64,000 nucleotides of DNA from Fibrobacter succinogenes (lineage in GTDB: Bacteria > Fibrobacterota > Fibrobacteria > Fibrobacterales > Fibrobacteraceae), in assembly GCA_902776765.1 (NCBI GenBank), contig CACYRP010000006.1:1-64000 (forward strand), given 5' to 3'. Shown in pieces: positions 1 through 64,000 of this stretch (the stretch's first letter is position 1; each line of letters starts with the position of its first letter). The notes below the pieces were generated by a model. That model did not search any database, had not been told where the DNA came from, and saw nothing but the letters and a program-made list of their open reading frames with translations. The translations under genes and the position numbers were made by a program.

Positions 1-25
1 AGCCTTGATTTTACTGATGAAAAAG

Positions 26-49
26 GCCCGGAGGCTTTTGCCTTCGGGC
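26..49 (-). terminator. Rho-independent terminator
   Basis: On the minus strand a 10-bp stem (GCCCGAAGGC / GCCTCCGGGC, one mismatch, AAAA loop) is followed by TTTTTC. It lies downstream of the glycogen synthase gene and the tRNA-like fragment, so it should end that transcript. Confidence 0.75.
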
Positions 50-79
50 TTCCAATGGAGTACTTTCTGAAAATTTTTC

Positions 80-127
80 GGGGCTGGGTTGATAGTCCGA
101 CGCTCTAACCGATTGAGCTAAAGCCCC
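80..127 (-). pseudogene. tRNA-derived fragment (5' half plus acceptor closure)
   Basis: Read on the minus strand, this begins with a 7-nt acceptor-like strand, a canonical D arm (GCTC, AATCGGTTA, GAGC) and the 5' side of an anticodon stem and loop. It then jumps to AGCCCC, which can pair with the first six bases GGGGCT. The 3' anticodon stem, variable loop and T arm are absent, leaving about 48 nt. The TAG stop of the glycogen synthase gene lies inside it. It is most likely a degenerate tRNA copy; a functional minimal tRNA is very unlikely. Confidence 0.55.
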
Positions 128-1551
128 AGCTCACCCAAAGTTAGTAAATATTTTGAAATTGTCTTCGCCCATTCGTAATGGAACCCGCTGTAGGCGTTCA
201 CTACGCACTTGTCCCAATCGGCGACTTCCGTGTTGTACACATTGATGGCGTCTTTGATGCGGCGCAACATCTGGTGCGGGGCGTTGGCGTCATCGACGAG
301 GAATGCGTTTGCTTCGCCGGCGGTCTCAAGGGTGTAGTCGGTGAGCATGCTTGCGATGCCTACGTTCCTGCCTGTGAGCGGGAGCGTACCGGCTGCCATG
401 GCCTTGAGGATAATCGAGGCGGACGGCTCTTGCAGGTTCGCCGCGAACAAAATATCAGAGGCGGCGAGTGTGTCGCGGAGTTTTTCTCTGTTGTTCGCTT
501 CTTCGGAGTCAAACTGGAGAACGCGGACGAAGTTGCTGTACTGGTGCGAAACTTCTTGGTAGTAGTTCCATTCGGGGTGCTCTGGCGAAATGCCCACGAT
601 GATGAGGGCGTTCTGCTTGGCGATGTCCGAAAGGATTGTCGCTAGCGTTTCGGAAGCGTTGCCCGATTCCATGTCCATGTGGCTGTATATGATAAGCTTG
701 TTCGAAAGGTCCATGTCGAACTGGCGCCCGAGGCTCGCCTTCGCTCTGCGCTTTGCTTCCTTGATGGGGAGCTTTGCCTCGTCGTTGAAGTCCCAGAACT
801 TGTAGTTCACGCCGAACTGGATACCCAGGAGCTTCTCGCTGTTGCGGTTGAGGAACCCGCTGAGGCCGCCGGGGAGGTTCGTGTTGAGCATGGCGTCGCG
901 GTAGCCCGACGACGGGAACAGCACCTTGTTTGCGTACAGGATGCCAGCCTTGAGGAGGCTGATTTTGCCCCAGAACTCGTAGCCGTCCATGTTGAAGTCC
1001 TTGCGCGGGAGCCCGATTTTTTCGATTTCGCTGGGCTGCACGTGGAAGTCGTAGGTGATGTTATGGACGTTGAAGAAAAACGGGATGTTGTGGAATGTTT
1101 CTTGATAGACTGTGTGGCAAAGAGCGCCGACGAGAGCTCCGCCCCATTCGTGACCGAGAATGGCTTGGAACTGGAAGTTGCTTTGCGCGCTGTATGTGAG
1201 CACAGCCGAGGCGAACATGGCAAATCTTAGGTGGTTATCGCTATAGGGAGGGGAATGCGGTGGACCGTAAACATAAGGGCGACCGAAATATTCCTCATTA
1301 TATATATAGGTGTGGAGAGGGTCGTCATCAGAACGCCAAACTTCGAACGGCTTGTTCTGCAACGCTTCGACCCCTTTAAAAACGCAATGATACTTGTCGG
1401 AATCGATAATATGGTCTTTGTAGAACGGCGAACAAGTTACAACTTGGGACCCGGCATTGGCAAATGCCTGAGTGATGCAGTTTACTGCGGTAGCGAGGGG
1501 GCTCGGCACCTTCCAGTTCCCCGCTTCTGGAGTTACGACGAGTATATTCAT
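118..1551 (-). CDS. glgA: Glycogen/starch synthase (GT5-type)
   Basis: The 477-residue protein starts MNILVVTPEAG, like GT5 glycogen synthases that open with the ADP-glucose-binding Rossmann half. A second Rossmann domain follows, with the GT-B signature near the C-terminus: FAANLQEPSASIILKAMAAG, whose Glu-Pro is the conserved donor-binding element of retaining GT-B enzymes. It should transfer glucose from a nucleotide sugar to growing alpha-1,4-glucan in the cytoplasm. The N-terminal KTGGL motif of classical GlgA is replaced by KVPSPLATAV, so substrate preference may differ from E. coli GlgA. The gene is monocistronic, and its last codons and stop overlap a tRNA-like fragment. The family call is firm; the exact donor is inferred. 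Confidence 0.8.
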   Translation of the reverse strand: MNILVVTPEAGNWKVPSPLATAVNCITQAFANAGSQVVTCSPFYKDHIIDSDKYHCVFKGVEALQNKPFEVWRSDDDPLHTYIYNEEYFGRPYVYGPPHSPPYSDNHLRFAMFASAVLTYSAQSNFQFQAILGHEWGGALVGALCHTVYQETFHNIPFFFNVHNITYDFHVQPSEIEKIGLPRKDFNMDGYEFWGKISLLKAGILYANKVLFPSSGYRDAMLNTNLPGGLSGFLNRNSEKLLGIQFGVNYKFWDFNDEAKLPIKEAKRRAKASLGRQFDMDLSNKLIIYSHMDMESGNASETLATILSDIAKQNALIIVGISPEHPEWNYYQEVSHQYSNFVRVLQFDSEEANNREKLRDTLAASDILFAANLQEPSASIILKAMAAGTLPLTGRNVGIASMLTDYTLETAGEANAFLVDDANAPHQMLRRIKDAINVYNTEVADWDKCVVNAYSGFHYEWAKTISKYLLTLGELGL

Positions 1552-1708
1552 TGTTTTTTATGCACTCCAAATAAAAATTTACCTACAAAAGTAAGTATGT
1601 ATAAATTTATTTATTTAAATTTCAACTGAAAGGGTGTATTTTATTTTTTAACCTGATAAAGAGTCCTTTTCAATATATTTTTTTAAAACTTCATCTGAAG
1701 GATACAAA

Positions 1709-2764
1709 ATGAAGAAGATTTTCATTGCTGCTATGGCTACCGCAGTCGCTTTGGCGATGACGGGCTGTAAGGGTACGAACGAAAAGCGCGGCGACGAACA
1801 CCTTAAGGAAGGCCGTTTCCGCAATGCAATCAACTCTTATCTTGAGGCAAAGAAGAAGGGCAAGATGTCCGATGAATTCTTTGACAATTTCACGCTCGCT
1901 CTCGTGCGTGCGGGTGATATGGAATCCAAGAAGGACTTGAGCAGCGACCTCATCAACAATTACTTCGACAAGGCTATGGTTAATATTCCTAATGTTAAGG
2001 AAGACGCCACGATCGAAGAATATGTGAAAACCTATGCTGAAATTGGTAAGCGCCAGGCCGCTCAGGAAGGCGTTGACTTTGCAACGATCATCAATGCTTT
2101 TGCAAAGATCGACTCCGCTGAAAAGGTTGCTAAGACTCGCCACGTTGCAGAATCTGCCGTGAAGAGCATCCGTGAAGAAACAGAAAAGCTTTATGTTGCT
2201 CGTAATTTGCAGGAAGCAATTTCTGAAGACGATCCGGTTGTGAAGGAATACTTGCTCCTCCGCATGGCTGCGATGGCTCCGACGAATGCTGATATTCAGA
2301 CGGCTTTGAATAAGAGCCGTAAGGTCACTCGCGGTTACTTCCTCATCTTCGGTGAAAACATTCCGGACTTGAGCGGCAAGCACAAGGTGGACAAGTGGGG
2401 CTACGTGATGGCCATGCCGACGCTTAAGATGACCAAGACTTCCCTCTCTGGCGAACTCCAGTTCTGGGCTACGACGGGTAACAACACTGAACTCGATCCG
2501 TCCAAGATCAAGCTTGTTTCTACCGACGGCAAGGAAGTCTATGCCAAGGGTAACACGGGCTGGTGCGAAGCCGAAGTTCTCGTTGGCAAGAAGGGCGACG
2601 AAAAGATTGAAAAGAAGCAGAAGAAGTTCAAGGGTAAAGGCAAGTTGATGAACGAATTCCAGTGCTCTGTGAATGTCAGCTTCTCTTTCCCGGCAGGCTT
2701 TGTTCCTGATTACATCCACTATAAGGATGATTTCGGCGAAGGCAAGAAGTTCCTCGGTCACTAA
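1709..2764 (+). CDS. Lipoprotein of unknown function
   Basis: The 351-residue protein has a lipoprotein signal peptide with lipobox MTGC around residue 19. The mature start (residues about 28-60: GDEHLKEGRFRNAINSYLEA) resembles one helical TPR-like pair, and the remainder is mixed alpha/beta and rich in Lys and Glu. I do not recognise a family. It is divergent from the glycogen synthase across a 157-bp AT-rich gap and is followed by hairpins. Signal peptide and coding status are clear; no function is assigned. Confidence 0.75.
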   Translation: MKKIFIAAMATAVALAMTGCKGTNEKRGDEHLKEGRFRNAINSYLEAKKKGKMSDEFFDNFTLALVRAGDMESKKDLSSDLINNYFDKAMVNIPNVKEDATIEEYVKTYAEIGKRQAAQEGVDFATIINAFAKIDSAEKVAKTRHVAESAVKSIREETEKLYVARNLQEAISEDDPVVKEYLLLRMAAMAPTNADIQTALNKSRKVTRGYFLIFGENIPDLSGKHKVDKWGYVMAMPTLKMTKTSLSGELQFWATTGNNTELDPSKIKLVSTDGKEVYAKGNTGWCEAEVLVGKKGDEKIEKKQKKFKGKGKLMNEFQCSVNVSFSFPAGFVPDYIHYKDDFGEGKKFLGH

Positions 2765-2831
2765 TTCAAGACTGACTTAAAGAACGTTTATGGACTCGCT
2801 GCGGATGCGCGGCGGGTTCTTTTGTTTTTTA

Positions 2832-2868
2832 TAGGTATTAGGGATTAGGTGTTAGGGTTTTGGTTGGT
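2832..2868. repeat. Degenerate 7-bp-period array
   Basis: Five consecutive heptamers of type AGGTATT, AGGGATT, AGGTGTT, AGGGTTT, TGGTTGG lie about 65 bp downstream of the lipoprotein stop. The period is kept although the sequence drifts. It belongs with similar arrays at 3039, 8976, 9388, 25296, 43245 and 56700. Confidence 0.6.
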
Positions 2869-2948
2869 ATGAGCACGCACCCTTGCGGGTGCTTTGGGGG
2901 ATGAGGTATGGGGGAAGTTGCTTTGCTCAGGATGATTAACTTGGCAAC

Positions 2949-2980
2949 AAAAAGCCCCGGACATTGTCCGGGGAGCTTTT
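2949..2980. terminator. Bidirectional rho-independent terminator
   Basis: AAAAAGCCCCGGACA and TTGTCCGGGGAGCTTTT form a strong GC stem with A and T tracts on either side. It lies between two convergent genes (lipoprotein on plus, porin-like on minus) and can serve both. Confidence 0.85.
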
Positions 2981-2988
2981 GCTAAATG

Positions 2989-3014
2989 GAGATTCGCGCC
3001 TTCGCGGGAATGAC
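2989..3014. repeat. Dispersed palindromic intergenic repeat
   Basis: GATTCGCGCCTTCGCGGGAATGAC belongs to the GTCATTCCCGCGAAGGCG-like family of intergenic palindromes. Related copies in this window lie at 53377, 59793 and 61132. Confidence 0.55.
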
Positions 3015-3038
3015 AATTGTGTAGTTTCTATTGCATTA

Positions 3039-3073
3039 ACTGTCTACTTCCTACTGCCTACTGTCTACTAACT
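3039..3073. repeat. Degenerate 7-bp-period array at a stop codon
   Basis: Heptamers ACTGTCT, ACTTCCT, ACTGCCT, ACTGTCT, ACTAACT run directly into the stop codon of the porin-like gene, whose TAG (minus strand) is the first TAG of the array. Confidence 0.65.
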
Positions 3074-4202
3074 AGAATTCTGCGTGGGCGCTCATGCCGA
3101 GGGCGAACTTCGTCTTTTCAACGACCGGATTCTTGTTCTTGCTGAAGTTGTAGCCGAACCAGAAGGTAACGTTCGTGTTGATGGTCGGGTAGAGGTAGAA
3201 GTTCATGCCGAGGAATTCGAATTCGTCCTTGCTGATTTCGGAATCCGGATCGTGGTATTCAAAGCTTACGCCCATGGAGAACTTCTTCGTGATGTCGAAG
3301 CTTGGTTCAATGGCGAAGAGCATCTGGTCGTCCGTGAAGATTTGCGGCGCTGCGGTGTAGCCTTCGCCCTTGTTAACGATTGCGTAGAAGTAGTTGAGGC
3401 CCAAGTTGAAGATGCCGTAGTTCAAGCTCGGTTCGACGAGGAAGGAGTGAACGGCTTCGCCCTTGTACGGGTGGATGCCATAAACGGCATAGACGCTATA
3501 GTTGAGTGTTTCTAGGCTCTTGGAGTAGTCGAGTTCTGTACCGAAGAAATAGGTGTAACCACGACCGACTTCGGAACCGAAGACCCAGTCTACGCTCGGG
3601 GTGATGGTCAAGTGTTCGTCCGGGCGGTTCAAAAGCTTGAGGGCGTAGGTGCCGAACACGGCGATGGCGCTCTTGCTGTCGTCAGTGGCGCCAATGTAGA
3701 ACTTGCCGTCGCCGAACTTTTCGTTGCCGACTTCGATACCGAAACCGCGTAAGCTCTGGTCGCGGGAAATGGCGGCATAGCGGCTCGGGTCGCGCCAGAA
3801 GTAGTAATTGAATGTACCTGCGTTGTAGGTCAAGTCACCGAAGACGAGGCTTACGTCCTGGAACGGCTTCCAGCGGAGTTCTACACCGTCAAAGTTGAAT
3901 GCGGTGTAACGGTCTTTGTCGCTTGTGATTGCCGTTGAACGGGCGAGGCCGTGGCGGATTTCGGCGGCACCTTCGCCATTTGTGATATTGCTCTTGGTGT
4001 TCGTGAAAACAGTAACGGAAACGTTTTCGTCGAGATTTGCCTTAACGGACAAGTCGATGTCCTGGTTTGCGGCGTTAGTGGGGTCAAAGTCCCTGTTGAA
4101 GTAGCTGGCGAAGTCAAAATCGACATTTCCGTGGATTTCGATGTCGGCGGCCATGGCAAAACCGGTAGCGGCAAGGGCAATCGGCAAAATAAGTTTACGC
4201 AT
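3072..4202 (-). CDS. Porin-like outer-membrane beta-barrel protein
   Basis: The 376-residue protein begins MRKLILPIALAATGFAMA, a clear signal peptide. That start has AGGA five bases upstream; a longer frame upstream lacks these features. The mature protein has many alternating hydrophobic/polar strands rich in Tyr, Phe and Gly (for example FNFDGVELRWKPFQDVSLVFG) and ends MSAHAEF with a terminal Phe, typical of outer-membrane barrels recognised by BamA. It probably forms a channel; substrate unknown. It is divergent from the LolA-like gene. The barrel call is confident; the porin function is inferred. Confidence 0.75.
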   Translation of the reverse strand: MRKLILPIALAATGFAMAADIEIHGNVDFDFASYFNRDFDPTNAANQDIDLSVKANLDENVSVTVFTNTKSNITNGEGAAEIRHGLARSTAITSDKDRYTAFNFDGVELRWKPFQDVSLVFGDLTYNAGTFNYYFWRDPSRYAAISRDQSLRGFGIEVGNEKFGDGKFYIGATDDSKSAIAVFGTYALKLLNRPDEHLTITPSVDWVFGSEVGRGYTYFFGTELDYSKSLETLNYSVYAVYGIHPYKGEAVHSFLVEPSLNYGIFNLGLNYFYAIVNKGEGYTAAPQIFTDDQMLFAIEPSFDITKKFSMGVSFEYHDPDSEISKDEFEFLGMNFYLYPTINTNVTFWFGYNFSKNKNPVVEKTKFALGMSAHAEF

Positions 4203-4366
4203 ACAATCCTTCCAAAAAAAGATTTGTTTGAATTTTACGTGCAAAAGATAGAAATATCTTTGCTTTGAAACCAATGTTTTGTTCGTTGTACCCCAAAAAT
4301 ACGGATATGCTTCGTCTTGGCTGCTTCAGTTTTGTAAATTTAATCCTGTCTTTAAAAGAGGTGGAT

Positions 4367-4999
4367 ATGAAATTCTCCCCCCGTTTTTTTGTTTTTTTAT
4401 CGCTTGCTTTGGTGCAAGGTGTTTTTGCATTGACGGCGGATCAGGTTTTGGACAAGTCTAAGGCTTGGTTCAAGTCGGGCAAGGCTTGGAGCCTTAATTT
4501 TAGGGCGCAGATGTTTCAGATGGATTCTCCAGATATTCAAACGCAATCGGGAACGCTTGTGGTTGCCGAAGGGGACAAATTCAAGTTGGACCTTCTGGGA
4601 ATCAAGTTCTATAGCGATGGCGAGAGCCTATGGCAGTGGAATGTGGAACAAAAGCAGGTCCTTATCAAGGCTGTGGAAGATTTGTCGAGCTCGCTCCATC
4701 CGTCGGAATTGTTGTTCAAATATCTGAATTGCAAGGCGCTCGAAATGAGCGAAGGCGATTTTGCCGGGAAAAAACTTTGGGTGCTGAAACTCGACCCTGC
4801 AAAGTATGCGGGGCAGTTCACCAAGATGGAAGTTTGGCTTTCGAAGACTGATTATTCACCGGTGCGTCTCTATACGGAAGACCCGTCGGGGAATGCTACT
4901 TGGTACGGCATTCTAGATATGAAGGTGGTCAAGAAAATTTCAAATGATGATTTCAAGTACAAGCCTGTTGCTGGTGTTGACGAAATCGATATGAGGTAG
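4367..4999 (+). CDS. LolA-like periplasmic lipoprotein carrier
   Basis: The 210-residue protein has signal peptide MKFSPRFFVFLSLALVQGVFA, and GAGGTGG precedes the chosen ATG. The mature part reads DKSKAWFKSGKAWSLNFRAQ, then GTLVVAEGDKFKLDLLGIKFYSDGESLWQWN, the strand order of LolA/outer-membrane lipoprotein-sorting proteins that carry lipoproteins across the periplasm. The size matches LolA (about 200 residues). The next gene's GTG start follows after 3 bp, so the two are probably translationally coupled. It could also be one of the LolA-like paralogues with another lipid cargo. Confidence 0.75.
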   Translation: MKFSPRFFVFLSLALVQGVFALTADQVLDKSKAWFKSGKAWSLNFRAQMFQMDSPDIQTQSGTLVVAEGDKFKLDLLGIKFYSDGESLWQWNVEQKQVLIKAVEDLSSSLHPSELLFKYLNCKALEMSEGDFAGKKLWVLKLDPAKYAGQFTKMEVWLSKTDYSPVRLYTEDPSGNATWYGILDMKVVKKISNDDFKYKPVAGVDEIDMR

Positions 5000-5002
5000 T
5001 TT

Positions 5003-6667
5003 GTGAAATTGGGCAAAATGAAAAGTTCATTTGCGTTTGCCGTCGGCGTGCTTGTTGGCGGGAGCGCTTTGTGCGGGAGTGCCTTGGCTGGCGAAACGTT
5101 GTTCAGCAACTATGTGTTTTCGGTTGCTCCGGCGGGTGAAAACGGAAAGCTATGGGCGTTCTCGCAAGACAATACCTATAGTGGTATTACGTATTTGAGC
5201 TTTAGTGTCGCTAAAGACGGTTCTATTGTAACGGAACAGACAAAGAGAGAACAAGTCTCGGATACGTTGACTGCAGTGCATGACGGATTGCAGTATTCGG
5301 TTATTCCGGACGAGCAGGCTGAATATAGGCGTATTCCTGCGATATACGCAGGTTCGAATTTCGGGTACATGCTCCCGATGTTTGCAATGAACAGGGAAGA
5401 CCGCTATCGAATTCCGGCTGGATATTATACAATACGTGACGTGAAAAATATTATTGAAAATCCGCTGGATGTGTCGTCTGTGGCTAATAACGTAGATACT
5501 TTAAAACACAATCCAATGATGTACACGATAAGCGGCTTTGCTTATGATTCGGCCGCGAAGCGGCTTTGGATTGCTCGTGGTGCCTTGGGCCTGATGGTTC
5601 ACGATGTTTCTGGAAAGAAAAGTGCCGATACAACGTTTATCCTGAATTTCGAAAAGAAAAAGTTGGAAAAGCTTGAGGATGATACGGAATTGGATTTGAA
5701 AAATAATCCTGAAATTTTTGACGTCCGTCTGCATCCGAAGACCGGTGACCTTTGGCTTGCGACGGCGAAGGGCGTTTTAAAAAGGACTTCTGATGGAAAA
5801 ATTTCGACTGCATCAACGAAACTGGATTCTACTGCTCGTGTGACGGGACTTTGGATGGGCGGTGAGCCGCTCCAGATTATTGCCGAGACGAACTACAAAA
5901 AAGATGGCAATGTCATTGGTGGACTTTGGCGCCGCTATGATGAAAAAGACAAGGATTTCGCTAAGGTGAATTTCTTGGATACTGCAGGCAAGGTGCAAAA
6001 GAAAGATATCTATGATGAATCGGATTACACGGTGGGCGATGTCGCGTTTTTAGGAAAGACCGCCTTTGTGTTAGTCAATTCTGTTGGTGGATCGACAAGT
6101 GGTTACTTCAAGATGGATTCTCTTGGAATCAAGTCTTGGGAAAAAGACGATGACGGAAAGGATAAGTGGCTGTATGGTTACGAAACTGGAGCCACGGACC
6201 GCAAAATGAGAATTACGTCTTTGACCACGTTCCCGCTTACGGATAAAAAAATGGGTCTTGCAATCGGAACATTCGGAAACGGCATATCCGTTTCGGCGGA
6301 TTCGGGGGCAAGTTGGAACCCTGTGCTGAACCGTGCAAGGCTCGATAACAATTTGGGTAGCATCCGTATGGTGCCGTCTGTAATTGCTCCGGGGCACGAA
6401 TCGCTTGTTTCGTATAAAGTTGGTCGTGAATCCAAAGTGACGATAGAAGTGTTCAGCTACGATATGCGTAAGGTGCGCACGATTGTAAAGGATGCTGTCC
6501 GCCATGCGGATGCTTCGCGAAGCTCGAATCCGAAGGAAGATTTTTGGGATGGTCGAGATGACCACGGCAAGGATTGCACGATGGGCGTTTATTACATCAG
6601 GGTAAAGGATAACCATGGACATGTTGGGTGGGGCAAGACAATGACGCTGGGAGGTAGCTTCAGATGA
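5003..6667 (+). CDS. Secreted protein with C-terminal FlgD-like Ig domain
   Basis: The 554-residue protein uses a GTG start with GAGG six bases upstream, just after the LolA-like stop. It has a signal peptide ending near ALAGE. Residues about 150-450 contain repeated short segments (LWIARGALGLMVHDVSG, HPKTGDLWLATAKGVLKR) like a beta-propeller. The last ~90 residues (VSYKVGRESKVTIEVFSYDM to WDGRDDHGKDCTMGVYYIRV) match the FlgD-type Ig-like fold that often ends proteins exported by type IX-like systems. Its stop overlaps the next ATG (ATGA), placing it in an operon with the PorV-like gene. The domain reading is confident; the role is inferred. Confidence 0.75.
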   Translation: MKLGKMKSSFAFAVGVLVGGSALCGSALAGETLFSNYVFSVAPAGENGKLWAFSQDNTYSGITYLSFSVAKDGSIVTEQTKREQVSDTLTAVHDGLQYSVIPDEQAEYRRIPAIYAGSNFGYMLPMFAMNREDRYRIPAGYYTIRDVKNIIENPLDVSSVANNVDTLKHNPMMYTISGFAYDSAAKRLWIARGALGLMVHDVSGKKSADTTFILNFEKKKLEKLEDDTELDLKNNPEIFDVRLHPKTGDLWLATAKGVLKRTSDGKISTASTKLDSTARVTGLWMGGEPLQIIAETNYKKDGNVIGGLWRRYDEKDKDFAKVNFLDTAGKVQKKDIYDESDYTVGDVAFLGKTAFVLVNSVGGSTSGYFKMDSLGIKSWEKDDDGKDKWLYGYETGATDRKMRITSLTTFPLTDKKMGLAIGTFGNGISVSADSGASWNPVLNRARLDNNLGSIRMVPSVIAPGHESLVSYKVGRESKVTIEVFSYDMRKVRTIVKDAVRHADASRSSNPKEDFWDGRDDHGKDCTMGVYYIRVKDNHGHVGWGKTMTLGGSFR

Positions 6668-7707
6668 TTAAAATGAAAAATCTTGTAGTTACGGCGCTGG
6701 CTGTCTGTTCGCTTGCTTCTTCTGCTTTGGCGGGGCCTTTTACGAAAAAGTCCGAGTTGGGTGGCTTTGATGGTTTTGTGGAACGCATGGGCGCTGGTGT
6801 TCGCGAACTCGGGCGCGGTAACACGGGTTCTGCGGATACGGCTTCGATGCCTGCGGCTTATTGGAACCCGGCTTTGCTTGGTTTCCGCGAAAATCTTGGT
6901 GTTACGCTAAATTTTGAAAAACGCGACTTGGATCGTTTGGGCGGTTCTTTGGGCGTTGAAGGTAAGGTGGGCAAACGCATGGGCGTTGGCTTGGCTGTGC
7001 TTTATCGTGGCGATACGGATTTCAAGGTTATCGACGATGACGATGAAACGTTAGGCTCGGCTGAACCATTCTTTACGATGTTCTATCTTGGCTTTGCCTA
7101 TCGTGCAACTCGCCGCGATGCGTTTGGCCTGTCGTTTTCGATGAGCTATGATAATTTAGATATCGCGCAGTATTACGATGGCGTTGAAAATTCTTTCCGC
7201 AGTCCGGTGACAATTAATTTGAGCTGGTTCCGCCAGTGGAATAGCAAATGGTCTTCGTCTGTGGTGATTCGCAACTTGAGCTTTAGCAGGAATTTGTCTG
7301 CAAGCTGGACGAAAAATCCGAGCAAGGATAATTCTCTTGCATCAACGGAAGGTGTACGCCCGAAGGTTTTGCAAATTGGCCTTGGCTACCGTTCTCAAAT
7401 TATGGGCAAGCCTGTTTATGCTTGGATGGAAGCGCTTGACTATCAGGTGGCCGATACGCTTTTGGCTTTTGACCCGCAGCTCCATGTTTGGACGGGGCGC
7501 GTCGGTTTTGAATGTGAAATCATCCCGAATGCAACGCTACGCGTGGGTATGGATGATTTGGACTGGATGCTAGGCGCTGGCTACAAGTTTGACATCCGCG
7601 TGGGCCGCAAGAAGTTCCCGATTGAGGTGAACTATGCGTTCCTTTATGAATCTCGTGCAGGCATTTGGACGCCGTTTACTCTTGGGTTGAGGGGATACAT
7701 TCCTTGA
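6664..7707 (+). CDS. PorV/PorQ-like outer-membrane protein
   Basis: The 347-residue protein has a signal peptide (ALAG). It is followed by GVRELGRGNTGSADTASMPAAYWNPALLG, the start typical of the PorV/PorQ/UPF0164 group of FadL-like outer-membrane barrels (AMGGA..A..D.A.A.YWNPA..). Alternating beta strands run to the C-terminus (FTLGLRGYIP). In Bacteroidota such proteins shuttle cargo for the type IX secretion system. Here it overlaps an FlgD-like-domain protein upstream and recF downstream by 4 bp each. The barrel-family call is good; the secretion role is inference. Confidence 0.7.
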   Translation: MIKMKNLVVTALAVCSLASSALAGPFTKKSELGGFDGFVERMGAGVRELGRGNTGSADTASMPAAYWNPALLGFRENLGVTLNFEKRDLDRLGGSLGVEGKVGKRMGVGLAVLYRGDTDFKVIDDDDETLGSAEPFFTMFYLGFAYRATRRDAFGLSFSMSYDNLDIAQYYDGVENSFRSPVTINLSWFRQWNSKWSSSVVIRNLSFSRNLSASWTKNPSKDNSLASTEGVRPKVLQIGLGYRSQIMGKPVYAWMEALDYQVADTLLAFDPQLHVWTGRVGFECEIIPNATLRVGMDDLDWMLGAGYKFDIRVGRKKFPIEVNYAFLYESRAGIWTPFTLGLRGYIP

Positions 7708-8996
7708 TTTCTAAGGTGTTCATTTCGAAGGTGCGCAGTCTCGAATCGATGGACTGCAACTTCGATGCTGGCATAAATGTGATTTGCGGGCCAAATGGCT
7801 GCGGCAAGACTACAATTCTGGAATCAATCCATTTGCTCGCGCAAGGATTCTCGTTTAGGTCGAGAGACCTGCGCGAACTTATCACGTGGAAAAATAACGA
7901 ACTGATTTTGCGTGGTGAGTTTGAAGACGAAGGGCGTACGCGAATGCGCGCGATACGCGTGTATTCGCGAGGGAGTGAAGTGCGCGAAAACGGCGAATCG
8001 CTGAAATCGCCGACATCGTTTTTCGGGACGTGCCCGGCGGTGATTATGCAGCCTTCGGACATCGAGCTATTGCGCGGAGGACCGGAGGTACGTAGGCATT
8101 GGCTCGATGAAATTCTCTGTTACCGTTCGTCAGCGAATGCGCAGGTGCTGCGCCGCTATAAGCGCGTGTTGCAACAACGTAACAAATGGCTTAAGGAATT
8201 TAAGCAGAATGGTGCTGCGGTTGGTGGTGAGGACTTGCTCCGCGTCTTGACGCAACAACTGATTGAACTTGGCGCTAAATTGTGGGCCGCACGTATTGCG
8301 CTTTCGAAAGAAGTTTCTGAAATTATCACGCGGTATTACCGTAAATTATCGGGCGGGGTGGATGAAATCACTTGCGCTTACAAGAGCTCGATTTTAAAAA
8401 CGCTAGATGCGCTTGATGTTGCGGATTCGATGACTGACGAGATGATGGATGAATTGCCTGAGAATGCTGTTGCGCGTGCTGTGGGTGATGCACCGGATAA
8501 TGCCACCGGAAATGCTATGAATAATGCGACGGGAGCTGCAGGTGCTGAATGCGCGGATAGTTTCGGGAATGTCGCTGGGAATGCCGCAGATGGCTCGGAT
8601 GCGCCCAGCGAAGACATGCTGCGAAATGCTTTTTCGCGAAAACTTGCGGATTTGGAATTCGTGGAACGCATGCAAGGAATGACTATGGCGGGGCCGCATC
8701 GCGATGACTTGGCGCTTTGCGCTTCGGGCTACGAGATGCGTTCTGTCGGATCGCAGGGGCAATGCCGTTCGGCTGCGGTTGCGATGCGCTTTGCCGCAGT
8801 GGATGTGGCGTCGCGCTACTTGACAAAACCGATTTTGCTGTTGGATGATATTTTTGCAGAACTGGATGTGAATCGCCGTGATGCGGTGGCATCGCTCATT
8901 CGCGAAAAGCAGTGCCAGGTGGTGATTGCAACTCCGCAAGCGGAAGATTTGCCCTTCAAGGCGGATGTGGAGATTAAGTTAGAAGTAGGAAGTTAG
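7704..8996 (+). CDS. recF: DNA replication/repair protein RecF
   Basis: I chose the TTG at 7704: GAGGGG lies nine bases upstream and it overlaps the previous stop (TTGA). This gives 430 residues beginning with the usual RecF strand ISKVFISKVRSLESM. The Walker A is GPNGCGKTT (residues about 29-37), the ABC signature SVGSQGQCRSAAVAMRFA and Walker B PILLLDDIFAELD. RecF loads RecA at gaps through RecO and RecR. Unusual is an Asn/Ala/Gly/Asp-rich insert at about residues 249-310 before the signature motif. The last codons and the stop lie inside a 7-bp-period array, so the C-terminus LEVGS is array-encoded. Confidence 0.93.
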   Translation: MISKVFISKVRSLESMDCNFDAGINVICGPNGCGKTTILESIHLLAQGFSFRSRDLRELITWKNNELILRGEFEDEGRTRMRAIRVYSRGSEVRENGESLKSPTSFFGTCPAVIMQPSDIELLRGGPEVRRHWLDEILCYRSSANAQVLRRYKRVLQQRNKWLKEFKQNGAAVGGEDLLRVLTQQLIELGAKLWAARIALSKEVSEIITRYYRKLSGGVDEITCAYKSSILKTLDALDVADSMTDEMMDELPENAVARAVGDAPDNATGNAMNNATGAAGAECADSFGNVAGNAADGSDAPSEDMLRNAFSRKLADLEFVERMQGMTMAGPHRDDLALCASGYEMRSVGSQGQCRSAAVAMRFAAVDVASRYLTKPILLLDDIFAELDVNRRDAVASLIREKQCQVVIATPQAEDLPFKADVEIKLEVGS

Positions 8997-9010
8997 AAGT
9001 AGGAAGTGGC
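8976..9010. repeat. 7-bp-period array overlapping the recF stop
   Basis: AAGTTAG, AAGTAGG, AAGTTAG, AAGTAGG, AAGTGGC: five heptamers in perfect register. The TAG of the third unit is the recF stop codon. Confidence 0.75.
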
Positions 9011-9130
9011 GATCTTGGTGTAAACGTAAGTACAGGAAATAATGGATCCCCTCCGCAAGAGTAAAACGAGAAATTATGGTTTCCCTCCCTCCGGTCGAGA
9101 ATGACTGAATCCGAGGATGACTGTACAATA

Positions 9131-9161
9131 AAAAAACGCGCAATTGGATTGCGCGTTTTTT
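9131..9161. terminator. Bidirectional rho-independent terminator
   Basis: AAAAAACGCGCAAT, TGG loop, ATTGCGCGTTTTTT: a perfect stem with A and T tracts on both sides, between convergent recF and mscL. Confidence 0.85.
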
Positions 9162-9206
9162 GCATCGGGGCGTTACGGGGTGTCCCCGCTAGAGAGGGTG
9201 ATGGAT

Positions 9207-9232
9207 GGTTCGACAAGCTCACCAACCTTGTT
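9207..9232. repeat. Dispersed repeat also present inside polA
   Basis: GGTTCGACAAGCTCACCAAC followed by CTTGTT. A near copy (three differences over about 26 bases) lies in frame inside polA at 42145-42170. Confidence 0.6.
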
Positions 9233-9387
9233 ATATGCGTTGGCTTGGCGAAACTGAAATCAGGGGGACAACTGCATAAGGCGAACATCGCGACAGACCG
9301 TTTACGGGCTGGCATGATTGAGCCGAACAGTTGGGACTTTAGTCCAAGCCTCCCCCTCAGTAAACAGAGAATTTTATTATAGCGTTC

Positions 9388-9422
9388 CTGTCTACTTCCT
9401 ACTGTCTACCGACTACTTACTT
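9388..9422. repeat. 7-bp-period array overlapping the mscL stop
   Basis: CTGTCTA, CTTCCTA, CTGTCTA, CCGACTA, CTTACTT. The mscL stop codon (minus strand TAA) is in the first unit read on the coding strand. Confidence 0.7.
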
Positions 9423-9875
9423 GTTCTTCAGCAAGTCGCGAATTTCGGTGAGGAGCTTTTCTTCGGCGCTCGGTGCCGGAGGAGCGGCCGGTGCAGCGGC
9501 TGCGGCAGCAGCTTCTGCTTCTTTCTTCTTGCGCATGTTCTGCATGAAGCCGAGGAATTTCTTCATCAAGAGGAATACGGCGAAAGCGACAATCAGGAAG
9601 TTCAAAACTTCACCGATGAAGGTGCCGTAAGGAATGGCAATGCCTTCGGAGGTTGTGTAGACGAGGGTCTTGATGCCTTCGCCTGCGTTCTGGCCGCCGC
9701 ACTTGGCGATGATGGCGGTAACGGTCGGCATTACGACATCGCTGACGAACGAATTGACAATCTTGCCGAATGCGGCACCGATGATGATACCGATGGCCAT
9801 GTCGACGATGTTGCCCTTGAATGCGAATGCTTTGAATTCTTCAATGAGTGAAGCTGCTTTGTTTTTGATCCCCAT
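9417..9875 (-). CDS. mscL: Large-conductance mechanosensitive channel
   Basis: The 152-residue protein reads MGIKNKAASLIEEFKAFAFKGNIVDMAIGIIIGAAFGKIVNSFVSDVVMPTV when joined. The N-terminal amphipathic helix and the Gly/Ala-rich first transmembrane helix of MscL are evident, as are the second helix (FLNFLIVAFAVFLLMKKFL) and the cytoplasmic C-terminal helix (EEKLLTEIRDLLKNK). MscL opens under membrane tension to release solutes during hypo-osmotic shock. An Ala/Pro-rich linker (residues about 115-135) precedes the C-terminal helix. AAGGAGAAAGAA precedes the chosen ATG, so longer upstream starts are rejected. Monocistronic. Confidence 0.95.
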   Translation of the reverse strand: MGIKNKAASLIEEFKAFAFKGNIVDMAIGIIIGAAFGKIVNSFVSDVVMPTVTAIIAKCGGQNAGEGIKTLVYTTSEGIAIPYGTFIGEVLNFLIVAFAVFLLMKKFLGFMQNMRKKKEAEAAAAAAAPAAPPAPSAEEKLLTEIRDLLKNK

Positions 9876-9961
9876 TTCTTTCTCCTTGTTGGGTTGTTTA
9901 ACATTTAAATAATAGGAAAAACCTTTAAAGTTTGGCATGCAATTTTTAAATTTGGCTCGCT

Positions 9962-10831
9962 ATGTCATGGTTAATATTGGCTTTTGCCTCGGCTGTTTTT
10001 TTAGGCTTTTATGATTTGGCAAAGAAAAAATCGGTTCAGGATAATGCTGTTCGACCGGTTTTGTTACTTTGCAGTGTATTTTACGCCTTGTTGATGTTGC
10101 CGGTTCTCCTTTCGGGAAATTGCGAACCGCTTACTTTGCATAATCATTTCTTTTTGATGATAAAGTCTATTATCGTTGGCGGAAGTTGGCTTTTTACGTA
10201 TAGCGCGATTGCGCACATGCCGCTCAGTATTTCGACGACGATTCGTGCGCTTGCTCCTTTGTTTACAATCATGATTGCGGTGGGGTTCTTGGGCGAACGT
10301 CCGCAGGTGATGCAGTGGGCGGGTATCGCGGTTTGTGTTTGCTCGTACATTGGACTGAGCCTCGCAGGTCGAAAAGAGATGGGGCACTTCTTTAGCAATG
10401 GCTGGGTGGTGGCGATGCTCATCGGGACGATTCTTGCGGCGTGCAGCGGCGTTTATGATAAACTGATTTTGCAGCGGATGAATTTTGAGCCTTTGACGGT
10501 GCAGGTCTGGTTTAGCATATACATGTGCGTGGTGCAGTTTTTGACGACGATGTTTACATGGTTCCCGACGCGCAAAAAAACGACTCCGTTTCAGTTCCGT
10601 TGGTCTTTCTTGGCGGTGGCTGCGCTTTTGATTATTGCCGATCGTTGCTATTTTTTGGCAGTGAGCGATTCGAATGCGTTGATTTCGATTATTACGGTGC
10701 TTCGTCGTTCGAGTGTGTTCATCAGTTTCTTGGCGGGAATACTTATATTCAAGGAACGCAAGAGCAAGACGAAATTCTTTGCGATGTTGGGCGTTGTGAT
10801 TGGGCTTTGCCTGATTTCGCTAGGCCGTTAA
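9962..10831 (+). CDS. EamA/DMT-family transporter
   Basis: This 289-residue integral membrane protein has about ten hydrophobic helices in two EamA halves: residues about 3-130 (ending QVMQWAGIAVCVCSYIGLSLAG) and 148-288 (ending KFFAMLGVVIGLCLISLG). The family exports small metabolites or amino acids; the substrate cannot be read. There is no Shine-Dalgarno, but TAAATTTG ends 7 bases before the ATG, so the mRNA may be leaderless. Followed after 12 bp by coaE, probably one operon. Confidence 0.85.
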   Translation: MSWLILAFASAVFLGFYDLAKKKSVQDNAVRPVLLLCSVFYALLMLPVLLSGNCEPLTLHNHFFLMIKSIIVGGSWLFTYSAIAHMPLSISTTIRALAPLFTIMIAVGFLGERPQVMQWAGIAVCVCSYIGLSLAGRKEMGHFFSNGWVVAMLIGTILAACSGVYDKLILQRMNFEPLTVQVWFSIYMCVVQFLTTMFTWFPTRKKTTPFQFRWSFLAVAALLIIADRCYFLAVSDSNALISIITVLRRSSVFISFLAGILIFKERKSKTKFFAMLGVVIGLCLISLGR

Positions 10832-10843
10832 CTTAGGGGCGTT

Positions 10844-11503
10844 ATGCTAAAGATTGGAATTACGGGTTTTATTGGCGCGGGCAAGTCCTTTGTGGGCGAA
10901 CTGCTGCGTGAACGTAATTTCCAAGTGCTTGATGCCGACCGCATGGTTCACGAACTTTACAGGGATTGTGCTGAACTTCGCGCGGAAATGGCTGCTTTTT
11001 TTGGCGAAGGCTGCTTGACGCCGACGGGTGTGAATAGCGCTTTGATTGCCGACCGCATTTTTGCGGATGCTTCTGCTCGTGAAAAACTGGAAGAAATAGT
11101 TTATCCATACTTGACGCGAGCGGTCGATGTTTTTTTTAATGCCGATGCTAATGCGACAGGTGTAGCGAATTCGGCTGATGCTAAAGGCGCTGCGGGTGCA
11201 GGGAACGCGACAAATGCTGGCGTGAAAAGCGTGAGATTCGTAGAGGCTGCGCTTTTTTCGCGTGCTCCATCGCTAGTCGAAATGCTCGATGAAATCTGGA
11301 TAGTCGATGCTCCTGAATGTGCTCGTTTGCAACGCCTTGTCGCTCGGGGACTTAGCGAAAATGATGCGGCACGACGCATTGAAAATCAGCGTGGCGCCTG
11401 CGCTCCGGAGCTGTTCCCTGGCAAGCGGATTCGTACCATCGCAAATGACGGTGGTCGTTCGCAAGTGGAATCTCAACTAGACGAGTTGTTGGAGGTTTTA
11501 TAA
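10844..11503 (+). CDS. coaE: Dephospho-CoA kinase
   Basis: The 219-residue protein has the CoaE P-loop GFIGAGKS (residues 8-15), LDADRMVHELY (the D-x-D/H region), and the lid and C-terminal part VEAALFSRAPSLVEMLDEIWIVDAPE. It phosphorylates dephospho-CoA to coenzyme A, the last step of CoA synthesis. An Asn/Ala/Gly-rich insert at residues 99-128, of the same style as the one in RecF, interrupts the region before the VEAALF strand where the family normally has a short loop. The stop overlaps the next gene's ATG by one base. Confidence 0.9.
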   Translation: MLKIGITGFIGAGKSFVGELLRERNFQVLDADRMVHELYRDCAELRAEMAAFFGEGCLTPTGVNSALIADRIFADASAREKLEEIVYPYLTRAVDVFFNADANATGVANSADAKGAAGAGNATNAGVKSVRFVEAALFSRAPSLVEMLDEIWIVDAPECARLQRLVARGLSENDAARRIENQRGACAPELFPGKRIRTIANDGGRSQVESQLDELLEVL

Positions 11504-11826
11504 TGATGCCTTATATTCACCAATTTGCAAGTTTTCTAAGAGTCCATCTGACTTCGATTTCTGTGGGCTTGGTGGCGACGCTGCTTATTCTTTATGGTTC
11601 GTATATAAACAACTATTTCAAACGGATTACAAAAAGCTTACCGTTCGTTGTTCGATTTGCGTTATTTGTGGTGCTTTGCAGCGTAGGTTACGCATTTGCC
11701 AGTTCGCAATTGGTCCGCCTTTTGAGGCTGGGGCTGCGCCAGCTTTCGGATTTCCCGTTGATTGGCGTTGTTATCGGTAGTTTTGTGCTTTTGGCGTTCC
11801 TCGCCAAAAGGGAAAACGATATTTAA
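11503..11826 (+). CDS. DUF3392-type small membrane protein
   Basis: A 107-residue protein with three hydrophobic stretches (SISVGLVATLLILYGSYIN, VRFALFVVLCSVGYAFAS, IGVVIGSFVLLAFLA). The layout, and the phrase LVATLLILYGSYINNYFKRITKSLPFVVR cut across helix 1, match DUF3392 proteins as I remember them. Function unknown. Translationally coupled to coaE. Confidence 0.65.
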   Translation: MMPYIHQFASFLRVHLTSISVGLVATLLILYGSYINNYFKRITKSLPFVVRFALFVVLCSVGYAFASSQLVRLLRLGLRQLSDFPLIGVVIGSFVLLAFLAKRENDI

Positions 11827-11958
11827 TTCTGTTTATTTGAATGGTTGTATGATTTATATCACTATGTAAAAAACTATAAAATGATGTTTTTCTTACATCT
11901 GCGCAGTTCTGCTTTTAATAATCTATCTTAGGATTCAGAAAAACAGAAGGGTATTATT

Positions 11959-12042
11959 ATGCAGAAAGAAGATATCGTCGTGTTAAGGCAAGTCGTGATC
12001 TTTTCTTTAATAGCCATTGTTCTTGGCTTCGTTTACGGCTAG
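11959..12042 (+). CDS. 27-residue single-span membrane peptide
   Basis: ATG at 11959 has AGAAGG nine bases upstream. The peptide MQKEDIVVLRQVVIFSLIAI continues VLGFVYG and stops at TAG 12040-12042. It has a charged N-terminus and one hydrophobic helix of about 16 residues. A terminator follows at 12074-12109, so it has its own transcription-unit boundary. It could be a regulatory small membrane protein, but the short length leaves chance as an option. Confidence 0.45.
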   Translation: MQKEDIVVLRQVVIFSLIAIVLGFVYG

Positions 12043-12073
12043 TATAATATAAAAGATTGGTGTAATATGGTGT

Positions 12074-12109
12074 AAAGCTGGTGCAGTTTTTACTGTGCCG
12101 GCTTTTTTT
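12074..12109 (+). terminator. Rho-independent terminator
   Basis: AAAGCTGGTGCAGT, TTTT loop, ACTGTGCCGGCTTT, then T7. Two G-U pairs and one mismatch. Follows the 27-residue ORF. Confidence 0.8.
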
Positions 12110-12168
12110 GTATGCAAAAGATGTTATATTGTTCTTTGCCTGTTAAAAGATTAAAAAGGGATTGAATA

Positions 12169-13179
12169 ATGCCAGCCGAAATTAAAATTCTTGAAAGAGC
12201 TGAAATGTATTTGAGAAAGCTTTCTTGCGGGGTAAATCCTCTGACAGAAGAAAACTTGCCAGAAGGCGACGCTTGTCGACAGGAACGTATTAGCAAGTGC
12301 CTGACTTATGTCGCCGATTATTTAAAGCAAAAAGTGATGCCGGTGATGGAACGCCAGGAAAAGGCTAAGGCTGCGAAGCCATTGAAGGTGTTGAAGCCGC
12401 GTGTGGTTCGAGATGTTGCTGATAAAGAACTTGTCTTTACTCCTGAAATGTTGTCCAAGTTTGAAATTTCGGATGAGCCTGTTTCTCTTTCGGGCGTTGT
12501 TCGCCGTTTGAACTTTTTGATCCCGCAGGATAGCGGAATGATGCCGCTTGCGTATGCGGATGTTGCCGAGGTGCTTTCGAAAGAAGGTATTCTCTTGAAA
12601 CAGGAAAACGATAAGGGTAAGGATTTGAACTTGCCGACGCCTCATGGTGAAGAACTTGGCTTTGCTCGCGTGGAAGCGGATATCCGTGGACACCATTCCA
12701 TTTATACGAAGTGCAATGTGGATGCACAAAAGTTTATTTTGGATCATCTTGACAAGTGCGTGGCGCAGGCGAATGAACGCTTGAACAAGCGCAAGGAACG
12801 CGCCGAACTTGGCGAAACATTCCGTAGTGGTAAAGAAAAATTCCATGTGACCGAAGAACAAATTAAGAATTACCCGACGGATGAAGCTCCGGTGCCGGTA
12901 AGCGAAATTGCAAGGCGCTTGAACGATTTGCTCCCGCAGGATTCCAATGTCGAAAAGATTTACTTCAAGACGATTCGCGATTGGTTCGTTTCGCAGAATT
13001 ACCTTGAAGAAAAGAAGAATGCGCTTGGAAAGATTTTCTTTGTGCCGACGGAAACGGGTTCGCAGAATGGCATTGTGACGGAATCGCGAGTGGGCAAGAA
13101 CGGCGAAAATTACGATGCTGTCTTGTACAATGGCGTGGCGCAGAAGCTAGTGCTCGACCACGTGAACGAACTCGCGTAA
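12169..13179 (+). CDS. Internally duplicated protein of unknown function
   Basis: The 336-residue cytoplasmic protein has two copies of one ~110-residue unit: residues about 88-200 (FTPEMLSKFEISDEPVSLSG, VVRRLNFLIPQDS, ending QKFILDHLD) and about 220-336 (HVTEEQIKNYPTDEAPVPVS, EIARRLNDLLPQDS, ending QKLVLDHVN). Each unit has a helix pair followed by a beta-rich part (LGKIFFVPTETG) and looks like a winged-helix arrangement. No signal peptide. I do not recognise the family. Followed by a bidirectional terminator. Confidence 0.7.
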   Translation: MPAEIKILERAEMYLRKLSCGVNPLTEENLPEGDACRQERISKCLTYVADYLKQKVMPVMERQEKAKAAKPLKVLKPRVVRDVADKELVFTPEMLSKFEISDEPVSLSGVVRRLNFLIPQDSGMMPLAYADVAEVLSKEGILLKQENDKGKDLNLPTPHGEELGFARVEADIRGHHSIYTKCNVDAQKFILDHLDKCVAQANERLNKRKERAELGETFRSGKEKFHVTEEQIKNYPTDEAPVPVSEIARRLNDLLPQDSNVEKIYFKTIRDWFVSQNYLEEKKNALGKIFFVPTETGSQNGIVTESRVGKNGENYDAVLYNGVAQKLVLDHVNELA

Positions 13180-13260
13180 TCAAGTCATGACCGGCTTTGC
13201 CGATTATCCATAAAGAAAAAAAATGCCGCCCCAGCACAAGTGCGGGGTGAGAATGTGAAA

Positions 13261-13289
13261 AAAAATGCCGCCCGGTGGGGCGGCTTTTT
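13261..13289. terminator. Bidirectional rho-independent terminator
   Basis: AAAAATGCCGCCC, GGTG, GGGCGGCTTTTT. An imperfect second copy of AAAAAAATGCCGCCC begins at about 13218. Lies between convergent genes. Confidence 0.8.
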
Positions 13290-13291
13290 CG

Positions 13292-16243
13292 TTATCTCAA
13301 TCTTCTCAGGCCGCGGGGCATCGGGACTTCCTTGCCGTCTTCGCCGAGCAAGTAGATGTTGTCGAGGCTGATGTAGCCTTTTCCGCTGTGGCGTGCGCGG
13401 AATGCGAAGTTCTTGATTTTGGTCGGGTCAAGCTGCGGAATCGTTTTGCCCCAGCCTTCTTGCTTCATGTTTTCCCAGATGAGCGTGTCGCGGACCCAGT
13501 TGCCGCGAGTGTTCTTGAGGCGGACCATGAATTCGTCGTAGTCCTCGACTTGGCTAGACATGATTTGCAATTCATGATAGCCTTTGGGATTGTTGTGCGT
13601 TGTGGCATAATCGAAGACGATGCCCACGGACTTTTTGACTTCTTCCGGGACGGCGTAATAAGCGCCGGAGTAGTTTGGCCAACCAAGCTCAGGCGGCTGC
13701 TCGACAATGAAGTCGTGACGGATGTAGCCACCGAGAGGCGGGTTGCCATTGATGATTTTTGCGTCCATGGAAGTGGCGTTGTCGCCGTTTACGACCGGGA
13801 ACCACGATACGTTGTCTAAACCGTTGTCGAAGTTCTGCATGACACTTGTGGTGCGGTAAGCACCACGAATGCGGAACGGAACCTTAAAGGTTGTCTTCTT
13901 TTTGTTCTTGCCGGTAAGCGTAATTTTGAGTTCTTGTGCGCCTTTAATGACTTTGTCTGTGACAGGAACTTGGATGTGGAAACTTTCGATGGATGAATTC
14001 CACTTGCCGTCATCCGGGGTTGCATGAATTGTGAGGCTTTTCTTTTCCCACTTGTCGATTTGAATTTCGGCGCTAGCGAGCTCGCCTCCGTCTTGTACGG
14101 CTGTCATAAAAAGGTCGAGCGTGTCGCCTGCTGCCATCACCTTCTTTTCGAGAGCGATGGCGAGTGCTTCTGGCACATTGTTTGCCTGTGCTGGCGGATT
14201 CATGCGAACGACGACTGTTCCAAATGGCGGAATTTCAATGTCGGTATTTTTGCCTTCGAGACGGCGACCGCTTGGGCCCATTTTGGGGTACGGGTAGGCG
14301 TTTCTCTGGTCGCCAATCCACTTGAATTGTTCAGCGCCAAAGACATCGAATTCGATGCGTGATGCGTTAGATTTTTTCTTTTCGCTTTTGCGGTCGATTT
14401 GTACGATTTGCTTGTTGTCGGTCATGTTCACAAGAAGAACGTTGCAACTTGAGCCTTTGCATATTGCGTATGGCGTGACATCGGCTGTTGTGCTCTTGGC
14501 GGGAACGACGGCGTAGCCGCTTTCAAGGAACCGCTTAAAAGCCATGTAGACGCCGAAATATTCTGCGGTGGGTTCAAGACTTGCCCAACGGTTCCAAGAT
14601 CCATTTTTGACAAGTGCAGACAAACTGATGACGCCCCACGTGTGGTCCGGGCCTTCAAAGATATCGCCGAAAGCGTCCCACGGGAGCGCTTGGAAACGGT
14701 CTCCAAAGCGGATTGCATATTGTGCAAAGATGTTTGCCATGCCGGCCGCTTGCGGATAATCCATCCAAACTTGCGTCCCTTGCACGGACGTGCTAAATTC
14801 CGAGAGGAATACGCGGCGCTTGCCTTCGAGGTATTTGTTCATCCAGGCGTTCAGCGTGTCGGCGTTTTGTGCGACTTCAAGGCTTGCTTTGAGCATGTCT
14901 TTGGCGTTCAAGTTTTCGGGTGCCCAGTACGGATAAGTGTGCAAGTCAACGACATCGAGGTATCGTTTGCCATCGGCTTTTTCGGTTTCACCAACGATGC
15001 GCAAGAATTCTGCCATCCAGTATTTGCCATCATTGAGGCCTGCGCCTTTCTGTAACATTTTGTGCGTGCTGAAAAGCGGGCCGTGCAAGATGATGCTCGG
15101 GTCAACGGCCTTCATAGCGCGGGCGTATTCGATAAAACGTGCTGCGTATTGCCTTGCCGAAAGCGGGCCGGATTCTTCCCATTCGCCATCCAGCTCGTTG
15201 CCGATTTGCCACTGCTTGATGTTGTACTTTTTGACTTTATTGGCGTAGCGAACCCAGGCGGCGGCTTCTTTGGAGGTGCCCGTTCCTGCGTTCACGCAGA
15301 TGACAGCCTGAGCCTTTTGACCATTTACCAGTTTCGGAAGCTGATTGATGTACGTCATGAACTCTTCGAAATGCCACTTGATGTTCGTCCAGTCGGTGCG
15401 CGGTTTGTCGCCGTTGCGGGTGGACATGGCGAAGAACTTGTAATCGTTTCCGGCGAGCAAATCGTCAGAGCCGCTAAAGAGTTTCATTTCGCGGATTTGA
15501 ACGCCTTTGGACGGAAGTTCGGTCGTCTTGAATTTTACGGCAACGTAGCGAGCCTTTGTTGTTGGGAACTTGTATTTGGTCTGGTTGCCCGTAACTTTGA
15601 CTGTGCCCCATCTTTTCAATTTATTTTCTGCATGCTGGTGAACGCCCGGATAATCAGCGTAGTCTTCGGTCCAATACGAAAGGTCAAAAGATTTTGGGCG
15701 GAGGTTGCCCCAGTCGATTGTGATGGAATCGAGGTCTTTCTTTTCGGGGAATTCGATAACGACCCAAGGTGGATCTTTCGGGTCCAAAATTTCGCCCCAC
15801 CACATGGTTTCCATGTTGTTGTCGGCAAGGTGGCTGCGTCGGATGAATCCGTAATTGTCCTTTGTTGTACCGCGATAAATCGTTTCGCCCAAAAATCCCG
15901 GAGCCCAGCTTTCTTCACTTGGAGTCCAGAGGCCGGTGCTGTCGTATTTACCGGCGCCGTTCCAGTGGTAGTCATTGCTAAGGCTCCCATTCGGGAAGCG
16001 GAAAATCGTGTAGCCGCCATCGACGAGGGCTGGCGTCATGTCGTAATAGCGACTGGGCGGATTCCAGATGGCAAGATCGGCGCCCATCATATTCTGCTTG
16101 TTGATGACGATACCCGGGTGGGTGTCGTCAACTTCGATGACATTTTGGGCGGCAAGTGCAGAAGTCGCGGAGAGTGCAGAACATGCTGGTAGTGCGAACG
16201 CTGCTCTGCATAATAAATTTCTGACGCTGGATTTAATGTTCAT
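13292..16243 (-). CDS. Secreted glycoside hydrolase with embedded F5/8C domain and C-terminal CBM
   Basis: The 983-residue protein has a signal peptide to about residue 32. A TIM-barrel hydrolase of clan GH-A type follows, with probable acid/base E350 (WQIGNELDGEW) and probable nucleophile E482 (VFLSEFSTS). The spacing and IGNE motif resemble GH51 or GH44 but I cannot fix the family. Residues about 135-257 (HLADNNMETMWWG, then WVVIEFPEKKDLDSITIDWG) form an F5/8 type C (CBM32-like) domain inserted between the first strand and the rest of the barrel. Residues about 820-970 look like a CBM11-like jelly roll, and the tail is basic (RGLRRLR). It should attack plant cell-wall polysaccharide outside the cell. 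Upstream on the same strand is a barnase-like lipoprotein. Confidence 0.75.
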   Translation of the reverse strand: MNIKSSVRNLLCRAAFALPACSALSATSALAAQNVIEVDDTHPGIVINKQNMMGADLAIWNPPSRYYDMTPALVDGGYTIFRFPNGSLSNDYHWNGAGKYDSTGLWTPSEESWAPGFLGETIYRGTTKDNYGFIRRSHLADNNMETMWWGEILDPKDPPWVVIEFPEKKDLDSITIDWGNLRPKSFDLSYWTEDYADYPGVHQHAENKLKRWGTVKVTGNQTKYKFPTTKARYVAVKFKTTELPSKGVQIREMKLFSGSDDLLAGNDYKFFAMSTRNGDKPRTDWTNIKWHFEEFMTYINQLPKLVNGQKAQAVICVNAGTGTSKEAAAWVRYANKVKKYNIKQWQIGNELDGEWEESGPLSARQYAARFIEYARAMKAVDPSIILHGPLFSTHKMLQKGAGLNDGKYWMAEFLRIVGETEKADGKRYLDVVDLHTYPYWAPENLNAKDMLKASLEVAQNADTLNAWMNKYLEGKRRVFLSEFSTSVQGTQVWMDYPQAAGMANIFAQYAIRFGDRFQALPWDAFGDIFEGPDHTWGVISLSALVKNGSWNRWASLEPTAEYFGVYMAFKRFLESGYAVVPAKSTTADVTPYAICKGSSCNVLLVNMTDNKQIVQIDRKSEKKKSNASRIEFDVFGAEQFKWIGDQRNAYPYPKMGPSGRRLEGKNTDIEIPPFGTVVVRMNPPAQANNVPEALAIALEKKVMAAGDTLDLFMTAVQDGGELASAEIQIDKWEKKSLTIHATPDDGKWNSSIESFHIQVPVTDKVIKGAQELKITLTGKNKKKTTFKVPFRIRGAYRTTSVMQNFDNGLDNVSWFPVVNGDNATSMDAKIINGNPPLGGYIRHDFIVEQPPELGWPNYSGAYYAVPEEVKKSVGIVFDYATTHNNPKGYHELQIMSSQVEDYDEFMVRLKNTRGNWVRDTLIWENMKQEGWGKTIPQLDPTKIKNFAFRARHSGKGYISLDNIYLLGEDGKEVPMPRGLRRLR

Positions 16244-16279
16244 AGTTGCCTCTTAAATGGGGTCGGGGCTTTTTAAAAT

Positions 16280-17050
16280 TTAACGGATTTCAAGTCTGTT
16301 AAAAGTTTCGTAATGGTCTGCGGTATAGTAAATAATACAATCGCTTTGATAAACGAGTCGCTTGGTGCCGCGGTTCTTGGCGGAGTATTCGACATCGGCT
16401 TCGTGGTAAGAACCTTCTGGCAAAGTTGCATGATAATTGCTTGCGTTCGAGGCGTAATTGTTGAATTTGTCGCCGCCAATCATCACGCCGATGGTTGTCC
16501 ACGGGTTGAAATTCCACTTTTCGAAAGTCTTGCCCGTTTGGGATTCGTAAAGGTTTTGTCCTTCGTTCTTGCTCACGTAATTGCTTGGCAATTTGTCGAA
16601 CTTGCACAAGTATGCGGCAACGGAATCGCGTGTGGTGTACTTGCCCGATTCTTGAACTGCTTCGTAGATACTTTTGACTTCGACCGAAGAAGAACTCGCT
16701 ACGCTACTAGACGAGATTGCTTTTGTACTGGAAGAACTTTTGGCTTGGCTGCTTGATGAAGATTCATTACTGCTAGAAGAAATTTTTCCGGCACTGCTTG
16801 ATGATGTTGCTTTGGAGCTAGAGGATTTTTCTGTAAAACTACTGGATGATATTTTTACGCTTGACGAACTTTGGGCTGTACTGCTTGATGAAATCTTCTT
16901 GGTGCTGGAAGAACTTGAAACAGGGCTGCATGAAGAGGAAGAGATTTCTTCATATTCATCGTTGTCGGCGGGGGCCGAAACGGAGCAGGCGACCGTGGAA
17001 ATGGAAATGGCGGTGACGAAAAATAATGTGAGGATTTTTTTGATTTTCAT
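16280..17050 (-). CDS. Lipoprotein-anchored barnase-type ribonuclease
   Basis: The 256-residue protein has signal peptide and lipobox TVAC (Cys22), a poly-serine linker (residues 36-123) with short KKIS/AQS interruptions, then a domain (128-256) aligning with barnase: VAAYLCKFDKLPSNYVSK, IGGDKFNN, YHEADVEY, KRLVYQSD, TADHYETF. Barnase catalytic residues Lys27, Glu73, Arg83, Arg87 and His102 correspond to Lys153, Glu217, Arg227, Arg231 and His246; Arg59 is not conserved, and the loop there is longer. Two extra cysteines (149, 238) could form a disulfide. It probably cleaves RNA at the cell surface, for nutrient use or competition. No barstar-like inhibitor is visible in the window. Confidence 0.8.
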   Translation of the reverse strand: MKIKKILTLFFVTAISISTVACSVSAPADNDEYEEISSSSCSPVSSSSSTKKISSSSTAQSSSSVKISSSSFTEKSSSSKATSSSSAGKISSSSNESSSSSQAKSSSSTKAISSSSVASSSSVEVKSIYEAVQESGKYTTRDSVAAYLCKFDKLPSNYVSKNEGQNLYESQTGKTFEKWNFNPWTTIGVMIGGDKFNNYASNASNYHATLPEGSYHEADVEYSAKNRGTKRLVYQSDCIIYYTADHYETFNRLEIR

Positions 17051-17109
17051 GTTTTAAAATGTACTAAAAGCGTTTTGGCAACACGGACTTTTGCACTCGT
17101 TGTATGGCT

Positions 17110-18138
17110 TTAAGGCCTAATTCTAATGTTTGTTCGGCGAGTTAGGACTTTTTTGTTGACGATGTACAATGCGTATGCCGCAAAAAATGAAATGAGCATG
17201 GTCAAAATATTCGAAGAATCCTTATCCAAAAAATCTATAAAATCAAAAAATAATTTGTATATAAATATGTGGCACAAATACAATTCCAAAGACATTAACC
17301 CAAAGACTGTGAAAATTTTATCGACTGTTTTGTATTTGTCAAAAAATTTCGCAAGAAGAATGCACAGAACAGGGGTGATGATAATGTAAGGAAGGTATGC
17401 TAGTGAACAGGTTTGCAAAGCGTAAAAAAGAAACGTTTGGAAAAAGACTAAAGCAACTGATGCGATAATTGCGGCTGACAATCCGATTACTTTAAGCCTT
17501 TTGGTGAGCTTAATATTGCATCCGTCTTTTGCCCAGTGACCAAAAATAGCGCCTATGAAAAATATGGGAATCCTTGCGTAAGTGAGGATGATGAATCCCC
17601 CGTAGTTCTTGTTGTTGTAACATAAAATACAGGTTAAGGCATAGATTAACATTAAAGAAAAACCTGCTCCGATAAAATGGAAGGATGCCTTAATTCCGTA
17701 TTTTTTGAATAGTTTAAAGTAAATAGGGTAAATGGCGTACAAAAATAAAATGCAAGAAATAAACCAAGATTCGTCACGATACCCAATCCAATAGCCTAGT
17801 GTTGTCGCTTTGCATACCAATAAGTAAAAGGCTCTAGCGCTAAAATCCATTTGCGCTAAAAAGACAAAGCCTATTACCACCCAATATTCTGGAACGATAC
17901 GGAAAAAGCGACTTCGATAATATTTTTTTATCTCAAAATTTTTTCGGGACATGGAAAAATACAAACCAAATCCTGACAGAAACAAAAAGATATCCACGCC
18001 GCCATAACCGACAGACCTGATAAAATCAATGACGGCCAAATCTGTTGGAACTCGCAAATGAAACAGCATAATCCATAAGATGGCAAAGCCCATTATGGCA
18101 CTTCTGTGTTTTGAAATTAATTGGAGTATGTCGTTCAC
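17110..18138 (-). CDS. Acyltransferase-3 family membrane protein
   Basis: The 342-residue protein has about ten transmembrane helices. The family signature is near the N-terminus: HRSAIMGFAILWIMLFHL (His and Arg of the active-site region) and GYGGVDIFLFLSGFGLYFSM, followed by KYYRSRFFRIVPEYW. Such proteins O-acetylate surface polysaccharides or lipids. It uses a GTG start with no Shine-Dalgarno; TATATT lies six bases upstream, suggesting a leaderless mRNA. The gene is much more AT-rich than its neighbours, so recent acquisition is possible. Confidence 0.85.
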   Translation of the reverse strand: MNDILQLISKHRSAIMGFAILWIMLFHLRVPTDLAVIDFIRSVGYGGVDIFLFLSGFGLYFSMSRKNFEIKKYYRSRFFRIVPEYWVVIGFVFLAQMDFSARAFYLLVCKATTLGYWIGYRDESWFISCILFLYAIYPIYFKLFKKYGIKASFHFIGAGFSLMLIYALTCILCYNNKNYGGFIILTYARIPIFFIGAIFGHWAKDGCNIKLTKRLKVIGLSAAIIASVALVFFQTFLFYALQTCSLAYLPYIIITPVLCILLAKFFDKYKTVDKIFTVFGLMSLELYLCHIFIYKLFFDFIDFLDKDSSNILTMLISFFAAYALYIVNKKVLTRRTNIRIRP

Positions 18139-18245
18139 ATTATTAATATACTCGTTTTTATGAAATAGAGGTGATGGCCCCTTTATGAAAATTGTAAATA
18201 ATCTATATTCATGGTATGTTTAACGACCGTCAAGTAGGTAATCAG

Positions 18246-18491
18246 ATGGACGAAGTTTTCCAGACTAAAGGTACGTGCGCCACGACGATTCAATTCACCC
18301 GCGATGGCGACAAAATCCGCAATATTCGTTTTACGGGTGGCTGCAACGGAAACCTCAAGGCCATTGCAAAACTTTGCGAAGGCATGACTGCCGAAGACAT
18401 TGCCGCTAAATTGCTTGGCAACACATGCGGTGGAAAGCCGACATCTTGTGCGGACCAACTCGCCAAAGCTGTGCTTGGGCGTGAACCGTAA
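18246..18491 (+). CDS. TSCPD-domain protein (TIGR03905-type)
   Basis: An 81-residue protein: MDEVFQTKGTCATTIQFTRD, GGCNGNLKAIAKLCEGM, then CGGKPTSCADQLAKAVL. The four conserved cysteines and the TSC(P/A)D motif match the small TSCPD family, a domain also found at the C-terminus of some ribonucleotide reductases, where it may bind metal. I chose the ATG at 18246 because it gives the family's usual length. A start at 18216 is possible, since TATATT lies six bases before it. Role unknown. Confidence 0.8.
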   Translation: MDEVFQTKGTCATTIQFTRDGDKIRNIRFTGGCNGNLKAIAKLCEGMTAEDIAAKLLGNTCGGKPTSCADQLAKAVLGREP

Positions 18492-18521
18492 AAAACAACA
18501 GTAAGGTCTTAAAAAAGCCGC

Positions 18522-18566
18522 CCCCGGCATCCTGCAACTAGTGCGGGATTGGCTCAAGCCGGGGTG
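18522..18566. repeat. Palindromic intergenic element
   Basis: CCCGGC and GCCGGG close a hairpin whose inner arms are ATCCTGCA and TGCGGGAT around ACTAG. It sits between TSCPD and vsr and resembles other palindromic intergenic elements of the window. There is no T tract, so it is not called a terminator. Confidence 0.5.
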
Positions 18567-18577
18567 ACGAATGCAAA

Positions 18578-19018
18578 ATGAAACGCCGGCGCAAGAAACG
18601 TTCTCCGATGAGCCGCTCGCAGATGATGCAGGCGGTCCATTCCGAGGATACAAAGCCGGAAATTTTGGTACGCCGCTCACTTTTCAAGGCCGGATTCCGC
18701 TACAAATTGCATCGGCATGATTTGCCGGGATCGCCCGATTTGTTTATCCTGAAATATGGCGTGGTTGTCTTTGTGAACGGTTGTTTTTGGCACCAGCATG
18801 GCTGCAAATTTACGAGCCGCCCCAAGAGTAATCCTGAATTTTGGAACGCAAAATTTGACAATAATATTGTACGTGATATCAAGACGAACTGGGAACTTTC
18901 GTTACAAGGCTTTCGCGTGGCGACCGTTTGGGAATGTTCTATCAAGTACGATTTCGAACGTACTATCGAACGGCTTAAAGCGTTTATTGTTAGCGACGAA
19001 GAAACTATTGAGATTTAG
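18578..19018 (+). CDS. vsr: Very-short-patch repair endonuclease
   Basis: The 146-residue protein matches Vsr throughout: RSQMMQAVHSEDTKPEILVR, HDLPGSPDLFILKYGVVVFVNGCFWH, then FWNAKFDNNIVRDIKTNWEL and VATVWECS. The catalytic Asp (PGSPD), the zinc-binding His/Cys cluster (GCFWHQHGC) and the RD pair are present. Vsr nicks T:G mismatches that arise when 5-methylcytosine deaminates. Such genes normally adjoin a cytosine-5 methyltransferase; none is present here. A second in-frame ATG lies at 18608. Confidence 0.9.
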   Translation: MKRRRKKRSPMSRSQMMQAVHSEDTKPEILVRRSLFKAGFRYKLHRHDLPGSPDLFILKYGVVVFVNGCFWHQHGCKFTSRPKSNPEFWNAKFDNNIVRDIKTNWELSLQGFRVATVWECSIKYDFERTIERLKAFIVSDEETIEI

Positions 19019-19079
19019 ACCTGCATTGATGAATTAAAAAAAATTATTTTTATTCCAAAAAAAGTAGTTGAGGAATTAT

Positions 19080-19535
19080 ATGCAAATAAGTTACACCGAA
19101 TGGGTATGTCCTGAATGTAAAACAAAAAATCGTGAATCCTGTAACACTTGGATGTACGGTAGTCCGATTCGCGAGTGCAAGGCCTGCCGTAGTGAATACC
19201 TAGATAGGCGCTGGCGTGAGGTGGCTATTGACGGCTTTGATCCGCGAAGCAACAATGCTAAAATCTATGTGAAGGGGACTCTGTTCCTTTTGGCGCTTGC
19301 TCTTGTTTGCGGCGTGCTGACTTATTTCCAGTACAATGGCGGACATTACTCCATGAAGGTTGTTATTGCAGGAGTGGCGAGCGCTTTGGGTGCCATTGCC
19401 TGTGGAATCAATGCTTTGCGTATCAAGCTCGGATTCCAGAACAAGGACAACGACAAGTACATGGCAGAATCCAAGGCCCGCCTGAGCGACCCGCAGTATG
19501 TCGAAAAATTGCGGAAGTACGGATACAAGGTTTAG
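19080..19535 (+). CDS. Zinc-ribbon membrane protein
   Basis: The 151-residue protein starts at the ATG after GAGG. The N-terminus has two Cys pairs (WVCPECKTKN and IRECKACRSEY), a zinc ribbon. Two transmembrane helices follow (GTLFLLALALVCGVLTYFQ and VVIAGVASALGAIACGI) and a charged tail. Unknown role, possibly a membrane-associated redox or metal sensor. Confidence 0.65.
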   Translation: MQISYTEWVCPECKTKNRESCNTWMYGSPIRECKACRSEYLDRRWREVAIDGFDPRSNNAKIYVKGTLFLLALALVCGVLTYFQYNGGHYSMKVVIAGVASALGAIACGINALRIKLGFQNKDNDKYMAESKARLSDPQYVEKLRKYGYKV

Positions 19536-19571
19536 CTCTAGGCTCATGTAATTAACGCAAGGCTTACACAC

Positions 19572-20507
19572 ATGCGCTTTCTTGAAAAGATTAGTGAATT
19601 CGTTGGCAAGTGGATGGCTGTTGTCGTGCTCGTGATTGCAGCGCTTTCGCTGTTTGTCCCGAAATCAACGCTCTGGATTGAACTTGGTTGGGTGAATTAC
19701 CTTTTGATGGTCGTGATGTTCGGCATGGGGCTTACGCTTAAGCTCAGCGACTTTGCACTGGTGTTCATGCGTCCGAAAGAAATTACGATTGGGTGCGCGG
19801 CGCAGTTCATCGTGATGCCGGCACTCGCATTTTTACTTTCCAAGATTTTCGGGCTCGACGCCGCGCTGATGGCGGGTGTGGTTCTCGTGGGCACGTGCCC
19901 GGGAGGTACTTCGAGTAACGTTATCACTTACCTTTCGAAAGGCGATGTGGCACTCTCTGTCGGCATGACTAGCGTGAATACATTGCTCGCTCCCGTGTTG
20001 ACGCCTGCGATTACGTACTTGCTCTTGCGCACTACCGTGAACGTTGATGTGATGGCCATGTTCCTTTCCATCGTAAAAGTCGTCATCGTGCCGATTGCGC
20101 TGGGGTTTGTCATCAACAAGTTCTTTGGCAAATGGACGGCGCGAGCAGTCAAAGTCTTGCCGCTCGTTTCGGTGATTGCTATTGCAATGATTGTGGCTGC
20201 GGTCGTCTCGCACAATGCTGCGAAAATTCTTTCGACCGGCGCAATCGTGTTCGCTGTGGTGATTCTCCACAACCTGCTCGGCTACGGCTGCGGATTCGGC
20301 CTCGGAAAGTTGCTGAAATTTTCGACGTCCAAGACGAAAGCTCTTTCCATCGAAATTGGCATGCAAAATTCCGGGATCGCCACAAGCCTTGCTGCAACAG
20401 CGTTCTCGGGCCTTGCTATGGCGACCGTGCCCGGCGCCATATTCTCCGTATGGCATAATATTTCCGGCGCAATTCTTGCGAACGTTTACCGCCGTTGGGG
20501 CAAGTAG
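19572..20507 (+). CDS. Bile acid:sodium symporter (BASS) family transporter
   Basis: The 311-residue protein has about nine to ten helices. Family features are LMVVMFGMGLTLKLSDF, GVVLVGTCPGGTSSNVITYLSKGDVALS (the sodium-site region) and IEIGMQNSGIATSLA. BASS transporters move organic anions with sodium; bacterial substrates vary (bile acids, pantoate, keto acids). It is 36 bp after the zinc-ribbon gene. A weak hairpin at 20539-20562 follows. Confidence 0.88.
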   Translation: MRFLEKISEFVGKWMAVVVLVIAALSLFVPKSTLWIELGWVNYLLMVVMFGMGLTLKLSDFALVFMRPKEITIGCAAQFIVMPALAFLLSKIFGLDAALMAGVVLVGTCPGGTSSNVITYLSKGDVALSVGMTSVNTLLAPVLTPAITYLLLRTTVNVDVMAMFLSIVKVVIVPIALGFVINKFFGKWTARAVKVLPLVSVIAIAMIVAAVVSHNAAKILSTGAIVFAVVILHNLLGYGCGFGLGKLLKFSTSKTKALSIEIGMQNSGIATSLAATAFSGLAMATVPGAIFSVWHNISGAILANVYRRWGK

Positions 20508-20611
20508 TACCGTTTAGCACCGTAGCGAGTCTCGTGTAATGCCTGTGGATATTTTCCGCAGGCTATTTTCAAGAAATCGCGTGAACGTTTATTGCAGTAA
20601 TGAAATGCGCA

Positions 20612-21103
20612 CTAATCGCGTCCGTAAAAAAGCTGCGTGTTGCGATGCCATGCTACTTTGCGATAAACCGGCTCCAACAGCGAATCATTTTCGTTCAAAA
20701 AGAATGTGTGTTTTTTAGTGCACATCGATGATAGCTGGATGCAATAACGAGCGGTCGCTTCTGTGTGATGCTTTCTGTGGAAGCATGAAAGCATCAGCAA
20801 GTGGTCGTTCTTCATCGCTTTTTCAACGGCGCCACGATAAATGCGGGGGAGGCTGCACCCGCGAATCCAAACCGCAAATGCCCCATTCGCAAGCGCGATA
20901 TCTAAAATGCGACGCTCCGCATCCGAATGGAACGTGCCCACAAGGCACTGGTGGAACCGCCCTGCTTCTGTGGCCCATTGCTCCAAGCGGTAGTCGTTCG
21001 CATCAAAATCTCTCGACGCGAAAACACCGATTTTCGTTTCTGGCCCATACCACAATCGCATGGACCCCTCTGTGTTGATTCCGATAAGTTTGATTCTGTT
21101 CAT
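20612..21103 (-). CDS. SLOG/DprA-like protein of unknown function
   Basis: The 163-residue protein starts MNRIKLIGINTEGSMRLWYG, then IGVFASRDFDANDYRLEQWA, CLVGTFHSDAERRILDIALA and FAVWIRGCSLP. The strand-loop pattern (FASR, VGTFHS) recalls the Rossmann-like SLOG/DprA fold that binds nucleotides or DNA; this is inference from memory. AAGGAGAGG precedes the ATG. A complete rho-independent terminator (21122-21156) lies between its promoter and its Shine-Dalgarno, so expression is probably controlled by attenuation. Confidence 0.55.
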   Translation of the reverse strand: MNRIKLIGINTEGSMRLWYGPETKIGVFASRDFDANDYRLEQWATEAGRFHQCLVGTFHSDAERRILDIALANGAFAVWIRGCSLPRIYRGAVEKAMKNDHLLMLSCFHRKHHTEATARYCIQLSSMCTKKHTFFLNENDSLLEPVYRKVAWHRNTQLFYGRD

Positions 21104-21121
21104 TTTCCTCTCCTTAAGACG

Positions 21122-21156
21122 AAAAAAGATCGCCCCGCTTGCGCGGACTGCGATCT
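21122..21156 (-). promoter_or_regulatory. Leader terminator (candidate attenuator or sRNA end)
   Basis: AGATCGC and GCGATCT close a 7-bp stem with an inner CCGC/GCGG region, followed on the minus strand by TTTTTT. It is only a few bases before the Shine-Dalgarno of the SLOG-like gene and downstream of its promoter. A second small hairpin CACCAGAAAAGGTG lies just upstream. Confidence 0.6.
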
Positions 21157-21186
21157 AATAACATCACCTTTTCTGGTGCTGGGTGA

Positions 21187-21215
21187 AATATACAATTAAA
21201 ATTTGAGAAAAACAA
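21187..21215 (-). promoter_or_regulatory. Promoter of the SLOG-like gene leader
   Basis: On the minus strand a -35 TTGTTT (21215-21210), 17-bp spacer and -10 TATATT (21192-21187). It would start a transcript about 60 nt before the leader terminator. Confidence 0.5.
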
Positions 21216-21297
21216 GCGTTACAAATTATGGGTAAAACAGCGAACGAATTTGTGAAACCTCTTACGCATGCTGTTTGACTTTTATATGTTGTGCAAT

Positions 21298-22131
21298 ATG
21301 ACGTTCAAATTTGCTTTGAAAATTGCATTACCTATTTTGCTTGTTTTAGTTGCAGGAACACTTTTCTTTCTGTACTATAGTAATCGTATTCCTGAAAACG
21401 CTTTGGTGTATTATCGTATTAAAAATCACAAGGGTGAAATTTCAGTATGGCGAGCTTCTAACTGCGAGATCAAAGGGGATGAATTTCACTGTCATGCAGA
21501 ACTGTGTCCTGACGATGAATTAAGAGGTTCTCCGCTTCCGCGGAAATATAAACCGGACACAAATACGTATCAAGATACGGCCTACATAAATTTAAATTTT
21601 GGTCTATTCAAGAAAACGAGTTATATCCCTCGTCCTGTATATGCAAAATTTGACACCGCTTATTTTAAAAATCAATTTGCCTCGGTCAAGGAAACATTCC
21701 CTTGTTCTCATTCAAAAACATTCTCGTCTCCTTACGAGTTGACGGCTATTGATTTGCCTAGTGGAGTGGCTTTCTATGATACAAAAAAGAAAAAAGATTC
21801 CCCAAAAACGGCAAAGTCAAAAGAAAAAATCGAGCGCAAAGATTCTTTAAGTTCGAATCTCAAAACGGTGTCGACAATACATTCCGTTTCTATTTCTTGT
21901 TCTGATTTTTTGGGGCGTGCGATTCCGCACTATAAATGTTATTGCGATAATTATCCAACTTATTGCGGGAATCCTAAATACACAAATATGCCTGCACCTC
22001 CAGAATCTCATTTTTATGCGATGGACGTTTTGTCTTTGAAGGATAGCTCGTTCACTTGGAAATTAATATACAAGACTCCGTACAGCGAAGCCGATACGCT
22101 GGAAATTACAACGGCTGTCAAAAGAGAGTGA
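21298..22131 (+). CDS. Membrane-anchored protein of unknown function
   Basis: About 277 residues from MTFKFALKIALPILLVLVAG, a single N-terminal membrane anchor. An upstream ATG at 21268 is possible and neither has a Shine-Dalgarno. The extracytoplasmic part has several Cys (NCEIKGDEFHCHAELC; HYKCYCDNYPTYCGN) that may form disulfides, and a Lys/Asp/Ser-rich middle. No family recognised. The next gene starts 7 bp later. Confidence 0.6.
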   Translation: MTFKFALKIALPILLVLVAGTLFFLYYSNRIPENALVYYRIKNHKGEISVWRASNCEIKGDEFHCHAELCPDDELRGSPLPRKYKPDTNTYQDTAYINLNFGLFKKTSYIPRPVYAKFDTAYFKNQFASVKETFPCSHSKTFSSPYELTAIDLPSGVAFYDTKKKKDSPKTAKSKEKIERKDSLSSNLKTVSTIHSVSISCSDFLGRAIPHYKCYCDNYPTYCGNPKYTNMPAPPESHFYAMDVLSLKDSSFTWKLIYKTPYSEADTLEITTAVKRE

Positions 22132-22137
22132 TGTAAA

Positions 22138-23091
22138 ATGTTAAATGGTATGAAACCGCATTTTTTTATTTGTCTATTCGCTTTGCTCTTGCCGTTTGTT
22201 GCGGCTGCAAAAGAACTTACCGCAATTGGTTTTGTGGAAGACCCAAAGGCGTATGAACATGATGGATATTATATCCGCTTGGCGTTTGTTCGTACGGATA
22301 AAGGATGGTCGCCATCGTGTGATTTTTCCGAAGGCGAAGATGCGGGTGGGATTTTCAAAAATATAAAGTCCTGTTCGCATAAAATCATGAAGCAATCATG
22401 GCAGGTAATTAATGCCGATGGCAAACGCGTTGATGCGGGAACATTGAAGTTTATGCGCCGCAAATGGAGTGAAATCGGACTTGCGAAAAGTTCGCGTTCA
22501 TTAGAAAATAAAATTCAATTTGATTCTTTAAATCGTTCTCTAGAAACATGGAAGGAAAATGGGAAAAGGATGCTCCCATTACTTGCAGTCCCTTTTGGAA
22601 CGAATGTTGAAAAAATAGAACCCGTTGCAAAGAACGGTTCTGTTGAACAAAAAATAAAGGATAAACTTGTAAAACAGTATTTTAGAAAGAAACGGACTAT
22701 TTGCAAATGTGATTCTAACGAAAATCTTATCTCCGAAAGAGATGCCAAGTCAAGCGATGTCGTTATCAAACCGTTAGCAGGGTACAAGGATAACGTATCT
22801 TTTTATGAAGTGCTTATTCCGGACTCATCTGATTGCGGCATTATGGATGACGGGATGGAATTAATGGCTGTAAAAGGTGGCGAAGTTGTAAATCTTTCGG
22901 GAATGTCTGGATTCGCAGACGACCATCCGACTACAACTTCTTTGAGCCTTTTCAATAGATATGTCATTTCAACGAAAAAATTGCAAGATACTGTATATGT
23001 GTTCTTTGCAGGCGGCTATAATCTGGACGGCTACGTTCTGCTGGATTCTGAATTGAACGTGCGCGGAATTAGTACGTGGAATTATCATTAA
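22138..23091 (+). CDS. Secreted protein of unknown function
   Basis: The 317-residue protein has signal peptide MKPHFFICLFALLLPFVAAA (this Met is residue 5 of the longest form). The mature part has scattered cysteines (SCDFSEGED, CSHKIM, TICKCDSN, SDCGIMDDG) and a C-terminal beta-rich region. It shares composition and tandem position with the preceding anchored protein, so the two may act together. No family recognised. Confidence 0.6.
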   Translation: MLNGMKPHFFICLFALLLPFVAAAKELTAIGFVEDPKAYEHDGYYIRLAFVRTDKGWSPSCDFSEGEDAGGIFKNIKSCSHKIMKQSWQVINADGKRVDAGTLKFMRRKWSEIGLAKSSRSLENKIQFDSLNRSLETWKENGKRMLPLLAVPFGTNVEKIEPVAKNGSVEQKIKDKLVKQYFRKKRTICKCDSNENLISERDAKSSDVVIKPLAGYKDNVSFYEVLIPDSSDCGIMDDGMELMAVKGGEVVNLSGMSGFADDHPTTTSLSLFNRYVISTKKLQDTVYVFFAGGYNLDGYVLLDSELNVRGISTWNYH

Positions 23092-23102
23092 GAGAAAAAA
23101 AT

Positions 23103-23507
23103 ATGAGCATCACATACAAAGATATTCACGATTTTTCGGAACAAGACTTAAAAGACCTCTTCCTCTCCGTCGAATGGTCCTCGGGGCATTTCCCCGATAA
23201 GCTCGTGGTCGCGATGAAGAATTTCAAGACCGTCATTTCGGCTTGGGACGGCGAAAAACTCGTCGGCATGATTTGCGCTATGGACGACGGCATCATGAAC
23301 GCCTACGTTCATTACTTGCTCGTGCGTCCCGAATACCAGGGCCAAAGCATCGGCATGGAACTCGTGGAACGTGTCAAGGGAATCTACAAGAACTACCTGC
23401 GCGTAGTCGTGGTCGCCTATAACGAAGAACTCGTCTTCTACGAACACTGTGGTTTCAAGAAAGCCGATGACGCTAGCCCGATGTTTATTACGAGCCTGTG
23501 GACGTAA
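23103..23507 (+). CDS. GNAT-family N-acetyltransferase
   Basis: The 134-residue protein has the GNAT acetyl-CoA fold: VISAWDGEKLVGMICAMDDG, then VHYLLVRPEYQGQSIGMELVERV (motif A, Q/RxxGxG/A variant QGQSIG), and VVVAYNEELVFYEHCGFKKA (motif B). Acceptor unknown. I used the internal ATG at 23103; an upstream ATG overlaps the previous gene. The next reading frame begins immediately after its stop. Confidence 0.85.
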   Translation: MSITYKDIHDFSEQDLKDLFLSVEWSSGHFPDKLVVAMKNFKTVISAWDGEKLVGMICAMDDGIMNAYVHYLLVRPEYQGQSIGMELVERVKGIYKNYLRVVVVAYNEELVFYEHCGFKKADDASPMFITSLWT

Positions 23508-23678
23508 GTGAAAAAGCTCGATTGCTCGCTCGCAAAGCTTGAAACGGTAGATGAAGGCCAGTGCGTGCAAATGATGCATCTCGATTCCTACGATGATGAA
23601 CCTGCTAGCGTGAAATTTATGGATGATTTTATTGCGAAAAACGGTAATCCACCACACGATCAAGAAAGTGTAAAATGA
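23508..23678 (+). pseudogene. Remnant of a GyrI-like domain protein
   Basis: A 56-codon frame begins with GTG directly after the GNAT stop. It reads KLETVDEGQCVQMMHLDSYDD, cut here at 21 for length to KLETVDEGQCVQMMHLDSYD, then EPASVKFMDDFIAKNG. This matches the interior of GyrI-like small-molecule-binding proteins, which normally continue with a Y.....HHEIYLSDP segment; here it stops shortly after NPPHDQ. The N-terminal half is missing too, so this is a decayed gene piece. Confidence 0.6.
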
Positions 23679-23682
23679 AAAA

Positions 23683-23703
23683 AGACCTCCCAAAGGGAGG
23701 TCT
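23683..23703 (-). terminator. Terminator of tRNA-Gly
   Basis: AGACCTCC, CAAA region, GGGAGGTCT, followed on the minus strand by TTTTTT, directly after the tRNA. Confidence 0.85.
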
Positions 23704-23706
23704 AAG

Positions 23707-23778
23707 AGCGGCGGACCGGGATCGAACCGGCAACCATTAGCTTGGAAGGCTAAGGCTCTACCATTGAGCTACCGCCGC
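23707..23778 (-). tRNA. tRNA-Gly (anticodon TCC)
   Basis: Complete cloverleaf on the minus strand: acceptor GCGGCGG/CCGCCGC, D arm GCTCAATGGTAGAGC, anticodon arm TTAGC-CTTCCAA-GCTAA with anticodon TCC (reads GGA), T arm GCCGGTTCGATCCCGGT, discriminator T. CCA is not encoded. A TATAAT box lies at 23790-23795. Confidence 0.96.
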
Positions 23779-23907
23779 GAGCGTGAACAATTATACAAAA
23801 ATATTGCAGTTTTTAAAGGGGTTCTAAAAAAAGTTGTTGGAAAAATATGAAAAAAATTCTAAATTTACGCTCGCATAAACAAAAACAATCATATCGAGGT
23901 AGCATAC

Positions 23908-24519
23908 TTGTTCCCTAATCCGCGCGATCGTCGCATGCCCAACCGTCCCAGCGATGGGACTCGTACCAACGAAGATATCCATATCTCTCCGATTCGTCTC
24001 GTGAAAGAAGATGGCGAAGCTATCATTATCGAGACGAGCAAGGCATTGCAGATGGCGAAAGACGCCGGACTGGACCTTGTGGAAGTCTCCCCGAACGCTA
24101 AGCCGCCTGTCTGCCGCATCATCAACTACGGCAAGTACAAGTTCGAACAACTGAAGAAGGCTAAGGCTGCTAAGGCTAAGCAGCACGTGGTGAAGCTCAA
24201 GGAAATCAAGATGCACCCGAAGACTGCCGAGAACGACTACCAGTACCGCATCAAGCAGGCTGGCGAGTTCTTGCAGGACGGTATGAAGGTGAAGCTTATC
24301 ATGCAGTTCCGTGGACGCGAAATGGCGCACATGGACTACGGCAAGCGCCTGATGGAACGCGCCAAGGAAGACTTGGCCCCGTTTGGCGATTTGGAAATGG
24401 ATTCGCGGGTGGAAGGCAACACAATGCTTTCTATCTACGGTCCGAAACGTGGTGCCGGTAAGAAACAAGACCAGGCACCGAAGCCCGTAACCGAGCCAAA
24501 GGCAGCAGGTGAGGCTTAA
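23908..24519 (+). CDS. infC: Translation initiation factor IF-3
   Basis: The 203-residue protein has the IF3 N-domain (RTNEDIHISPIRLVKEDGEA to VCRIINYGKYKFEQLKKAKA), linker and C-domain (LKEIKMHPKTAENDYQYRIK, FRGREMAHMDYGKRLMERA). A ~20-residue Lys/Pro/Ala-rich tail follows. IF3 binds the 30S subunit and enforces start-codon selection. I chose the TTG at 23908 because GAGGT lies seven bases upstream; a weak start codon fits the known IF3 autoregulation by start-codon discrimination. The alternative ATG at 23935 lacks a good Shine-Dalgarno. First gene of the infC-rpmI-rplT operon. Confidence 0.95.
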   Translation: MFPNPRDRRMPNRPSDGTRTNEDIHISPIRLVKEDGEAIIIETSKALQMAKDAGLDLVEVSPNAKPPVCRIINYGKYKFEQLKKAKAAKAKQHVVKLKEIKMHPKTAENDYQYRIKQAGEFLQDGMKVKLIMQFRGREMAHMDYGKRLMERAKEDLAPFGDLEMDSRVEGNTMLSIYGPKRGAGKKQDQAPKPVTEPKAAGEA

Positions 24520-24540
24520 CTATTAACCTACGAGGTAAAA

Positions 24541-24738
24541 ATGCCTAAAATGAAAACTCACAGCGGTGCTAAGAAGCGCTTCCGCGTGACTGGTTCCGGC
24601 CATGTCAAGTTCAAGCGCGCTGGTATGCGCCACATTCAAGCTAAGATGAACACTAAGCGTAAGCGCAACCTTCGTAAGGGCGCTCTCGTTAAGAAAGTCG
24701 ATACCTATCATGTCAAGCGTCTGCTTGTCGTAGCATAA
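24541..24738 (+). CDS. rpmI: Ribosomal protein bL35
   Basis: The 65-residue, strongly basic protein reads [20 protein letters not shown], then [12 protein letters not shown], the standard bL35 sequence and length. It lies between infC (21 bp upstream, GAGG Shine-Dalgarno) and rplT, the usual order. Confidence 0.98.
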
Positions 24739-24749
24739 GGAGAGTAAGA

Positions 24750-25100
24750 ATGCCACGCGCAAAAACTAGAGTTCCTTCCCGCGAACGCCGCAAAAAAATC
24801 CTCAAGGCCGCCAAGGGTTACTATGGCCGCCGCAAGTCGAACCTTCGCCTTGCTATTGACGCAGTTGCCCACGCCGGTCAGTATGCCTATGCACACCGCC
24901 GCGACAAGAAGGGTGATTTCCGCTCTCTGTGGATCACTCGCTTGAACGCTGCTGTTCGTGAATTCGGCATCAGCTATAGCCAGTTCATTTACAAGCTTTC
25001 CAAGGCTAACATCAACATGAACCGCAAGGTTCTCGCTGACTTGGCCGTCGCCGATCCGGCAGCTTTTGCTAAGGTCGTCGAAATCGTGAAGGCTGCTTAA
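24750..25100 (+). CDS. rplT: Ribosomal protein bL20
   Basis: The 116-residue protein starts [20 protein letters not shown], then [17 protein letters not shown] and [19 protein letters not shown], all bL20 signatures. It binds 23S rRNA early in 50S assembly and in other bacteria represses its own operon. AAGGAGAG precedes the ATG, and a terminator follows. Confidence 0.98.
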
Positions 25101-25131
25101 GTCCTGACTAAGCGAAAACGCGAGAAATTGC

Positions 25132-25162
25132 GCTCCGCCCCAAAAGGCGGGGCGTTTTTTTT
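25132..25162 (+). terminator. Terminator of infC-rpmI-rplT
   Basis: CTCCGCCCC, AAAA, GGCGGGGCG, followed by T8. Confidence 0.9.
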
Positions 25163-25295
25163 GTGCGATTGAACGACGAATGCTTAGATTGCTTCGTCGG
25201 AACCCTCCTCGCAATGACGTGAACGCGTTGGCTAGCGATAACGTAAACATATCGGCTTGCAATGACGTACAAGGTTGCGTGGTGGCATCTTTTGT

Positions 25296-25318
25296 CCTAA
25301 CCACCAACCACTGACTTA
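25296..25318. repeat. Short 7-bp-period array at the M16 peptidase stop
   Basis: CCTAACC, ACCAACC, ACTGACT, ending in the TTA that is the peptidase stop codon (minus strand TAA). The weakest member of the array family. Confidence 0.45.
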
Positions 25319-26587
25319 GAACAAATCTACGTCCAACACGGTCTTTTTTTTGCTTTTGGGTTCGACAACGGCGATGGAATATTTTGCGGTGCTGAAAAGA
25401 CGGTTGATGGTGGCGAGGACTTCGTCTTCGGTGATGGCGTGGATTTTCTTTTCGACATCGTCCATCGTGTGGAATTCTCCGAGGTGGAGCGTTTGCTCTG
25501 CCATGCGGATGAGACGCTTTTCGGGACTGTCGGCGCCGAGGTGGAGCCCGCCGAGGATGTTCGTTTTGGTGCGTTCGAACTCGTCTTTGATGAACCCGTG
25601 GCGCAGGAATTTCTTGACTTCGGCGACGGAGAGCGCAAGGGCGGTCTTGAGCTGGTGCGGTTCGGTTGCAAGGGCGACACCCCAGTCCACGCAGTCTTTG
25701 TAAAGGTCGGCTGTGGAATAGACGGAGTAGGCGAGGCCTTTGTCTTCGCGGATTTTCTGGAAGAGCCTGCTTGCCATGCCGGCACCCATCGCCACATTGA
25801 AAATTGAAAATGCGCAGCGGTCACGGTCGCTCATGAGGGAACGGTCAAAGCTAAGTCCCCAGAAAAGGTTCGATTGCGTGATGTCGCTTTTCTGCACGAT
25901 TTTTACCCTGCTTTTGGAAGTGTAAATATCGTCGGGCGTAAAACCGTTAATCTTTTTTTGTTCGAATTTTTGTGCACAAAGTTCTACTAGCTCTTTGTGG
26001 TTCACTTTGCCTGATGCAAAAACGTATAGCGGAATTTCGTCGGTGACTTGGTGCCCGTACTTGAGCATTTGCTTGCGCGTGAGTGATTGCACCTGCTTCA
26101 CGTTTCCGGTGATGGAATGTGCGATGCCACAACCCTTGAAATGGATGGCGTTGAAAATGTCGCCTACGAGTTCCTCGGGAATGTCATCGTAGCTGTGGAC
26201 TTCTTCGATGATGACGTGGCGCTCCTTTTCCATTTCTTTTTTATCGAAGCGCGGGTGCATGAGCATGTCCGAAATCACGTCGATGGCAAGCGGAATGTCG
26301 CCGCTTTCGACTTGTGCGTAAAAGCCCGTTTCTTGACGGGTGGTGTACGCTTCAAGATTCCCACCGCGGTCTTCAATGGAATGAGCAATTTCTAACGCGG
26401 AGCGGTTTTCGGTGCCCTTGAAAACGAGATGCTCGTAAAAATGGCTGAGCCCGAATTCGTCCGGAGCTTCGTGCCGGCTCCCTCGTGGAATCCAGACGCC
26501 GACAGCTGCGGAGTAGGCGTGCGGCATGTAATCGGTTAAAATAGTGATTCCGTTTTCGAGTACAGTCTGTTTAATGGTTTGTTTCAT
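25316..26587 (-). CDS. M16-family zinc peptidase
   Basis: The 423-residue protein starts ENGITILTDYMPHAYSAAVG and contains the inverted zinc motif HFYEH (residues 49-53) within GLSHFYEHLVFKGTENR. The downstream third ligand is in RHVIIEEVHSYDD (Glu near residue 129). The C-terminal half has the M16 substrate-holding fold (RLFQKIREDKGLAYSVYS). This is a single-copy mitochondrial-processing-peptidase-like protein of pitrilysin clan ME. No signal peptide, so probably cytoplasmic. Substrate unknown. Monocistronic. Confidence 0.9.
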   Translation of the reverse strand: MKQTIKQTVLENGITILTDYMPHAYSAAVGVWIPRGSRHEAPDEFGLSHFYEHLVFKGTENRSALEIAHSIEDRGGNLEAYTTRQETGFYAQVESGDIPLAIDVISDMLMHPRFDKKEMEKERHVIIEEVHSYDDIPEELVGDIFNAIHFKGCGIAHSITGNVKQVQSLTRKQMLKYGHQVTDEIPLYVFASGKVNHKELVELCAQKFEQKKINGFTPDDIYTSKSRVKIVQKSDITQSNLFWGLSFDRSLMSDRDRCAFSIFNVAMGAGMASRLFQKIREDKGLAYSVYSTADLYKDCVDWGVALATEPHQLKTALALSVAEVKKFLRHGFIKDEFERTKTNILGGLHLGADSPEKRLIRMAEQTLHLGEFHTMDDVEKKIHAITEDEVLATINRLFSTAKYSIAVVEPKSKKKTVLDVDLF

Positions 26588-26756
26588 TTTCTGTAATATG
26601 CGCGTCGTATGGGAGCTAAAAGCCTCGTTTGCGGCTTAACGATAGAAAAATTGAACTAAAAGTAGCAAAAAAACACTCTTTTAACACCCTTTTATTGTTA
26701 TGTAAATTTTTCTAAATTTGCGTTTTGAAAAAAGTTATGACTCACAGGAGAACGAA

Positions 26757-29078
26757 ATGGGTAAAGATTTGAAGGAAATGGCTCTTCAATACCATTCCAT
26801 GGGCAAACCGGGCAAGATTGAAATTGTGCCCACCAAGCCGCACAGCACGCAGACGGACTTGGGACTCGCTTACACGCCGGGTGTTGCATCCCCGTGCCTC
26901 GAAATCGAGCGTGACCAAAACCTTGCTTATGAATATACGGGCAAAGGAAACCTCGTTGCTGTTATTAGTAACGGTACGGCTGTGCTTGGCCTCGGCGATA
27001 TTGGCGCTTTGGCTGGTAAGCCGGTGATGGAAGGCAAGGCTCTCCTCTTCAAGATTTACGCCGGTATCGATGTGTTCGACATCGAAATCAACGAAAAGGA
27101 CCCGAAGAAGTTCATCGAAATCGTGAAGGGCATCGCTCCGACGTTTGGCGGTATCAACCTCGAAGATATCAAGGCTCCGGAATGCTTCGAAATCGAAGAC
27201 ACGCTCAAGGCCGAACTCGATATCCCGGTGATGCACGATGACCAGCACGGTACGGCTATCATTTCTTCTGCAGGCCTTTTGAACGCTATCGAGGTTGCAG
27301 GCAAGAGCATTCGCAACGTGAAGATGGTGGTGAATGGCGCTGGCGCTGCTGCTTGCGCTTGCACTCGCTTGTACTTGTCCCTCGGTCTCAAGAAAGAAAA
27401 TCTTGTGATGTGCGATAGCAAGGGCGTTATCCGCAAGGACCGCAAGGGCCTCACCGAAGCGAAGGCTTTCTTTGCGACCGACCGCACCGACATTGAAACT
27501 CTCGAAGACGCTATGAAGGGCGCCGATGTGTTCGTGGGTCTTTCCAAGGGTAATATTCTCACTCGCGAAATGGTGCGCAGCATGGCGGACCAGCCGATTG
27601 TCTTTGCGCTTGCAAACCCGACTCCGGAAATCAGCTACGAAGAAGCTATGGCAAGCCGTGGCGACCTCATTTTTGCGACAGGCCGTAGCGACTATCCGAA
27701 CCAGGTGAACAATGTTATCGGTTTCCCGTACATTTTCCGTGGCGCACTCGATGTGCGTGCAACGACCATTAACGAACACATGAAGCACGCTGCCGTGCGC
27801 GCTATTGCTGCTCTTGCTCACAAGCCGGTTCCGGATGTGGTGAACATTGCTTACAACGCACAGCGCTTCACGTTCGGTAAGGAATATTTGATCCCGAAGC
27901 CGCTGGACCCGCGCCTCCTCACGGAAGTTTCTATTGCAGTGGCTAAGGCTGCTATCGAAAGTGGCGTGGCCCGCAAGCCGATTACCGATTGGGACGCTTA
28001 CTACGACAAGCTTCGTGACATGATGGGTTACGACAACAAGCTCATCCGTCAGTTCAGCGATACCGCCCGCAGCAATCCGAAGCGTGTCGTGTTTGCCGAA
28101 AGCAACCTCAACATGCTCAAGGCTGCCGTGCAGGCCAAGGCCGAAGGCGTTGCCCACCCGATTATGCTTGGCAACCCGGAACGCATACAAATTATCGCCC
28201 AGCGCGAACAGCTCGACCTTACGGGCATCAAGATTGTAAACCCGCGTTCTCCGGAAGAATTCGAACGCCGTCGCAAGTATGCCGAAATCTATGCCGAAGA
28301 AAATGGTCGTAACGGCGTAACCTTCGAAGAAGCCCGCGACGACATGTTCGAACCGAACCACTTCGGTATGATGATGGTGAAGGTCGGCGATGCCGATGCG
28401 CTCATCACTGGCGGTTACTCCAAGTACAGTGAAACGATCGAACTTGCCAAGGAAATTATCGGTATCCGTCCGGAATACAAGCACTTCGGCGCACTCCACA
28501 TTCTCTCTACCAAGAAGGGAACGTTCTTCCTCGCCGATACTCTCGTGAACCGCGATCCCGATGCCGAAACGCTCGTGGATATCGTCAAGCTCACGCACGA
28601 CGCTGTGCGCTTCTTTGCTCACGAACCGGTGATGGCTATGCTCAGCTACGCTAATTTCGGTTCCGACAAGGAATCTGCTCGCGGTACGGCCAACAAGGCC
28701 CGCGATGCGGTAAAGATGATTCACGAACAGTACCCGGACTACGCTCTCGATGGCGAAATGCAGGTGAACGTGGCGCTCGACAAGGATCTTCGCGACACGA
28801 AGTACCCGTTCAACAAGCTCAAGGGTCAGACCGTGAACACGCTCATTTTCCCGTGCCTCTCTTCTGCAAATACCACTTGCAAGATGCTCCTCGAAATGGG
28901 CGTGGGCGAATCCATTGGTCCTGTGCAGATGGGCTTGAACAAGCCGGTGCACTTCACCGACTCTGACGCCTCCGTGCACGATATCTTCAACCTCACGGTG
29001 GCTGCCGTTATCGACGCCATTGTTCAGGAGAAGAAGGACGAAGAAAAGAACCGCAAAAAGTTCGACAAGATCTGGTAA
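26757..29078 (+). CDS. maeB: NADP-dependent malic enzyme with phosphotransacetylase-like domain
   Basis: The 773-residue protein uses the ATG after CAGGAGAACGAA. Residues 1-165 form the malic N-domain ([37 protein letters not shown]). Residues 166-420 form the NAD(P)-binding part ([34 protein letters not shown]). Residues about 430-770 form a PTA-like domain ([37 protein letters not shown]). This is the MaeB architecture, where the PTA part is regulatory and binds acetyl-CoA. It converts malate to pyruvate and CO2 with NADPH. TAAATTTG at 26713-26720 is a possible promoter element. Confidence 0.95.
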
Positions 29079-29104
29079 TCGGCGCATTTCGCGCTCGCGA
29101 TTTT

Positions 29105-29138
29105 AAAAGTCGCCGCAGGTAAAACTGCGGCGATTTTC
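29105..29138 (+). terminator. Terminator of maeB
   Basis: AAAGTCGCCGCAG, GTAAAA, CTGCGGCGATTTTC: a strong stem with a short T run. Confidence 0.8.
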
Positions 29139-29365
29139 GTATAACCCCAAATAAGCTGCATTGGTTGTTTGTCGAAAGTGTGTTGAGGAAAGTCGGATAA
29201 AATAATGTTATCTGGTTGTACTTTTAGTACAATAATGTCTAAATAAAGTTTTTCTATCGATTTGCATATGGTTGCGAATACTAGCGAAAGTACATAATTG
29301 CATGCGTAATTACGCCAATATGCAGAGAATATTTGTTGTTAATTTGGAAATTCGTAAATGGCTGG
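29139..29365. other. AT-rich intergenic region without a clear gene
   Basis: No convincing coding frame. One inverted repeat, TTGTAC-TTTTA-GTACAA, lies near 29215-29231 and could be a regulatory site or weak hairpin. Otherwise nothing is recognised. Confidence 0.3.
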
Positions 29366-29542
29366 ATGCTGGAAAACTCTGAATGCCAAATGATGCACCC
29401 TTATAAACCGCAATCGACCTATACTTGTGAATATAATTTAGGCGATAATCTTGAAAATTTTATAACCTTTGATACAAGAACATTTGCCGGGTCTGGAGAT
29501 TATTTTTACTTGTATGATGGTAATGGAAATAGTCAAAAATAG
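29366..29542 (+). pseudogene. Possible fragment of an extracellular-domain gene
   Basis: A 58-residue frame without signal peptide or Shine-Dalgarno. Residues QSTYTCEYNLGDNLENFITF and SGDYFYLYDGNGN recall the end of a CUB-like beta-sandwich. It could be a decayed C-terminal piece, or chance. Confidence 0.25.
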
Positions 29543-29611
29543 AAAAGACCCCGTTCTCCATTTTGAATATGCTTTTTGAAGCAACAAAGAAAAAATAAAA
29601 AGGAAACAAAA

Positions 29612-30379
29612 ATGAAAAAAATTCTCTTTTTGATTGTTTTGTTTTATGCCCAGTTGTTTGCTGAAACCTGGAAAGAGTCCAATATATTCCATGGATGGAA
29701 ATACAATCGAGTGTATTTTTCAGATTCTATTGGGCAGACTCTGAAAGAAATCGATCACGATGATTTTTTTGAGGGAATATCTTTTTATTTTCAAGGTTAT
29801 AGTGATTATTACTGGGATCCTGCCGGACAAGTTAATATTGAATGGATAGGAAATGATATTCATGACTCCATTTGGATTTCGAAATATTGGATGGATGATT
29901 CTCTTTTGAATGTTCCTATTGTGGCTGAAGAAAACCTAAATCTTGATGATTTTAGATTGCTTAAAATGGATTCAACACAGCCATTTAAGATATCTTCTAT
30001 AATGGATGAAAGAATAGAGATCCCGTTTGAAACTGTGCGGCTGCAACGTTTTAATTCACTTTATTTTGTTTATAAAAAAGACACTTCATATTATGCTTAT
30101 TGTTTGGCTGTGACTGGAGCGCCTATAGGATGTGATTTTATTCTGTCTTGTGTTTTTCAAAATGATGGAACTCTTAATTTCGGAGAAATTCCATCAGCGG
30201 GTAAGTTGTCTAATGCTTTAGATGGTTGCCCTCTTTCTAGCTTGCCGCCAAGCCTCAATTTAAGAACAAAAGAAAAATATGTATTCCCTTCATACAATGC
30301 TAACGGCAAGCCAGCAAACGGGAATTCTTCTGGTGTATCCCTTCAAAAGGGAATTTCAAAACTAAACTTAAAAAAATGA
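29612..30379 (+). CDS. Secreted protein of unknown function
   Basis: The 255-residue protein has signal peptide MKKILFLIVLFYAQLFA, and AAGGAAACAAAA precedes the ATG. The mature protein is rich in Trp, Tyr, Asp and Ser, suggesting a beta-sandwich (YFQGYSDYYWDPAGQVNIEW). The C-terminal region has two cysteines (GCDFILSC) and a low-complexity end (PANGNSSGVS). AT-rich, like its neighbours. No family recognised; the following gene has an almost identical ribosome-binding region. Confidence 0.65.
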   Translation: MKKILFLIVLFYAQLFAETWKESNIFHGWKYNRVYFSDSIGQTLKEIDHDDFFEGISFYFQGYSDYYWDPAGQVNIEWIGNDIHDSIWISKYWMDDSLLNVPIVAEENLNLDDFRLLKMDSTQPFKISSIMDERIEIPFETVRLQRFNSLYFVYKKDTSYYAYCLAVTGAPIGCDFILSCVFQNDGTLNFGEIPSAGKLSNALDGCPLSSLPPSLNLRTKEKYVFPSYNANGKPANGNSSGVSLQKGISKLNLKK

Positions 30380-30402
30380 TTCCCTAACCATAGGAAACAA
30401 AA

Positions 30403-30744
30403 AAGAAAAGAATAATACTCCTTATTAGTTTGCTATCCTCGATGCTCATGGCCGCGGAGCAATGTAATATTCCCGACAATCCTCCTGGATCTTGTGTACA
30501 AGATGGTTACGTATGCAGGTTGGCGATTGACGTGCGCCAAAATCAAAAAGTAATGGCTTTCTATCTTTATGACGACGCTGCATGTACTCAGCCTTCTACA
30601 ACAGATGCCCTTGCAATGACTCTTGCTGGATCCGTTGCTCTTTCTGCTTATAACAATAGAACGAAAGTATCTGTCATATATACCAAGCATTCTCCAAATA
30701 CTTACGGAGGTCTGCGTCTAAATTCTATATCGACTATGCCATAG
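30403..30744 (+). pseudogene. Small secreted protein with AAG in place of the start codon
   Basis: Codons from 30403 read (K)KRIILLISLLSSMLMAAEQC, a textbook signal peptide, followed by a Cys-containing beta-rich domain to residue about 113. The position where ATG belongs, one spacing after AGGAAACAAAA exactly as in the preceding gene, is AAG (30403-30405). An in-frame TAG lies at 30391. Either the gene has lost its start by one T-to-A change, it starts poorly at an internal TTG/ATG (30430, 30442), which removes half the signal peptide, or the base is a sequencing error. Terminator at 30777. Confidence 0.5.
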
Positions 30745-30776
30745 TAGATAAGTGTTTAAAAAACAAGTTTGTTATG

Positions 30777-30810
30777 CCCGCTTTTTTTTGTAAGCGGGTC
30801 TTTTTTTTCT
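30777..30810 (+). terminator. Rho-independent terminator
   Basis: CCCGCTT, 8-nt T/G loop, AAGCGGG, then T8 after C. It ends the transcript of the two small secreted-protein genes and directly precedes the first operator palindrome. Confidence 0.8.
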
Positions 30811-30811
30811 T

Positions 30812-30834
30812 ATACCGTACAGGGCGTACTGTAT
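30812..30834. promoter_or_regulatory. Operator palindrome of TIGR02147 cassette 1
   Basis: ATACCGTAC-AGGGC-GTACTGTAT, nine-base arms with one mismatch. Its second arm recurs as GTACTGTAG at 30898-30906, four bases upstream of the -35 box, 72 bp away (about seven helical turns). Confidence 0.55.
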
Positions 30835-30897
30835 ATTGTTAAAATACGTTTTTTTAATAAATAAAAATGCCTAAATTTTAATAAAAAGCTAAAAAAT

Positions 30898-30939
30898 GTA
30901 CTGTAGATTATTGACTTTTGATTTTTTGTAGAGTATATT
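30898..30939 (+). promoter_or_regulatory. Half-site and promoter of TIGR02147 cassette 1
   Basis: Half-site GTACTGTAG (30898-30906), four bases, -35 TTGACT (30911-30916), 17-bp spacer, -10 TATATT (30934-30939). The GTG start is seven bases after the -10, implying a leaderless mRNA. Confidence 0.65.
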
Positions 30940-30946
30940 TGTTTAT

Positions 30947-31789
30947 GTGAAACCGATAGTTGAATATCAAGATTACCACGTTTTTCTGAACGACTATTAC
31001 GAGGAACGCAAACGTACTTCGGCGTTCTCGTGGCGTGAGTTTGCGAAGATTGCTGGATTTATTTCTCCATCGTACCTTAAGGATGTCTGCGCCGGCAAAA
31101 CAAACCTTAGTAAAGTGACTATGGGGCGTGTGGCTGCTGCGATTGGGCTTGTCGGTCATCAGGTGGAATACTTCGAGGCGATGGTTCAGTTTGGCAATGC
31201 CAAGACGGATGATGCGAAGAAGAAGTTTTTAGAACAAATGCAGTCTATTGCGGTGGACCATAAAGTTCGCATTGTCGATAAGGACGCGTTTGAATATTAC
31301 GATAGCTGGAAAAATCCAGTAGTCCGCGAATTAGCCCCGCTAATGCCCGGTGCGATGCCTGGTGAAATCGCGAAGATGTGCACGCAAGAAATCTCTGCGC
31401 TCGAAGTTCGCAAGTCGCTTGCTTTTTTGGAACACGCGGGTTTCCTCAAGCAGATTGGTGAAAATGTTTATGTGCAGACGGAAAAGTCTGTGGAAGGTTC
31501 CAAGGAAGGGCTCCCGCTTGCAATCCGTTCGATGCACCGTGAAATGGGCAACCTTGCGGTAGATTCGTTGGATCGTTTTACCGCAGACGTGCGTAACGTT
31601 ATGGGCGTTACGATGGGCATCAACCATGAAACGTATGAACGCGTTGTTCATGAATTGGAAGAGTGCCGCAAAAAAATTACCGCCATTGCTGAAGAGTGCT
31701 GTGATATCAGGCAGGTTTACAGATTGAATTTGCAGTTGTTCCCTCTTTCTAAAGAGGTTACAAAACATGAGGAGATTGAAAATGAATAA
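30947..31789 (+). CDS. TIGR02147-type (DUF4423) transcriptional regulator, copy 1
   Basis: The 280-residue protein starts MKPIVEYQDYHVFLNDYYEE, matching the TIGR02147 paralogous family known mainly from Fibrobacter and Bdellovibrio. Residues about 24-60 (FSWREFAKIAGFISPSYLKD and following VCAGKTNLS) form an XRE/HTH-like DNA-binding unit. The middle (EYYDSWKNPVVRELAPLMPG, QEISALEVRKSLAFLEHAGF) resembles a winged helix. GTG start, probably leaderless. Its last 8 bp overlap the first lipoprotein gene, so regulator and lipoprotein are coupled. I infer autoregulation and control of the two following genes. Confidence 0.85.
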   Translation: MKPIVEYQDYHVFLNDYYEERKRTSAFSWREFAKIAGFISPSYLKDVCAGKTNLSKVTMGRVAAAIGLVGHQVEYFEAMVQFGNAKTDDAKKKFLEQMQSIAVDHKVRIVDKDAFEYYDSWKNPVVRELAPLMPGAMPGEIAKMCTQEISALEVRKSLAFLEHAGFLKQIGENVYVQTEKSVEGSKEGLPLAIRSMHREMGNLAVDSLDRFTADVRNVMGVTMGINHETYERVVHELEECRKKITAIAEECCDIRQVYRLNLQLFPLSKEVTKHEEIENE

Positions 31790-32633
31790 GACACTTTATA
31801 CGATGTGTGGTGCGATAGTTTTGGCTTTGGCTGCATGTGCCGATGGAACGTCGGTGGAGCCGAATACGTCGTATGCAGAGGGCAACTCGCTGTGGAATCC
31901 GCTTGCTGGCGATTTTTCTGTGAATACGGCTCGTTATGCAGAGAAGTTGCCTGAAAATTTGCAGGCTGATGGTCATTGGTTCTGGGAGACCAAAGGTGAT
32001 GATGATGATGGCGGACGGTCTTATGTGGAATGGCCTGTAAAATTGGGGAGTGGTGTGGACTCGTTGTCTACGGTTATTGAATCGTGCCAAGGCATTTGCG
32101 GTATTGCAAGGTTGAATCGGGGTGAGTTGAATTACGATCCGTTTGTTGGTGTTGGCTTTACGATTGCAAGAGATGAAACGGGTCGCCCAACACCAGTTGA
32201 TGTCTCTGATTGGGGTGGCATTTGCATTACTTATAAGTCTGAAATAGCTCCCTTTTTGGTTCTCGTTTTGGATGATTCCGAAAGTAAAGTACTTGAAGAT
32301 GGCTACGCTTTTCCTTTTGTGTCTTTGCCGAAAGCGCGGTCGGGTGAAATTACTAGATGCTATAGTTGGGATAAATTTCAATTGCCTTCATGGTTTAGAG
32401 GAGTCCCTGCATATTGGTCTGATAACGTTGGCGAAAAGGCTGCTCAGCGTTTAGTTGGAATTATGTTCAAAATGCAAAATGCACCTGGGGAGTATGCTTT
32501 CAGTATCAGCTATGTTGGAATGAATACGGAAGATGATTCGGGTATAGAAGTTCGGGAAGAGGGTTTTCAACGAGATGGTTGGTCACCCTTATTAAAGAGG
32601 GGTACGGTAAATGATGATGCTGAAGATAAATAA
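31782..32633 (+). CDS. Cassette 1 lipoprotein A
   Basis: The 283-residue protein uses the ATG after GAGGAG. Signal peptide with lipobox LAAC (MNKTLYTMCGAIVLALAAC). The single ~220-residue domain has landmarks shared by all cassette lipoproteins: WFWETKGDDDDGGRSYVEWP, CQGICGIARL, YDPFVGVGF, VDVSDWGGICITY and a C-terminal FKMQNAPGEYAFSISYVG. The paired Cys and jelly-roll-like strand pattern suggest a carbohydrate-binding-type sandwich at the cell surface (inference). The family is not named by me. Overlaps lipoprotein B by 23 bp. Confidence 0.75.
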   Translation: MNKTLYTMCGAIVLALAACADGTSVEPNTSYAEGNSLWNPLAGDFSVNTARYAEKLPENLQADGHWFWETKGDDDDGGRSYVEWPVKLGSGVDSLSTVIESCQGICGIARLNRGELNYDPFVGVGFTIARDETGRPTPVDVSDWGGICITYKSEIAPFLVLVLDDSESKVLEDGYAFPFVSLPKARSGEITRCYSWDKFQLPSWFRGVPAYWSDNVGEKAAQRLVGIMFKMQNAPGEYAFSISYVGMNTEDDSGIEVREEGFQRDGWSPLLKRGTVNDDAEDK

Positions 32634-33492
32634 GAAAATTTATACAGCGTGTGGCGTTATAGCCTTAGTTCTTGCGGCTTGCTCGGATGGAACTTCGATA
32701 GAACCGAATACATTTGCGCATGCCTCGTCTAGTTCTATATCTGACGATTTGTCTAGCGCGTCTGTGAATGGTAGTGTTCTGTGGAATCCTGAATTGGGTG
32801 ATTTCCGTGTTCATACGGCGCGTTATGCAATGTCCTGGCCGAAGAACGCTATTGCCGATGGCCGCTGGTTCTGGGAGGTGTTAACGGATGCTGCCGATGG
32901 CGGCGAGTCCAGGGTGCTGTGGCCGGTCGAGTTGGACGAAGGCGAGGACCCGTTACGGTCTGTTATGGATGCGTGCCATGGCATTTGTGGGACGGCAATC
33001 TTGGATAATGGTAGCATGGGTTATAGTCCTTTTGTGACGATAGGTTTCTCGATAGCGAAGGATTCTATGGGTAATCCGGTGCCTGTTGATGTCTCGAATT
33101 GGGAAGGCTTATGTGTTACTTATACTTCTGATGCGGCTCCTATGTTGGTGCTGGATTTGGGGGATTCGCTTGCAGAGGTGCTTCGCTATGGTTTGCCGCA
33201 GGTCTCCTTGCCTAAAGCGACAGATGGCGTGGCATTCTCGCAATGCTTTAGCTGGAGCGATTTCAAGTTGCCTCCTTGGGTGACGGATATTCCTCAATCT
33301 TGGAGGAGCAACGTTGGCGAACAGGCCGCAAAACAGCTTGTTGCGGTAAGGTTTAGGATTCAGGCGTATATGGGGGAATATAAGTTCAACCTCAAATATA
33401 TTGGGGCTAAGGCGGATAATCCCGTTGTTTTTGAACGCGAGGATGATTTTCAAAGGAGGATTAGCCCTAAAGGCTCTTGGAATAACCCGTAA
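32611..33492 (+). CDS. Cassette 1 lipoprotein B
   Basis: The 293-residue protein has lipobox LAAC, then a short Ser-rich linker (ASSSSISDDLSSAS) and the same domain as lipoprotein A: WFWEVLTDAADGGESRVLWP, CHGICGTAIL, YSPFVTIGF, VDVSNWEGLCVTY, LVLDLGDS and RFRIQAYMGEYKFNLKYIG. Close tandem paralogue of A. Start codons 32611, 32614 and 32617 are all possible. A terminator follows. Confidence 0.75.
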   Translation: MMMLKINKKIYTACGVIALVLAACSDGTSIEPNTFAHASSSSISDDLSSASVNGSVLWNPELGDFRVHTARYAMSWPKNAIADGRWFWEVLTDAADGGESRVLWPVELDEGEDPLRSVMDACHGICGTAILDNGSMGYSPFVTIGFSIAKDSMGNPVPVDVSNWEGLCVTYTSDAAPMLVLDLGDSLAEVLRYGLPQVSLPKATDGVAFSQCFSWSDFKLPPWVTDIPQSWRSNVGEQAAKQLVAVRFRIQAYMGEYKFNLKYIGAKADNPVVFEREDDFQRRISPKGSWNNP

Positions 33493-33513
33493 AAAATTTG
33501 TTAGGAGGAAGAG

Positions 33514-33543
33514 AGGACCCGGCGGAAGCTGGGTCCTTTTTTG
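33514..33543 (+). terminator. Terminator of TIGR02147 cassette 1
   Basis: AGGACCCGGC, GGAA, GCTGGGTCCT followed by TTTTTG. The cassette 2 operator palindrome begins within two bases of it. Confidence 0.8.
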
Positions 33544-33544
33544 T

Positions 33545-33566
33545 AAATGATACATTTGTATCATTT
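33545..33566. promoter_or_regulatory. Operator palindrome of TIGR02147 cassette 2
   Basis: AAATGATAC-ATTT-GTATCATTT, perfect nine-base arms. The second arm recurs exactly at 33631-33639, four bases upstream of the -35, 73 bp away. Confidence 0.6.
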
Positions 33567-33630
33567 ATTAATGTGATTGCGTTTTATTGTTGAAAATTTA
33601 TGCTATAATTTGTTGTTTTTAACTATTTTT

Positions 33631-33672
33631 GTATCATTTGATATTGACGAAGGGCTCGTGAAAGTGTATATT
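33631..33672 (+). promoter_or_regulatory. Half-site and promoter of TIGR02147 cassette 2
   Basis: Half-site GTATCATTT (33631-33639), four bases, -35 TTGACG (33644-33649), 17-bp spacer, -10 TATATT (33667-33672). ATG follows after eight bases, so the mRNA is likely leaderless. Confidence 0.65.
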
Positions 33673-33680
33673 ATGTCATT

Positions 33681-34514
33681 ATGAAACCGATTGTGGAATA
33701 TAAAGATTACCGAGCCTACATGGCGGACTTTTACGAGGAGCGTAAGAGGACTTCTGCATTCACATGGCGCGAGTTTGCGAAGATTGCTGGGTTCACATCT
33801 CCCTCGTATTTGAAACTAGTCTGTGATGGCAAGAGCAGCTTGAGCCGTGTGACGATGAATCGTGTGGCCGTGGCGATGGGGCTTGTCGGTTATGAAATTG
33901 AGTATTTCGAAGCGATGGTGAATTTTGTCAATGCGCAAAAGGACGATGTCAAGAAAACTTATTTTGATAAGATGATGGCGATTTCGGTGGCGAATCAGGT
34001 CCGCGTAATCGACAAGGCTGCGTTTGAATATTACGACAGTTGGAAAAATCAGGTGGTGCGAGAACTTGCGCCGATGATGCCGGGTGCGATGCCTGGCGAA
34101 ATGGCGAAGGCGTGCTGTCAGGAAATTTCCGCTCTCGAAGTCCGAAAGTCGCTTGCATTTTTGGAAAAAGCGGGGTTCTTGAAACAGGTCGGCGAGAATG
34201 TTTATGAGCAAACGGATAAAGCTGTTATAGGCTCCAAGGAAGGCTTGACACTGGCGATTCGCATGATGCATCGCGAAATGGGACGCCTTGGTATAGATTC
34301 TATTGACCAGTTTGGCCCTGAAAATCGTAATGTTACTGGTGTTACTTTGGGTGTGAATCGAGAAGGTTATGAAGAAATTGCGAGAGAGCTGGATGCTTTC
34401 CGCAAAAAAGTTATTTCGATTGCGGCAAAATGCGGCAAGCTCGATCAGGTTTACAGATTGAATTTACAGTTTTTCCCTTTGACGAAAAAAGTCGAGAATG
34501 GAGAGGGGGCTTGA
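33681..34514 (+). CDS. TIGR02147-type (DUF4423) transcriptional regulator, copy 2
   Basis: The 277-residue close paralogue of copy 1 reads MKPIVEYKDYRAYMADFYEE, EFAKIAGFTSPSYLKLVCDG, QEISALEVRKSLAFLEKAGF. Changes concentrate in the putative recognition region (copy 1 FISPSYLKDVCAGKTN, copy 2 FTSPSYLKLVCDGKSS), which fits the different operator sequence. Starts with ATG, no Shine-Dalgarno. The following lipoprotein ATG is two bases after its TGA. Confidence 0.85.
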   Translation: MKPIVEYKDYRAYMADFYEERKRTSAFTWREFAKIAGFTSPSYLKLVCDGKSSLSRVTMNRVAVAMGLVGYEIEYFEAMVNFVNAQKDDVKKTYFDKMMAISVANQVRVIDKAAFEYYDSWKNQVVRELAPMMPGAMPGEMAKACCQEISALEVRKSLAFLEKAGFLKQVGENVYEQTDKAVIGSKEGLTLAIRMMHREMGRLGIDSIDQFGPENRNVTGVTLGVNREGYEEIARELDAFRKKVISIAAKCGKLDQVYRLNLQFFPLTKKVENGEGA

Positions 34515-34516
34515 TT

Positions 34517-35458
34517 ATGAACAAGAATCTTTATATGGCTTGCGTAGGGGCGTTTCTGCTCGCTACGTTGGGGTGCTCAGATAGCAATATTTCCGGGTCG
34601 TCGGAAGATCCGAATGTCTTGATGGCGTATGGTTCGTCCAGTTCGAATGTCGTAAATTCGAGTTCCTCAGATGAACCAACGAATTTGTCGTCAAGTTCCT
34701 TAGCTGAGCCGGCAGATTTGTCATCGAGTTCGGATATTGTGTATTCGAGTTCCTCACGACGTAATCCTGTTCTTTGTAAGGCTGCGGCGTCCGCTGGTGA
34801 GCATGTCGGTGGTTGTGCAATCATGTATGATGATTTGTGGCATTCGGAATCGCCTAAAGTGAATGTGACCGCATATGCGGATGATTCCTCTCAATTTGGT
34901 TCTGATGCCGGAAAATGGTTTTGGGAAACGGATTCTGCCGATGGTGGAAAATCTGTTTTGGAATGGCCGGTTGAATTGGGCAATTATTATGATGCGAATG
35001 CGCTAGATTCTGTTTTTGGTTTCTGCTATGGCGTGTGTGGCACATTCCGTTTGGATATGGGCGATTTAAGTTATAATCCGTATGTTTCTGTCGGCTTTAA
35101 CGTGGCCGGATTTGATAATGAGGGAAAGCCTAAGTCTGTTGATGTTTCGAATTGGGGTGGTATTTGTTTAGAATACAAGTCTGATATTGCTGTGGCAATA
35201 GTGCTAGATCTCGGTGATTCGCTTAACCAGAAGTTGGGTATGGCGCTTCCGGTCGTGGTCTTGTCGAGGTCGAGTGGTAGTGCACGATGCTTTAAATGGG
35301 ACGACTTCAAGATGCCTAGTTGGGCAAAAGATGTGGAATATAAGATCTCTGGAGAAGACGCGGCAAAGCATGTCTCAAGAATCTTCTTTAACTTTCAGGG
35401 GAAATCGGAAACGGTTGGTGAATTTAACATTCGGTCAATTGGTTCAAACCGCTGGTAA
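34517..35458 (+). CDS. Cassette 2 lipoprotein C
   Basis: The 313-residue protein has lipobox LGCS (MNKNLYMACVGAFLLATLGC). A Ser-rich linker (residues about 40-85, several SSSS blocks) leads into one copy of the cassette domain: WFWETDSADGGKSVLEWPVE, CYGVCGTFRL, YNPYVSVGF, VDVSNWGGICLEY, IVLDLGDS. The first ~100 bases are nearly identical to those of lipoprotein D although the rest has diverged. Presumed outer-membrane surface protein. Confidence 0.75.
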   Translation: MNKNLYMACVGAFLLATLGCSDSNISGSSEDPNVLMAYGSSSSNVVNSSSSDEPTNLSSSSLAEPADLSSSSDIVYSSSSRRNPVLCKAAASAGEHVGGCAIMYDDLWHSESPKVNVTAYADDSSQFGSDAGKWFWETDSADGGKSVLEWPVELGNYYDANALDSVFGFCYGVCGTFRLDMGDLSYNPYVSVGFNVAGFDNEGKPKSVDVSNWGGICLEYKSDIAVAIVLDLGDSLNQKLGMALPVVVLSRSSGSARCFKWDDFKMPSWAKDVEYKISGEDAAKHVSRIFFNFQGKSETVGEFNIRSIGSNRW

Positions 35459-35504
35459 AGCGAATGCGTAAGGGATTTTTTTCCTTCTTGGAGGAAATGT
35501 GATT

Positions 35505-37580
35505 ATGAACAAGAATCTTTATATGGCTTGCGTGGGGGCGTTTCTGCTCGCGGCGTTGGGGTGCTCGGATGGCGATATTTCCGGGTCGTCGGAAGATCCA
35601 AATGTCTTGACCGCTTTGGGATCGTCGAGCTCTGTTCTTGATAATTCTAGTAGCTCATTTTGGGGCTATCCGGATGGGCAACCGCGCTTGTGCCGTGTTT
35701 CCGAAATGGAAAATGCACCTGCTGGTTGCGACTGGTTTGCTGAAATGTGGAATCCGGAATCTGGAAACCGCGTCCATACCGGTTTTGATAACGGAACGAA
35801 TACATCGGGAATATGGTATTGGAAATTGGATACTAACGAGCTCTTGATCCCGAGTGTTCAGTGGGTGGGTACTGCTCAACAGGGCTACGATTCTTTAGCA
35901 ATGAGCAATGTGATTGAACGTTGCGGTGGTTCTATTTGTGGCGCGTCTCACTTTAATGCGATTGACGATGGCGAAAATCGTTTTAACTATGAATTTGTGG
36001 GTACGGAAAAACCAGCTTCTGTCGATATCGCTTTTAGCATGGCCGGTAAAAATGCGTCTGGGCGATTTGATGAAGTTGACGTAAGCGGGCTAGGCGGTTT
36101 TTGCGTGGGCTATGAATCGAGCGGCTTGATTACGATGTACCTTGATTTTAACGACTCTGTCAACGCTTTGTTGGATACCATGACTTACAAAGTAATACTG
36201 GATAGAACTACGATCAATGGAAAATCGAAGGCCTCGGACTATCGCGAAGAATGCTTTGCGTGGGCAGACTTTTCGAGATATGGCTCTGTATTGGTGCATG
36301 AAGCTGCAGTTAGTATTGAAGACGCGATAAAGCATTTGGTTGGGGTCCACTTTAAGATGGATGGTTATTATAACAAGTCCGCTATTACTTTTAAAATCGT
36401 TCGTTTCGGGCGCTTTGCCAATGCGAATGGTCGAAAAGCGTTGGATGGCGAAAATCTCCCGACGGTTGATGGATCTTGCGTTTCGCCGGCTGTTGTTGAA
36501 AATTTCTGCGAGTGCAATTATGTGGATTCCGGTGCGGTCATTGATGGGCTTCGCTTAGGGCATTCGTATGCGGTTGAGGAAGCCAAGGCCAACTGGGGCG
36601 AGGACTTGTCTGCACGAAATAATTGCGTTAATATGATGTGGATGCGCTCTACATTGGAAATGCCTCTCATGACGGCGAAGAATCTGCCTTGCGACAATGC
36701 TCAACCTAAGATAATGCAATGCGCCGATGGTTCGTACCGCTTTTCCCAGGAGTTTGCGTCTGTGAAATCAAGATACGATGCAATTGCTGAAGAAAATGCG
36801 CTTGCCAGGAAACGGGTTCTTTTGGACCGCGTCGATAGTTGCTTGAATTTGTCTTCGTCATCAGCGGGTGCCTCAAGCTCTTCGTATTTTTTCCCGTGTT
36901 GCACGGCTTTCGCGGGCGGTAATGACTTGTGGAATGGAGAGACTGCGTTTGTTGATGTTGAAGATTTTATTGAATCGCCGCGAAACGATGTGGAATATGG
37001 ATACTTTTTCTGGGGAACGGATAGCGCTGATGGTGGAACGTCTACTATTCGTTGGCCGGTAAAGTTGGGCAACGTTTTTTCTGCGGAGTCCATGGATCCG
37101 GTGATTGATTATTGCGGAGGCCTCTGTGGAACTGCTGTCTTGAATCATGATTCGTTGCCCTATAACCCGTTTGTAACGGTCGGATTTTGGTTGGGTAAGG
37201 AATATATGGGCGAGCCGATATCCGTCGATGTATCCAGCTGGGGCGGACTCTGTATCAGCTATTCGTCGGAAGTCTCTCCTGCGTTGGAACTGGATTTGGG
37301 AGATTCTTTAAATGCATTGCTTGGGTGGGCGTTACCGTTTGCCAGTCTTCCAAAATCAGTGGGTGTCGTGGAAAAATGCATTAAATGGAGTAATTTTAAG
37401 CTACCCTCGTGGGTGAAAAGTTTGACTGCTGTGGACCAGGATTGGCTTGAAGTTTCGGGATGGTTGGATAGTGCGGGTGTAATGGCGTCTAAGCAGCTGG
37501 TGAAAGTGAATATCAAGATGCAGGCATCGCCTGGTGAATACGACTTTAGCATTAGGGCTATCGGTACGAACCGTCAATAA
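35505..37580 (+). CDS. Cassette 2 lipoprotein D, two-domain
   Basis: The 691-residue protein has lipobox LGCS and GGAGGAAATG upstream. It carries two copies of the cassette domain. The first (about residues 60-310) is divergent (CGGSICGASHF, VDVSGLGGFCVGY). The second (about 460-690) is typical (FFWGTDSADGGTSTIRWPVK, CGGLCGTAVL, YNPFVTVGF, VDVSSWGGLCISY). Between them lies a Cys-rich segment (ENFCECNYVDSGAVIDGLRL) and a short Ser linker. Last gene of the cassette, followed by a terminator. Confidence 0.75.
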   Translation: MNKNLYMACVGAFLLAALGCSDGDISGSSEDPNVLTALGSSSSVLDNSSSSFWGYPDGQPRLCRVSEMENAPAGCDWFAEMWNPESGNRVHTGFDNGTNTSGIWYWKLDTNELLIPSVQWVGTAQQGYDSLAMSNVIERCGGSICGASHFNAIDDGENRFNYEFVGTEKPASVDIAFSMAGKNASGRFDEVDVSGLGGFCVGYESSGLITMYLDFNDSVNALLDTMTYKVILDRTTINGKSKASDYREECFAWADFSRYGSVLVHEAAVSIEDAIKHLVGVHFKMDGYYNKSAITFKIVRFGRFANANGRKALDGENLPTVDGSCVSPAVVENFCECNYVDSGAVIDGLRLGHSYAVEEAKANWGEDLSARNNCVNMMWMRSTLEMPLMTAKNLPCDNAQPKIMQCADGSYRFSQEFASVKSRYDAIAEENALARKRVLLDRVDSCLNLSSSSAGASSSSYFFPCCTAFAGGNDLWNGETAFVDVEDFIESPRNDVEYGYFFWGTDSADGGTSTIRWPVKLGNVFSAESMDPVIDYCGGLCGTAVLNHDSLPYNPFVTVGFWLGKEYMGEPISVDVSSWGGLCISYSSEVSPALELDLGDSLNALLGWALPFASLPKSVGVVEKCIKWSNFKLPSWVKSLTAVDQDWLEVSGWLDSAGVMASKQLVKVNIKMQASPGEYDFSIRAIGTNRQ

Positions 37581-37600
37581 ATATTGAAAAGGAATAGTAA

Positions 37601-37628
37601 AAAGGACCCGGCAGGTGCCGGGCCCTTT
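37601..37628 (+). terminator. Terminator of TIGR02147 cassette 2
   Basis: AAAGGACCCGGC, AGGT, GCCGGGCCCTTT, then TCTCC. Can also serve the convergent GH5 gene. Confidence 0.8.
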
Positions 37629-37687
37629 CTCCTTGCATGAACACTCCTAAACCTGCAAGGATTTTTTCAATATGTCGTCATTGCTGT

Positions 37688-39871
37688 TTAGCGCAATGTA
37701 ATCTTCTGAACGTTCTTCTGGCTTCCCTGCTTTACGATGAGGATTGCCGGGCCGCGGAAGTTCGTGTTCAACTGGACTTCGTTTGCGCCTGCCTTGGCTT
37801 CGAATGCCTGCTGCGCAATCACTTGACCCATGGAGTTCATGAGTGTTGCTGTGCCGCGAGCAGCCTTGGCTGCGTTGAACGTGGCGCTGACCATGCCCGG
37901 TTGCACATTCACGAGCATCTTGGATGCGACTGCCGTGCGTGTAGAGCGGATGGCGATGGTAATGTCGCTAGAAACTGCCACGACCTTGCCTGTTGCGGTG
38001 CCTTCTGTAGAGGGTTTCTTGTCGAAGTCATCGATGATGGTCGTGGTGCCGTCTTCGTTAATGCCCTTGATGTAGTCGATGATGATAGAACCGGAAACCT
38101 GCGGGCCGTACAGGTTGAGACCGATGGCGTTAGCAGTTTCGAGGCCTGTCGGTTCGGTGCGGAAATCAGTCCACTTGATTTGGAAAGTCTGGTATTGGGT
38201 TGCATCGAGTCCCTGATCGGCCTGTTCCAATACCGGAGCGTCGAACCATGCCCAGTTAGAACCGGTCATCATGAAGAGGTCCATGGAAGTCCAACCGTAC
38301 TCACCGCAACCATCGCTATCGCCGGTGCACGGACCTGCGCTTGCGACTGCGCCTTTCATGCGGATTTCGAGACCGATGAACTTGGAGAGGTCCTTGTTTG
38401 CGTTGGATAGGTTGATGCGGACGGTGCCCGTTTCGCTAGAGTCGGCAGTCTTGGTCGTATAGGTGATCAATGCGCCCTTGCCGGCTGGATCATCGGGGAC
38501 TTCGTTTTCGTTCACGAGGCTATCGAGGTTGCTGCTGTTGTTGCCTTCTTGACCGTAAGCCTTTTGCATTGCATTCAAAACATCCGGGTCAAGGATGGAG
38601 TAGGTGCCTTTTTGGCGGGTGATGATGGTCATGTTGCCGTCGTCTTCGGCACCGGTATCCCAAACGTAAGGAACGATGCCGTTTGCCTTGGCGTTCTTGG
38701 CAACTTCGCCGTAGAAGAGGGCGCGGCCCTGCAAGTGGAGCTTAAGGTTGGCGGCGTCGGTAATTTGGCCGGTGCGCTTGATGGCGCCGAGTTCACCGAT
38801 GATTACAGGGATACCCTTGTCGCAGAACATGGTCTTCAGTTCGCCGAAGGCCTTCTTGATCTGGTTTGGGGTGCCGAGCGCGGAGTTGTCGATGCTCTTG
38901 CTGTACACATTCCAGCCCATGTTGTGTTCCGTGTCGTTCGTGCTGGAAAGGCCAGTGTAGTAATAATATTGCTTGCCCCAGTCTTCGTCGGCGGTCATGA
39001 GGGAGTACTGGTACGGATAGTAGTGGACTTCGGCCATCATGTAGCCTGCGCCTGCCGGGTCGGTGGGGAAGTTCTGGCTGAGCATGGGAGCCATGTCCAT
39101 TTCGGTACGCGGAGCCTGCACGATAAGGGTGCGGGTGTCGTTGTTGCCGCCTGCGCTACGCACGGAGGTGATGAATGCGTCGTAGTAGCCCTTCAAAACC
39201 TGCATACGGGTGGCGTCGAATTCCCATTGCGTGCCGTTCCACGGGTCGTTCACGCCCGGTTCGTTGGCGCCTGCAAAAAGCAGATGTTCGTCGTAATCTT
39301 TGAAGTAGGTTGCAATCTGCTTCCAGTAGGCGGCTTGGCGTGCCTTGGTTGTTGCAGAACTGTTGGTGATGTCGCCTGCGCCGCTGCGGGGATTGGCGGT
39401 GCCTTCGTAAACACGGTCTTCGAGCCAGCCTTCGTCCCAGTGGGAATTGAGCACCACGTACATGCCTTCGGCGATGATCATGTCCACCATGTCTTTCACC
39501 TGCTTGAGCCAGGCGGCGTCGATGGTCGGGTTGGTGAAGGATGCGTCCTTACCGACATGGGTGTATGCGCCGTTGTCGGCTGTACCACCGTTAGCGGCGA
39601 TATCCTTGGCGAGAGCGTCAGAATGAGAGTACCAAGCGCAGGGAATGCGCACGGTGTTGAATCCGGCGGCCTTGATGGCCTTGATGTAGCCGGCGGTCGG
39701 GAGGGGGTTGCCCCATGCGGTCGGGTTTTCTGGAACTTCCATCGTGTTGCCGATGTTGTAGCCCATGCCCATGGGCTCGACCAGGGCGGAGGCCTTTGGA
39801 AGGGCGGCGAATGCTGCAGTGCTTGCAAGCATGGTCATTCCGCATGCGATGCCGAAGGTGTTAAATCTCAT
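37688..39871 (-). CDS. GH5 cellulase with CBM-like and C-terminal sorting-like domains
   Basis: The 727-residue protein has a signal peptide (to about residue 23). The GH5 barrel, residues 24-450, begins MGMGYNIGNTMEVPENP. Acid/base is E204 (LLFAGANEPG), substrate His/Tyr lie around 283-285 (AEVHYYPY), nucleophile is E360 (IPVIIGELGAI). Residues about 470-620 form a beta-sandwich like CBMs. The last ~85 residues (TATLMNSMGQVIAQQAFEAK, then AILIVKQGSQKNVQKITLR) resemble C-terminal sorting domains of type IX secretion cargo. It should hydrolyse beta-1,4-glucan outside the cell. AAGGAG precedes the ATG. Confidence 0.88.
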   Translation of the reverse strand: MRFNTFGIACGMTMLASTAAFAALPKASALVEPMGMGYNIGNTMEVPENPTAWGNPLPTAGYIKAIKAAGFNTVRIPCAWYSHSDALAKDIAANGGTADNGAYTHVGKDASFTNPTIDAAWLKQVKDMVDMIIAEGMYVVLNSHWDEGWLEDRVYEGTANPRSGAGDITNSSATTKARQAAYWKQIATYFKDYDEHLLFAGANEPGVNDPWNGTQWEFDATRMQVLKGYYDAFITSVRSAGGNNDTRTLIVQAPRTEMDMAPMLSQNFPTDPAGAGYMMAEVHYYPYQYSLMTADEDWGKQYYYYTGLSSTNDTEHNMGWNVYSKSIDNSALGTPNQIKKAFGELKTMFCDKGIPVIIGELGAIKRTGQITDAANLKLHLQGRALFYGEVAKNAKANGIVPYVWDTGAEDDGNMTIITRQKGTYSILDPDVLNAMQKAYGQEGNNSSNLDSLVNENEVPDDPAGKGALITYTTKTADSSETGTVRINLSNANKDLSKFIGLEIRMKGAVASAGPCTGDSDGCGEYGWTSMDLFMMTGSNWAWFDAPVLEQADQGLDATQYQTFQIKWTDFRTEPTGLETANAIGLNLYGPQVSGSIIIDYIKGINEDGTTTIIDDFDKKPSTEGTATGKVVAVSSDITIAIRSTRTAVASKMLVNVQPGMVSATFNAAKAARGTATLMNSMGQVIAQQAFEAKAGANEVQLNTNFRGPAILIVKQGSQKNVQKITLR

Positions 39872-40168
39872 TGCTAAGACTCCTTATTAAAACTTGCTCT
39901 TGGGTGTCTTTGTACTGAAATTTTGATGATTTTTAGAATTTTTTGAGAACATTTGGCGCAAAATTTACAGCGCTTTTGTACTCGCAAACATCCCTTTTGT
40001 CACCCTTTTTCGAGGATACACCCGTTCTTTGCTTAGTAATATATATGAAAATGCTGAATTTCGCAACAGGAAAATTGTTTATTTACGTAAAAATAGTAAG
40101 TTTGTAAGCTATGGTGTGATGAAAATCTTAAAAATTTTGAGAACTTTTTTTGAGAACATTGGAGGGCG
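39872..40168. other. Intergenic region between GH5 and polA
   Basis: AT-rich with no gene seen. A direct repeat TTTTTTGAGAACATT-like (about 39938-39955 and 40142-40160) is present. It should hold the GH5 promoter; no box is clear enough to name. Confidence 0.35.
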
Positions 40169-40187
40169 CGGGAGGTCGCGCCTCCCC
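40169..40187 (-). terminator. Weak hairpin after polA
   Basis: GGGAGG-CGCGA-CCTCCC, one base after the polA stop codon on the minus strand. No T tract, so termination is uncertain. Confidence 0.3.
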
Positions 40188-40188
40188 G

Positions 40189-43140
40189 TTAATGCGCCTC
40201 TAGCCAGTTTTTGCCGAATCCGACGCTGGCCACGAGCGGAACTTTGAGTTCCATGGCACCTTCCATTTCGGACTTGACCATAGCGGAAAGTTCTTCGACC
40301 TGGTCCCTCGGGCATTCGAACACGAGTTCATCGTGCACCTGGAGCATCATGCGGAGCGGGAGATTCTCGTCGTTGATGCGCTTCTGGATGCGGATCATGG
40401 CAATCTTGATGAGGTCGGCGGCGCTGCCTTGCACCGGTGTGTTCACGGCCATGCGTTCTGCCATTTGCGATTCCATGCGGTCGGAACTGTCGATGCCTGC
40501 GATGTAGCGGCGGCGGCCCGAAAGCGTTTCCACATAGCCGTCGCGGTGGGCTGCGGCCTTAGTGTCGTCGATGAACTTTTGCACGCCCTGGTACATTTCG
40601 AAGTAGCCGTCGATGAAGCTCTTGGCCTGTGCCATCGGGATTTTTAGGTCGCGGGAGAGGCGGAAGGCGGTCATGCCGTAGAGCACGCCGAAGTTCACGA
40701 CCTTCGCGTCGCGGCGCATGTCGGCGGTCACGCTGTCCAGTGGTACGCGGTTGATTGCGGCGGCGGTGCGGGCGTGGATGTCGATGCCTTCCTTATAGCT
40801 TTCGATGAGGGCAACGTCCCCGCTCAGGTGGGCGAGCATGCGGAGCTCAATTTGCGAGTAGTCCACCGCGAGAATCACGTTGTTTGGGTTCTGCGGCACG
40901 AATGCGGCGCGGATTTGCTTGCCGAGATCGCTACGGACGGGGATGTTTTGCAAGTTCGGATCGCGGCTCGAAAGGCGACCTGTCGCAGTACCCCATTGGA
41001 TAAAACTCGTGTGGATGCGCTTGGTATCCGGATTCACGAGTGTGGGGAGTACGGAAACGTACGTGCTCTGCATCTTCTTGAGTTCGCGGTATTCGATGAC
41101 GGCAAAGACAATCGGGTGGGCGGCGCGGAAGCTGAGTTCTTCGAGGACGGCGGCGTCCGTGCTGCGTTTTTTGATTTCGGGGAGTCCGAGCGTGTCAAAG
41201 AGCACTTCGCCGAGTTGCTTGGGCGAACCGATGTTGAATTCAAAGCCCGCCATGTCGCAGATTTCTTTTTCCAACTTTTCGATGCGGTGCTGCAAATCGA
41301 CTTCGAGTTCTTTTAAGACTTTTGTATCGACGAATGCGCCGACGCCTTCCATTTGGTAAAGTACCTTAAGGAGCGGCATTTCTTGGCTGAAGAAATACTT
41401 TTCGTAATCGTACTTTTGCAACTTGGCGCGGAGCGGTTTCCACAGACGGAGCGTATAGACGGCGTCTTCGGCGCCGTATTCGGTCGCGTCCTTGATGTTC
41501 ACGCGGTTGAACGTGATTTGGTTCTTGCCGCGGCCGATAAGGTTTTCAATCGGGATCATTTCGTGCTGCAAAAGTTGCATCACCTGGTTGTCGAGGCCGA
41601 GGCCGGTTTGGCCGGGCGAGAGCATCCATGCGGCGATGAGCGTATCGACAATGTTCGCGGAATCGATTTGCTTTTGCGTGAGTCCGAAGGTGCGGGCGAG
41701 AACGTGCAAGTCGAATTTCGCGTTGTGGAAAACCAGGGAACGCTTGCATGCTTCGAAAGTTGCGCCGCTATTGCAAGCGTCCGCGCTTTTTGAACCGTCG
41801 TCGGGCTGCTGCTTGGATTCACCATCGGGGAGTGTGCAAGAATCGTTCCAGAAGTCGATAAACCACGTCTTGATGACGTTGAAGTCAAAGTTGCCGCCTT
41901 CGTTGCATGGGTAGGGAAATCCGATGTCGTCGGTGTGGCCAAGCGGGACGTAATATCCCTTGGGAACGGAACCGTCTTTTTCGGCGGCGGCAAGGCAAAG
42001 CCCGACAATGTTGCATTGCATCGGATCGAGTCCGTCGGTTTCCGTGTCGATACCGATTTCGGTTGCCGCGTCAAATTCCTTCTTCATCTGTTCGAAAACT
42101 TCGTCGTTATCGACGCAGATGTAAGTGGGCGGGAGGTCGGCGGGTGGTTCGGCTGGCTCACCAACCTTGTTGTTTTCGGCCCCTGAGCTTGCCGAAGGGC
42201 TGTTGCAACCGCAAGAATCGCCAGAGCCGCTGTCGGAATCGCGCACAAAGCCTGTCTTGCTCGGAACGTTTTCGAGCAAGCGAACGAGACTGTTAATTTC
42301 GTGTTCCTTGAAAATTCCTTCGAGCGTATCGCTGTGGATGCCGCAAAATTCAAGGGCGTCGAGATTCCCGCTGTAGGCTCGCTTTGTCTGTAACGTCACG
42401 AGTTCGCGGCTGAGGAACGCCTGTTCCTTGTTGTTCGCGAGATTGTCGTGCAACCCCTTCTTCTTGATGTTGTCGAGGTTTGCGTAAATGTTGTCCATGT
42501 CGCCGTATTCGGTCAGCAGCTGGATAGCTGTTTTAGGCCCGACTTTGGGAACGCCCGGAACGTTATCACTGGAGTCGCCCATGAGCGCGAGGTAGTCGCG
42601 GATTTTTTCAGGCGGAATGCCGTACTTTTCAAGGACTTGCTGTGGACCAAAGTCAATGCCGTCGGCGCCTTTTTCCAAGTGGAAAAGGTGGATTTTATCA
42701 GTCACGATTTGTGACATGTCCTTGTCTTTGCTGATAATCACGACATGGTCAAAACCGGCGTTCACGGCTGCTTCGGCAGCACTTGCCATCACGTCGTCGG
42801 CTTCGTAGCCGGGTTCCGACAAAAGCGGAATACCGCTTGCTTCCAGAGATTCGCAAAGGAGCGGCATTTGGGCTGCCATTTCTTCGGGCATCGGGCCGCG
42901 ATTGGCCTTGTAGTCCGGGTAAAGCTCGTGGCGGAAAGTCTTCGTGTGCGCGACATCGCGAGCAATCGCAAAATGCGTGGGCTTGTGCTTTGCCAAAATG
43001 CGGAGCACGGCGCCCCAGTAGCCGTGCATCATGGAAACCTCTTCACCCTTGCTGTTGACAAGCGGGTTCTGGCTGTAAGCGTAAAACATGCGGAACGCGA
43101 GCGCGAAGGAATCAAGAAGGAGTAAAGTCTTTTCTGCCAT
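40189..43140 (-). CDS. polA: DNA polymerase I
   Basis: The 983-residue protein starts MAEKTLLLLDSFALAFRMFY; an upstream in-frame extension is rejected as non-coding. Residues 1-295: 5'-3' exonuclease (YEADDVMAS, ALMGDSSDNVPGVPKVG). About 340-560: 3'-5' exonuclease with an intact catalytic Asp/Glu (GIDTETDGLD, FHNAKFDLHVL), so proofreading is likely. C-terminal: polymerase motifs A (ILAVDYSQIELRMLAHLSGD), B (RRDAKVVNFGVLYG) and C (QVHDELVFECP). A low-complexity linker (residues about 301-338) contains an in-frame copy of a dispersed genomic repeat. A second Ser/Asp/Gln-rich insert lies in the exonuclease domain (NDSCTLPDGESKQQPDDGSK). It fills gaps and removes RNA primers. Confidence 0.97.
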   Translation of the reverse strand: MAEKTLLLLDSFALAFRMFYAYSQNPLVNSKGEEVSMMHGYWGAVLRILAKHKPTHFAIARDVAHTKTFRHELYPDYKANRGPMPEEMAAQMPLLCESLEASGIPLLSEPGYEADDVMASAAEAAVNAGFDHVVIISKDKDMSQIVTDKIHLFHLEKGADGIDFGPQQVLEKYGIPPEKIRDYLALMGDSSDNVPGVPKVGPKTAIQLLTEYGDMDNIYANLDNIKKKGLHDNLANNKEQAFLSRELVTLQTKRAYSGNLDALEFCGIHSDTLEGIFKEHEINSLVRLLENVPSKTGFVRDSDSGSGDSCGCNSPSASSGAENNKVGEPAEPPADLPPTYICVDNDEVFEQMKKEFDAATEIGIDTETDGLDPMQCNIVGLCLAAAEKDGSVPKGYYVPLGHTDDIGFPYPCNEGGNFDFNVIKTWFIDFWNDSCTLPDGESKQQPDDGSKSADACNSGATFEACKRSLVFHNAKFDLHVLARTFGLTQKQIDSANIVDTLIAAWMLSPGQTGLGLDNQVMQLLQHEMIPIENLIGRGKNQITFNRVNIKDATEYGAEDAVYTLRLWKPLRAKLQKYDYEKYFFSQEMPLLKVLYQMEGVGAFVDTKVLKELEVDLQHRIEKLEKEICDMAGFEFNIGSPKQLGEVLFDTLGLPEIKKRSTDAAVLEELSFRAAHPIVFAVIEYRELKKMQSTYVSVLPTLVNPDTKRIHTSFIQWGTATGRLSSRDPNLQNIPVRSDLGKQIRAAFVPQNPNNVILAVDYSQIELRMLAHLSGDVALIESYKEGIDIHARTAAAINRVPLDSVTADMRRDAKVVNFGVLYGMTAFRLSRDLKIPMAQAKSFIDGYFEMYQGVQKFIDDTKAAAHRDGYVETLSGRRRYIAGIDSSDRMESQMAERMAVNTPVQGSAADLIKIAMIRIQKRINDENLPLRMMLQVHDELVFECPRDQVEELSAMVKSEMEGAMELKVPLVASVGFGKNWLEAH
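42145..42199. repeat. Dispersed repeat inside the polA coding region
   Basis: GGTTCGGCTGGCTCACCAAC plus CTTGTT (42145-42170) nearly copies the intergenic 9207-9232 element. It is followed by the palindrome CCCTGAGCTTGCCGAAGGG (42181-42199). Together they encode part of the linker NSPSASSGAENNKVGEPAEP. Confidence 0.6.
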
Positions 43141-43358
43141 GAAAGGGAATGTAGAAAATTGCGTAAGCCGAGTGTTGCAGCTGTGCTTGCACAGATATGA
43201 CCGAGGCAAGCAATTTGCGCTTGAACGAAGTGAAAGTGCAAAATAGTAGGAAGTAGGCGGTAGGAAGTAAATGGCAGGAGAAAAGAGCTTGTGGATGTCG
43301 CAGCGGTGTTTGCAAGTATTAAAGAACTGGCCGGCTAAAACGCCGAAATTGCAAAAGT
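43141..43358. other. Non-coding region upstream of polA
   Basis: No convincing gene. Holds the 7-bp-period array at 43245-43272. The polA ATG has no Shine-Dalgarno. Confidence 0.35.
43245..43272. repeat. 7-bp-period array upstream of polA
   Basis: AGTAGGA, AGTAGGC, GGTAGGA, AGTAAAT: four heptamers. Unlike most other arrays it is not at a recognisable stop codon and may mark a lost gene end. Confidence 0.55.
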
Positions 43359-43586
43359 GGCGGTGAAATGAACGGAAAAATCTCAATTTCACCGCCGAAA
43401 ATTAACTTGTCTGTTTTGAAATAGGCTGAAATCGACCATTAGGGGGTCTCGCTGGCGGTGAAATGAACGAAAAATGATGAAAACCACCGCCACCCAACGC
43501 CCAAATGCCTCCTTTTTACGCAAAAATTTTTGGACAAACTATAAAAGCGGCGGTGAAAATAGCGAAAAAATTCCGATTTCACCGCC
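43359..43586. repeat. Array of three 38-bp palindromic repeats at 95-bp period
   Basis: Repeats at 43359-43396, 43454-43491 and 43549-43586 are each exactly 38 bp, all open with GGCGGTGAAA and close with CACCGCC. The arms GGCGGTGAAAT/ATTTCACCGCC are complete in repeat 1, nearly so in 3, and reduced in 2. The centres share GAACG/AGCG followed by AAAAA. Both spacers are exactly 57 bp and unrelated in sequence. No cas gene is nearby. Confidence 0.75.
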
Positions 43587-43656
43587 AGAATCGCATTTTC
43601 GGTTAAAATTCGCTCACGAAAATCCGTCAAAATTTAAGATACGTTGCGTTTTTTTA

Positions 43657-43968
43657 CTAAAAAGCTGGATGTTTCGGGGTTGAGGCGTATGCCGAAATTG
43701 AAAAGGCGGCGGATAGTCTCAAAAGGGCGATGAGTTCTTCCTTGTATTCTTTTAGTGTCAAATCGTTGCCTGTACTTTCGTTGTATTCATTTACGAATTG
43801 AGATGTGTAATCTATCATTGTATCCATTGTACAGTCGGTTGTGAAAGCGCCGTCTTTATAGCAAGTATTGCAGTAATCTTCGTTTTTGCTGCCGTCGGCA
43901 TTCGTGCTATAGGTTTCTGGATCAATTGGCATTCCTTTAGCCAGTAAACAACCCAACCAATGTTCCAT
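43657..43968 (-). CDS. Putative zinc-ribbon domain protein, probably degenerate
   Basis: The 103-residue protein reads GMPIDPETYSTNADGSKNED, then YCNTCYKDGAFTTDCTMDTM, matching the small zinc-ribbon (Zn_ribbon_2-like) proteins that usually begin CQSCGMPM. Here the first CxxC is replaced by CLLAKG, so only one complete Cys pair remains. The C-terminal end (RLSAAFSISAYASTPKHPAF) is also unlike the family and may follow a frameshift. It starts 6 bp after the nnrE-nnrD stop, on the same strand. Confidence 0.55.
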   Translation of the reverse strand: MEHWLGCLLAKGMPIDPETYSTNADGSKNEDYCNTCYKDGAFTTDCTMDTMIDYTSQFVNEYNESTGNDLTLKEYKEELIALLRLSAAFSISAYASTPKHPAF

Positions 43969-43973
43969 AATTG

Positions 43974-45842
43974 CTAGCAACCGAACGCTTTGTGCAAATT
44001 CCGAATCACATCGCTGGGGAGCATGCTGAACGCTCCCATTTTTTCGCGGGTGATGCGGCCTGCTTTCTGGTGCAAAAGCGCGCCGAGCGAGGCGGCTTTT
44101 GCCGGGGCGAGCCCCTGCGAAAGTAATGCGACGATAATGCCCGTGAGCACATCACCACTTCCGCCCTTTGCCATGCCTGAATTTGCAACAGGAATAACGT
44201 AAACGTTTCCGTCGGGCGAGGCAATATACGTTGGTGCGCCTTTTAGCAAAATGACTTTGTTCGTGCTTGTGGCAATATTTTTCAAAAAGTTCGGGATGTC
44301 GCAACTATTTTTGGGGAGTGCGCCGAAGAGTCGTGCAAATTCACGAACGTGCGGTGTCAAAATTGCTGGCGCCTGTATCTCGCGCAAATAGCGGATTGTG
44401 GCGCAGTCCGTTGCCGCGCGGTCCATTGAGGCGTAGTCTTTATTGGTGGCGCAGTTTGCGGTTGCTGCGCAGTCTATTGCGGCGCAGTCCACCGAACTGT
44501 CTTTTGTCGCGCCTTTAGCTGTGTTCTCGTTCAATGTCGCAATGGCGTTCAATGCGTCGGCGTCGATGACTGTCGGCGCGTTCAATTGCGGGAGCAATTC
44601 TAAAACGGTTTGGACTGTGCCTGCGTTTGTCGAAAGTCCTGGCCCGATGGCGATTGCTGTTGCGTGCTTTGCGCGTTTAAGCAAAGTCGGAATGTGTTGT
44701 TGTTGCAGAACACCGCGATTCTCGTTGAGGGAGGCGTCGCAGTTTTCGCTGCGTTTCTCGGTATCGTTGCTTTCTCCGACGCAGTTCCCGTTAAAATCGG
44801 TGCAGTCTTTGCGCTTTTCGTCACGAATCTCGCTGCAGTTTCCGTTAAAATTAGAGTAATCTTCTAGACTGCAAAATACAGGTTCCGAGAGCTTTGCTTG
44901 CAGAACTTGTGCAATGACTTGCGGCACCGCCAATGTCACAAGCCCGGCTCCACTGCGGAGCGCGGCTTCAGTACAAAGTGCGGCTGCACCCGGCATATCC
45001 TTGGAGCCTGCGATAATGAGCGGACTTCCTTGAATGCGCTTGTCGCCCCATTCGTCGCGAGTGGGGAGGAGTTGCGGAATAACATCTTCTGTGACGAGGT
45101 AAACTTTTTCATCGAATTGCGGGATAAGCTCAGCGGGGTATTTAAGCGGAGCGACCGTAACTTTACCGAACGCTCGACCCCCTTCTTTTGCGTAAGCGTC
45201 AAGCCGCGGGAATCCAAATAACATTGTTTCGTCAGCATGAATGCAAACTTCGTTACAAACGTGTGTGCTTGAATCGTAACCAGTTGGTGCATCGGCAGCA
45301 ATAACAGGGAGCCCGCTTTTGTTGATGGCCTGTACTGCGCTTGCAAATTCTAAACGCAGTTCACCTTTCGCGCCGTTCCCGAGCATGCAATCGACAATGA
45401 GCTTGAATCCGTCGTGCAAAAGGAGCGATGCTTGCTTGGGGTCTTCGATATTTTTTTTGAAATCAAAAAGAGAACCGCCGGCTTGCAGAAAATCGTCTAG
45501 CGCTAATTTGGCTTCGTTTTTGAATTTATTTTCATTAGCAAGGTTGAAAACAGTACTTTTGATTCCGGCTTGCAACAAATGCTTTGCAAGTACAAGCCCG
45601 TCTCCGCCGTTGTTCCCTCCGCCAATAAATACAGCGATTGGCTCAAGCGATTTTGCTTGAACGAATTTGAACAATGCAAGCCCGGCTTCTTGCATCAACG
45701 TGTATCCGCTTTGGATAACGTCTGTTTCGGATGGTTCGCTCGTAGCCTCGTTTGCAAAAAATTTCTTTGATGCGGCATCGAGACCGCGCATGCCTTCTGT
45801 TGAAAGGATCGGTTGCAAATTCAAGGATTGGAGCGAACACAT
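43974..45842 (-). CDS. nnrD: Bifunctional NAD(P)H-hydrate epimerase / ADP-dependent dehydratase
   Basis: The 622-residue protein. Residues 1-255 form the YjeF_N epimerase (IAVFIGGGNNGGDGLVLAKH, VIAADAPTGYDSS). Residues 256-622 form the ribokinase-like dehydratase (PLIIAGSKDMPGAAALCTEA, GLVTLAVPQ, TVIDADALNAIA, LTPHVREFARL, NSGMAKGGSGDVLTGIIVAL). It repairs hydrated NAD(P)H. Two inserts interrupt the dehydratase: about 328-380, with a ~17-residue tandem repeat (DFNGNC, EKRK(D/S)..C), and about 439-485, with five-residue repeats (DCAAI, DCAAT, DYASM, DRAAT, DCATI). Both lie on surface loops by alignment with the family. Confidence 0.93.
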   Translation of the reverse strand: MCSLQSLNLQPILSTEGMRGLDAASKKFFANEATSEPSETDVIQSGYTLMQEAGLALFKFVQAKSLEPIAVFIGGGNNGGDGLVLAKHLLQAGIKSTVFNLANENKFKNEAKLALDDFLQAGGSLFDFKKNIEDPKQASLLLHDGFKLIVDCMLGNGAKGELRLEFASAVQAINKSGLPVIAADAPTGYDSSTHVCNEVCIHADETMLFGFPRLDAYAKEGGRAFGKVTVAPLKYPAELIPQFDEKVYLVTEDVIPQLLPTRDEWGDKRIQGSPLIIAGSKDMPGAAALCTEAALRSGAGLVTLAVPQVIAQVLQAKLSEPVFCSLEDYSNFNGNCSEIRDEKRKDCTDFNGNCVGESNDTEKRSENCDASLNENRGVLQQQHIPTLLKRAKHATAIAIGPGLSTNAGTVQTVLELLPQLNAPTVIDADALNAIATLNENTAKGATKDSSVDCAAIDCAATANCATNKDYASMDRAATDCATIRYLREIQAPAILTPHVREFARLFGALPKNSCDIPNFLKNIATSTNKVILLKGAPTYIASPDGNVYVIPVANSGMAKGGSGDVLTGIIVALLSQGLAPAKAASLGALLHQKAGRITREKMGAFSMLPSDVIRNLHKAFGC

Positions 45843-45854
45843 TTTTTTACCGTA

Positions 45855-46781
45855 TTAGATGAACCAGTAGGTGACGCCGAACTTGAACATCATCGTGTGT
45901 GCACCCTTCAAGTTAGAAACGGAAGTTTTAACACTGGACTTTATTTTGTTTGTTTTTGGGTCGTAATCATCGGGGGTGATGTCATCAAAGTAGTACTTCA
46001 CATCAGGAAATACTTCGTTGAAACCCATATACCAGCGAAAACCGACTGTTAAATTGTTCAAAACGTGGTAACCGAGGCCTATGTTCAGTCCAAATTCAAC
46101 TGTACTTTGTTCGATGTTTTCGAAAATGTCGAAGGTTTCGCTGTCGCCTTCTATAGTATAATCGCCGCTTGTGTTGATAGAAAGTTGTGGGCCGACTTCA
46201 AGATAGAATGCATTTGAAATTTCGCCTTGTACGTAAAATGCGAAATCGAGGAATGTCATGTCGAAGTTTCTTGTGTAATCTTCGTCTCCATGTTCAAGAT
46301 AAAGAAGGCGGAATGCGATTTCTGGAGAGAACGAAAGGCCTTTTGTGATGGTGAAACGCGAGACGATGCCGAAGTCGGCGCCGAAACCGCTGGGTTCTTC
46401 CAAGTCATCGAGTTTTTTGAATCCCCAGAAGTTGCCGTAGATGAACGAAGCGCGTGCACCAATGCTAATCGGTTGTTTTTTCTTCGGTGTAATCGTTGGC
46501 TGTTCGTCGATAGGCATCGTTTCTTCATTTTGCGAGGGTGTCGCAATTGCGTTTGTTTCTTGCTGCGCTACGGGAGCTGCTTGCGGTGCTGCAATCGGTT
46601 TTGCGACTTCTGGAGCGGGCGCGTTGGATGTGTTTACAGTTTGTGTTGTTGGCTGTGCGTTATCCCATTCGGCCTGGGAATAGTCTTGTGTGTATTGGAC
46701 TGTTGCCTGATTGTATTCCTGTGCGAATGAAAATGCGGTGGCGCAAAGAGCGGTCAAGAGACCTGCTGCAAATTTCTTCAT
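45855..46781 (-). CDS. Outer-membrane beta-barrel protein
   Basis: The 308-residue protein has signal peptide MKKFAAGLLTALCATAFSFA. A Gln/Thr/Ala/Pro-rich region (residues about 22-105) precedes a barrel of the OMP_b-brl_2 style (ISIGARASFIYGNFWG, GADFGIVSRFTITKGLSFSP, ending MFKFGVTYWFI with aromatic terminus). Function unknown. It is 12 bp from the nnrE-nnrD start on the same strand, so possibly co-transcribed. Confidence 0.75.
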   Translation of the reverse strand: MKKFAAGLLTALCATAFSFAQEYNQATVQYTQDYSQAEWDNAQPTTQTVNTSNAPAPEVAKPIAAPQAAPVAQQETNAIATPSQNEETMPIDEQPTITPKKKQPISIGARASFIYGNFWGFKKLDDLEEPSGFGADFGIVSRFTITKGLSFSPEIAFRLLYLEHGDEDYTRNFDMTFLDFAFYVQGEISNAFYLEVGPQLSINTSGDYTIEGDSETFDIFENIEQSTVEFGLNIGLGYHVLNNLTVGFRWYMGFNEVFPDVKYYFDDITPDDYDPKTNKIKSSVKTSVSNLKGAHTMMFKFGVTYWFI

Positions 46782-46925
46782 AAAAACTCCTTTTTGTGCG
46801 ATCCTTTTAACGGACCCCTAACTGTAATGAAAATATAATAAAGCAAATAATCTGTTTTGGCTCCGTTTACTCCAAAAGGTCGAAAATATGATCCGTTCCG
46901 CTTGACAATCTATATGAAAATATGT

Positions 46926-46949
46926 ATATATGAATTGTTGTTCATATAT
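46926..46949. promoter_or_regulatory. ArsR/SmtB-type operator
   Basis: ATATATGAA-TTGTTG-TTCATATAT, perfect nine-base arms, in the form typical of metal-sensing ArsR/SmtB repressors (TGAA-N6-TTCA). It lies 34 bp before the arsR-family gene. Confidence 0.75.
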
Positions 46950-46983
46950 TTAAACTATTGAAAGGTAAAATAGAGAGTTGAAC

Positions 46984-47286
46984 ATGCAGAATATTTCTTT
47001 GGATACGCTTTTTGAACTTTCGGAGTTCTTCAAGTTCTTTGGCGATACGACACGCATTCGCGTGATTCATCTTTTGCTTTCTGGCGAGATGTCAGTGAGC
47101 GCCATTGCTGAAAAGTTGAACTTGGAGCAATCCGTGGTGAGCCACCAGTTACGCATTTTGCGCACGGCGAATCTCGTGAAGCCGACCCGCGACGGTCGCA
47201 AAATTTATTACGCGCTCGATGATGAGCACATCGGCGAAATTTTCAATACAGGTCTTGCTCACATTTTGCATAAGAAGAAGGGTTAA
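46984..47286 (+). CDS. ArsR/SmtB-family metal-responsive repressor
   Basis: The 100-residue protein reads LFELSEFFKFFGDTTRIRVI, MSVSAIAEKLNLEQSVVSHQ, LRILRTANLVKPTRDGRK, IYYALDDEHIGEIF: a winged-helix ArsR protein. There is no CxC in the recognition helix. The C-terminal helix (HIGEIFNTGLAHILHKKKG) has His residues suited to a zinc-type alpha-5 site. The permease starts 2 bp after its stop. I infer that it represses this operon and releases DNA on zinc or copper. Confidence 0.9.
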   Translation: MQNISLDTLFELSEFFKFFGDTTRIRVIHLLLSGEMSVSAIAEKLNLEQSVVSHQLRILRTANLVKPTRDGRKIYYALDDEHIGEIFNTGLAHILHKKKG

Positions 47287-47288
47287 AG

Positions 47289-48731
47289 ATGGATTCGGTT
47301 ATTACTTTTATCAAGGAATTTATCACGCTGTTTTCTGAAATGGCGCCGTTCCTTTTGCTCGGTTTTTTGCTTGCTGGCATTCTCCATGTGTGGGTGCCGA
47401 ATCATGTGTATGTGCCTAAAATTTCGAAGCCCACCTTTAAATCGGTGTTGTGGGCTGCGCTGTTTGGTGTGCCGCTTCCGATTTGCAGTTGCGGCGTGAT
47501 TCCGACGTCGATTGCGCTTAGGCGCGAGGGTGCGAGCAAGGGCGCTAGCGTGAGTTTTTTGATTTCGACGCCTGCGACGGGTGTGGATTCTATTTTGGCA
47601 ACGTATTCCTTGCTGGGGCTTCCGTTTGCAATTTTGCGCCCGATTGCCGCTTTTGTAACGGCTATGTTTGGCGGTGTCTTGACAAACATTGTTTCACGTG
47701 GCGAAGCGGATGGTGTTGCCGTTGTTGCGCATAAAGAATCGCACGACCATGAGCATGAACATTGTGAATGTGGCGCTTCGGCGTGCTCGGCAGAATGTGC
47801 GGATCTCTCTGAAAATTCAAAAAAATCTTTTGTTCGTAAAATCGGCGAAACTATTGAATATGGCCTTGTCAATATGGTCGGCGATGTAAGCAAGTGGCTT
47901 ATGATTGGGCTTTTGCTTGGGGCGTTGATTTCTGCATTTGTTCCCAATGAACTGTTCCTTGCGTTGCGTGAATATCCGATTCTTTGCATGGTCTGTGTGT
48001 TACTCTTGGCCATGCCGATGTACACGTGTGCGACTGGTTCTATTCCGCTTGCGCTTGCGCTTGTGGCGAAGGGAATTACACCGGGTGCTGCTCTTGTGCT
48101 TTTGATGGCTGGGCCTGCAACGAGCATTGCTTCTATGCTTGTGGTGGGTAAGGCGTTTGGCAAGAGAACGCTTGCGGCTTACTTGTTCTCGATTGCGTTT
48201 GGTGCGATGTTCTTTGGATTTATCGTCGATACGTTCTTTATGGATACGTTCCTTACAGCGATGCTTCCGCATGGTTCTGCGGAATGCCATGGACATGGAG
48301 CTTTAGGCGTATTCGATTATGTTTGTGCGGGCTTGCTTGCGGCTTTCATGATTTATGCGAAGTTTGCTCACAAAGGTTGCGACGGGCATTGTGGTTGCGG
48401 TTGCTGCGACGAACACGACCACTGCGATTGCGATCACGACCATGATGAAGAGCATGAACATTGCCATTGCTGTCACGAGCATGACGAAGAACATGATCAT
48501 GACCATCACGAATACCGTTCTGAACCGGCGTCAAAAACTTACCGCGTGAACGGCATGAGTTGCAGCCATTGCAAATCGTGTGTCGAAAAGGCTGCGTTTG
48601 CGTTAGAAGGTGTTGTTTTTGCGGTGGCGAATGTCGCAAAAAAAGAACTCGTCATCGAGGGTTCCGTTGACGAGTCTGCGTTGAAAACTGCAATTGAAGA
48701 AGCCGGTTTTGAGTTCGGCGGTGAAATTTAG
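47289..48731 (+). CDS. SO_0444-family Cu/Zn efflux permease with C-terminal HMA domain
   Basis: The 480-residue protein has an ArsP/DUF318-type permease core with about eight helices and CSCG at residues 66-69 (GVPLPICSCGVIPTSIALRR). A His/Cys-rich loop occupies 151-170, a dense His/Asp/Cys stretch 361-409, then an HMA domain (YRVNGMSCSHCKSCVEKAAF, metal motif at 422-428). The layout matches SO_0444 Cu/Zn exporters. The His-rich region may collect metal before export. Co-transcribed with the upstream ArsR repressor. Confidence 0.88.
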   Translation: MDSVITFIKEFITLFSEMAPFLLLGFLLAGILHVWVPNHVYVPKISKPTFKSVLWAALFGVPLPICSCGVIPTSIALRREGASKGASVSFLISTPATGVDSILATYSLLGLPFAILRPIAAFVTAMFGGVLTNIVSRGEADGVAVVAHKESHDHEHEHCECGASACSAECADLSENSKKSFVRKIGETIEYGLVNMVGDVSKWLMIGLLLGALISAFVPNELFLALREYPILCMVCVLLLAMPMYTCATGSIPLALALVAKGITPGAALVLLMAGPATSIASMLVVGKAFGKRTLAAYLFSIAFGAMFFGFIVDTFFMDTFLTAMLPHGSAECHGHGALGVFDYVCAGLLAAFMIYAKFAHKGCDGHCGCGCCDEHDHCDCDHDHDEEHEHCHCCHEHDEEHDHDHHEYRSEPASKTYRVNGMSCSHCKSCVEKAAFALEGVVFAVANVAKKELVIEGSVDESALKTAIEEAGFEFGGEI

Positions 48732-48757
48732 CTCCAGAATGACACGGCACAATTCAA

Positions 48758-49750
48758 TTAAAATTTGCGTTCCCAGCTGAAGCCGATGCTATCAAAATAC
48801 CATTCGCGTCCAGTCTGTAAAAGGTGAGGTTCTTCCTCGCCTTTTTCGTGGTCGGTGGCAAAGCTTCTACGGCTTCCGATGATAGCCGCAATGGTGAGCG
48901 AGTTTGTCTTGTTTATCGCGAGTCTTGCAAGGATGTTTAACTCGACTGTCATGAATTTGCCAAAGGTGTCGGCGTAGTCACCAAAGTCTTTTTTGCTATA
49001 GTTCCCGTACATGTCGGCCATGACTCCGATCAAGTCTACGAATTTTGGCATCTGGTAACCGAGCAAGGCAATGAATTCGTAGCCAAGTCCGTTGGCGTAT
49101 CCTTCGGTTGTCTGCCATGCCCATAACTCTCCTTTCTTGAGGCCAGTGATACCTTTGTAAATCATCTGGTAATTGGCGAGCATTAAAACATGTGTCCAGT
49201 CGCCTTCAAAAATTTCACCCGTATCGAATTGGAATGTGGCACCGACCCAATGCTCATGATAGTAGTGAGCAAATGGCGTTAGGTTTTTATAGGTGTTGCC
49301 GTTGTATTTGCAGAAGCCTTCGAAACCGAGCATGTTCCAGCCGGAGCCTATACTTGCACCCGCGTCAAAAACGAGAAACGGAAGTGGTGTAAATGAAACA
49401 CTTGCAATGGGTCGAATGCTCAGTGGCGAAATTTCGAGTGATCCGTTCAGTTCAATATTCGCTCCTGATAGGAGTTCGCTTTGGCCGAGCGGCGTAGGTA
49501 TCGTGTAGGTTGATTTCCATGTAGCTTTAGCGAGAATCCCATCAATAGGGCCTGTTATTTTGGCAAAGTGGTCGCCACCTTTTTGGTAGTCGCTTTTAGG
49601 GTAATAGGCTGCATCGACTGTGAGCGTGTGCGAAAAACCTTTTGCCTCTTCAGCATGAGCAGAACATATAATGGCTGAGCCTGCAACGGCGCAAATTGTG
49701 GTCGCGCGCGTCGCACCTTTGAAGAAAGAATAAAAAAGAGAATTTTTCAT
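48758..49750 (-). CDS. Outer-membrane barrel protein of unknown function
   Basis: The 330-residue protein has a signal peptide ending ICSAHAEE. Repeated amphipathic strands follow (FSHTLTVDAAYYPKSDY, IRPIASVSFTPLPFLVFDAG, FVDLIGVMADMYGNYSKK), with terminal FSWERKF ending in Phe, as expected for a BamA substrate. Convergent with the metal exporter. No specific family. Confidence 0.7.
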   Translation of the reverse strand: MKNSLFYSFFKGATRATTICAVAGSAIICSAHAEEAKGFSHTLTVDAAYYPKSDYQKGGDHFAKITGPIDGILAKATWKSTYTIPTPLGQSELLSGANIELNGSLEISPLSIRPIASVSFTPLPFLVFDAGASIGSGWNMLGFEGFCKYNGNTYKNLTPFAHYYHEHWVGATFQFDTGEIFEGDWTHVLMLANYQMIYKGITGLKKGELWAWQTTEGYANGLGYEFIALLGYQMPKFVDLIGVMADMYGNYSKKDFGDYADTFGKFMTVELNILARLAINKTNSLTIAAIIGSRRSFATDHEKGEEEPHLLQTGREWYFDSIGFSWERKF

Positions 49751-49777
49751 ACCAACATCCTCTTTTTGTAATATAAT

Positions 49778-52396
49778 CTAAACTTCGCCGATGCGTGCTA
49801 ATTTTATTAACGGCATGCCTGCTTCGCGACTTTCATCAAGATTCACCGTAAAATCAATGCTCCAATCGTTAAACCCTTCTTCGTCTTGCAGCATTTGCTG
49901 GATCTGCATGATATTGCCTTCGTAAGTGACGATGGTGTGAGCTAGCGCACGTCCTTCCACGTCCATGCGGAATCTGTGATGTTCGGCTGTGTAGGCTGCC
50001 ATGATTTCTAGCAATCGCTTTTCGGTCCATGGCGTGCCTTCGGTATCCGCTAAAAGTTCGCCTTCGGCAAGATCGTCGGCAAGGCTGTCCAAAACATCGG
50101 TGAAGTCTTGCTTTTGCAAACTCATCATAATCTGGAAAATGCGCTGACGCACCATGTTGAGGAATCGCTTCTTGTCGTAGGTGATGTCGGCGGCGGCCTT
50201 GTCTGCACCAAACGCCTTTTCGGCTTCGTCTTCGGCAGTTCCTGCGTCCAAACGTTTCTGGTAATCTTCCGGGTGCGCCATCTTTTCCCATTCTTCCAAG
50301 AGGCTCGAGTCCACGCGGCGAATCATTTCGCCGAGGTAATCTTGCATTTCCAAAAGTTCTTCGTTCTTGTAGCCGTCGGGCACGGTCTGCGAAAGTACCT
50401 TGTAAACGCCGTTCAAGTGGCGCAACAAAATCGCTTCCATGCGTTGCAAATTGTACTGCTTCACGTAGCCGCTGAACGTGCTGAAGTTTTCGAACATCTC
50501 GCGCACAATGGATTTGGGCTCAATGTTTTCATCGACCCACGGGTGGATATCGGCAAATGCATCGAACGTGTCGTAAATAAAATCGCGCAGCGGCTTCGGA
50601 TATTCGACTTTTTCAAGTTCTTCAAGGCGTTGGTTGTATTCCATGCCTTGCGCTTTGAGCTCGTTCATGCGTGCATCGCGGGCCTTGCTTTGCTGGATGC
50701 GCAAAATGGCATCAGGATTTTCAAGGATGCTTTCGCACAAGGTAATAACGTCAAGCGCGTACTCCGGACTGTCGCGGTCAAGCTTCGGGAGTGTGTCCAG
50801 CAAGTAAAGCGAAAGCGGCTGGTTCATGGAAAAGTCGTCTTGCAAGTCCATATTCACGCGCAAGTGACTGTAGCCCGGCGCTACGGCAGGCACGAATTCG
50901 ATAATTTTTTTTTCGACGAGGCTCTTGAACAAGAGGAATGCGCGGTGCTGCAATTGTTTTTTGCTGGCGGCACTTTCGTGGCAATCCTTCAAGAGATTGC
51001 GCATGGCGCGGCAGCCGTCTGTCGGGCGACTCAGGATGTTCAAAAGCATCCCGTGGTTTACTTGGAAACTCGACGTGAGCGGTTCCGGTGCTGAATCTAT
51101 CAAGCGTTTGAACGTGTTTTCATCGAACGGGATGTAACCATGTTCAGGCGGCTTCCTCTTTTGGAACTTCTTCCCGGTGGTGCGTGATTTTGCTTCGAGC
51201 TTGAGGTTTTCAATGACGTGCTCTGGCGCCTGTGCGACAACGTAACCGACATTGTCGAAACCTTTACGGCCTGCGCGACCTGCAATCTGGTGGAAATCGC
51301 GAGCGGTTAAAATGGCTGTCTTGTCACCGCTGTACTTGCAGAGCTGTGTAAAGAGCACTGTGCGGATAGGAACGTTCACACCCACGCCGAGCGTGTCCGT
51401 GCCGCAAATGACTTTAAGCAAACCTTGTTGTGCCAACTTCTCGCAAAGGATGCGGTACTTGGGCAAAAGCCCTGCGTGGTGGATCCCAATGCCCTGCTTG
51501 AGCCAGCGCTTGACATCGGGGCCATACGGGCTTGAAAAACGGACTTCTTTAATCGCTTCGTTAATCTTGACTTTTTCTTCTTTGGTGCAAAGGTCAAGGC
51601 TCATGAAATTCTGTGCGTTGCTTGCCGCTGCTGCCTGTGTAAAGTGGACAACGTAAACGGGAGCCTTGCCTTCGTTCACGAGCTTTTGCACTTCTGCCGA
51701 AATTTCTGTGGTGCTGTAGCTAAAGTCTAGCGGCACCGGGCGCTGCGTTGAGCGGACCGTTACAGATTCTCGACCCGTGTGCTTAGTCATGTCGCGTTCG
51801 AAAAATTCAGTAGCACCGACTGTAGCGCTCATCAAAAGGAATCGCGATTGCGGGAGCGTCAAAAGCGGAACTTGCCAGGCGACACCGCGTTCTCGGTCGG
51901 AGTAGTAATGGAATTCATCCATCACGATGTCCGTGATGGTGAGCGCTTCGCCTTCGCAAAGCGCCATGTTCGAAAGAATTTCTGCTGTGCAGCAGATGAT
52001 GGGCGCGTCGCGGTTGACGGTTGCATCGCCGGTAGAAAGCCCCACGTTCTCGGCTCCGAATTCCTTGCAAAGCGCCATCCACTTTTCGTTTACGAGCGCC
52101 TTGATGGGGCATGTGTAAACGCTTCGGCGACCATGCACGAGGCTATCGAAATGGAGAGCAAGCGCGACCATGGATTTTCCGCTTCCGGTCGGCGTATTCA
52201 AAATGACGTTCTTGCCATCTAAAAGTTCTAGAATCGCTTCTTCTTGCGCGGGGTATAACGTTGTCCCACGGGCTTCGGCCCACGCCATAAATTGTTCTAA
52301 AACGTCTTCGGATGAAATATTGGAACGCTGTCCGTTGACCTTTTCGAGAAGTTCATTCAAAAAATCTTTGAGAATACGCTTGTTTTGCTCTGCCAT
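49778..52396 (-). CDS. Ski2-like DEAD/DEAH-box helicase with DUF3516
   Basis: The 872-residue protein from [20 protein letters not shown]. Helicase motifs: TPTGSGKS (I), [11 protein letters not shown] (Ia), MDEFHYYSD (II, DEFH form), LLMSATVG (III), [20 protein letters not shown] (IV-V region), [10 protein letters not shown] and [10 protein letters not shown] (VI). The C-terminal ~450 residues match the DUF3516 extension seen in actinobacterial Ski2-like helicases. It probably remodels structured RNA. No Shine-Dalgarno: TATCTT lies nine bases before the ATG with TTGAAC 18 bp further upstream, so leaderless transcription is likely. Divergent from rmlA. Confidence 0.88.
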
Positions 52397-52405
52397 AATG
52401 GTCCA

Positions 52406-52435
52406 AAGATAACTTTTTGAAATTGAAGTGTTCAA
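52406..52435 (-). promoter_or_regulatory. Promoter of the helicase gene
   Basis: On the minus strand TTGAAC, 18-bp spacer, TATCTT (52411-52406), nine bases before the ATG at 52396. Confidence 0.45.
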
Positions 52436-52467
52436 AGTTTGCTATTTTCGCAGTAAGGAGATTTGTT

Positions 52468-53355
52468 ATGAAAGGAATCGTTCTCGCTGGGGGCTCCGGC
52501 ACGCGTTTGTATCCGCTCACGATGGTCACATCGAAGCAGCTTTTGCCGGTTTACGACAAGCCGATGATTTATTACCCGCTTTCGACACTCATGTTGGCGG
52601 GCATTCGTGACATTCTCATTATTTCGACACCGACGGATTTGCCTAATTTTGAACGTCTCCTTGGCGACGGCTCTGCCATGGGCCTCAACTTGAGTTACAA
52701 GGTGCAACCGAGCCCGGACGGACTTGCCCAGGCATTTATTCTTGGTGAAGAATTTATCGGTAACGATTGCTGCGCGATGGTGCTTGGCGATAACATCTTC
52801 TACGGAAACGGTTTTAGCCCGCTTTTGAAAGCTGCCGTCAAGAATGCCGAACAGAATGGCCGTGCCAGTGTTTTCGGTTACTATGTCGAAGACCCAGAAC
52901 GCTTTGGCGTTGTAGAATTTGATAAGAATGGCAAGGTTATTTCGGTGGAAGAAAAGCCGAAGGAACCGAAGAGCAATTACGCCATTACAGGTCTCTATTT
53001 CTACGACAATCGCGTTGCAAAATTTGCAAAGGCTCAAAAACCGAGCGCTCGTGGCGAACTCGAAATTACAGACCTCAACAAGACATACCTCGACAACGGT
53101 GAACTCGACGTGAAGCTCCTCGGCCGCGGTTTTGCGTGGCTCGATACCGGTACGATGGATAGCCTCATCGAAGCGGGCGAGTTCGTGAAGATGGTCGAAA
53201 ACCGCCAAGGCATCCAAATTTCAGCAATCGAAGAAATAGCCTACATCAATGGCTGGATTGACAAGGAAAAACTCTTGGAATCTGCCGCGAAGTATGGCAA
53301 ATCCCCTTACGGACAACACCTCAAGAAGGTTGCCGAAGGTAAAATTCATTACTAA
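52468..53355 (+). CDS. rmlA: Glucose-1-phosphate thymidylyltransferase
   Basis: The 295-residue protein reads [75 protein letters not shown] and [20 protein letters not shown], all RmlA signatures. It makes dTDP-glucose from dTTP and glucose-1-phosphate, the first step to dTDP-L-rhamnose. AAGGAG precedes the ATG. rmlB and rmlC follow but are separated by a lipoprotein gene; rmlD is not in the window. Confidence 0.97.
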
Positions 53356-53376
53356 TTAAATGGCTGAACTTAGAAA

Positions 53377-53405
53377 CGTCATCCTGACGCGAGGAAGGAT
53401 TCCGT
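53377..53405. repeat. Dispersed intergenic repeat
   Basis: CGTCATCCTGACGCGAGGAA and following GGATTCCG, of the GTCATCC-type family. Confidence 0.5.
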
Positions 53406-53445
53406 AAAATTATTAGGTAGTTAGTTGTAAAAAATAGATAGTGAT

Positions 53446-53480
53446 GCCCCGCCGCTTTTTATGGCAGGGCTTTTTTTTTT
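53446..53480 (+). terminator. Terminator of rmlA
   Basis: GCCCCGCC, GCTTTTTAT loop, GGCAGGGC, then T10. Confidence 0.85.
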
Positions 53481-53949
53481 GTATGTTATATGTTGTAAGT
53501 AAAATTTTGTTAAATATTGACAGTATTTTTCTTTTTTTTTATGACTTTGTCTTTACAACTTTATTTAAGATTGTTATATTTTGTGCAGAATTTTCTTTAA
53601 AAAGAAGAAAATGATGGGAAAAATACTTTATCAGCCACTATTCTGATGGAAAAAAGAAAGTGGTTGGGTGTTTGTTTTTAGACATTTGAATTTTTTTTTT
53701 ATTAAGAATACTCGATTTGCTTAATCGAGTAGTTTTAGGTGTTTGTGCTAAACGGAAAAAAGTGTATAGAATGTTAATTTATGGTTAAGTATTTGTTTTG
53801 TGTGGTTTTTGTAATAAATTTTATATGTAAACTGTAGTTTGTAAAAATAAATTTCCTTAAATTTGTGTGTTTTTGTGTTACTTTGCTATTGCAGATAAAA
53901 AATTAATAGTTTATCTTGTAGGCAACTTTTTTAACAAAAGGAGATAAAA
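53481..53949. other. Very AT-rich 470-bp region upstream of a lipoprotein gene
   Basis: No reliable gene. Contains an inverted repeat ACTCGATT-TGCTT-AATCGAGT (53710-53730) that may be an operator or weak hairpin, and a TTGACA (about 53517) with a poor -10. The long upstream region suggests regulated expression of the lipoprotein gene. Confidence 0.35.
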
Positions 53950-54654
53950 ATGAAAAAAGTTACTTTGTCAGCCGCTATTTTGGCTTTGTCTATGATGGGC
54001 TGCTCTGATGTAGGTCTGGACAACTCTGTTGCTTCTGCTCCGGCAAGTGAAGTGAAGAGCGAACAGTCTGGTAATCACTTGGCTAAATCGATTTACTATA
54101 ATTGGGGTTCTACCTATACTTATCTTTTCAATATGGATCCTGAGAATCCCTATAATGACGGCTATGGATTTTTTGCGACTGAAGAGGCGGGCATTGGATT
54201 TTCGGTGAAAACTATTATTGACCAAGATTGGGATGGCACTGAAGCGCAAGGTGAATTTATAATACATGGTGCTCCGTTTGCTCCAAGAACATTTTTTGCG
54301 GCTACCGGTCTTTTTTCTGATTGTTCATATAATGAACCCTATTATACTACCGCGAATTGCAAAGGGTTTGCAAATGTGGACTATGTGTATGATCCGCAAA
54401 ATGTAAATAAACTCTCTGCCGTAGTTACTTCACCTCGGAATCCCAGAGGGCAAAAACTTGCAAATGATAAGTTGAGCGGTGCAGTCTCTGTGTTTGTCGG
54501 TGTTTGGAATCAGAATTCACCTTATGAGCTTCCGCTGAAGGGGGCGACTTACCGTGGTCCGATATTCGATGGTGCAAATGGTGCTAAAAAGGCCCTTGCA
54601 ATTTATAGAAAGTATATTTGGCCTGTGGTTCGCGAAAAGTTGCTTTATGATTAA
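53950..54654 (+). CDS. Lipoprotein of unknown function
   Basis: The 234-residue protein has lipobox MMGC (MKKVTLSAAILALSMMGCSD), and AAGGAGATAAAA precedes the ATG. A ~25-residue Ser/Ala/Glu linker leads to a beta-rich domain (YYNWGSTYTYLFNMDPENPY, FTVKT-like strands, GAVSVFVGVWNQNSPYELPL). Two cysteines (DCSYNEPYYTTANC) probably pair. No family recognised. It interrupts the rml genes and has its own long upstream region and terminator. Confidence 0.7.
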   Translation: MKKVTLSAAILALSMMGCSDVGLDNSVASAPASEVKSEQSGNHLAKSIYYNWGSTYTYLFNMDPENPYNDGYGFFATEEAGIGFSVKTIIDQDWDGTEAQGEFIIHGAPFAPRTFFAATGLFSDCSYNEPYYTTANCKGFANVDYVYDPQNVNKLSAVVTSPRNPRGQKLANDKLSGAVSVFVGVWNQNSPYELPLKGATYRGPIFDGANGAKKALAIYRKYIWPVVREKLLYD

Positions 54655-54683
54655 TTCTAATTGCTAGACCTTTTATCTCAAGG

Positions 54684-54718
54684 AACTCGGCCTCTCGCCG
54701 GGTTCTTTTGCTTTTTTC
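54684..54718 (+). terminator. Rho-independent terminator
   Basis: AACTCGGC, CTCTC, GCCGGGTT followed by CTTTTGCTTTTTTC. Confidence 0.75.
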
Positions 54719-54791
54719 AGTAAGTTCTAAAATCGGCTAGCTGCAGCAAAACTGCACTTTTCTATATTTCTTTTGTAAATTGGAGAAATTC

Positions 54792-55928
54792 ATGAAACGT
54801 TCCATTGTGATTACTGGCGGGGCTGGCTTTATCGGAAGTCATGTCGTTCGTCTCTTTGTCAATAAGTATCCTGAATACAAGATTATCAATCTCGATAAGC
54901 TGACTTACGCGGGCAACCTTGCAAATCTCAAGGATGTTGAAAACAAGCCGAACTACAAGTTCGTGAAAATGGACATTTGCGATTTCGATGCGTTCTACAA
55001 GCTGATGCAAGATGAACATGTCGATGGCATTATCCATCTTGCTGCCGAAAGTCACGTGGATCGCTCCATCAAGGATCCGTTCACGTTCGCAAAGACGAAC
55101 GTCATGGGGACGCTTTCGCTTTTGCAGGCTGCCAAGCTCTATTGGGAATCGCTCCCCGAAAAGTACGAAGGCAAACGTTTCTACCACATCTCGACAGATG
55201 AAGTTTACGGTGCGCTCAAGATGAACCATCCGGAAGGCATTACGCCTCCGTTTACGACCACGGCTTCTAGCTCGGAACATCATTTGGCTTACGGTGACGA
55301 TTTCTTCTACGAAACGACGAAGTATACGCCGCATTCTCCGTATTCCGCTTCGAAGGCTGGCTCTGACCATTTCGTTCGTGCGTTCCATGACACTTACGGC
55401 ATGCCAACGATTGTCACGAACTGCTCCAACAACTACGGTCCGTACCAGTTCCCCGAAAAACTTATCCCGCTCTTCATCAACAACATCCGTCACAAGAAGC
55501 CGCTCCCAGTGTATGGCAAGGGTGAGAACGTTCGCGATTGGCTTTTTGTCGAAGATCACGCTCGCGCTATTGATGTGATTTTCCATAACGGAAAGATTGC
55601 CGAGACGTACAATATCGGTGGCTTCAACGAATGGAAGAACATAGACATCATTAAGGTTGTCATCAAGACGGTGGATAAGCTGCTCGGCCGTGCTGAAGGC
55701 GAAGACCTGAACCTCATCACTTACGTGACGGATCGCCTGGGTCACGATGCCCGCTATGCCATCGATTCCACCAAGCTCCAGAAGGAACTCGGCTGGGAAC
55801 CGTCGTTGCAGTTCGAAGAAGGTATCGAAAAGACGGTGCGCTGGTACCTCGACAACCAGGAATGGCTCGACAACATCACCAGCGGCGACTACGAAAAGTA
55901 TTACGAGACGATGTATAAGAATAGGTAA
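54792..55928 (+). CDS. rmlB: dTDP-glucose 4,6-dehydratase
   Basis: The 378-residue extended SDR has NAD-binding GGAGFIGSHVVRLF, KLTYAGNLANL, AAESHVDRSI, STDEVYGALK and the catalytic YSASKAGSDHFVRAF (Tyr and Lys), then NCSNNYGPYQFPEKLIPL and VEDHARAI. It converts dTDP-glucose to the 4-keto-6-deoxy sugar, the second step to dTDP-rhamnose. The chosen ATG follows GGAG. Confidence 0.97.
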   Translation: MKRSIVITGGAGFIGSHVVRLFVNKYPEYKIINLDKLTYAGNLANLKDVENKPNYKFVKMDICDFDAFYKLMQDEHVDGIIHLAAESHVDRSIKDPFTFAKTNVMGTLSLLQAAKLYWESLPEKYEGKRFYHISTDEVYGALKMNHPEGITPPFTTTASSSEHHLAYGDDFFYETTKYTPHSPYSASKAGSDHFVRAFHDTYGMPTIVTNCSNNYGPYQFPEKLIPLFINNIRHKKPLPVYGKGENVRDWLFVEDHARAIDVIFHNGKIAETYNIGGFNEWKNIDIIKVVIKTVDKLLGRAEGEDLNLITYVTDRLGHDARYAIDSTKLQKELGWEPSLQFEEGIEKTVRWYLDNQEWLDNITSGDYEKYYETMYKNR

Positions 55929-56080
55929 GAGGTGTGAGGTCGGGCTTTGCCCTTTGAGGTCGCGACATTCGTCGCTTTGAGTTATAGTTAGGCGGCAAAG
56001 CCGCGATTATTGATACTCATGCCTCAGAGGGAGCTATGCGACCGACCTCATTGCTCATAGCTGAAAAATCGGAGTTTTTT
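55929..56080. repeat. Compound palindromic element between rmlB and rmlC
   Basis: Outer arms TGAGGTCGG (55936-55944) and CCGACCTCA (56043-56051) enclose three small hairpins: GGGC-TTT-GCCC, GCGAC-ATTC-GTCGC and GCGGC-AAA-GCCGC (55993-56005). The last recurs inverted as GCCGC-AAA-GCGGC at 60005-60017. Confidence 0.55.
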
Positions 56081-56644
56081 ATGTCAAAGTTTAACTTTAT
56101 AGATACAGAAATTGAAGGTGTAAAAATCATCGAACCGACCGTGTTTGGCGATGCCCGCGGCTACTTTATGGAAACCTACAGCAAACGCGATTTTGCCGAA
56201 GGCGGTATCGACGTGGATTTTGTTCAGGATAACGAATCCCGTTCTCGCAAGGGCGTGCTCCGCGGTCTCCATTTCCAGAAACAGAATCCGCAAGGCAAAC
56301 TCGTCCGAGTAATCGAAGGTGAAGTCTTTGACGTGGCTGTGGACCTTCGCAAAAACAGCAAAACTTTTGGCAAGTGGGTTGGCGTGACTCTCTCTGCCGA
56401 AAACAAGAAGCAGTTCTACATTCCTGAAGGATTTGCTCACGGCTTTGTGGTGCTTTCTGAAACGGCGTCGTTTGTCTACAAGTGCACGCGCTTTTACGCT
56501 CCGGGTGACGAAGGTGGCCTGATGTGGAATGATCCGGAAATCGGAATCCAGTGGCCGGTGGGCGAGGGCTTTGAACCGCTTCTCTCCGAAAAGGATACCA
56601 AGAATCCGCTTCTGAAGGATCTCGGCTTCGCTTTTGACTTGTAG
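56081..56644 (+). CDS. rmlC: dTDP-4-dehydrorhamnose 3,5-epimerase
   Basis: The 187-residue cupin reads VFGDARGYFMETYSKRDFAE, FVQDNESRSRKGVLRGLHFQ (catalytic His in RGLHFQ), RVIEGEVFDVAVDLRKNS, FYIPEGFAHGFVVLSE and SFVYKCTRFY. It performs the third step to dTDP-L-rhamnose. GGAG six bases before the ATG. A 7-bp-period array follows 56 bp after the stop. Confidence 0.97.
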   Translation: MSKFNFIDTEIEGVKIIEPTVFGDARGYFMETYSKRDFAEGGIDVDFVQDNESRSRKGVLRGLHFQKQNPQGKLVRVIEGEVFDVAVDLRKNSKTFGKWVGVTLSAENKKQFYIPEGFAHGFVVLSETASFVYKCTRFYAPGDEGGLMWNDPEIGIQWPVGEGFEPLLSEKDTKNPLLKDLGFAFDL

Positions 56645-56699
56645 AGTCTCTGGTGCTGTTACTAGATGCTGGTTTCTTGAAAATGCGGTATTGACATTT

Positions 56700-56742
56700 C
56701 TAGTAACTAATAGCTAGTAACTAGTAACTCAGAACTATTAAC
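56700..56742. repeat. 7-bp-period array downstream of rmlC
   Basis: TAGTAAC, TAATAGC, TAGTAAC, TAGTAAC, TCAGAAC, TATTAAC: six units in register, the clearest array of the window. An inverted single unit GTTACTA lies at about 56658. Confidence 0.75.
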
Positions 56743-56773
56743 TTGGTTTTTATTTTGCTATTTTTTATTTACT

Positions 56774-57220
56774 ATGAAAAACATTCTTGTCGTTTGTACT
56801 GGAAACATCTGCCGCAGCCCAACTGGGGAATACCTTTTGAAAAAAGAACTTGGACCAGGCTTCAATGTGATGAGTGCTGGTCTTGGTGCTTTGGTTGATA
56901 ATCCCGCTCACGAAATTTCTCAGAAAATTGCCTTGCAACATGGCGTTGACATGAGTGCTCACAGGGCTCGCCAAATTAATTTGGATATCCTCAAATGGGC
57001 TGATTTGATTCTGGTGATGGAAAACGGACATAAAAAGGAACTTTTGCACAAATATCCGTGGCTCGAAGGTAAGGTGTTCCGCTATGGTGAATCTCACCAG
57101 GTCGATATTCCTGACCCGTACAGAAGGCCGGAAAATGCATTTGTCTTGGCGTGGAACTTTATTTCCAAGCTGACTCCGTATTGGGTTGAAAAGATTAGGC
57201 AAAGTGAAGCCGCAAAATAA
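56774..57220 (+). CDS. wzb: Low-molecular-weight protein-tyrosine phosphatase (Wzb-like)
   Basis: The 148-residue protein has the LMW-PTP P-loop CTGNICRSP (Cys8, Arg14) and general-acid loop DIPDPYRRP. It removes phosphate from tyrosine kinases that control polysaccharide chain length. It is 17 bp before the Wza-like gene, but no tyrosine autokinase (Wzc) is found between rmlC and pheS. Confidence 0.88.
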   Translation: MKNILVVCTGNICRSPTGEYLLKKELGPGFNVMSAGLGALVDNPAHEISQKIALQHGVDMSAHRARQINLDILKWADLILVMENGHKKELLHKYPWLEGKVFRYGESHQVDIPDPYRRPENAFVLAWNFISKLTPYWVEKIRQSEAAK

Positions 57221-57237
57221 TTATAAAAAGGAAACGT

Positions 57238-58359
57238 ATGAATAAAATTGGTATTGCTCTTTGTGGTGTAGCCGGCGCTATCTTGAGTGGCTGCTTTGCC
57301 GCTCCGCAGATGCGAATGGACATCCCTATGGACTCCACGACCTATAATGGAATTACCTTCAAGTTGCATTCCATTGAAAAGGGTGACATGGGTGAACCGG
57401 TGCAGGTCGCCCCAAATCCGTCCGAAGGTAATTTGGCTGATTTGATGGTGGATTCCCTCCCTGACTTGGAATACAGAATTGGACCTCTGGATATGGTGCA
57501 GGTGGTTGTTTGGGAACATCCGGAACTGACTTCTCCTATGGGGCAATACCAACCGGCTGGTCAAAAGGTAACGACCGATGGTAAGCTTTTCTACCCGTAT
57601 GCGGGAGAAATCCAGGCCGCTGGTCTTACGGCTCAGGAACTCCGTGCCGAAATTACCAAGCGACTTTCGGACAAAATTCTTAACGATCCGCAGGTGGATG
57701 TCCGTGTGACAGGTTACCACAGTCGTAAGGCTTTTGTGACGGGTGCTGTGAACAGACCGGGCATTGTGAGATTTGATGAAAATCCGATGACGATTTCCGA
57801 TATGATTGCCAATGTGGGCGGCTTTAATGAAAAGGCTGATCCTTCTTTTGTGCAGCTCCGTCGCGGAGAGAAGGTCTATAACATTGACTATATCCGTGCG
57901 TTCAAGGAAAACATTGCCATTGACCGCATTCTTGTGAAGCCGGGTGACCAGCTTTTCGTTCCGATGAAAGCTGATATGGAACGAGATAGAAAGGTCTATG
58001 TTCTTGGCGAAGTGAACAGAACCAGTGTTGTTCGCATGGATAATTATTTGACGTTGGCCGAAGCCCTTGCTGCTTCGGGTGGTGTAAATGCGAATTACGC
58101 TTCTTCCTCGGATATCTATGTTATCAGAAATACTTCTGAAAATAAGATTGACATTTACCAGTTGAATGCGAAGAACGCTATGGCCCTTGCTATGGCCGAT
58201 CGCTTTGAATTGAGTCCGCGCGATATTGTGTACGTTGACGCTTCTGGTCTTGCAACCTGGAACCGTCTTCTTGGCTTGATAAAGCCGACAATGGACGCAG
58301 TTTATACTGGTACGAATATCCTTCAGAATGTTCAAGACATCCACAATACTGGATGGTAG
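57238..58359 (+). CDS. wza: Polysaccharide export outer-membrane lipoprotein (Wza-like)
   Basis: The 373-residue protein has lipobox LSGC (Cys19). The Poly_export domain (about residues 78-170: YRIGPLDMVQVVVWEHPELT, VTTDGKLFYPYAGEIQAAGL) is followed by two SLBB domains (KAFVTGAVNRPGIVRFDENP; KVYVLGEVNRTSVVRMDNYL). It forms the outer-membrane exit of capsule/exopolysaccharide. AAAGGAAACGT precedes the ATG. Operon with wzb and probably manC. Confidence 0.92.
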   Translation: MNKIGIALCGVAGAILSGCFAAPQMRMDIPMDSTTYNGITFKLHSIEKGDMGEPVQVAPNPSEGNLADLMVDSLPDLEYRIGPLDMVQVVVWEHPELTSPMGQYQPAGQKVTTDGKLFYPYAGEIQAAGLTAQELRAEITKRLSDKILNDPQVDVRVTGYHSRKAFVTGAVNRPGIVRFDENPMTISDMIANVGGFNEKADPSFVQLRRGEKVYNIDYIRAFKENIAIDRILVKPGDQLFVPMKADMERDRKVYVLGEVNRTSVVRMDNYLTLAEALAASGGVNANYASSSDIYVIRNTSENKIDIYQLNAKNAMALAMADRFELSPRDIVYVDASGLATWNRLLGLIKPTMDAVYTGTNILQNVQDIHNTGW

Positions 58360-58410
58360 TCTCCATCTCAAAAAGAGATCTGGCAACTAATATTTATCAG
58401 GGTTGTTAAA

Positions 58411-59790
58411 ATGATTAACTTAATCTTGTGCGGTGGTAGCGGTACGCGCTTGTGGCCGATTAGCCGCTCCCTTATGCCGAAACAGTTCGCCCGTCTTTTT
58501 GACGGTGCGTCCTTGTTCCAACGTACTGTAAAAACCAATTCTCGAATTTGTGAAGCGCAGTACATTGTCAGTAATGCAGACCAGTATTTTTTGGCAAAAG
58601 ATCAGCTCGAAGAAGTGGGTGCTGACAAGGCTCGCTTCCTCTTGGAACCGGTAGGTCGCAATACGGCTCCGGCAATTGCGCTTGCTTGCCTTGGCCTGAA
58701 TCCGGATGATATTGTTCTTGTGTCTCCTTCGGATCATGTGATTCGCAAGGCCGATGCTTACGAAGAATGTTTGCGCAAGGCTCAAGAATTTGCTGAAAAA
58801 GGCTTTTTGGTCACGTTTGGCATTACGCCGACGGGTCCGGAAACTGGTTACGGCTATATCGAAGCCGATGGCGAAGATGTCAAGCGCTTTGTGGAAAAGC
58901 CGGATCTAGAAACGGCAAAGAAGTATGTCGCTTCTGGAAGGTTCTTCTGGAATAGCGGTATCTTCTGCTTCAAGGCTTCGACATTCTTGAGTGAACTCGA
59001 AGTGTTCTCTCCGGATATTCTGAATGCGGCAAAGATTGCCTTTGCAAGCGCTAAAAAAGAAAACAAGGATTCGCTTATCCGTGTCAATCACGATGACATG
59101 ATGAACATTCCTTCGAATTCGATTGACTACGCTGTGATGGAAAAATCATCGAAGGTAAAGGTCGTTCCTAGTGATATCGGTTGGTCTGATCTTGGCGCTT
59201 TCGATTCCCTTTATGGTGAATTCGATCACGATGAAAATGGCAATAACATAAACGCAAAGCATTTGGGCATCGGTTCCAAAAACTCGCTTGTGCTCGGCGG
59301 TCAGCGCCAGATTTGCACAATTGATTTGGACAACATGCTCATTGTCGATACGCCGGATGCTCTCTTGGTCGCTCCGCTTGCAAGTAGCCAGAAGGTCAAG
59401 AAGGTGGTTGATGAACTTAAGGCTCGTGGCTCTGACTTGCCGACGGTTCCTCAGACTGTTAACCGCCCATGGGGTACGTACTCTGTGCTCGAATCGACCG
59501 ACCGTTACAAGATGAAGCGCATCGTGGTTCGTCCGGGCGAACGTCTCTCGTTGCAGAAGCATTTGCACCGTTCGGAACATTGGGTTGTTGTGAGCGGAAC
59601 CGCTACAGTGACTGTTGGCGATAAGGTGTTCTACGTGCGCCCGAATGAATCGACTTACATTCCGTCTGGAACGATTCATCGCTTGCAGAACGAAGGCAAG
59701 CTCCCGCTGGTGATCGTTGAAGTCCAGGTCGGCGAATATACCGGCGAAGACGACATCATCCGTGTGCAAGACGACTACAAGCGCTCGTAA
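58411..59790 (+). CDS. manC: Mannose-1-phosphate guanylyltransferase / mannose-6-phosphate isomerase
   Basis: The 459-residue protein has nucleotidyltransferase domain MINLILCGGSGTRLWPISRS, LLEPVGRNTAPAIALAC, SPSDHVI, FVEKPDLETA, FFWNSGIFCFKASTFL. A C-terminal cupin isomerase follows (NRPWGTYSVLESTDRYKMKR, RLSLQKHLHRSEHWVVVSGT, YIPSGTIHRLQNEGKLPLVI). It makes GDP-mannose for surface polysaccharide. Last gene of the wzb-wza-manC run. Confidence 0.95.
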   Translation: MINLILCGGSGTRLWPISRSLMPKQFARLFDGASLFQRTVKTNSRICEAQYIVSNADQYFLAKDQLEEVGADKARFLLEPVGRNTAPAIALACLGLNPDDIVLVSPSDHVIRKADAYEECLRKAQEFAEKGFLVTFGITPTGPETGYGYIEADGEDVKRFVEKPDLETAKKYVASGRFFWNSGIFCFKASTFLSELEVFSPDILNAAKIAFASAKKENKDSLIRVNHDDMMNIPSNSIDYAVMEKSSKVKVVPSDIGWSDLGAFDSLYGEFDHDENGNNINAKHLGIGSKNSLVLGGQRQICTIDLDNMLIVDTPDALLVAPLASSQKVKKVVDELKARGSDLPTVPQTVNRPWGTYSVLESTDRYKMKRIVVRPGERLSLQKHLHRSEHWVVVSGTATVTVGDKVFYVRPNESTYIPSGTIHRLQNEGKLPLVIVEVQVGEYTGEDDIIRVQDDYKRS

Positions 59791-59792
59791 TA

Positions 59793-59826
59793 CGTCATCC
59801 TGAACCCGTAAGGGTGAAGGATCCAG
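59793..59826. repeat. Dispersed intergenic repeat
   Basis: CGTCATCCTGAACCCGTAAG then GGTGAAGGATCCAG, of the GTCATCC family, three bases after the manC stop. Confidence 0.5.
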
Positions 59827-59849
59827 TGAAGGTCTTTTCGCATTTTCAT

Positions 59850-59878
59850 CCCGGCCATTGTGCCGGGTTTTCTTTTTA
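59850..59878 (+). terminator. Terminator of manC
   Basis: CCCGGC-CATTGT-GCCGGG followed by TTTTCTTTTT. Confidence 0.85.
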
Positions 59879-59883
59879 CAAAC

Positions 59884-59912
59884 AAAAAAAGACGGATTCA
59901 ATCCGCCTTTTT
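59884..59912. terminator. Bidirectional terminator between manC and pheS
   Basis: A7-GACGGAT-TCA-ATCCGCC-TTTTT. Best suited to end pheS transcription on the minus strand. A perfect 20-base palindrome TGCCAATGCTCGCATTGGCA lies further on at 59954-59973. Confidence 0.7.
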
Positions 59913-60032
59913 CTCTCGTCTTTGGGACAAGCCCCAAATGCTTGGCTCGGAAATGCCAATGCTCGCATTGGCACTTCTCTCGCCTTACGCATTTGTCGTC
60001 TGAAGCCGCAAAGCGGCGTTCTTTCGTCTAAC

Positions 60033-61055
60033 CTAGAACTGGCTCAAGAATCTCTGGTCGTTTGCCGTCAAAAGGCCGATTTCCGGAATCTCGTGGCGGA
60101 GCATGGCGATACGGTCGAGACCGAAGCCGAATGCAAAACCAGTGTACTTTTCGGAATCAATGCCGCAGTTCTTGAACACGTTCGGGTCCACAGAGCCGCA
60201 ACCACCGATTTCCATCCAGCCGGTGCCCTTGCAACGGCGGCAGCCCTTGCCACCGCAGAACACGCAGCTCACGTCCATTTCTGCAGACGGTTCCGTGAAC
60301 GGGAAGAAGCTCGGACGGAAGCGCGTCTTGACGCCTGCGCCAAAGAGTTTGTTCATAAACACCTGGAGCACGCCCTTGAGGTCGGCGAAGCTGATGTTTT
60401 CGTCAACGACAAGACCTTCGCACTGCTGGAACATCGGGGCGTGGGTGGCATCGTTATCGACGCGGAACACATGGCCCGGAGCAATCATGCGGAAAGGCGG
60501 CTTGTGCGTTTCCATGTAGTGGATCTGGGTGCCCGACGTGTGCGTGCGGAGCATGACCTTGTTATCGACGTAGAACGTGTCCTGCATGTCGCGGCTCGGA
60601 TGGTCGGGCGGAGTGTTGAGCGCTTCAAAGTTGTACCAATCCGTTTCGATATCGCGACCGAAATCTACATCAAAACCCATCTGTGCAAAGAAGTCGATGA
60701 TTTCTTCGCGAACGTCGTACAGCGGATGCGTAGAACCGGCGGCGATGCCTGCGCCCGGGAGCGTGATATCGACGGCGCCGCTGGCGAGCTTCTTTTGGAG
60801 AGCCGCTTCGTTGGCGGTTTCAATAGCTTTGTCGATTGCTTCGGAAACAGCAACCTTCAGTTCGTTCACGAGCTTGCCGTAAGCAGGGCGTTCTTCGGCG
60901 CTGAGCGAACCCATCTGCTTCATGAGGTCGGTGACGGCGCCTTTCTTGCCGAGGTACTTAACGCGAAGATTGTTTACAGCTTCTTGATTGGTGAGGTCCG
61001 TTTGTGCAAGTTCTGCATCAAAGGCCTGCTTGACATTGTTAATAGCTTCACTCAT
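60033..61055 (-). CDS. pheS: Phenylalanyl-tRNA synthetase alpha subunit
   Basis: The 340-residue protein starts MSEAINNVKQAFDAELAQTD, with an N-terminal coiled coil that binds tRNA-Phe. The class II core follows (HPLYDVREEIIDFFAQMGFD, MLRTHTSGTQIHYMETHKPP, VFRVDNDATHAPMFQQCEGL) with the Cys-rich VFCGGKGCRRCKGTGW and motif 3 FGFGLDRIAMLRHEIPEI. No Shine-Dalgarno: TAAATT is ten bases before the ATG, so the mRNA may be leaderless. pheT is not adjacent, which is unusual. Confidence 0.97.
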   Translation of the reverse strand: MSEAINNVKQAFDAELAQTDLTNQEAVNNLRVKYLGKKGAVTDLMKQMGSLSAEERPAYGKLVNELKVAVSEAIDKAIETANEAALQKKLASGAVDITLPGAGIAAGSTHPLYDVREEIIDFFAQMGFDVDFGRDIETDWYNFEALNTPPDHPSRDMQDTFYVDNKVMLRTHTSGTQIHYMETHKPPFRMIAPGHVFRVDNDATHAPMFQQCEGLVVDENISFADLKGVLQVFMNKLFGAGVKTRFRPSFFPFTEPSAEMDVSCVFCGGKGCRRCKGTGWMEIGGCGSVDPNVFKNCGIDSEKYTGFAFGFGLDRIAMLRHEIPEIGLLTANDQRFLSQF

Positions 61056-61131
61056 AGTACGGCGAAATTTAGAAAAATAGCGACTTTCTTGCACGTATTT
61101 TAGTAAAAAAAGTGCAAATACAGGCAATTGC

Positions 61132-61159
61132 TCGTCATCCTCGCGAAGGCGAGGATCTC
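61132..61159. repeat. Dispersed palindromic repeat
   Basis: CGTCATCCTCGCGAAGGCGA then GGATCTC. It forms a hairpin and ends at the stop codon of the second arsR-family gene. Confidence 0.55.
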
Positions 61160-61452
61160 TAAAAGTCTTCGTTGCAAATGTCGCCGAGCGCTGCCTGAAT
61201 GCCGAAAATCGAATCTGGATTCAGATTGTAGAATGTTTTTTGCCCCTCGCGGCGTGCAACCACGAACTTTCCGTCAACAAGAGCCTTCATGTCGTGCGAC
61301 AGCGTGGGTTGCGATACGCGGAACGTTTTTAGAATTTCGGTGGCGCACATTTCGCCATTGGCATTCGAAAGCAAATTGAGGATTTTAAGGCGCTTTGGTT
61401 CGGCAAGAACCTTGAGCATTTTTGCCGTTTTTTCATAATTGATTTTATTCAT
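61159..61452 (-). CDS. ArsR-family winged-helix repressor
   Basis: The 97-residue protein from MNKINYEKTAKMLKVLAEPK reads RLKILNLLSNANGEMCATEI, LKTFRVSQPTLSHDMKALVD, GKFVVARREGQKTFYNLNPD. The fold is ArsR; the metal-site Cys pair is not evident (single CATE cysteine and a C-terminal Cys), so the inducer is unknown. A perfect 20-bp palindrome is eight bases upstream of the ATG and should be its own operator. Confidence 0.88.
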   Translation of the reverse strand: MNKINYEKTAKMLKVLAEPKRLKILNLLSNANGEMCATEILKTFRVSQPTLSHDMKALVDGKFVVARREGQKTFYNLNPDSIFGIQAALGDICNEDF

Positions 61453-61460
61453 ATATATAA

Positions 61461-61480
61461 ATATAGAAATATTTCTATAT
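61461..61480. promoter_or_regulatory. Operator of the second ArsR-family gene
   Basis: ATATAGAAATATTTCTATAT, a perfect 20-bp palindrome, just before the gene on the minus strand. Confidence 0.7.
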
Positions 61481-61536
61481 AATAGCACGATAAAATTAAA
61501 AAATTTAACCCCTTGGGGCATAAACTTCTTGCATGC

Positions 61537-61565
61537 AAAAAAGCTCCCCGGTGGGGGGAGCTTTT
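61537..61565 (-). terminator. Terminator of the large secreted-protein gene
   Basis: AAAAAGCTCCCC-GGT-GGGGGGAGCTTTT. It ends the minus-strand gene whose stop is at 61585. Confidence 0.8.
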
Positions 61566-61584
61566 AAAAGTTTGTTATGGTCGA

Positions 61585-64000
61585 TTACCAGTTATGCTGA
61601 CAGTAGGCGCCGCTGCTTTGGTTGTGAACCCTGTTGCCACCGTTGCCGTCAGATCTGTATTTGTCTGGTGCATAGACCCTTATGGTTACTACGTTTTGTT
61701 GCTGGCACTTGTTATTTTCGCCATCGACAGTTTGATAACCTTGTTCTGCATAAATTTCGGTTTTTTTACCATCTACTTCAACCATACAGTTGTAGTAATC
61801 CCATTGTACTATAGGACATCTGCATATTAAACGTCCGTGATCTCCCGTACACTTGATTTTGTAAGTGCCTGTATTTAGGAATTGCTCAGTTCCATATGCA
61901 AGTGTATGGTCCACATCTTGGTTGCTTGCGTTGCTCTTGAACGTTACGTCAAAATCGCAGGCGCGAGTATTTCCATATCCATCTGTGACTTGGAATGTAT
62001 AATTTTTCGTGCCGGTGGCTCCAAGATCATAGAACCAGTGCTCGTTGTTTTCGTTTTTCTGTAAGCCTTCACTGTTGATTATTTTGTGTATGCATGGTTC
62101 TGCGCAATTATCAACTGTTGCGGATACGTTAATAATCTCATCCTGTGCCTGGTTGGTTATGGATGGGGTCAGGCATGTTACTGCTAATGGCGATGTTACT
62201 TCAAATGGCTTAGTACAAGAAGATTCTCCAATTGTTATGACATAATTGTAGTTACCAGCTTTTCCTGGAGTGTATGTGTAAGAAATGGTATTTTCCTTAC
62301 TAGAATTCGTTTCTCCATTGAGCACGTTTCCTAATGGATTGGTTACTGCAACGGTGTAGTTGTAGCTGACATTGCCTGAAGTGTTTATCTTAGCTATAAA
62401 CGTACCATCGCTGGTCACGCTACTTTCTGCGCAATTTACAGTAGGTATCTCTTCGCTTCCAGAGACTTTGAAATCTTTGGAACAACTTGGAGACCATGCG
62501 GAAATTAATGTATTTCCAAGCCAGGTTTCTACTTTGTAAGTGTAGTCACCACTTTCTTCTAGAATCTTGTTTGGACTGATGACTACTTCTTTGCCTAAAT
62601 CAGTGGTTCCCTCGCCTACAGTTTCGGAACCAAGGGTTACCTTGTAGTTTACAGTGAACTTGAGTTTATTTCCAGCAGGTCCTATTGCCTCTTGTCCAAA
62701 TTTGAAAGTAAATGGAGGTGCTGCTGAACCGAGCGGTATGTCCTGTTGATCTTCAGGAATACTACATGTGAGATCAGAGTTTACAGAGGCCCATTCACCT
62801 TTTACCGAGCATACGGACGTATTGTCTCCATTTGTGTAGGTAATCGTAAATGTGGGCAATTCTCCGGACATCCAGTTGAAGTATGTTCCTTGCTGATATG
62901 TCAAGACCGTGTTTTCACATTTGTTTTCAAAAGGAGTTATGTTGTTGTCGTCTGCTTCGAATTTACAGGTGGCATTTTGACTCTTTGGTCCTGCACCTGA
63001 GCCTAGTTTCAAGTCAATCTTCCATCCTGTGAGTGCTTGATTACCAACAGCCAAGCCACCACCCATTTGATATGTGGCTGCGATTTTACTACAGTCAAAT
63101 TCGAACTTGTAGGGGCATTTGTTTTCAATGCGAAGTTTTGTAAGGTTGATGTTTTCATCACTTGTGATGAATACTTTGGATACTTGCTGGGGGTCAAAAC
63201 CGATGGTGTTGGCTATTGCGTCTATGCTCAGTTCGGTCACTCCGGTTTTACTAATCGTTCTTGGTAAACTCTTCATGCCATTTGTTGATTGCAGTTGAAC
63301 TGTTATATTGGCATTCAGAGCTTCACCTGGACCGGCTATACCATTTTGTAAATCAACATGAAGAACGGAACCGCGCATATTGATGTAACGATTGTTGTTT
63401 TCAATCGTAAATTCAATAGTCTCGTCCTTAGAGATATATTGTGATTCATCAAAAACTTTGATTTCACTTGTACAGTTGTAAACGTCACCTACCCAGAATG
63501 CACCGCAACTGTAATAGTCTTGTGCTAAGTCGAGACTTGTTTGGTCACCGGGGCAAACTACTTTAACAGAGGCGTCTTTTGCCTTTGTGGTATTATAGAT
63601 AAGGTAGCCGTGTGCGCCTTCTTGAGAGAAGTGGTAGACGTTGCCGCTTAGTGCTGCGCCCATTTCTCCAGGCTGTCCGATTTCGCCACTGCCACAGTCT
63701 ATTGCTTGTGACGTTGTATTGTCGCAGCCGTTGTAGTGGTATTCTGTTGTACAGTTCTTTTCGGAGAACCAGCTTGACATAAGGACCTTGGGTGTTACAT
63801 CTTCGTCAAAAGGAACTGTTTCGCCGACGAAGTTATCTGCAAATGAACAAGAAACGGAAGGAATTTCCCAGCATACATCGTTGAACGACAGGGATTGCCA
63901 ACCATTATCGTAAAGCTTGAAACCTTGGTCGGCAAGGCTAAATCCTACATAAGTGTATATGTTTTCGTTAAGTCCATAATCTTTGACGCTAACCTCGCCT
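61585..64000 (-). CDS. Large secreted multidomain protein, N-terminus beyond the window
   Basis: The frame stays open to base 64000, so at least 804 residues are present and the true start lies outside. The internal Met at 63780 is not a good start. Seen from N to C: a Trp/Cys-containing region (SFNDVCWEIPSVSCSF; SEKNCTTEYHYNGCDN), a jelly-roll-like segment (YISKDETIEFTIENNNRYIN), then at least three Ig-like beta repeats (YKVTLGSETVGEGTTDLG; NTSGNVSYNYTVAVTNPLGN; ATVDNCAEPCIHKIINSEGL) and a C-terminal Cys-rich domain (CTGDHGRLICRCPIVQWDYY). Probably a cell-surface adhesin or fibre protein; no family named. Confidence 0.7.
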   Translation of the reverse strand, partial: GEVSVKDYGLNENIYTYVGFSLADQGFKLYDNGWQSLSFNDVCWEIPSVSCSFADNFVGETVPFDEDVTPKVLMSSWFSEKNCTTEYHYNGCDNTTSQAIDCGSGEIGQPGEMGAALSGNVYHFSQEGAHGYLIYNTTKAKDASVKVVCPGDQTSLDLAQDYYSCGAFWVGDVYNCTSEIKVFDESQYISKDETIEFTIENNNRYINMRGSVLHVDLQNGIAGPGEALNANITVQLQSTNGMKSLPRTISKTGVTELSIDAIANTIGFDPQQVSKVFITSDENINLTKLRIENKCPYKFEFDCSKIAATYQMGGGLAVGNQALTGWKIDLKLGSGAGPKSQNATCKFEADDNNITPFENKCENTVLTYQQGTYFNWMSGELPTFTITYTNGDNTSVCSVKGEWASVNSDLTCSIPEDQQDIPLGSAAPPFTFKFGQEAIGPAGNKLKFTVNYKVTLGSETVGEGTTDLGKEVVISPNKILEESGDYTYKVETWLGNTLISAWSPSCSKDFKVSGSEEIPTVNCAESSVTSDGTFIAKINTSGNVSYNYTVAVTNPLGNVLNGETNSSKENTISYTYTPGKAGNYNYVITIGESSCTKPFEVTSPLAVTCLTPSITNQAQDEIINVSATVDNCAEPCIHKIINSEGLQKNENNEHWFYDLGATGTKNYTFQVTDGYGNTRACDFDVTFKSNASNQDVDHTLAYGTEQFLNTGTYKIKCTGDHGRLICRCPIVQWDYYNCMVEVDGKKTEIYAEQGYQTVDGENNKCQQQNVVTIRVYAPDKYRSDGNGGNRVHNQSSGAYCQHNW

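Follow-up and report, generated by a model that had tools for sequence, protein, structure and literature searches.

Two neighbouring cassettes of a rumen Fibrobacter, each made of a regulator gene and the lipoprotein genes behind it, share an operator layout (a palindrome followed at a fixed helical distance by a single half-site next to the promoter) that is real, widespread in the genus and new to the literature that was searched. The DNA words filling this layout change from one group of regulators to the next and the geometry stays the same. The cassettes are rather probably autoregulatory modules in which the cognate regulator bridges palindrome and half-site over pre-bent DNA. Beyond an earlier note made from the letters alone, the analysis adds the helically phased A-tracts of the spacer, a transcript that is probably leaderless and a predicted CBM11-like fold for the lipoproteins.

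Both cassettes lie in the window, that is, the whole stretch of 64,000 nucleotides that was analysed, which belongs to the genome of an uncultured rumen Fibrobacter (117 contigs, 3.92 Mb). The earlier note had described two cassettes with identical operator geometry and different operator sequences; on direct reading of the letters its description is exact to the base, and a consensus scan independently gives the same positions for both promoters. The features are the following:

30776–30809, + strand: hairpin and T-run resembling a terminator of the upstream gene (hairpin scan), abutting palindrome 1
30812–30834, unstranded: palindrome 1, ATACCGTAC-AGGGC-GTACTGTAT, read directly and kept in orthologs (arm A 30812–30820, N5, arm B 30826–30834)
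30835–30897, unstranded: spacer 1, 63 bp, A/T-rich, of the class of spacers with helically phased A-tracts
30898–30906, + strand: half-site C1, GTACTGTAG, 72 bp from arm B, with the -35 after 4 bp
30911–30939, + strand: promoter 1 (consensus scan), TTGACT (30911–30916), 17 bp, TATATT (30934–30939); 7 nt from the -10 to the GTG start at 30947
30947–31789, + strand: regulator 1, TIGR02147/DUF4423, 280 aa, recognition region SPSYLKDVCAGKTNLS
31767–32633, + strand: lipoprotein 1, predicted CBM11-like domain, likely start 31782
32611–33492, + strand: lipoprotein 2, predicted CBM11-like domain
33515–33542, + strand: hairpin GGACCC...GGGTCC with T-run, resembling a terminator and abutting palindrome 2 (seen by eye; the loop of 10 bases exceeds the limits of the hairpin scan)
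33545–33566, unstranded: palindrome 2, AAATGATAC-ATTT-GTATCATTT, read directly and kept in orthologs (arms 33545–33553 and 33558–33566)
33567–33630, unstranded: spacer 2, 64 bp, A/T-rich
33631–33639, + strand: half-site C2, GTATCATTT, 73 bp from arm B, with the -35 after 4 bp
33644–33672, + strand: promoter 2 (consensus scan), TTGACG (33644–33649), 17 bp, TATATT (33667–33672); 8 nt from the -10 to the ATG start at 33681
33681–34514, + strand: regulator 2, TIGR02147/DUF4423, 277 aa, recognition region SPSYLKLVCDGKSSLS
34517–35458, + strand: lipoprotein 3, serine-rich linker and one predicted CBM11-like domain
35499–37580, + strand: lipoprotein 4, two predicted CBM11-like domains

Each palindrome thus sits just after a terminator-like hairpin, as had been noted. 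Among the modules at large a terminator next to the palindrome is common (32/69 genes, mostly of one cluster, against about 6.5% expected per scanned interval) and is not a defining feature.

The two regulators, which are 68% identical to each other, match the TIGR02147 family (Fsuc_second) over their full length with E-values of 3e-91 and 1e-92 (305.7 and 310.5 bits, the curated whole-protein cut-off being 50 bits) and also match DUF4423 (PF14394) far above its curated cut-off. Their N-terminal sequence match to HTH_3 is slightly below the Pfam cut-off; the predicted structure (mean pLDDT 90) has an XRE-type helix-turn-helix (HTH) at the N-terminus, for which Foldseek gave matches over about 63–81 residues to C.AhdI (probability 1.00), DdrO (0.99) and SinR (0.98), with C.BclI also among them (C.AhdI, C.BclI and SinR spanning 0.98–1.00). 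In both regulators the recognition region covers residues 39–56. The TIGR02147 and DUF4423 family entries give no function and do not describe an operator layout or a lipoprotein partner. The literature search found no publication naming TIGR02147 and nothing relevant on FISUMP or Fibrobacter operators; DUF4423 occurs once, as an entry in a proteome table of Bdellovibrio.

TIGR02147 matches number 38 in this genome, and the modules are paralogs, many of them arranged in tandem. Every readable regulator has an ORF with a lipoprotein signal immediately behind it, as a rule no more than about 45 bp away (two regulators cut by contig ends were left out as unreadable, and several ORFs missed by the automatic lipoprotein flag show a plain lipobox in their printed sequence), so that regulator plus lipoprotein constitutes a general unit. 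Together with the single exact match of each full palindrome in the whole genome, this agrees with the proposal of self-contained modules made in the earlier note. The note had also recognized a Cys-paired domain common to the lipoproteins, which holds: two lipoproteins follow each of the two window regulators and the domain contains four nearly invariant Cys. Its predicted fold (pLDDT 91) is a CBM11-like beta-sandwich of the beta-glucan-binding type; the best structural matches are CBM11 entries of the PDB (E 1.4e-5 to 5.9e-5), headed by the CBM11 of Clostridium thermocellum Lic26A-Cel5E (1v0a; E 1.4e-5, probability 1.00, moderate TM-score of 0.41/0.54), and further matches include CBM29, CBM30 and a laminarin-binding module. 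The Fibrobacter domain, known here as a predicted fold, differs from 1v0a in its sequence (15% identity), in its Cys residues and in having no Pfam match: among 52 domain members no Pfam family appeared in more than one, all hits being weak, and a PDB sequence search with the domain gave no match. Some module lipoproteins of this genome carry the Fibrobacter FISUMP domain (TIGR02145). CBM11 and CBM30 occur in upregulated cellulases of F. succinogenes S85 (PMC6851124), which makes a glucan-binding surface role plausible for the predicted lipoprotein domain.

The generality of the layout was examined on a set of 188 distinct regulator genes and the DNA upstream of them, taken from this genome, four other Fibrobacter genomes and orthologs. 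The search covered the 108 upstream regions with a recognisable -35/-10 (five Fibrobacter genomes plus orthologs elsewhere) for two inverted arms and a downstream repeat of one arm, with the spacing left free between 40 and 109 bp; a strong match was a score of at least 25, and dinucleotide-preserving shuffles (n=216) served as control. Strong matches were obtained in 61/108 real regions vs 3/216 shuffles. The fixed helical spacing of paired sites expected of a looping autoregulator was found in them, 59/61 having 70–73 bp, as did none of the 216 shuffles. These matches fall into 12 regulator clusters (<70% identity), 11 of which show the 70–73 bp spacing, and no whole-turn variants (62 or 83 bp) occur among the layout clusters within the range allowed. 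As the words differ between clusters, the idea that geometry is conserved while sequence is replaced extends well beyond the window. The layout does not reach the divergent subfamilies of this genome, upstream of which the palindrome was not found. One member of these subfamilies (L001) has GTGTTCCC repeats that are likewise 73 bp apart. Spacing and half-site-to--35 distance show a compensating relation (r -0.69), which is dominated by closely related sequences and for this reason was kept out of the argument.

The operator words are cluster-specific and include GTACTATA, GTATCATTT, GTTGCATAA and GTATAATA, as well as GTATAGTA, GTGTTGTGG, TGTTTCTTA, TGTGTTATA and others. Within a promoter they vary jointly: in a set of 19 promoters from this genome, anchored on the -35/-10 only, the upstream arm scored a mean of 11.4 against its own half-site vs 5.5 against the half-sites of other promoters, a match equalled in 0/100,000 permutations, with the own arm ranked first in 11/19. 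Orthologs in about 20 genomes retain both window operators (TATAC(A/C)GTAC-N4/5-GTACTATA with half-site (T)GTACTATAAACTATTGAC for cassette 1, and AAATGATAC-N4-GTATCATTT with half-site TTTTGTATCATTTTATATTGAC for cassette 2); their operator words, half-site and -35/-10 persist in upstream DNA in which the flanks have diverged and most spacer positions vary. One locus (L169) combines a palindrome from one word class with a half-site from the other.

The words also follow the regulator. In a partial Mantel test on 36 regulators (<85% identity), likeness in the recognition region predicted half-site similarity once the effect of the remaining protein was removed (partial r 0.26, 0/5,000 permutations); the remaining protein, conditioned on the HTH, had no significant relation to half-site similarity (r 0.04, 1,267/5,000). 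Examples of such pairing are SPSYLKLVC(D/E)GKSSLS with GTATCATTT, SPSYLK(D/T/M)VCxGKTNLS with GTACTATAA, SSYMKVVCDGKSKLS with GTTGCATAA and SPNFLKLVCMGQSKLS with GTATAATA. A residue-level association of helix and operator within the two window classes was confounded by phylogeny, and the wider Mantel test was used in its place. Given the uniqueness of both palindromes, and of the cassette-2 half-site plus -35 composite (a single occurrence in the genome), each regulator has an obvious target in its own promoter, and from the covariation we infer binding by the cognate regulator; autoregulation by this protein appears well supported on the sequence side. The earlier note had gone further in letting each paralog read a private operator. 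Covariation of arm with half-site and of helix with word speaks for this view, but strict privacy had to be corrected: the half-site word GTATCATTT is common to the promoters L013, L021 and L022 of this genome, and L013 and L021, having an identical recognition helix, have the same word. Cross-talk inside a class is consequently possible.

The spacer between arm B and half-site has a periodic structure of its own. In aligned spacers A-tracts recur every 10–11 bp, AAA peaking near positions 7, 16, 27, 37 and 48 with almost none in between. Phasing, measured as a vector score against dinucleotide shuffles with one representative per cluster, was positive in 15/15 representatives (mean z 2.28), compared with a mean z of 0.64 in A/T-rich intergenic controls (n=17; p 4e-5) and 1.14 in promoter-like controls with an A/T content of 75% or more (n=13, including a few module promoters; p 0.017), so the excess over this best-matched control is modest. 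Phased A-tracts bend DNA, and an already curved spacer some seven turns long fits the need of a short bridge between two sites. Looping, which had been suggested from the spacing of the sites, gains plausibility from this phasing, a feature that had escaped the earlier note; as support for looping the curved spacer is circumstantial.

At the promoter itself, the start codon follows the -10 by 6–9 nt in 58/69 layout promoters, and a Shine-Dalgarno-like motif is present in 2/58 of these short-leader promoters vs 8/11 of those with a longer leader. Such short distances and the rarity of the motif indicate that the mRNAs of most modules are probably leaderless. In most clusters the half-site is located 3–7 bp upstream of the -35 and not over it; in four loci (L007, L008, L012 and L030) it occupies the expected place of the -35, where no -35 consensus is present.

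In the favoured reading one promoter would serve a TIGR02147 regulator (XRE-type HTH plus DUF4423) together with the lipoprotein gene or genes behind it. The regulator would bind its own promoter at the palindrome, with its dyad some 120 bp before the start, and at the half-site directly behind the -35; the intervening stretch of about 63 bp, pre-bent by its phased A-tracts, would allow a tight loop bridging both sites, and transcription would probably be affected through the regulator subunit adjoining sigma at the -35. Operator words would have diversified along with the recognition helix, giving rise to several recognition classes. As to the sign of control, there is a slight lean towards activation of the lambda-CI type over repression because the half-site stands behind the -35 without overlap and, in one subtype, takes the place of the missing -35; the near-consensus promoters, not obviously in need of an activator, count against it. 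Those same core promoters (TTGACT/TATATT, 17-bp spacing) would be expected under negative autoregulation, in which a repression loop over palindrome and half-site would exclude RNA polymerase until DUF4423, as a putative signal sensor, meets a ligand (candidates being a breakdown product of glucan or a signal from the envelope). The phased A-tracts and the tight spacing lacking whole-turn variants also fit such a loop, which is a serious contender, if the less probable one: a half-site that leaves the -35 free in most clusters, and replaces it where absent, is better explained by activation. That the two sites are bound separately, with A-tracts acting as UP-element-like curvature that serves the promoter regardless of the regulator, is unlikely. 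Mild phasing of the A/T-rich control promoters is compatible with it, but module spacers exceed both these and A/T-rich intergenic DNA, and separate binding does not account for a distance kept over 11 clusters.

Bridging by the cognate regulator, which remains plausible on these grounds, has also to be set against two readings that were rejected. As all modules are paralogous and many tandem, the layout could be mere ancestral inheritance without function, but this is extremely improbable given that orthologs hold on to words, half-site and -35/-10 amid diverged DNA, that words have changed jointly at three places per promoter with the spacing unchanged, and that they follow the recognition helix. 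Reading of the operators by some other, shared regulator is very improbable as well, the words differing among modules of a single genome and tracking the recognition helix of the neighbouring TIGR02147 protein.

Several known systems resemble the modules in part. Lambda CI at PRM/OR, C.AhdI, C.BclI and SinR have in common with them an XRE-type HTH, control of the own promoter and a site abutting the -35, and the lambda PRM transcript is likewise leaderless. In contrast to these autoregulators, the Fibrobacter palindrome is about 72 bp away with only a single half-site beside the promoter, and the regulators have a C-terminal DUF4423 and occur in dozens of diversified copies per genome. AraC (araO2/araI1), LacI (O1/O3) and GalR share the use of two sites for one regulator at a fixed helical distance around the promoter; the fold is unrelated, and the combination of palindrome and half-site at about 72 bp, phased A-tract spacer and many paralogs is distinct. 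The Lac system has served for studies of how poly(dA:dT) affects the formation of short loops (PMC3795714), and for the LacI family a code of operator recognition has been inferred from local autoregulation (PMC2978694). The logic of the latter, autoregulated paralogs with operators tracking recognition residues, is the same in Fibrobacter, whereas the fold differs and the code is resolved here to recognition classes.

The modules form a naturally occurring set of paralogous regulator/operator pairs of fixed geometry, of use for a recognition code, for orthogonal regulators and for tests of helical-phase-dependent short loops on naturally bent DNA. The dozens of copies in rumen fibre degraders would be explained by each heading a surface-lipoprotein operon, and if the lipoproteins bind beta-glucans the modules may bear on the way in which Fibrobacter adjusts its attachment to plant fibre. 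Taken to its limit, the favoured reading would provide two dozen or more largely insulated switches, each combining a positive-feedback bent-DNA loop, a leaderless transcript and a diversified helix and word, and each independently toggling one glycan-binding or FISUMP lipoprotein, with heritable surface diversity as the result and no DNA rearrangement; this extension is speculative and quite unlikely in its full form.

TIGR02147 proteins were present in all 61 genomes of the genus Fibrobacter that were searched, and 141/151 genomes sampled across the phylum had at least one match, so the proposed role would give this phylum-wide family, annotated only as 'TIGR02147 family protein', its first testable function. 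Most members in other families do not have the layout, and a lipoprotein is often still found downstream. In a sister genus genome (G103), two of the members fetched (L239 and L242) appear by eye to retain it.

The regulator transcripts of both cassettes, and those of most other modules (units of a TIGR02147 regulator and its lipoproteins), look leaderless, since the start codon lies only 7-8 nt past the -10 element (window 30934-30947 and 33667-33681; likewise in most module promoters) and no Shine-Dalgarno sequence precedes the regulator starts in either window cassette or in most module promoters. In contrast, the cluster of paralogous regulator loci L009, L010, L015 and L018 (genome and contig G000:C28) has long leaders with AGGAGG at their end.

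The four lipoproteins encoded in the cassettes (window 31767-37580) have one domain in common, which has four nearly invariant cysteines, matches no Pfam family and is predicted from structure modeling to adopt a CBM11-like fold; lipoprotein 4 carries two copies of it. Lipoproteins encoded downstream of the regulator loci L008, L011, L015, and L026, in several other modules, contain a FISUMP domain (TIGR02145), which links two of the large paralogous families of Fibrobacter.

The regulator loci L007, L008, L012, and L030 form a subtype: upstream of them the half-site occupies the -35 position and no -35 consensus is present, and L007, L008, and L012 have an additional half-site ahead of the palindrome. 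The operator of L169 (upstream of 1501) is mixed: its palindrome is ATGATAC/GTATCAT, yet its half-site is GTACTATAA. The recognition region of its regulator, SPTYLKLVCEGKSNLS, falls between those of the two window classes, and L169 is possibly a natural intermediate in a change of specificity. A CGTTTT block is kept in the spacers of the ortholog sets of cassettes 1 and 2, approximately 10-20 bp past the palindrome, whatever the operator word. In a different TIGR02147 subfamily, GTGTTCCCAA words are repeated upstream of L001 and L222, two copies at L001 being about 73 bp apart.
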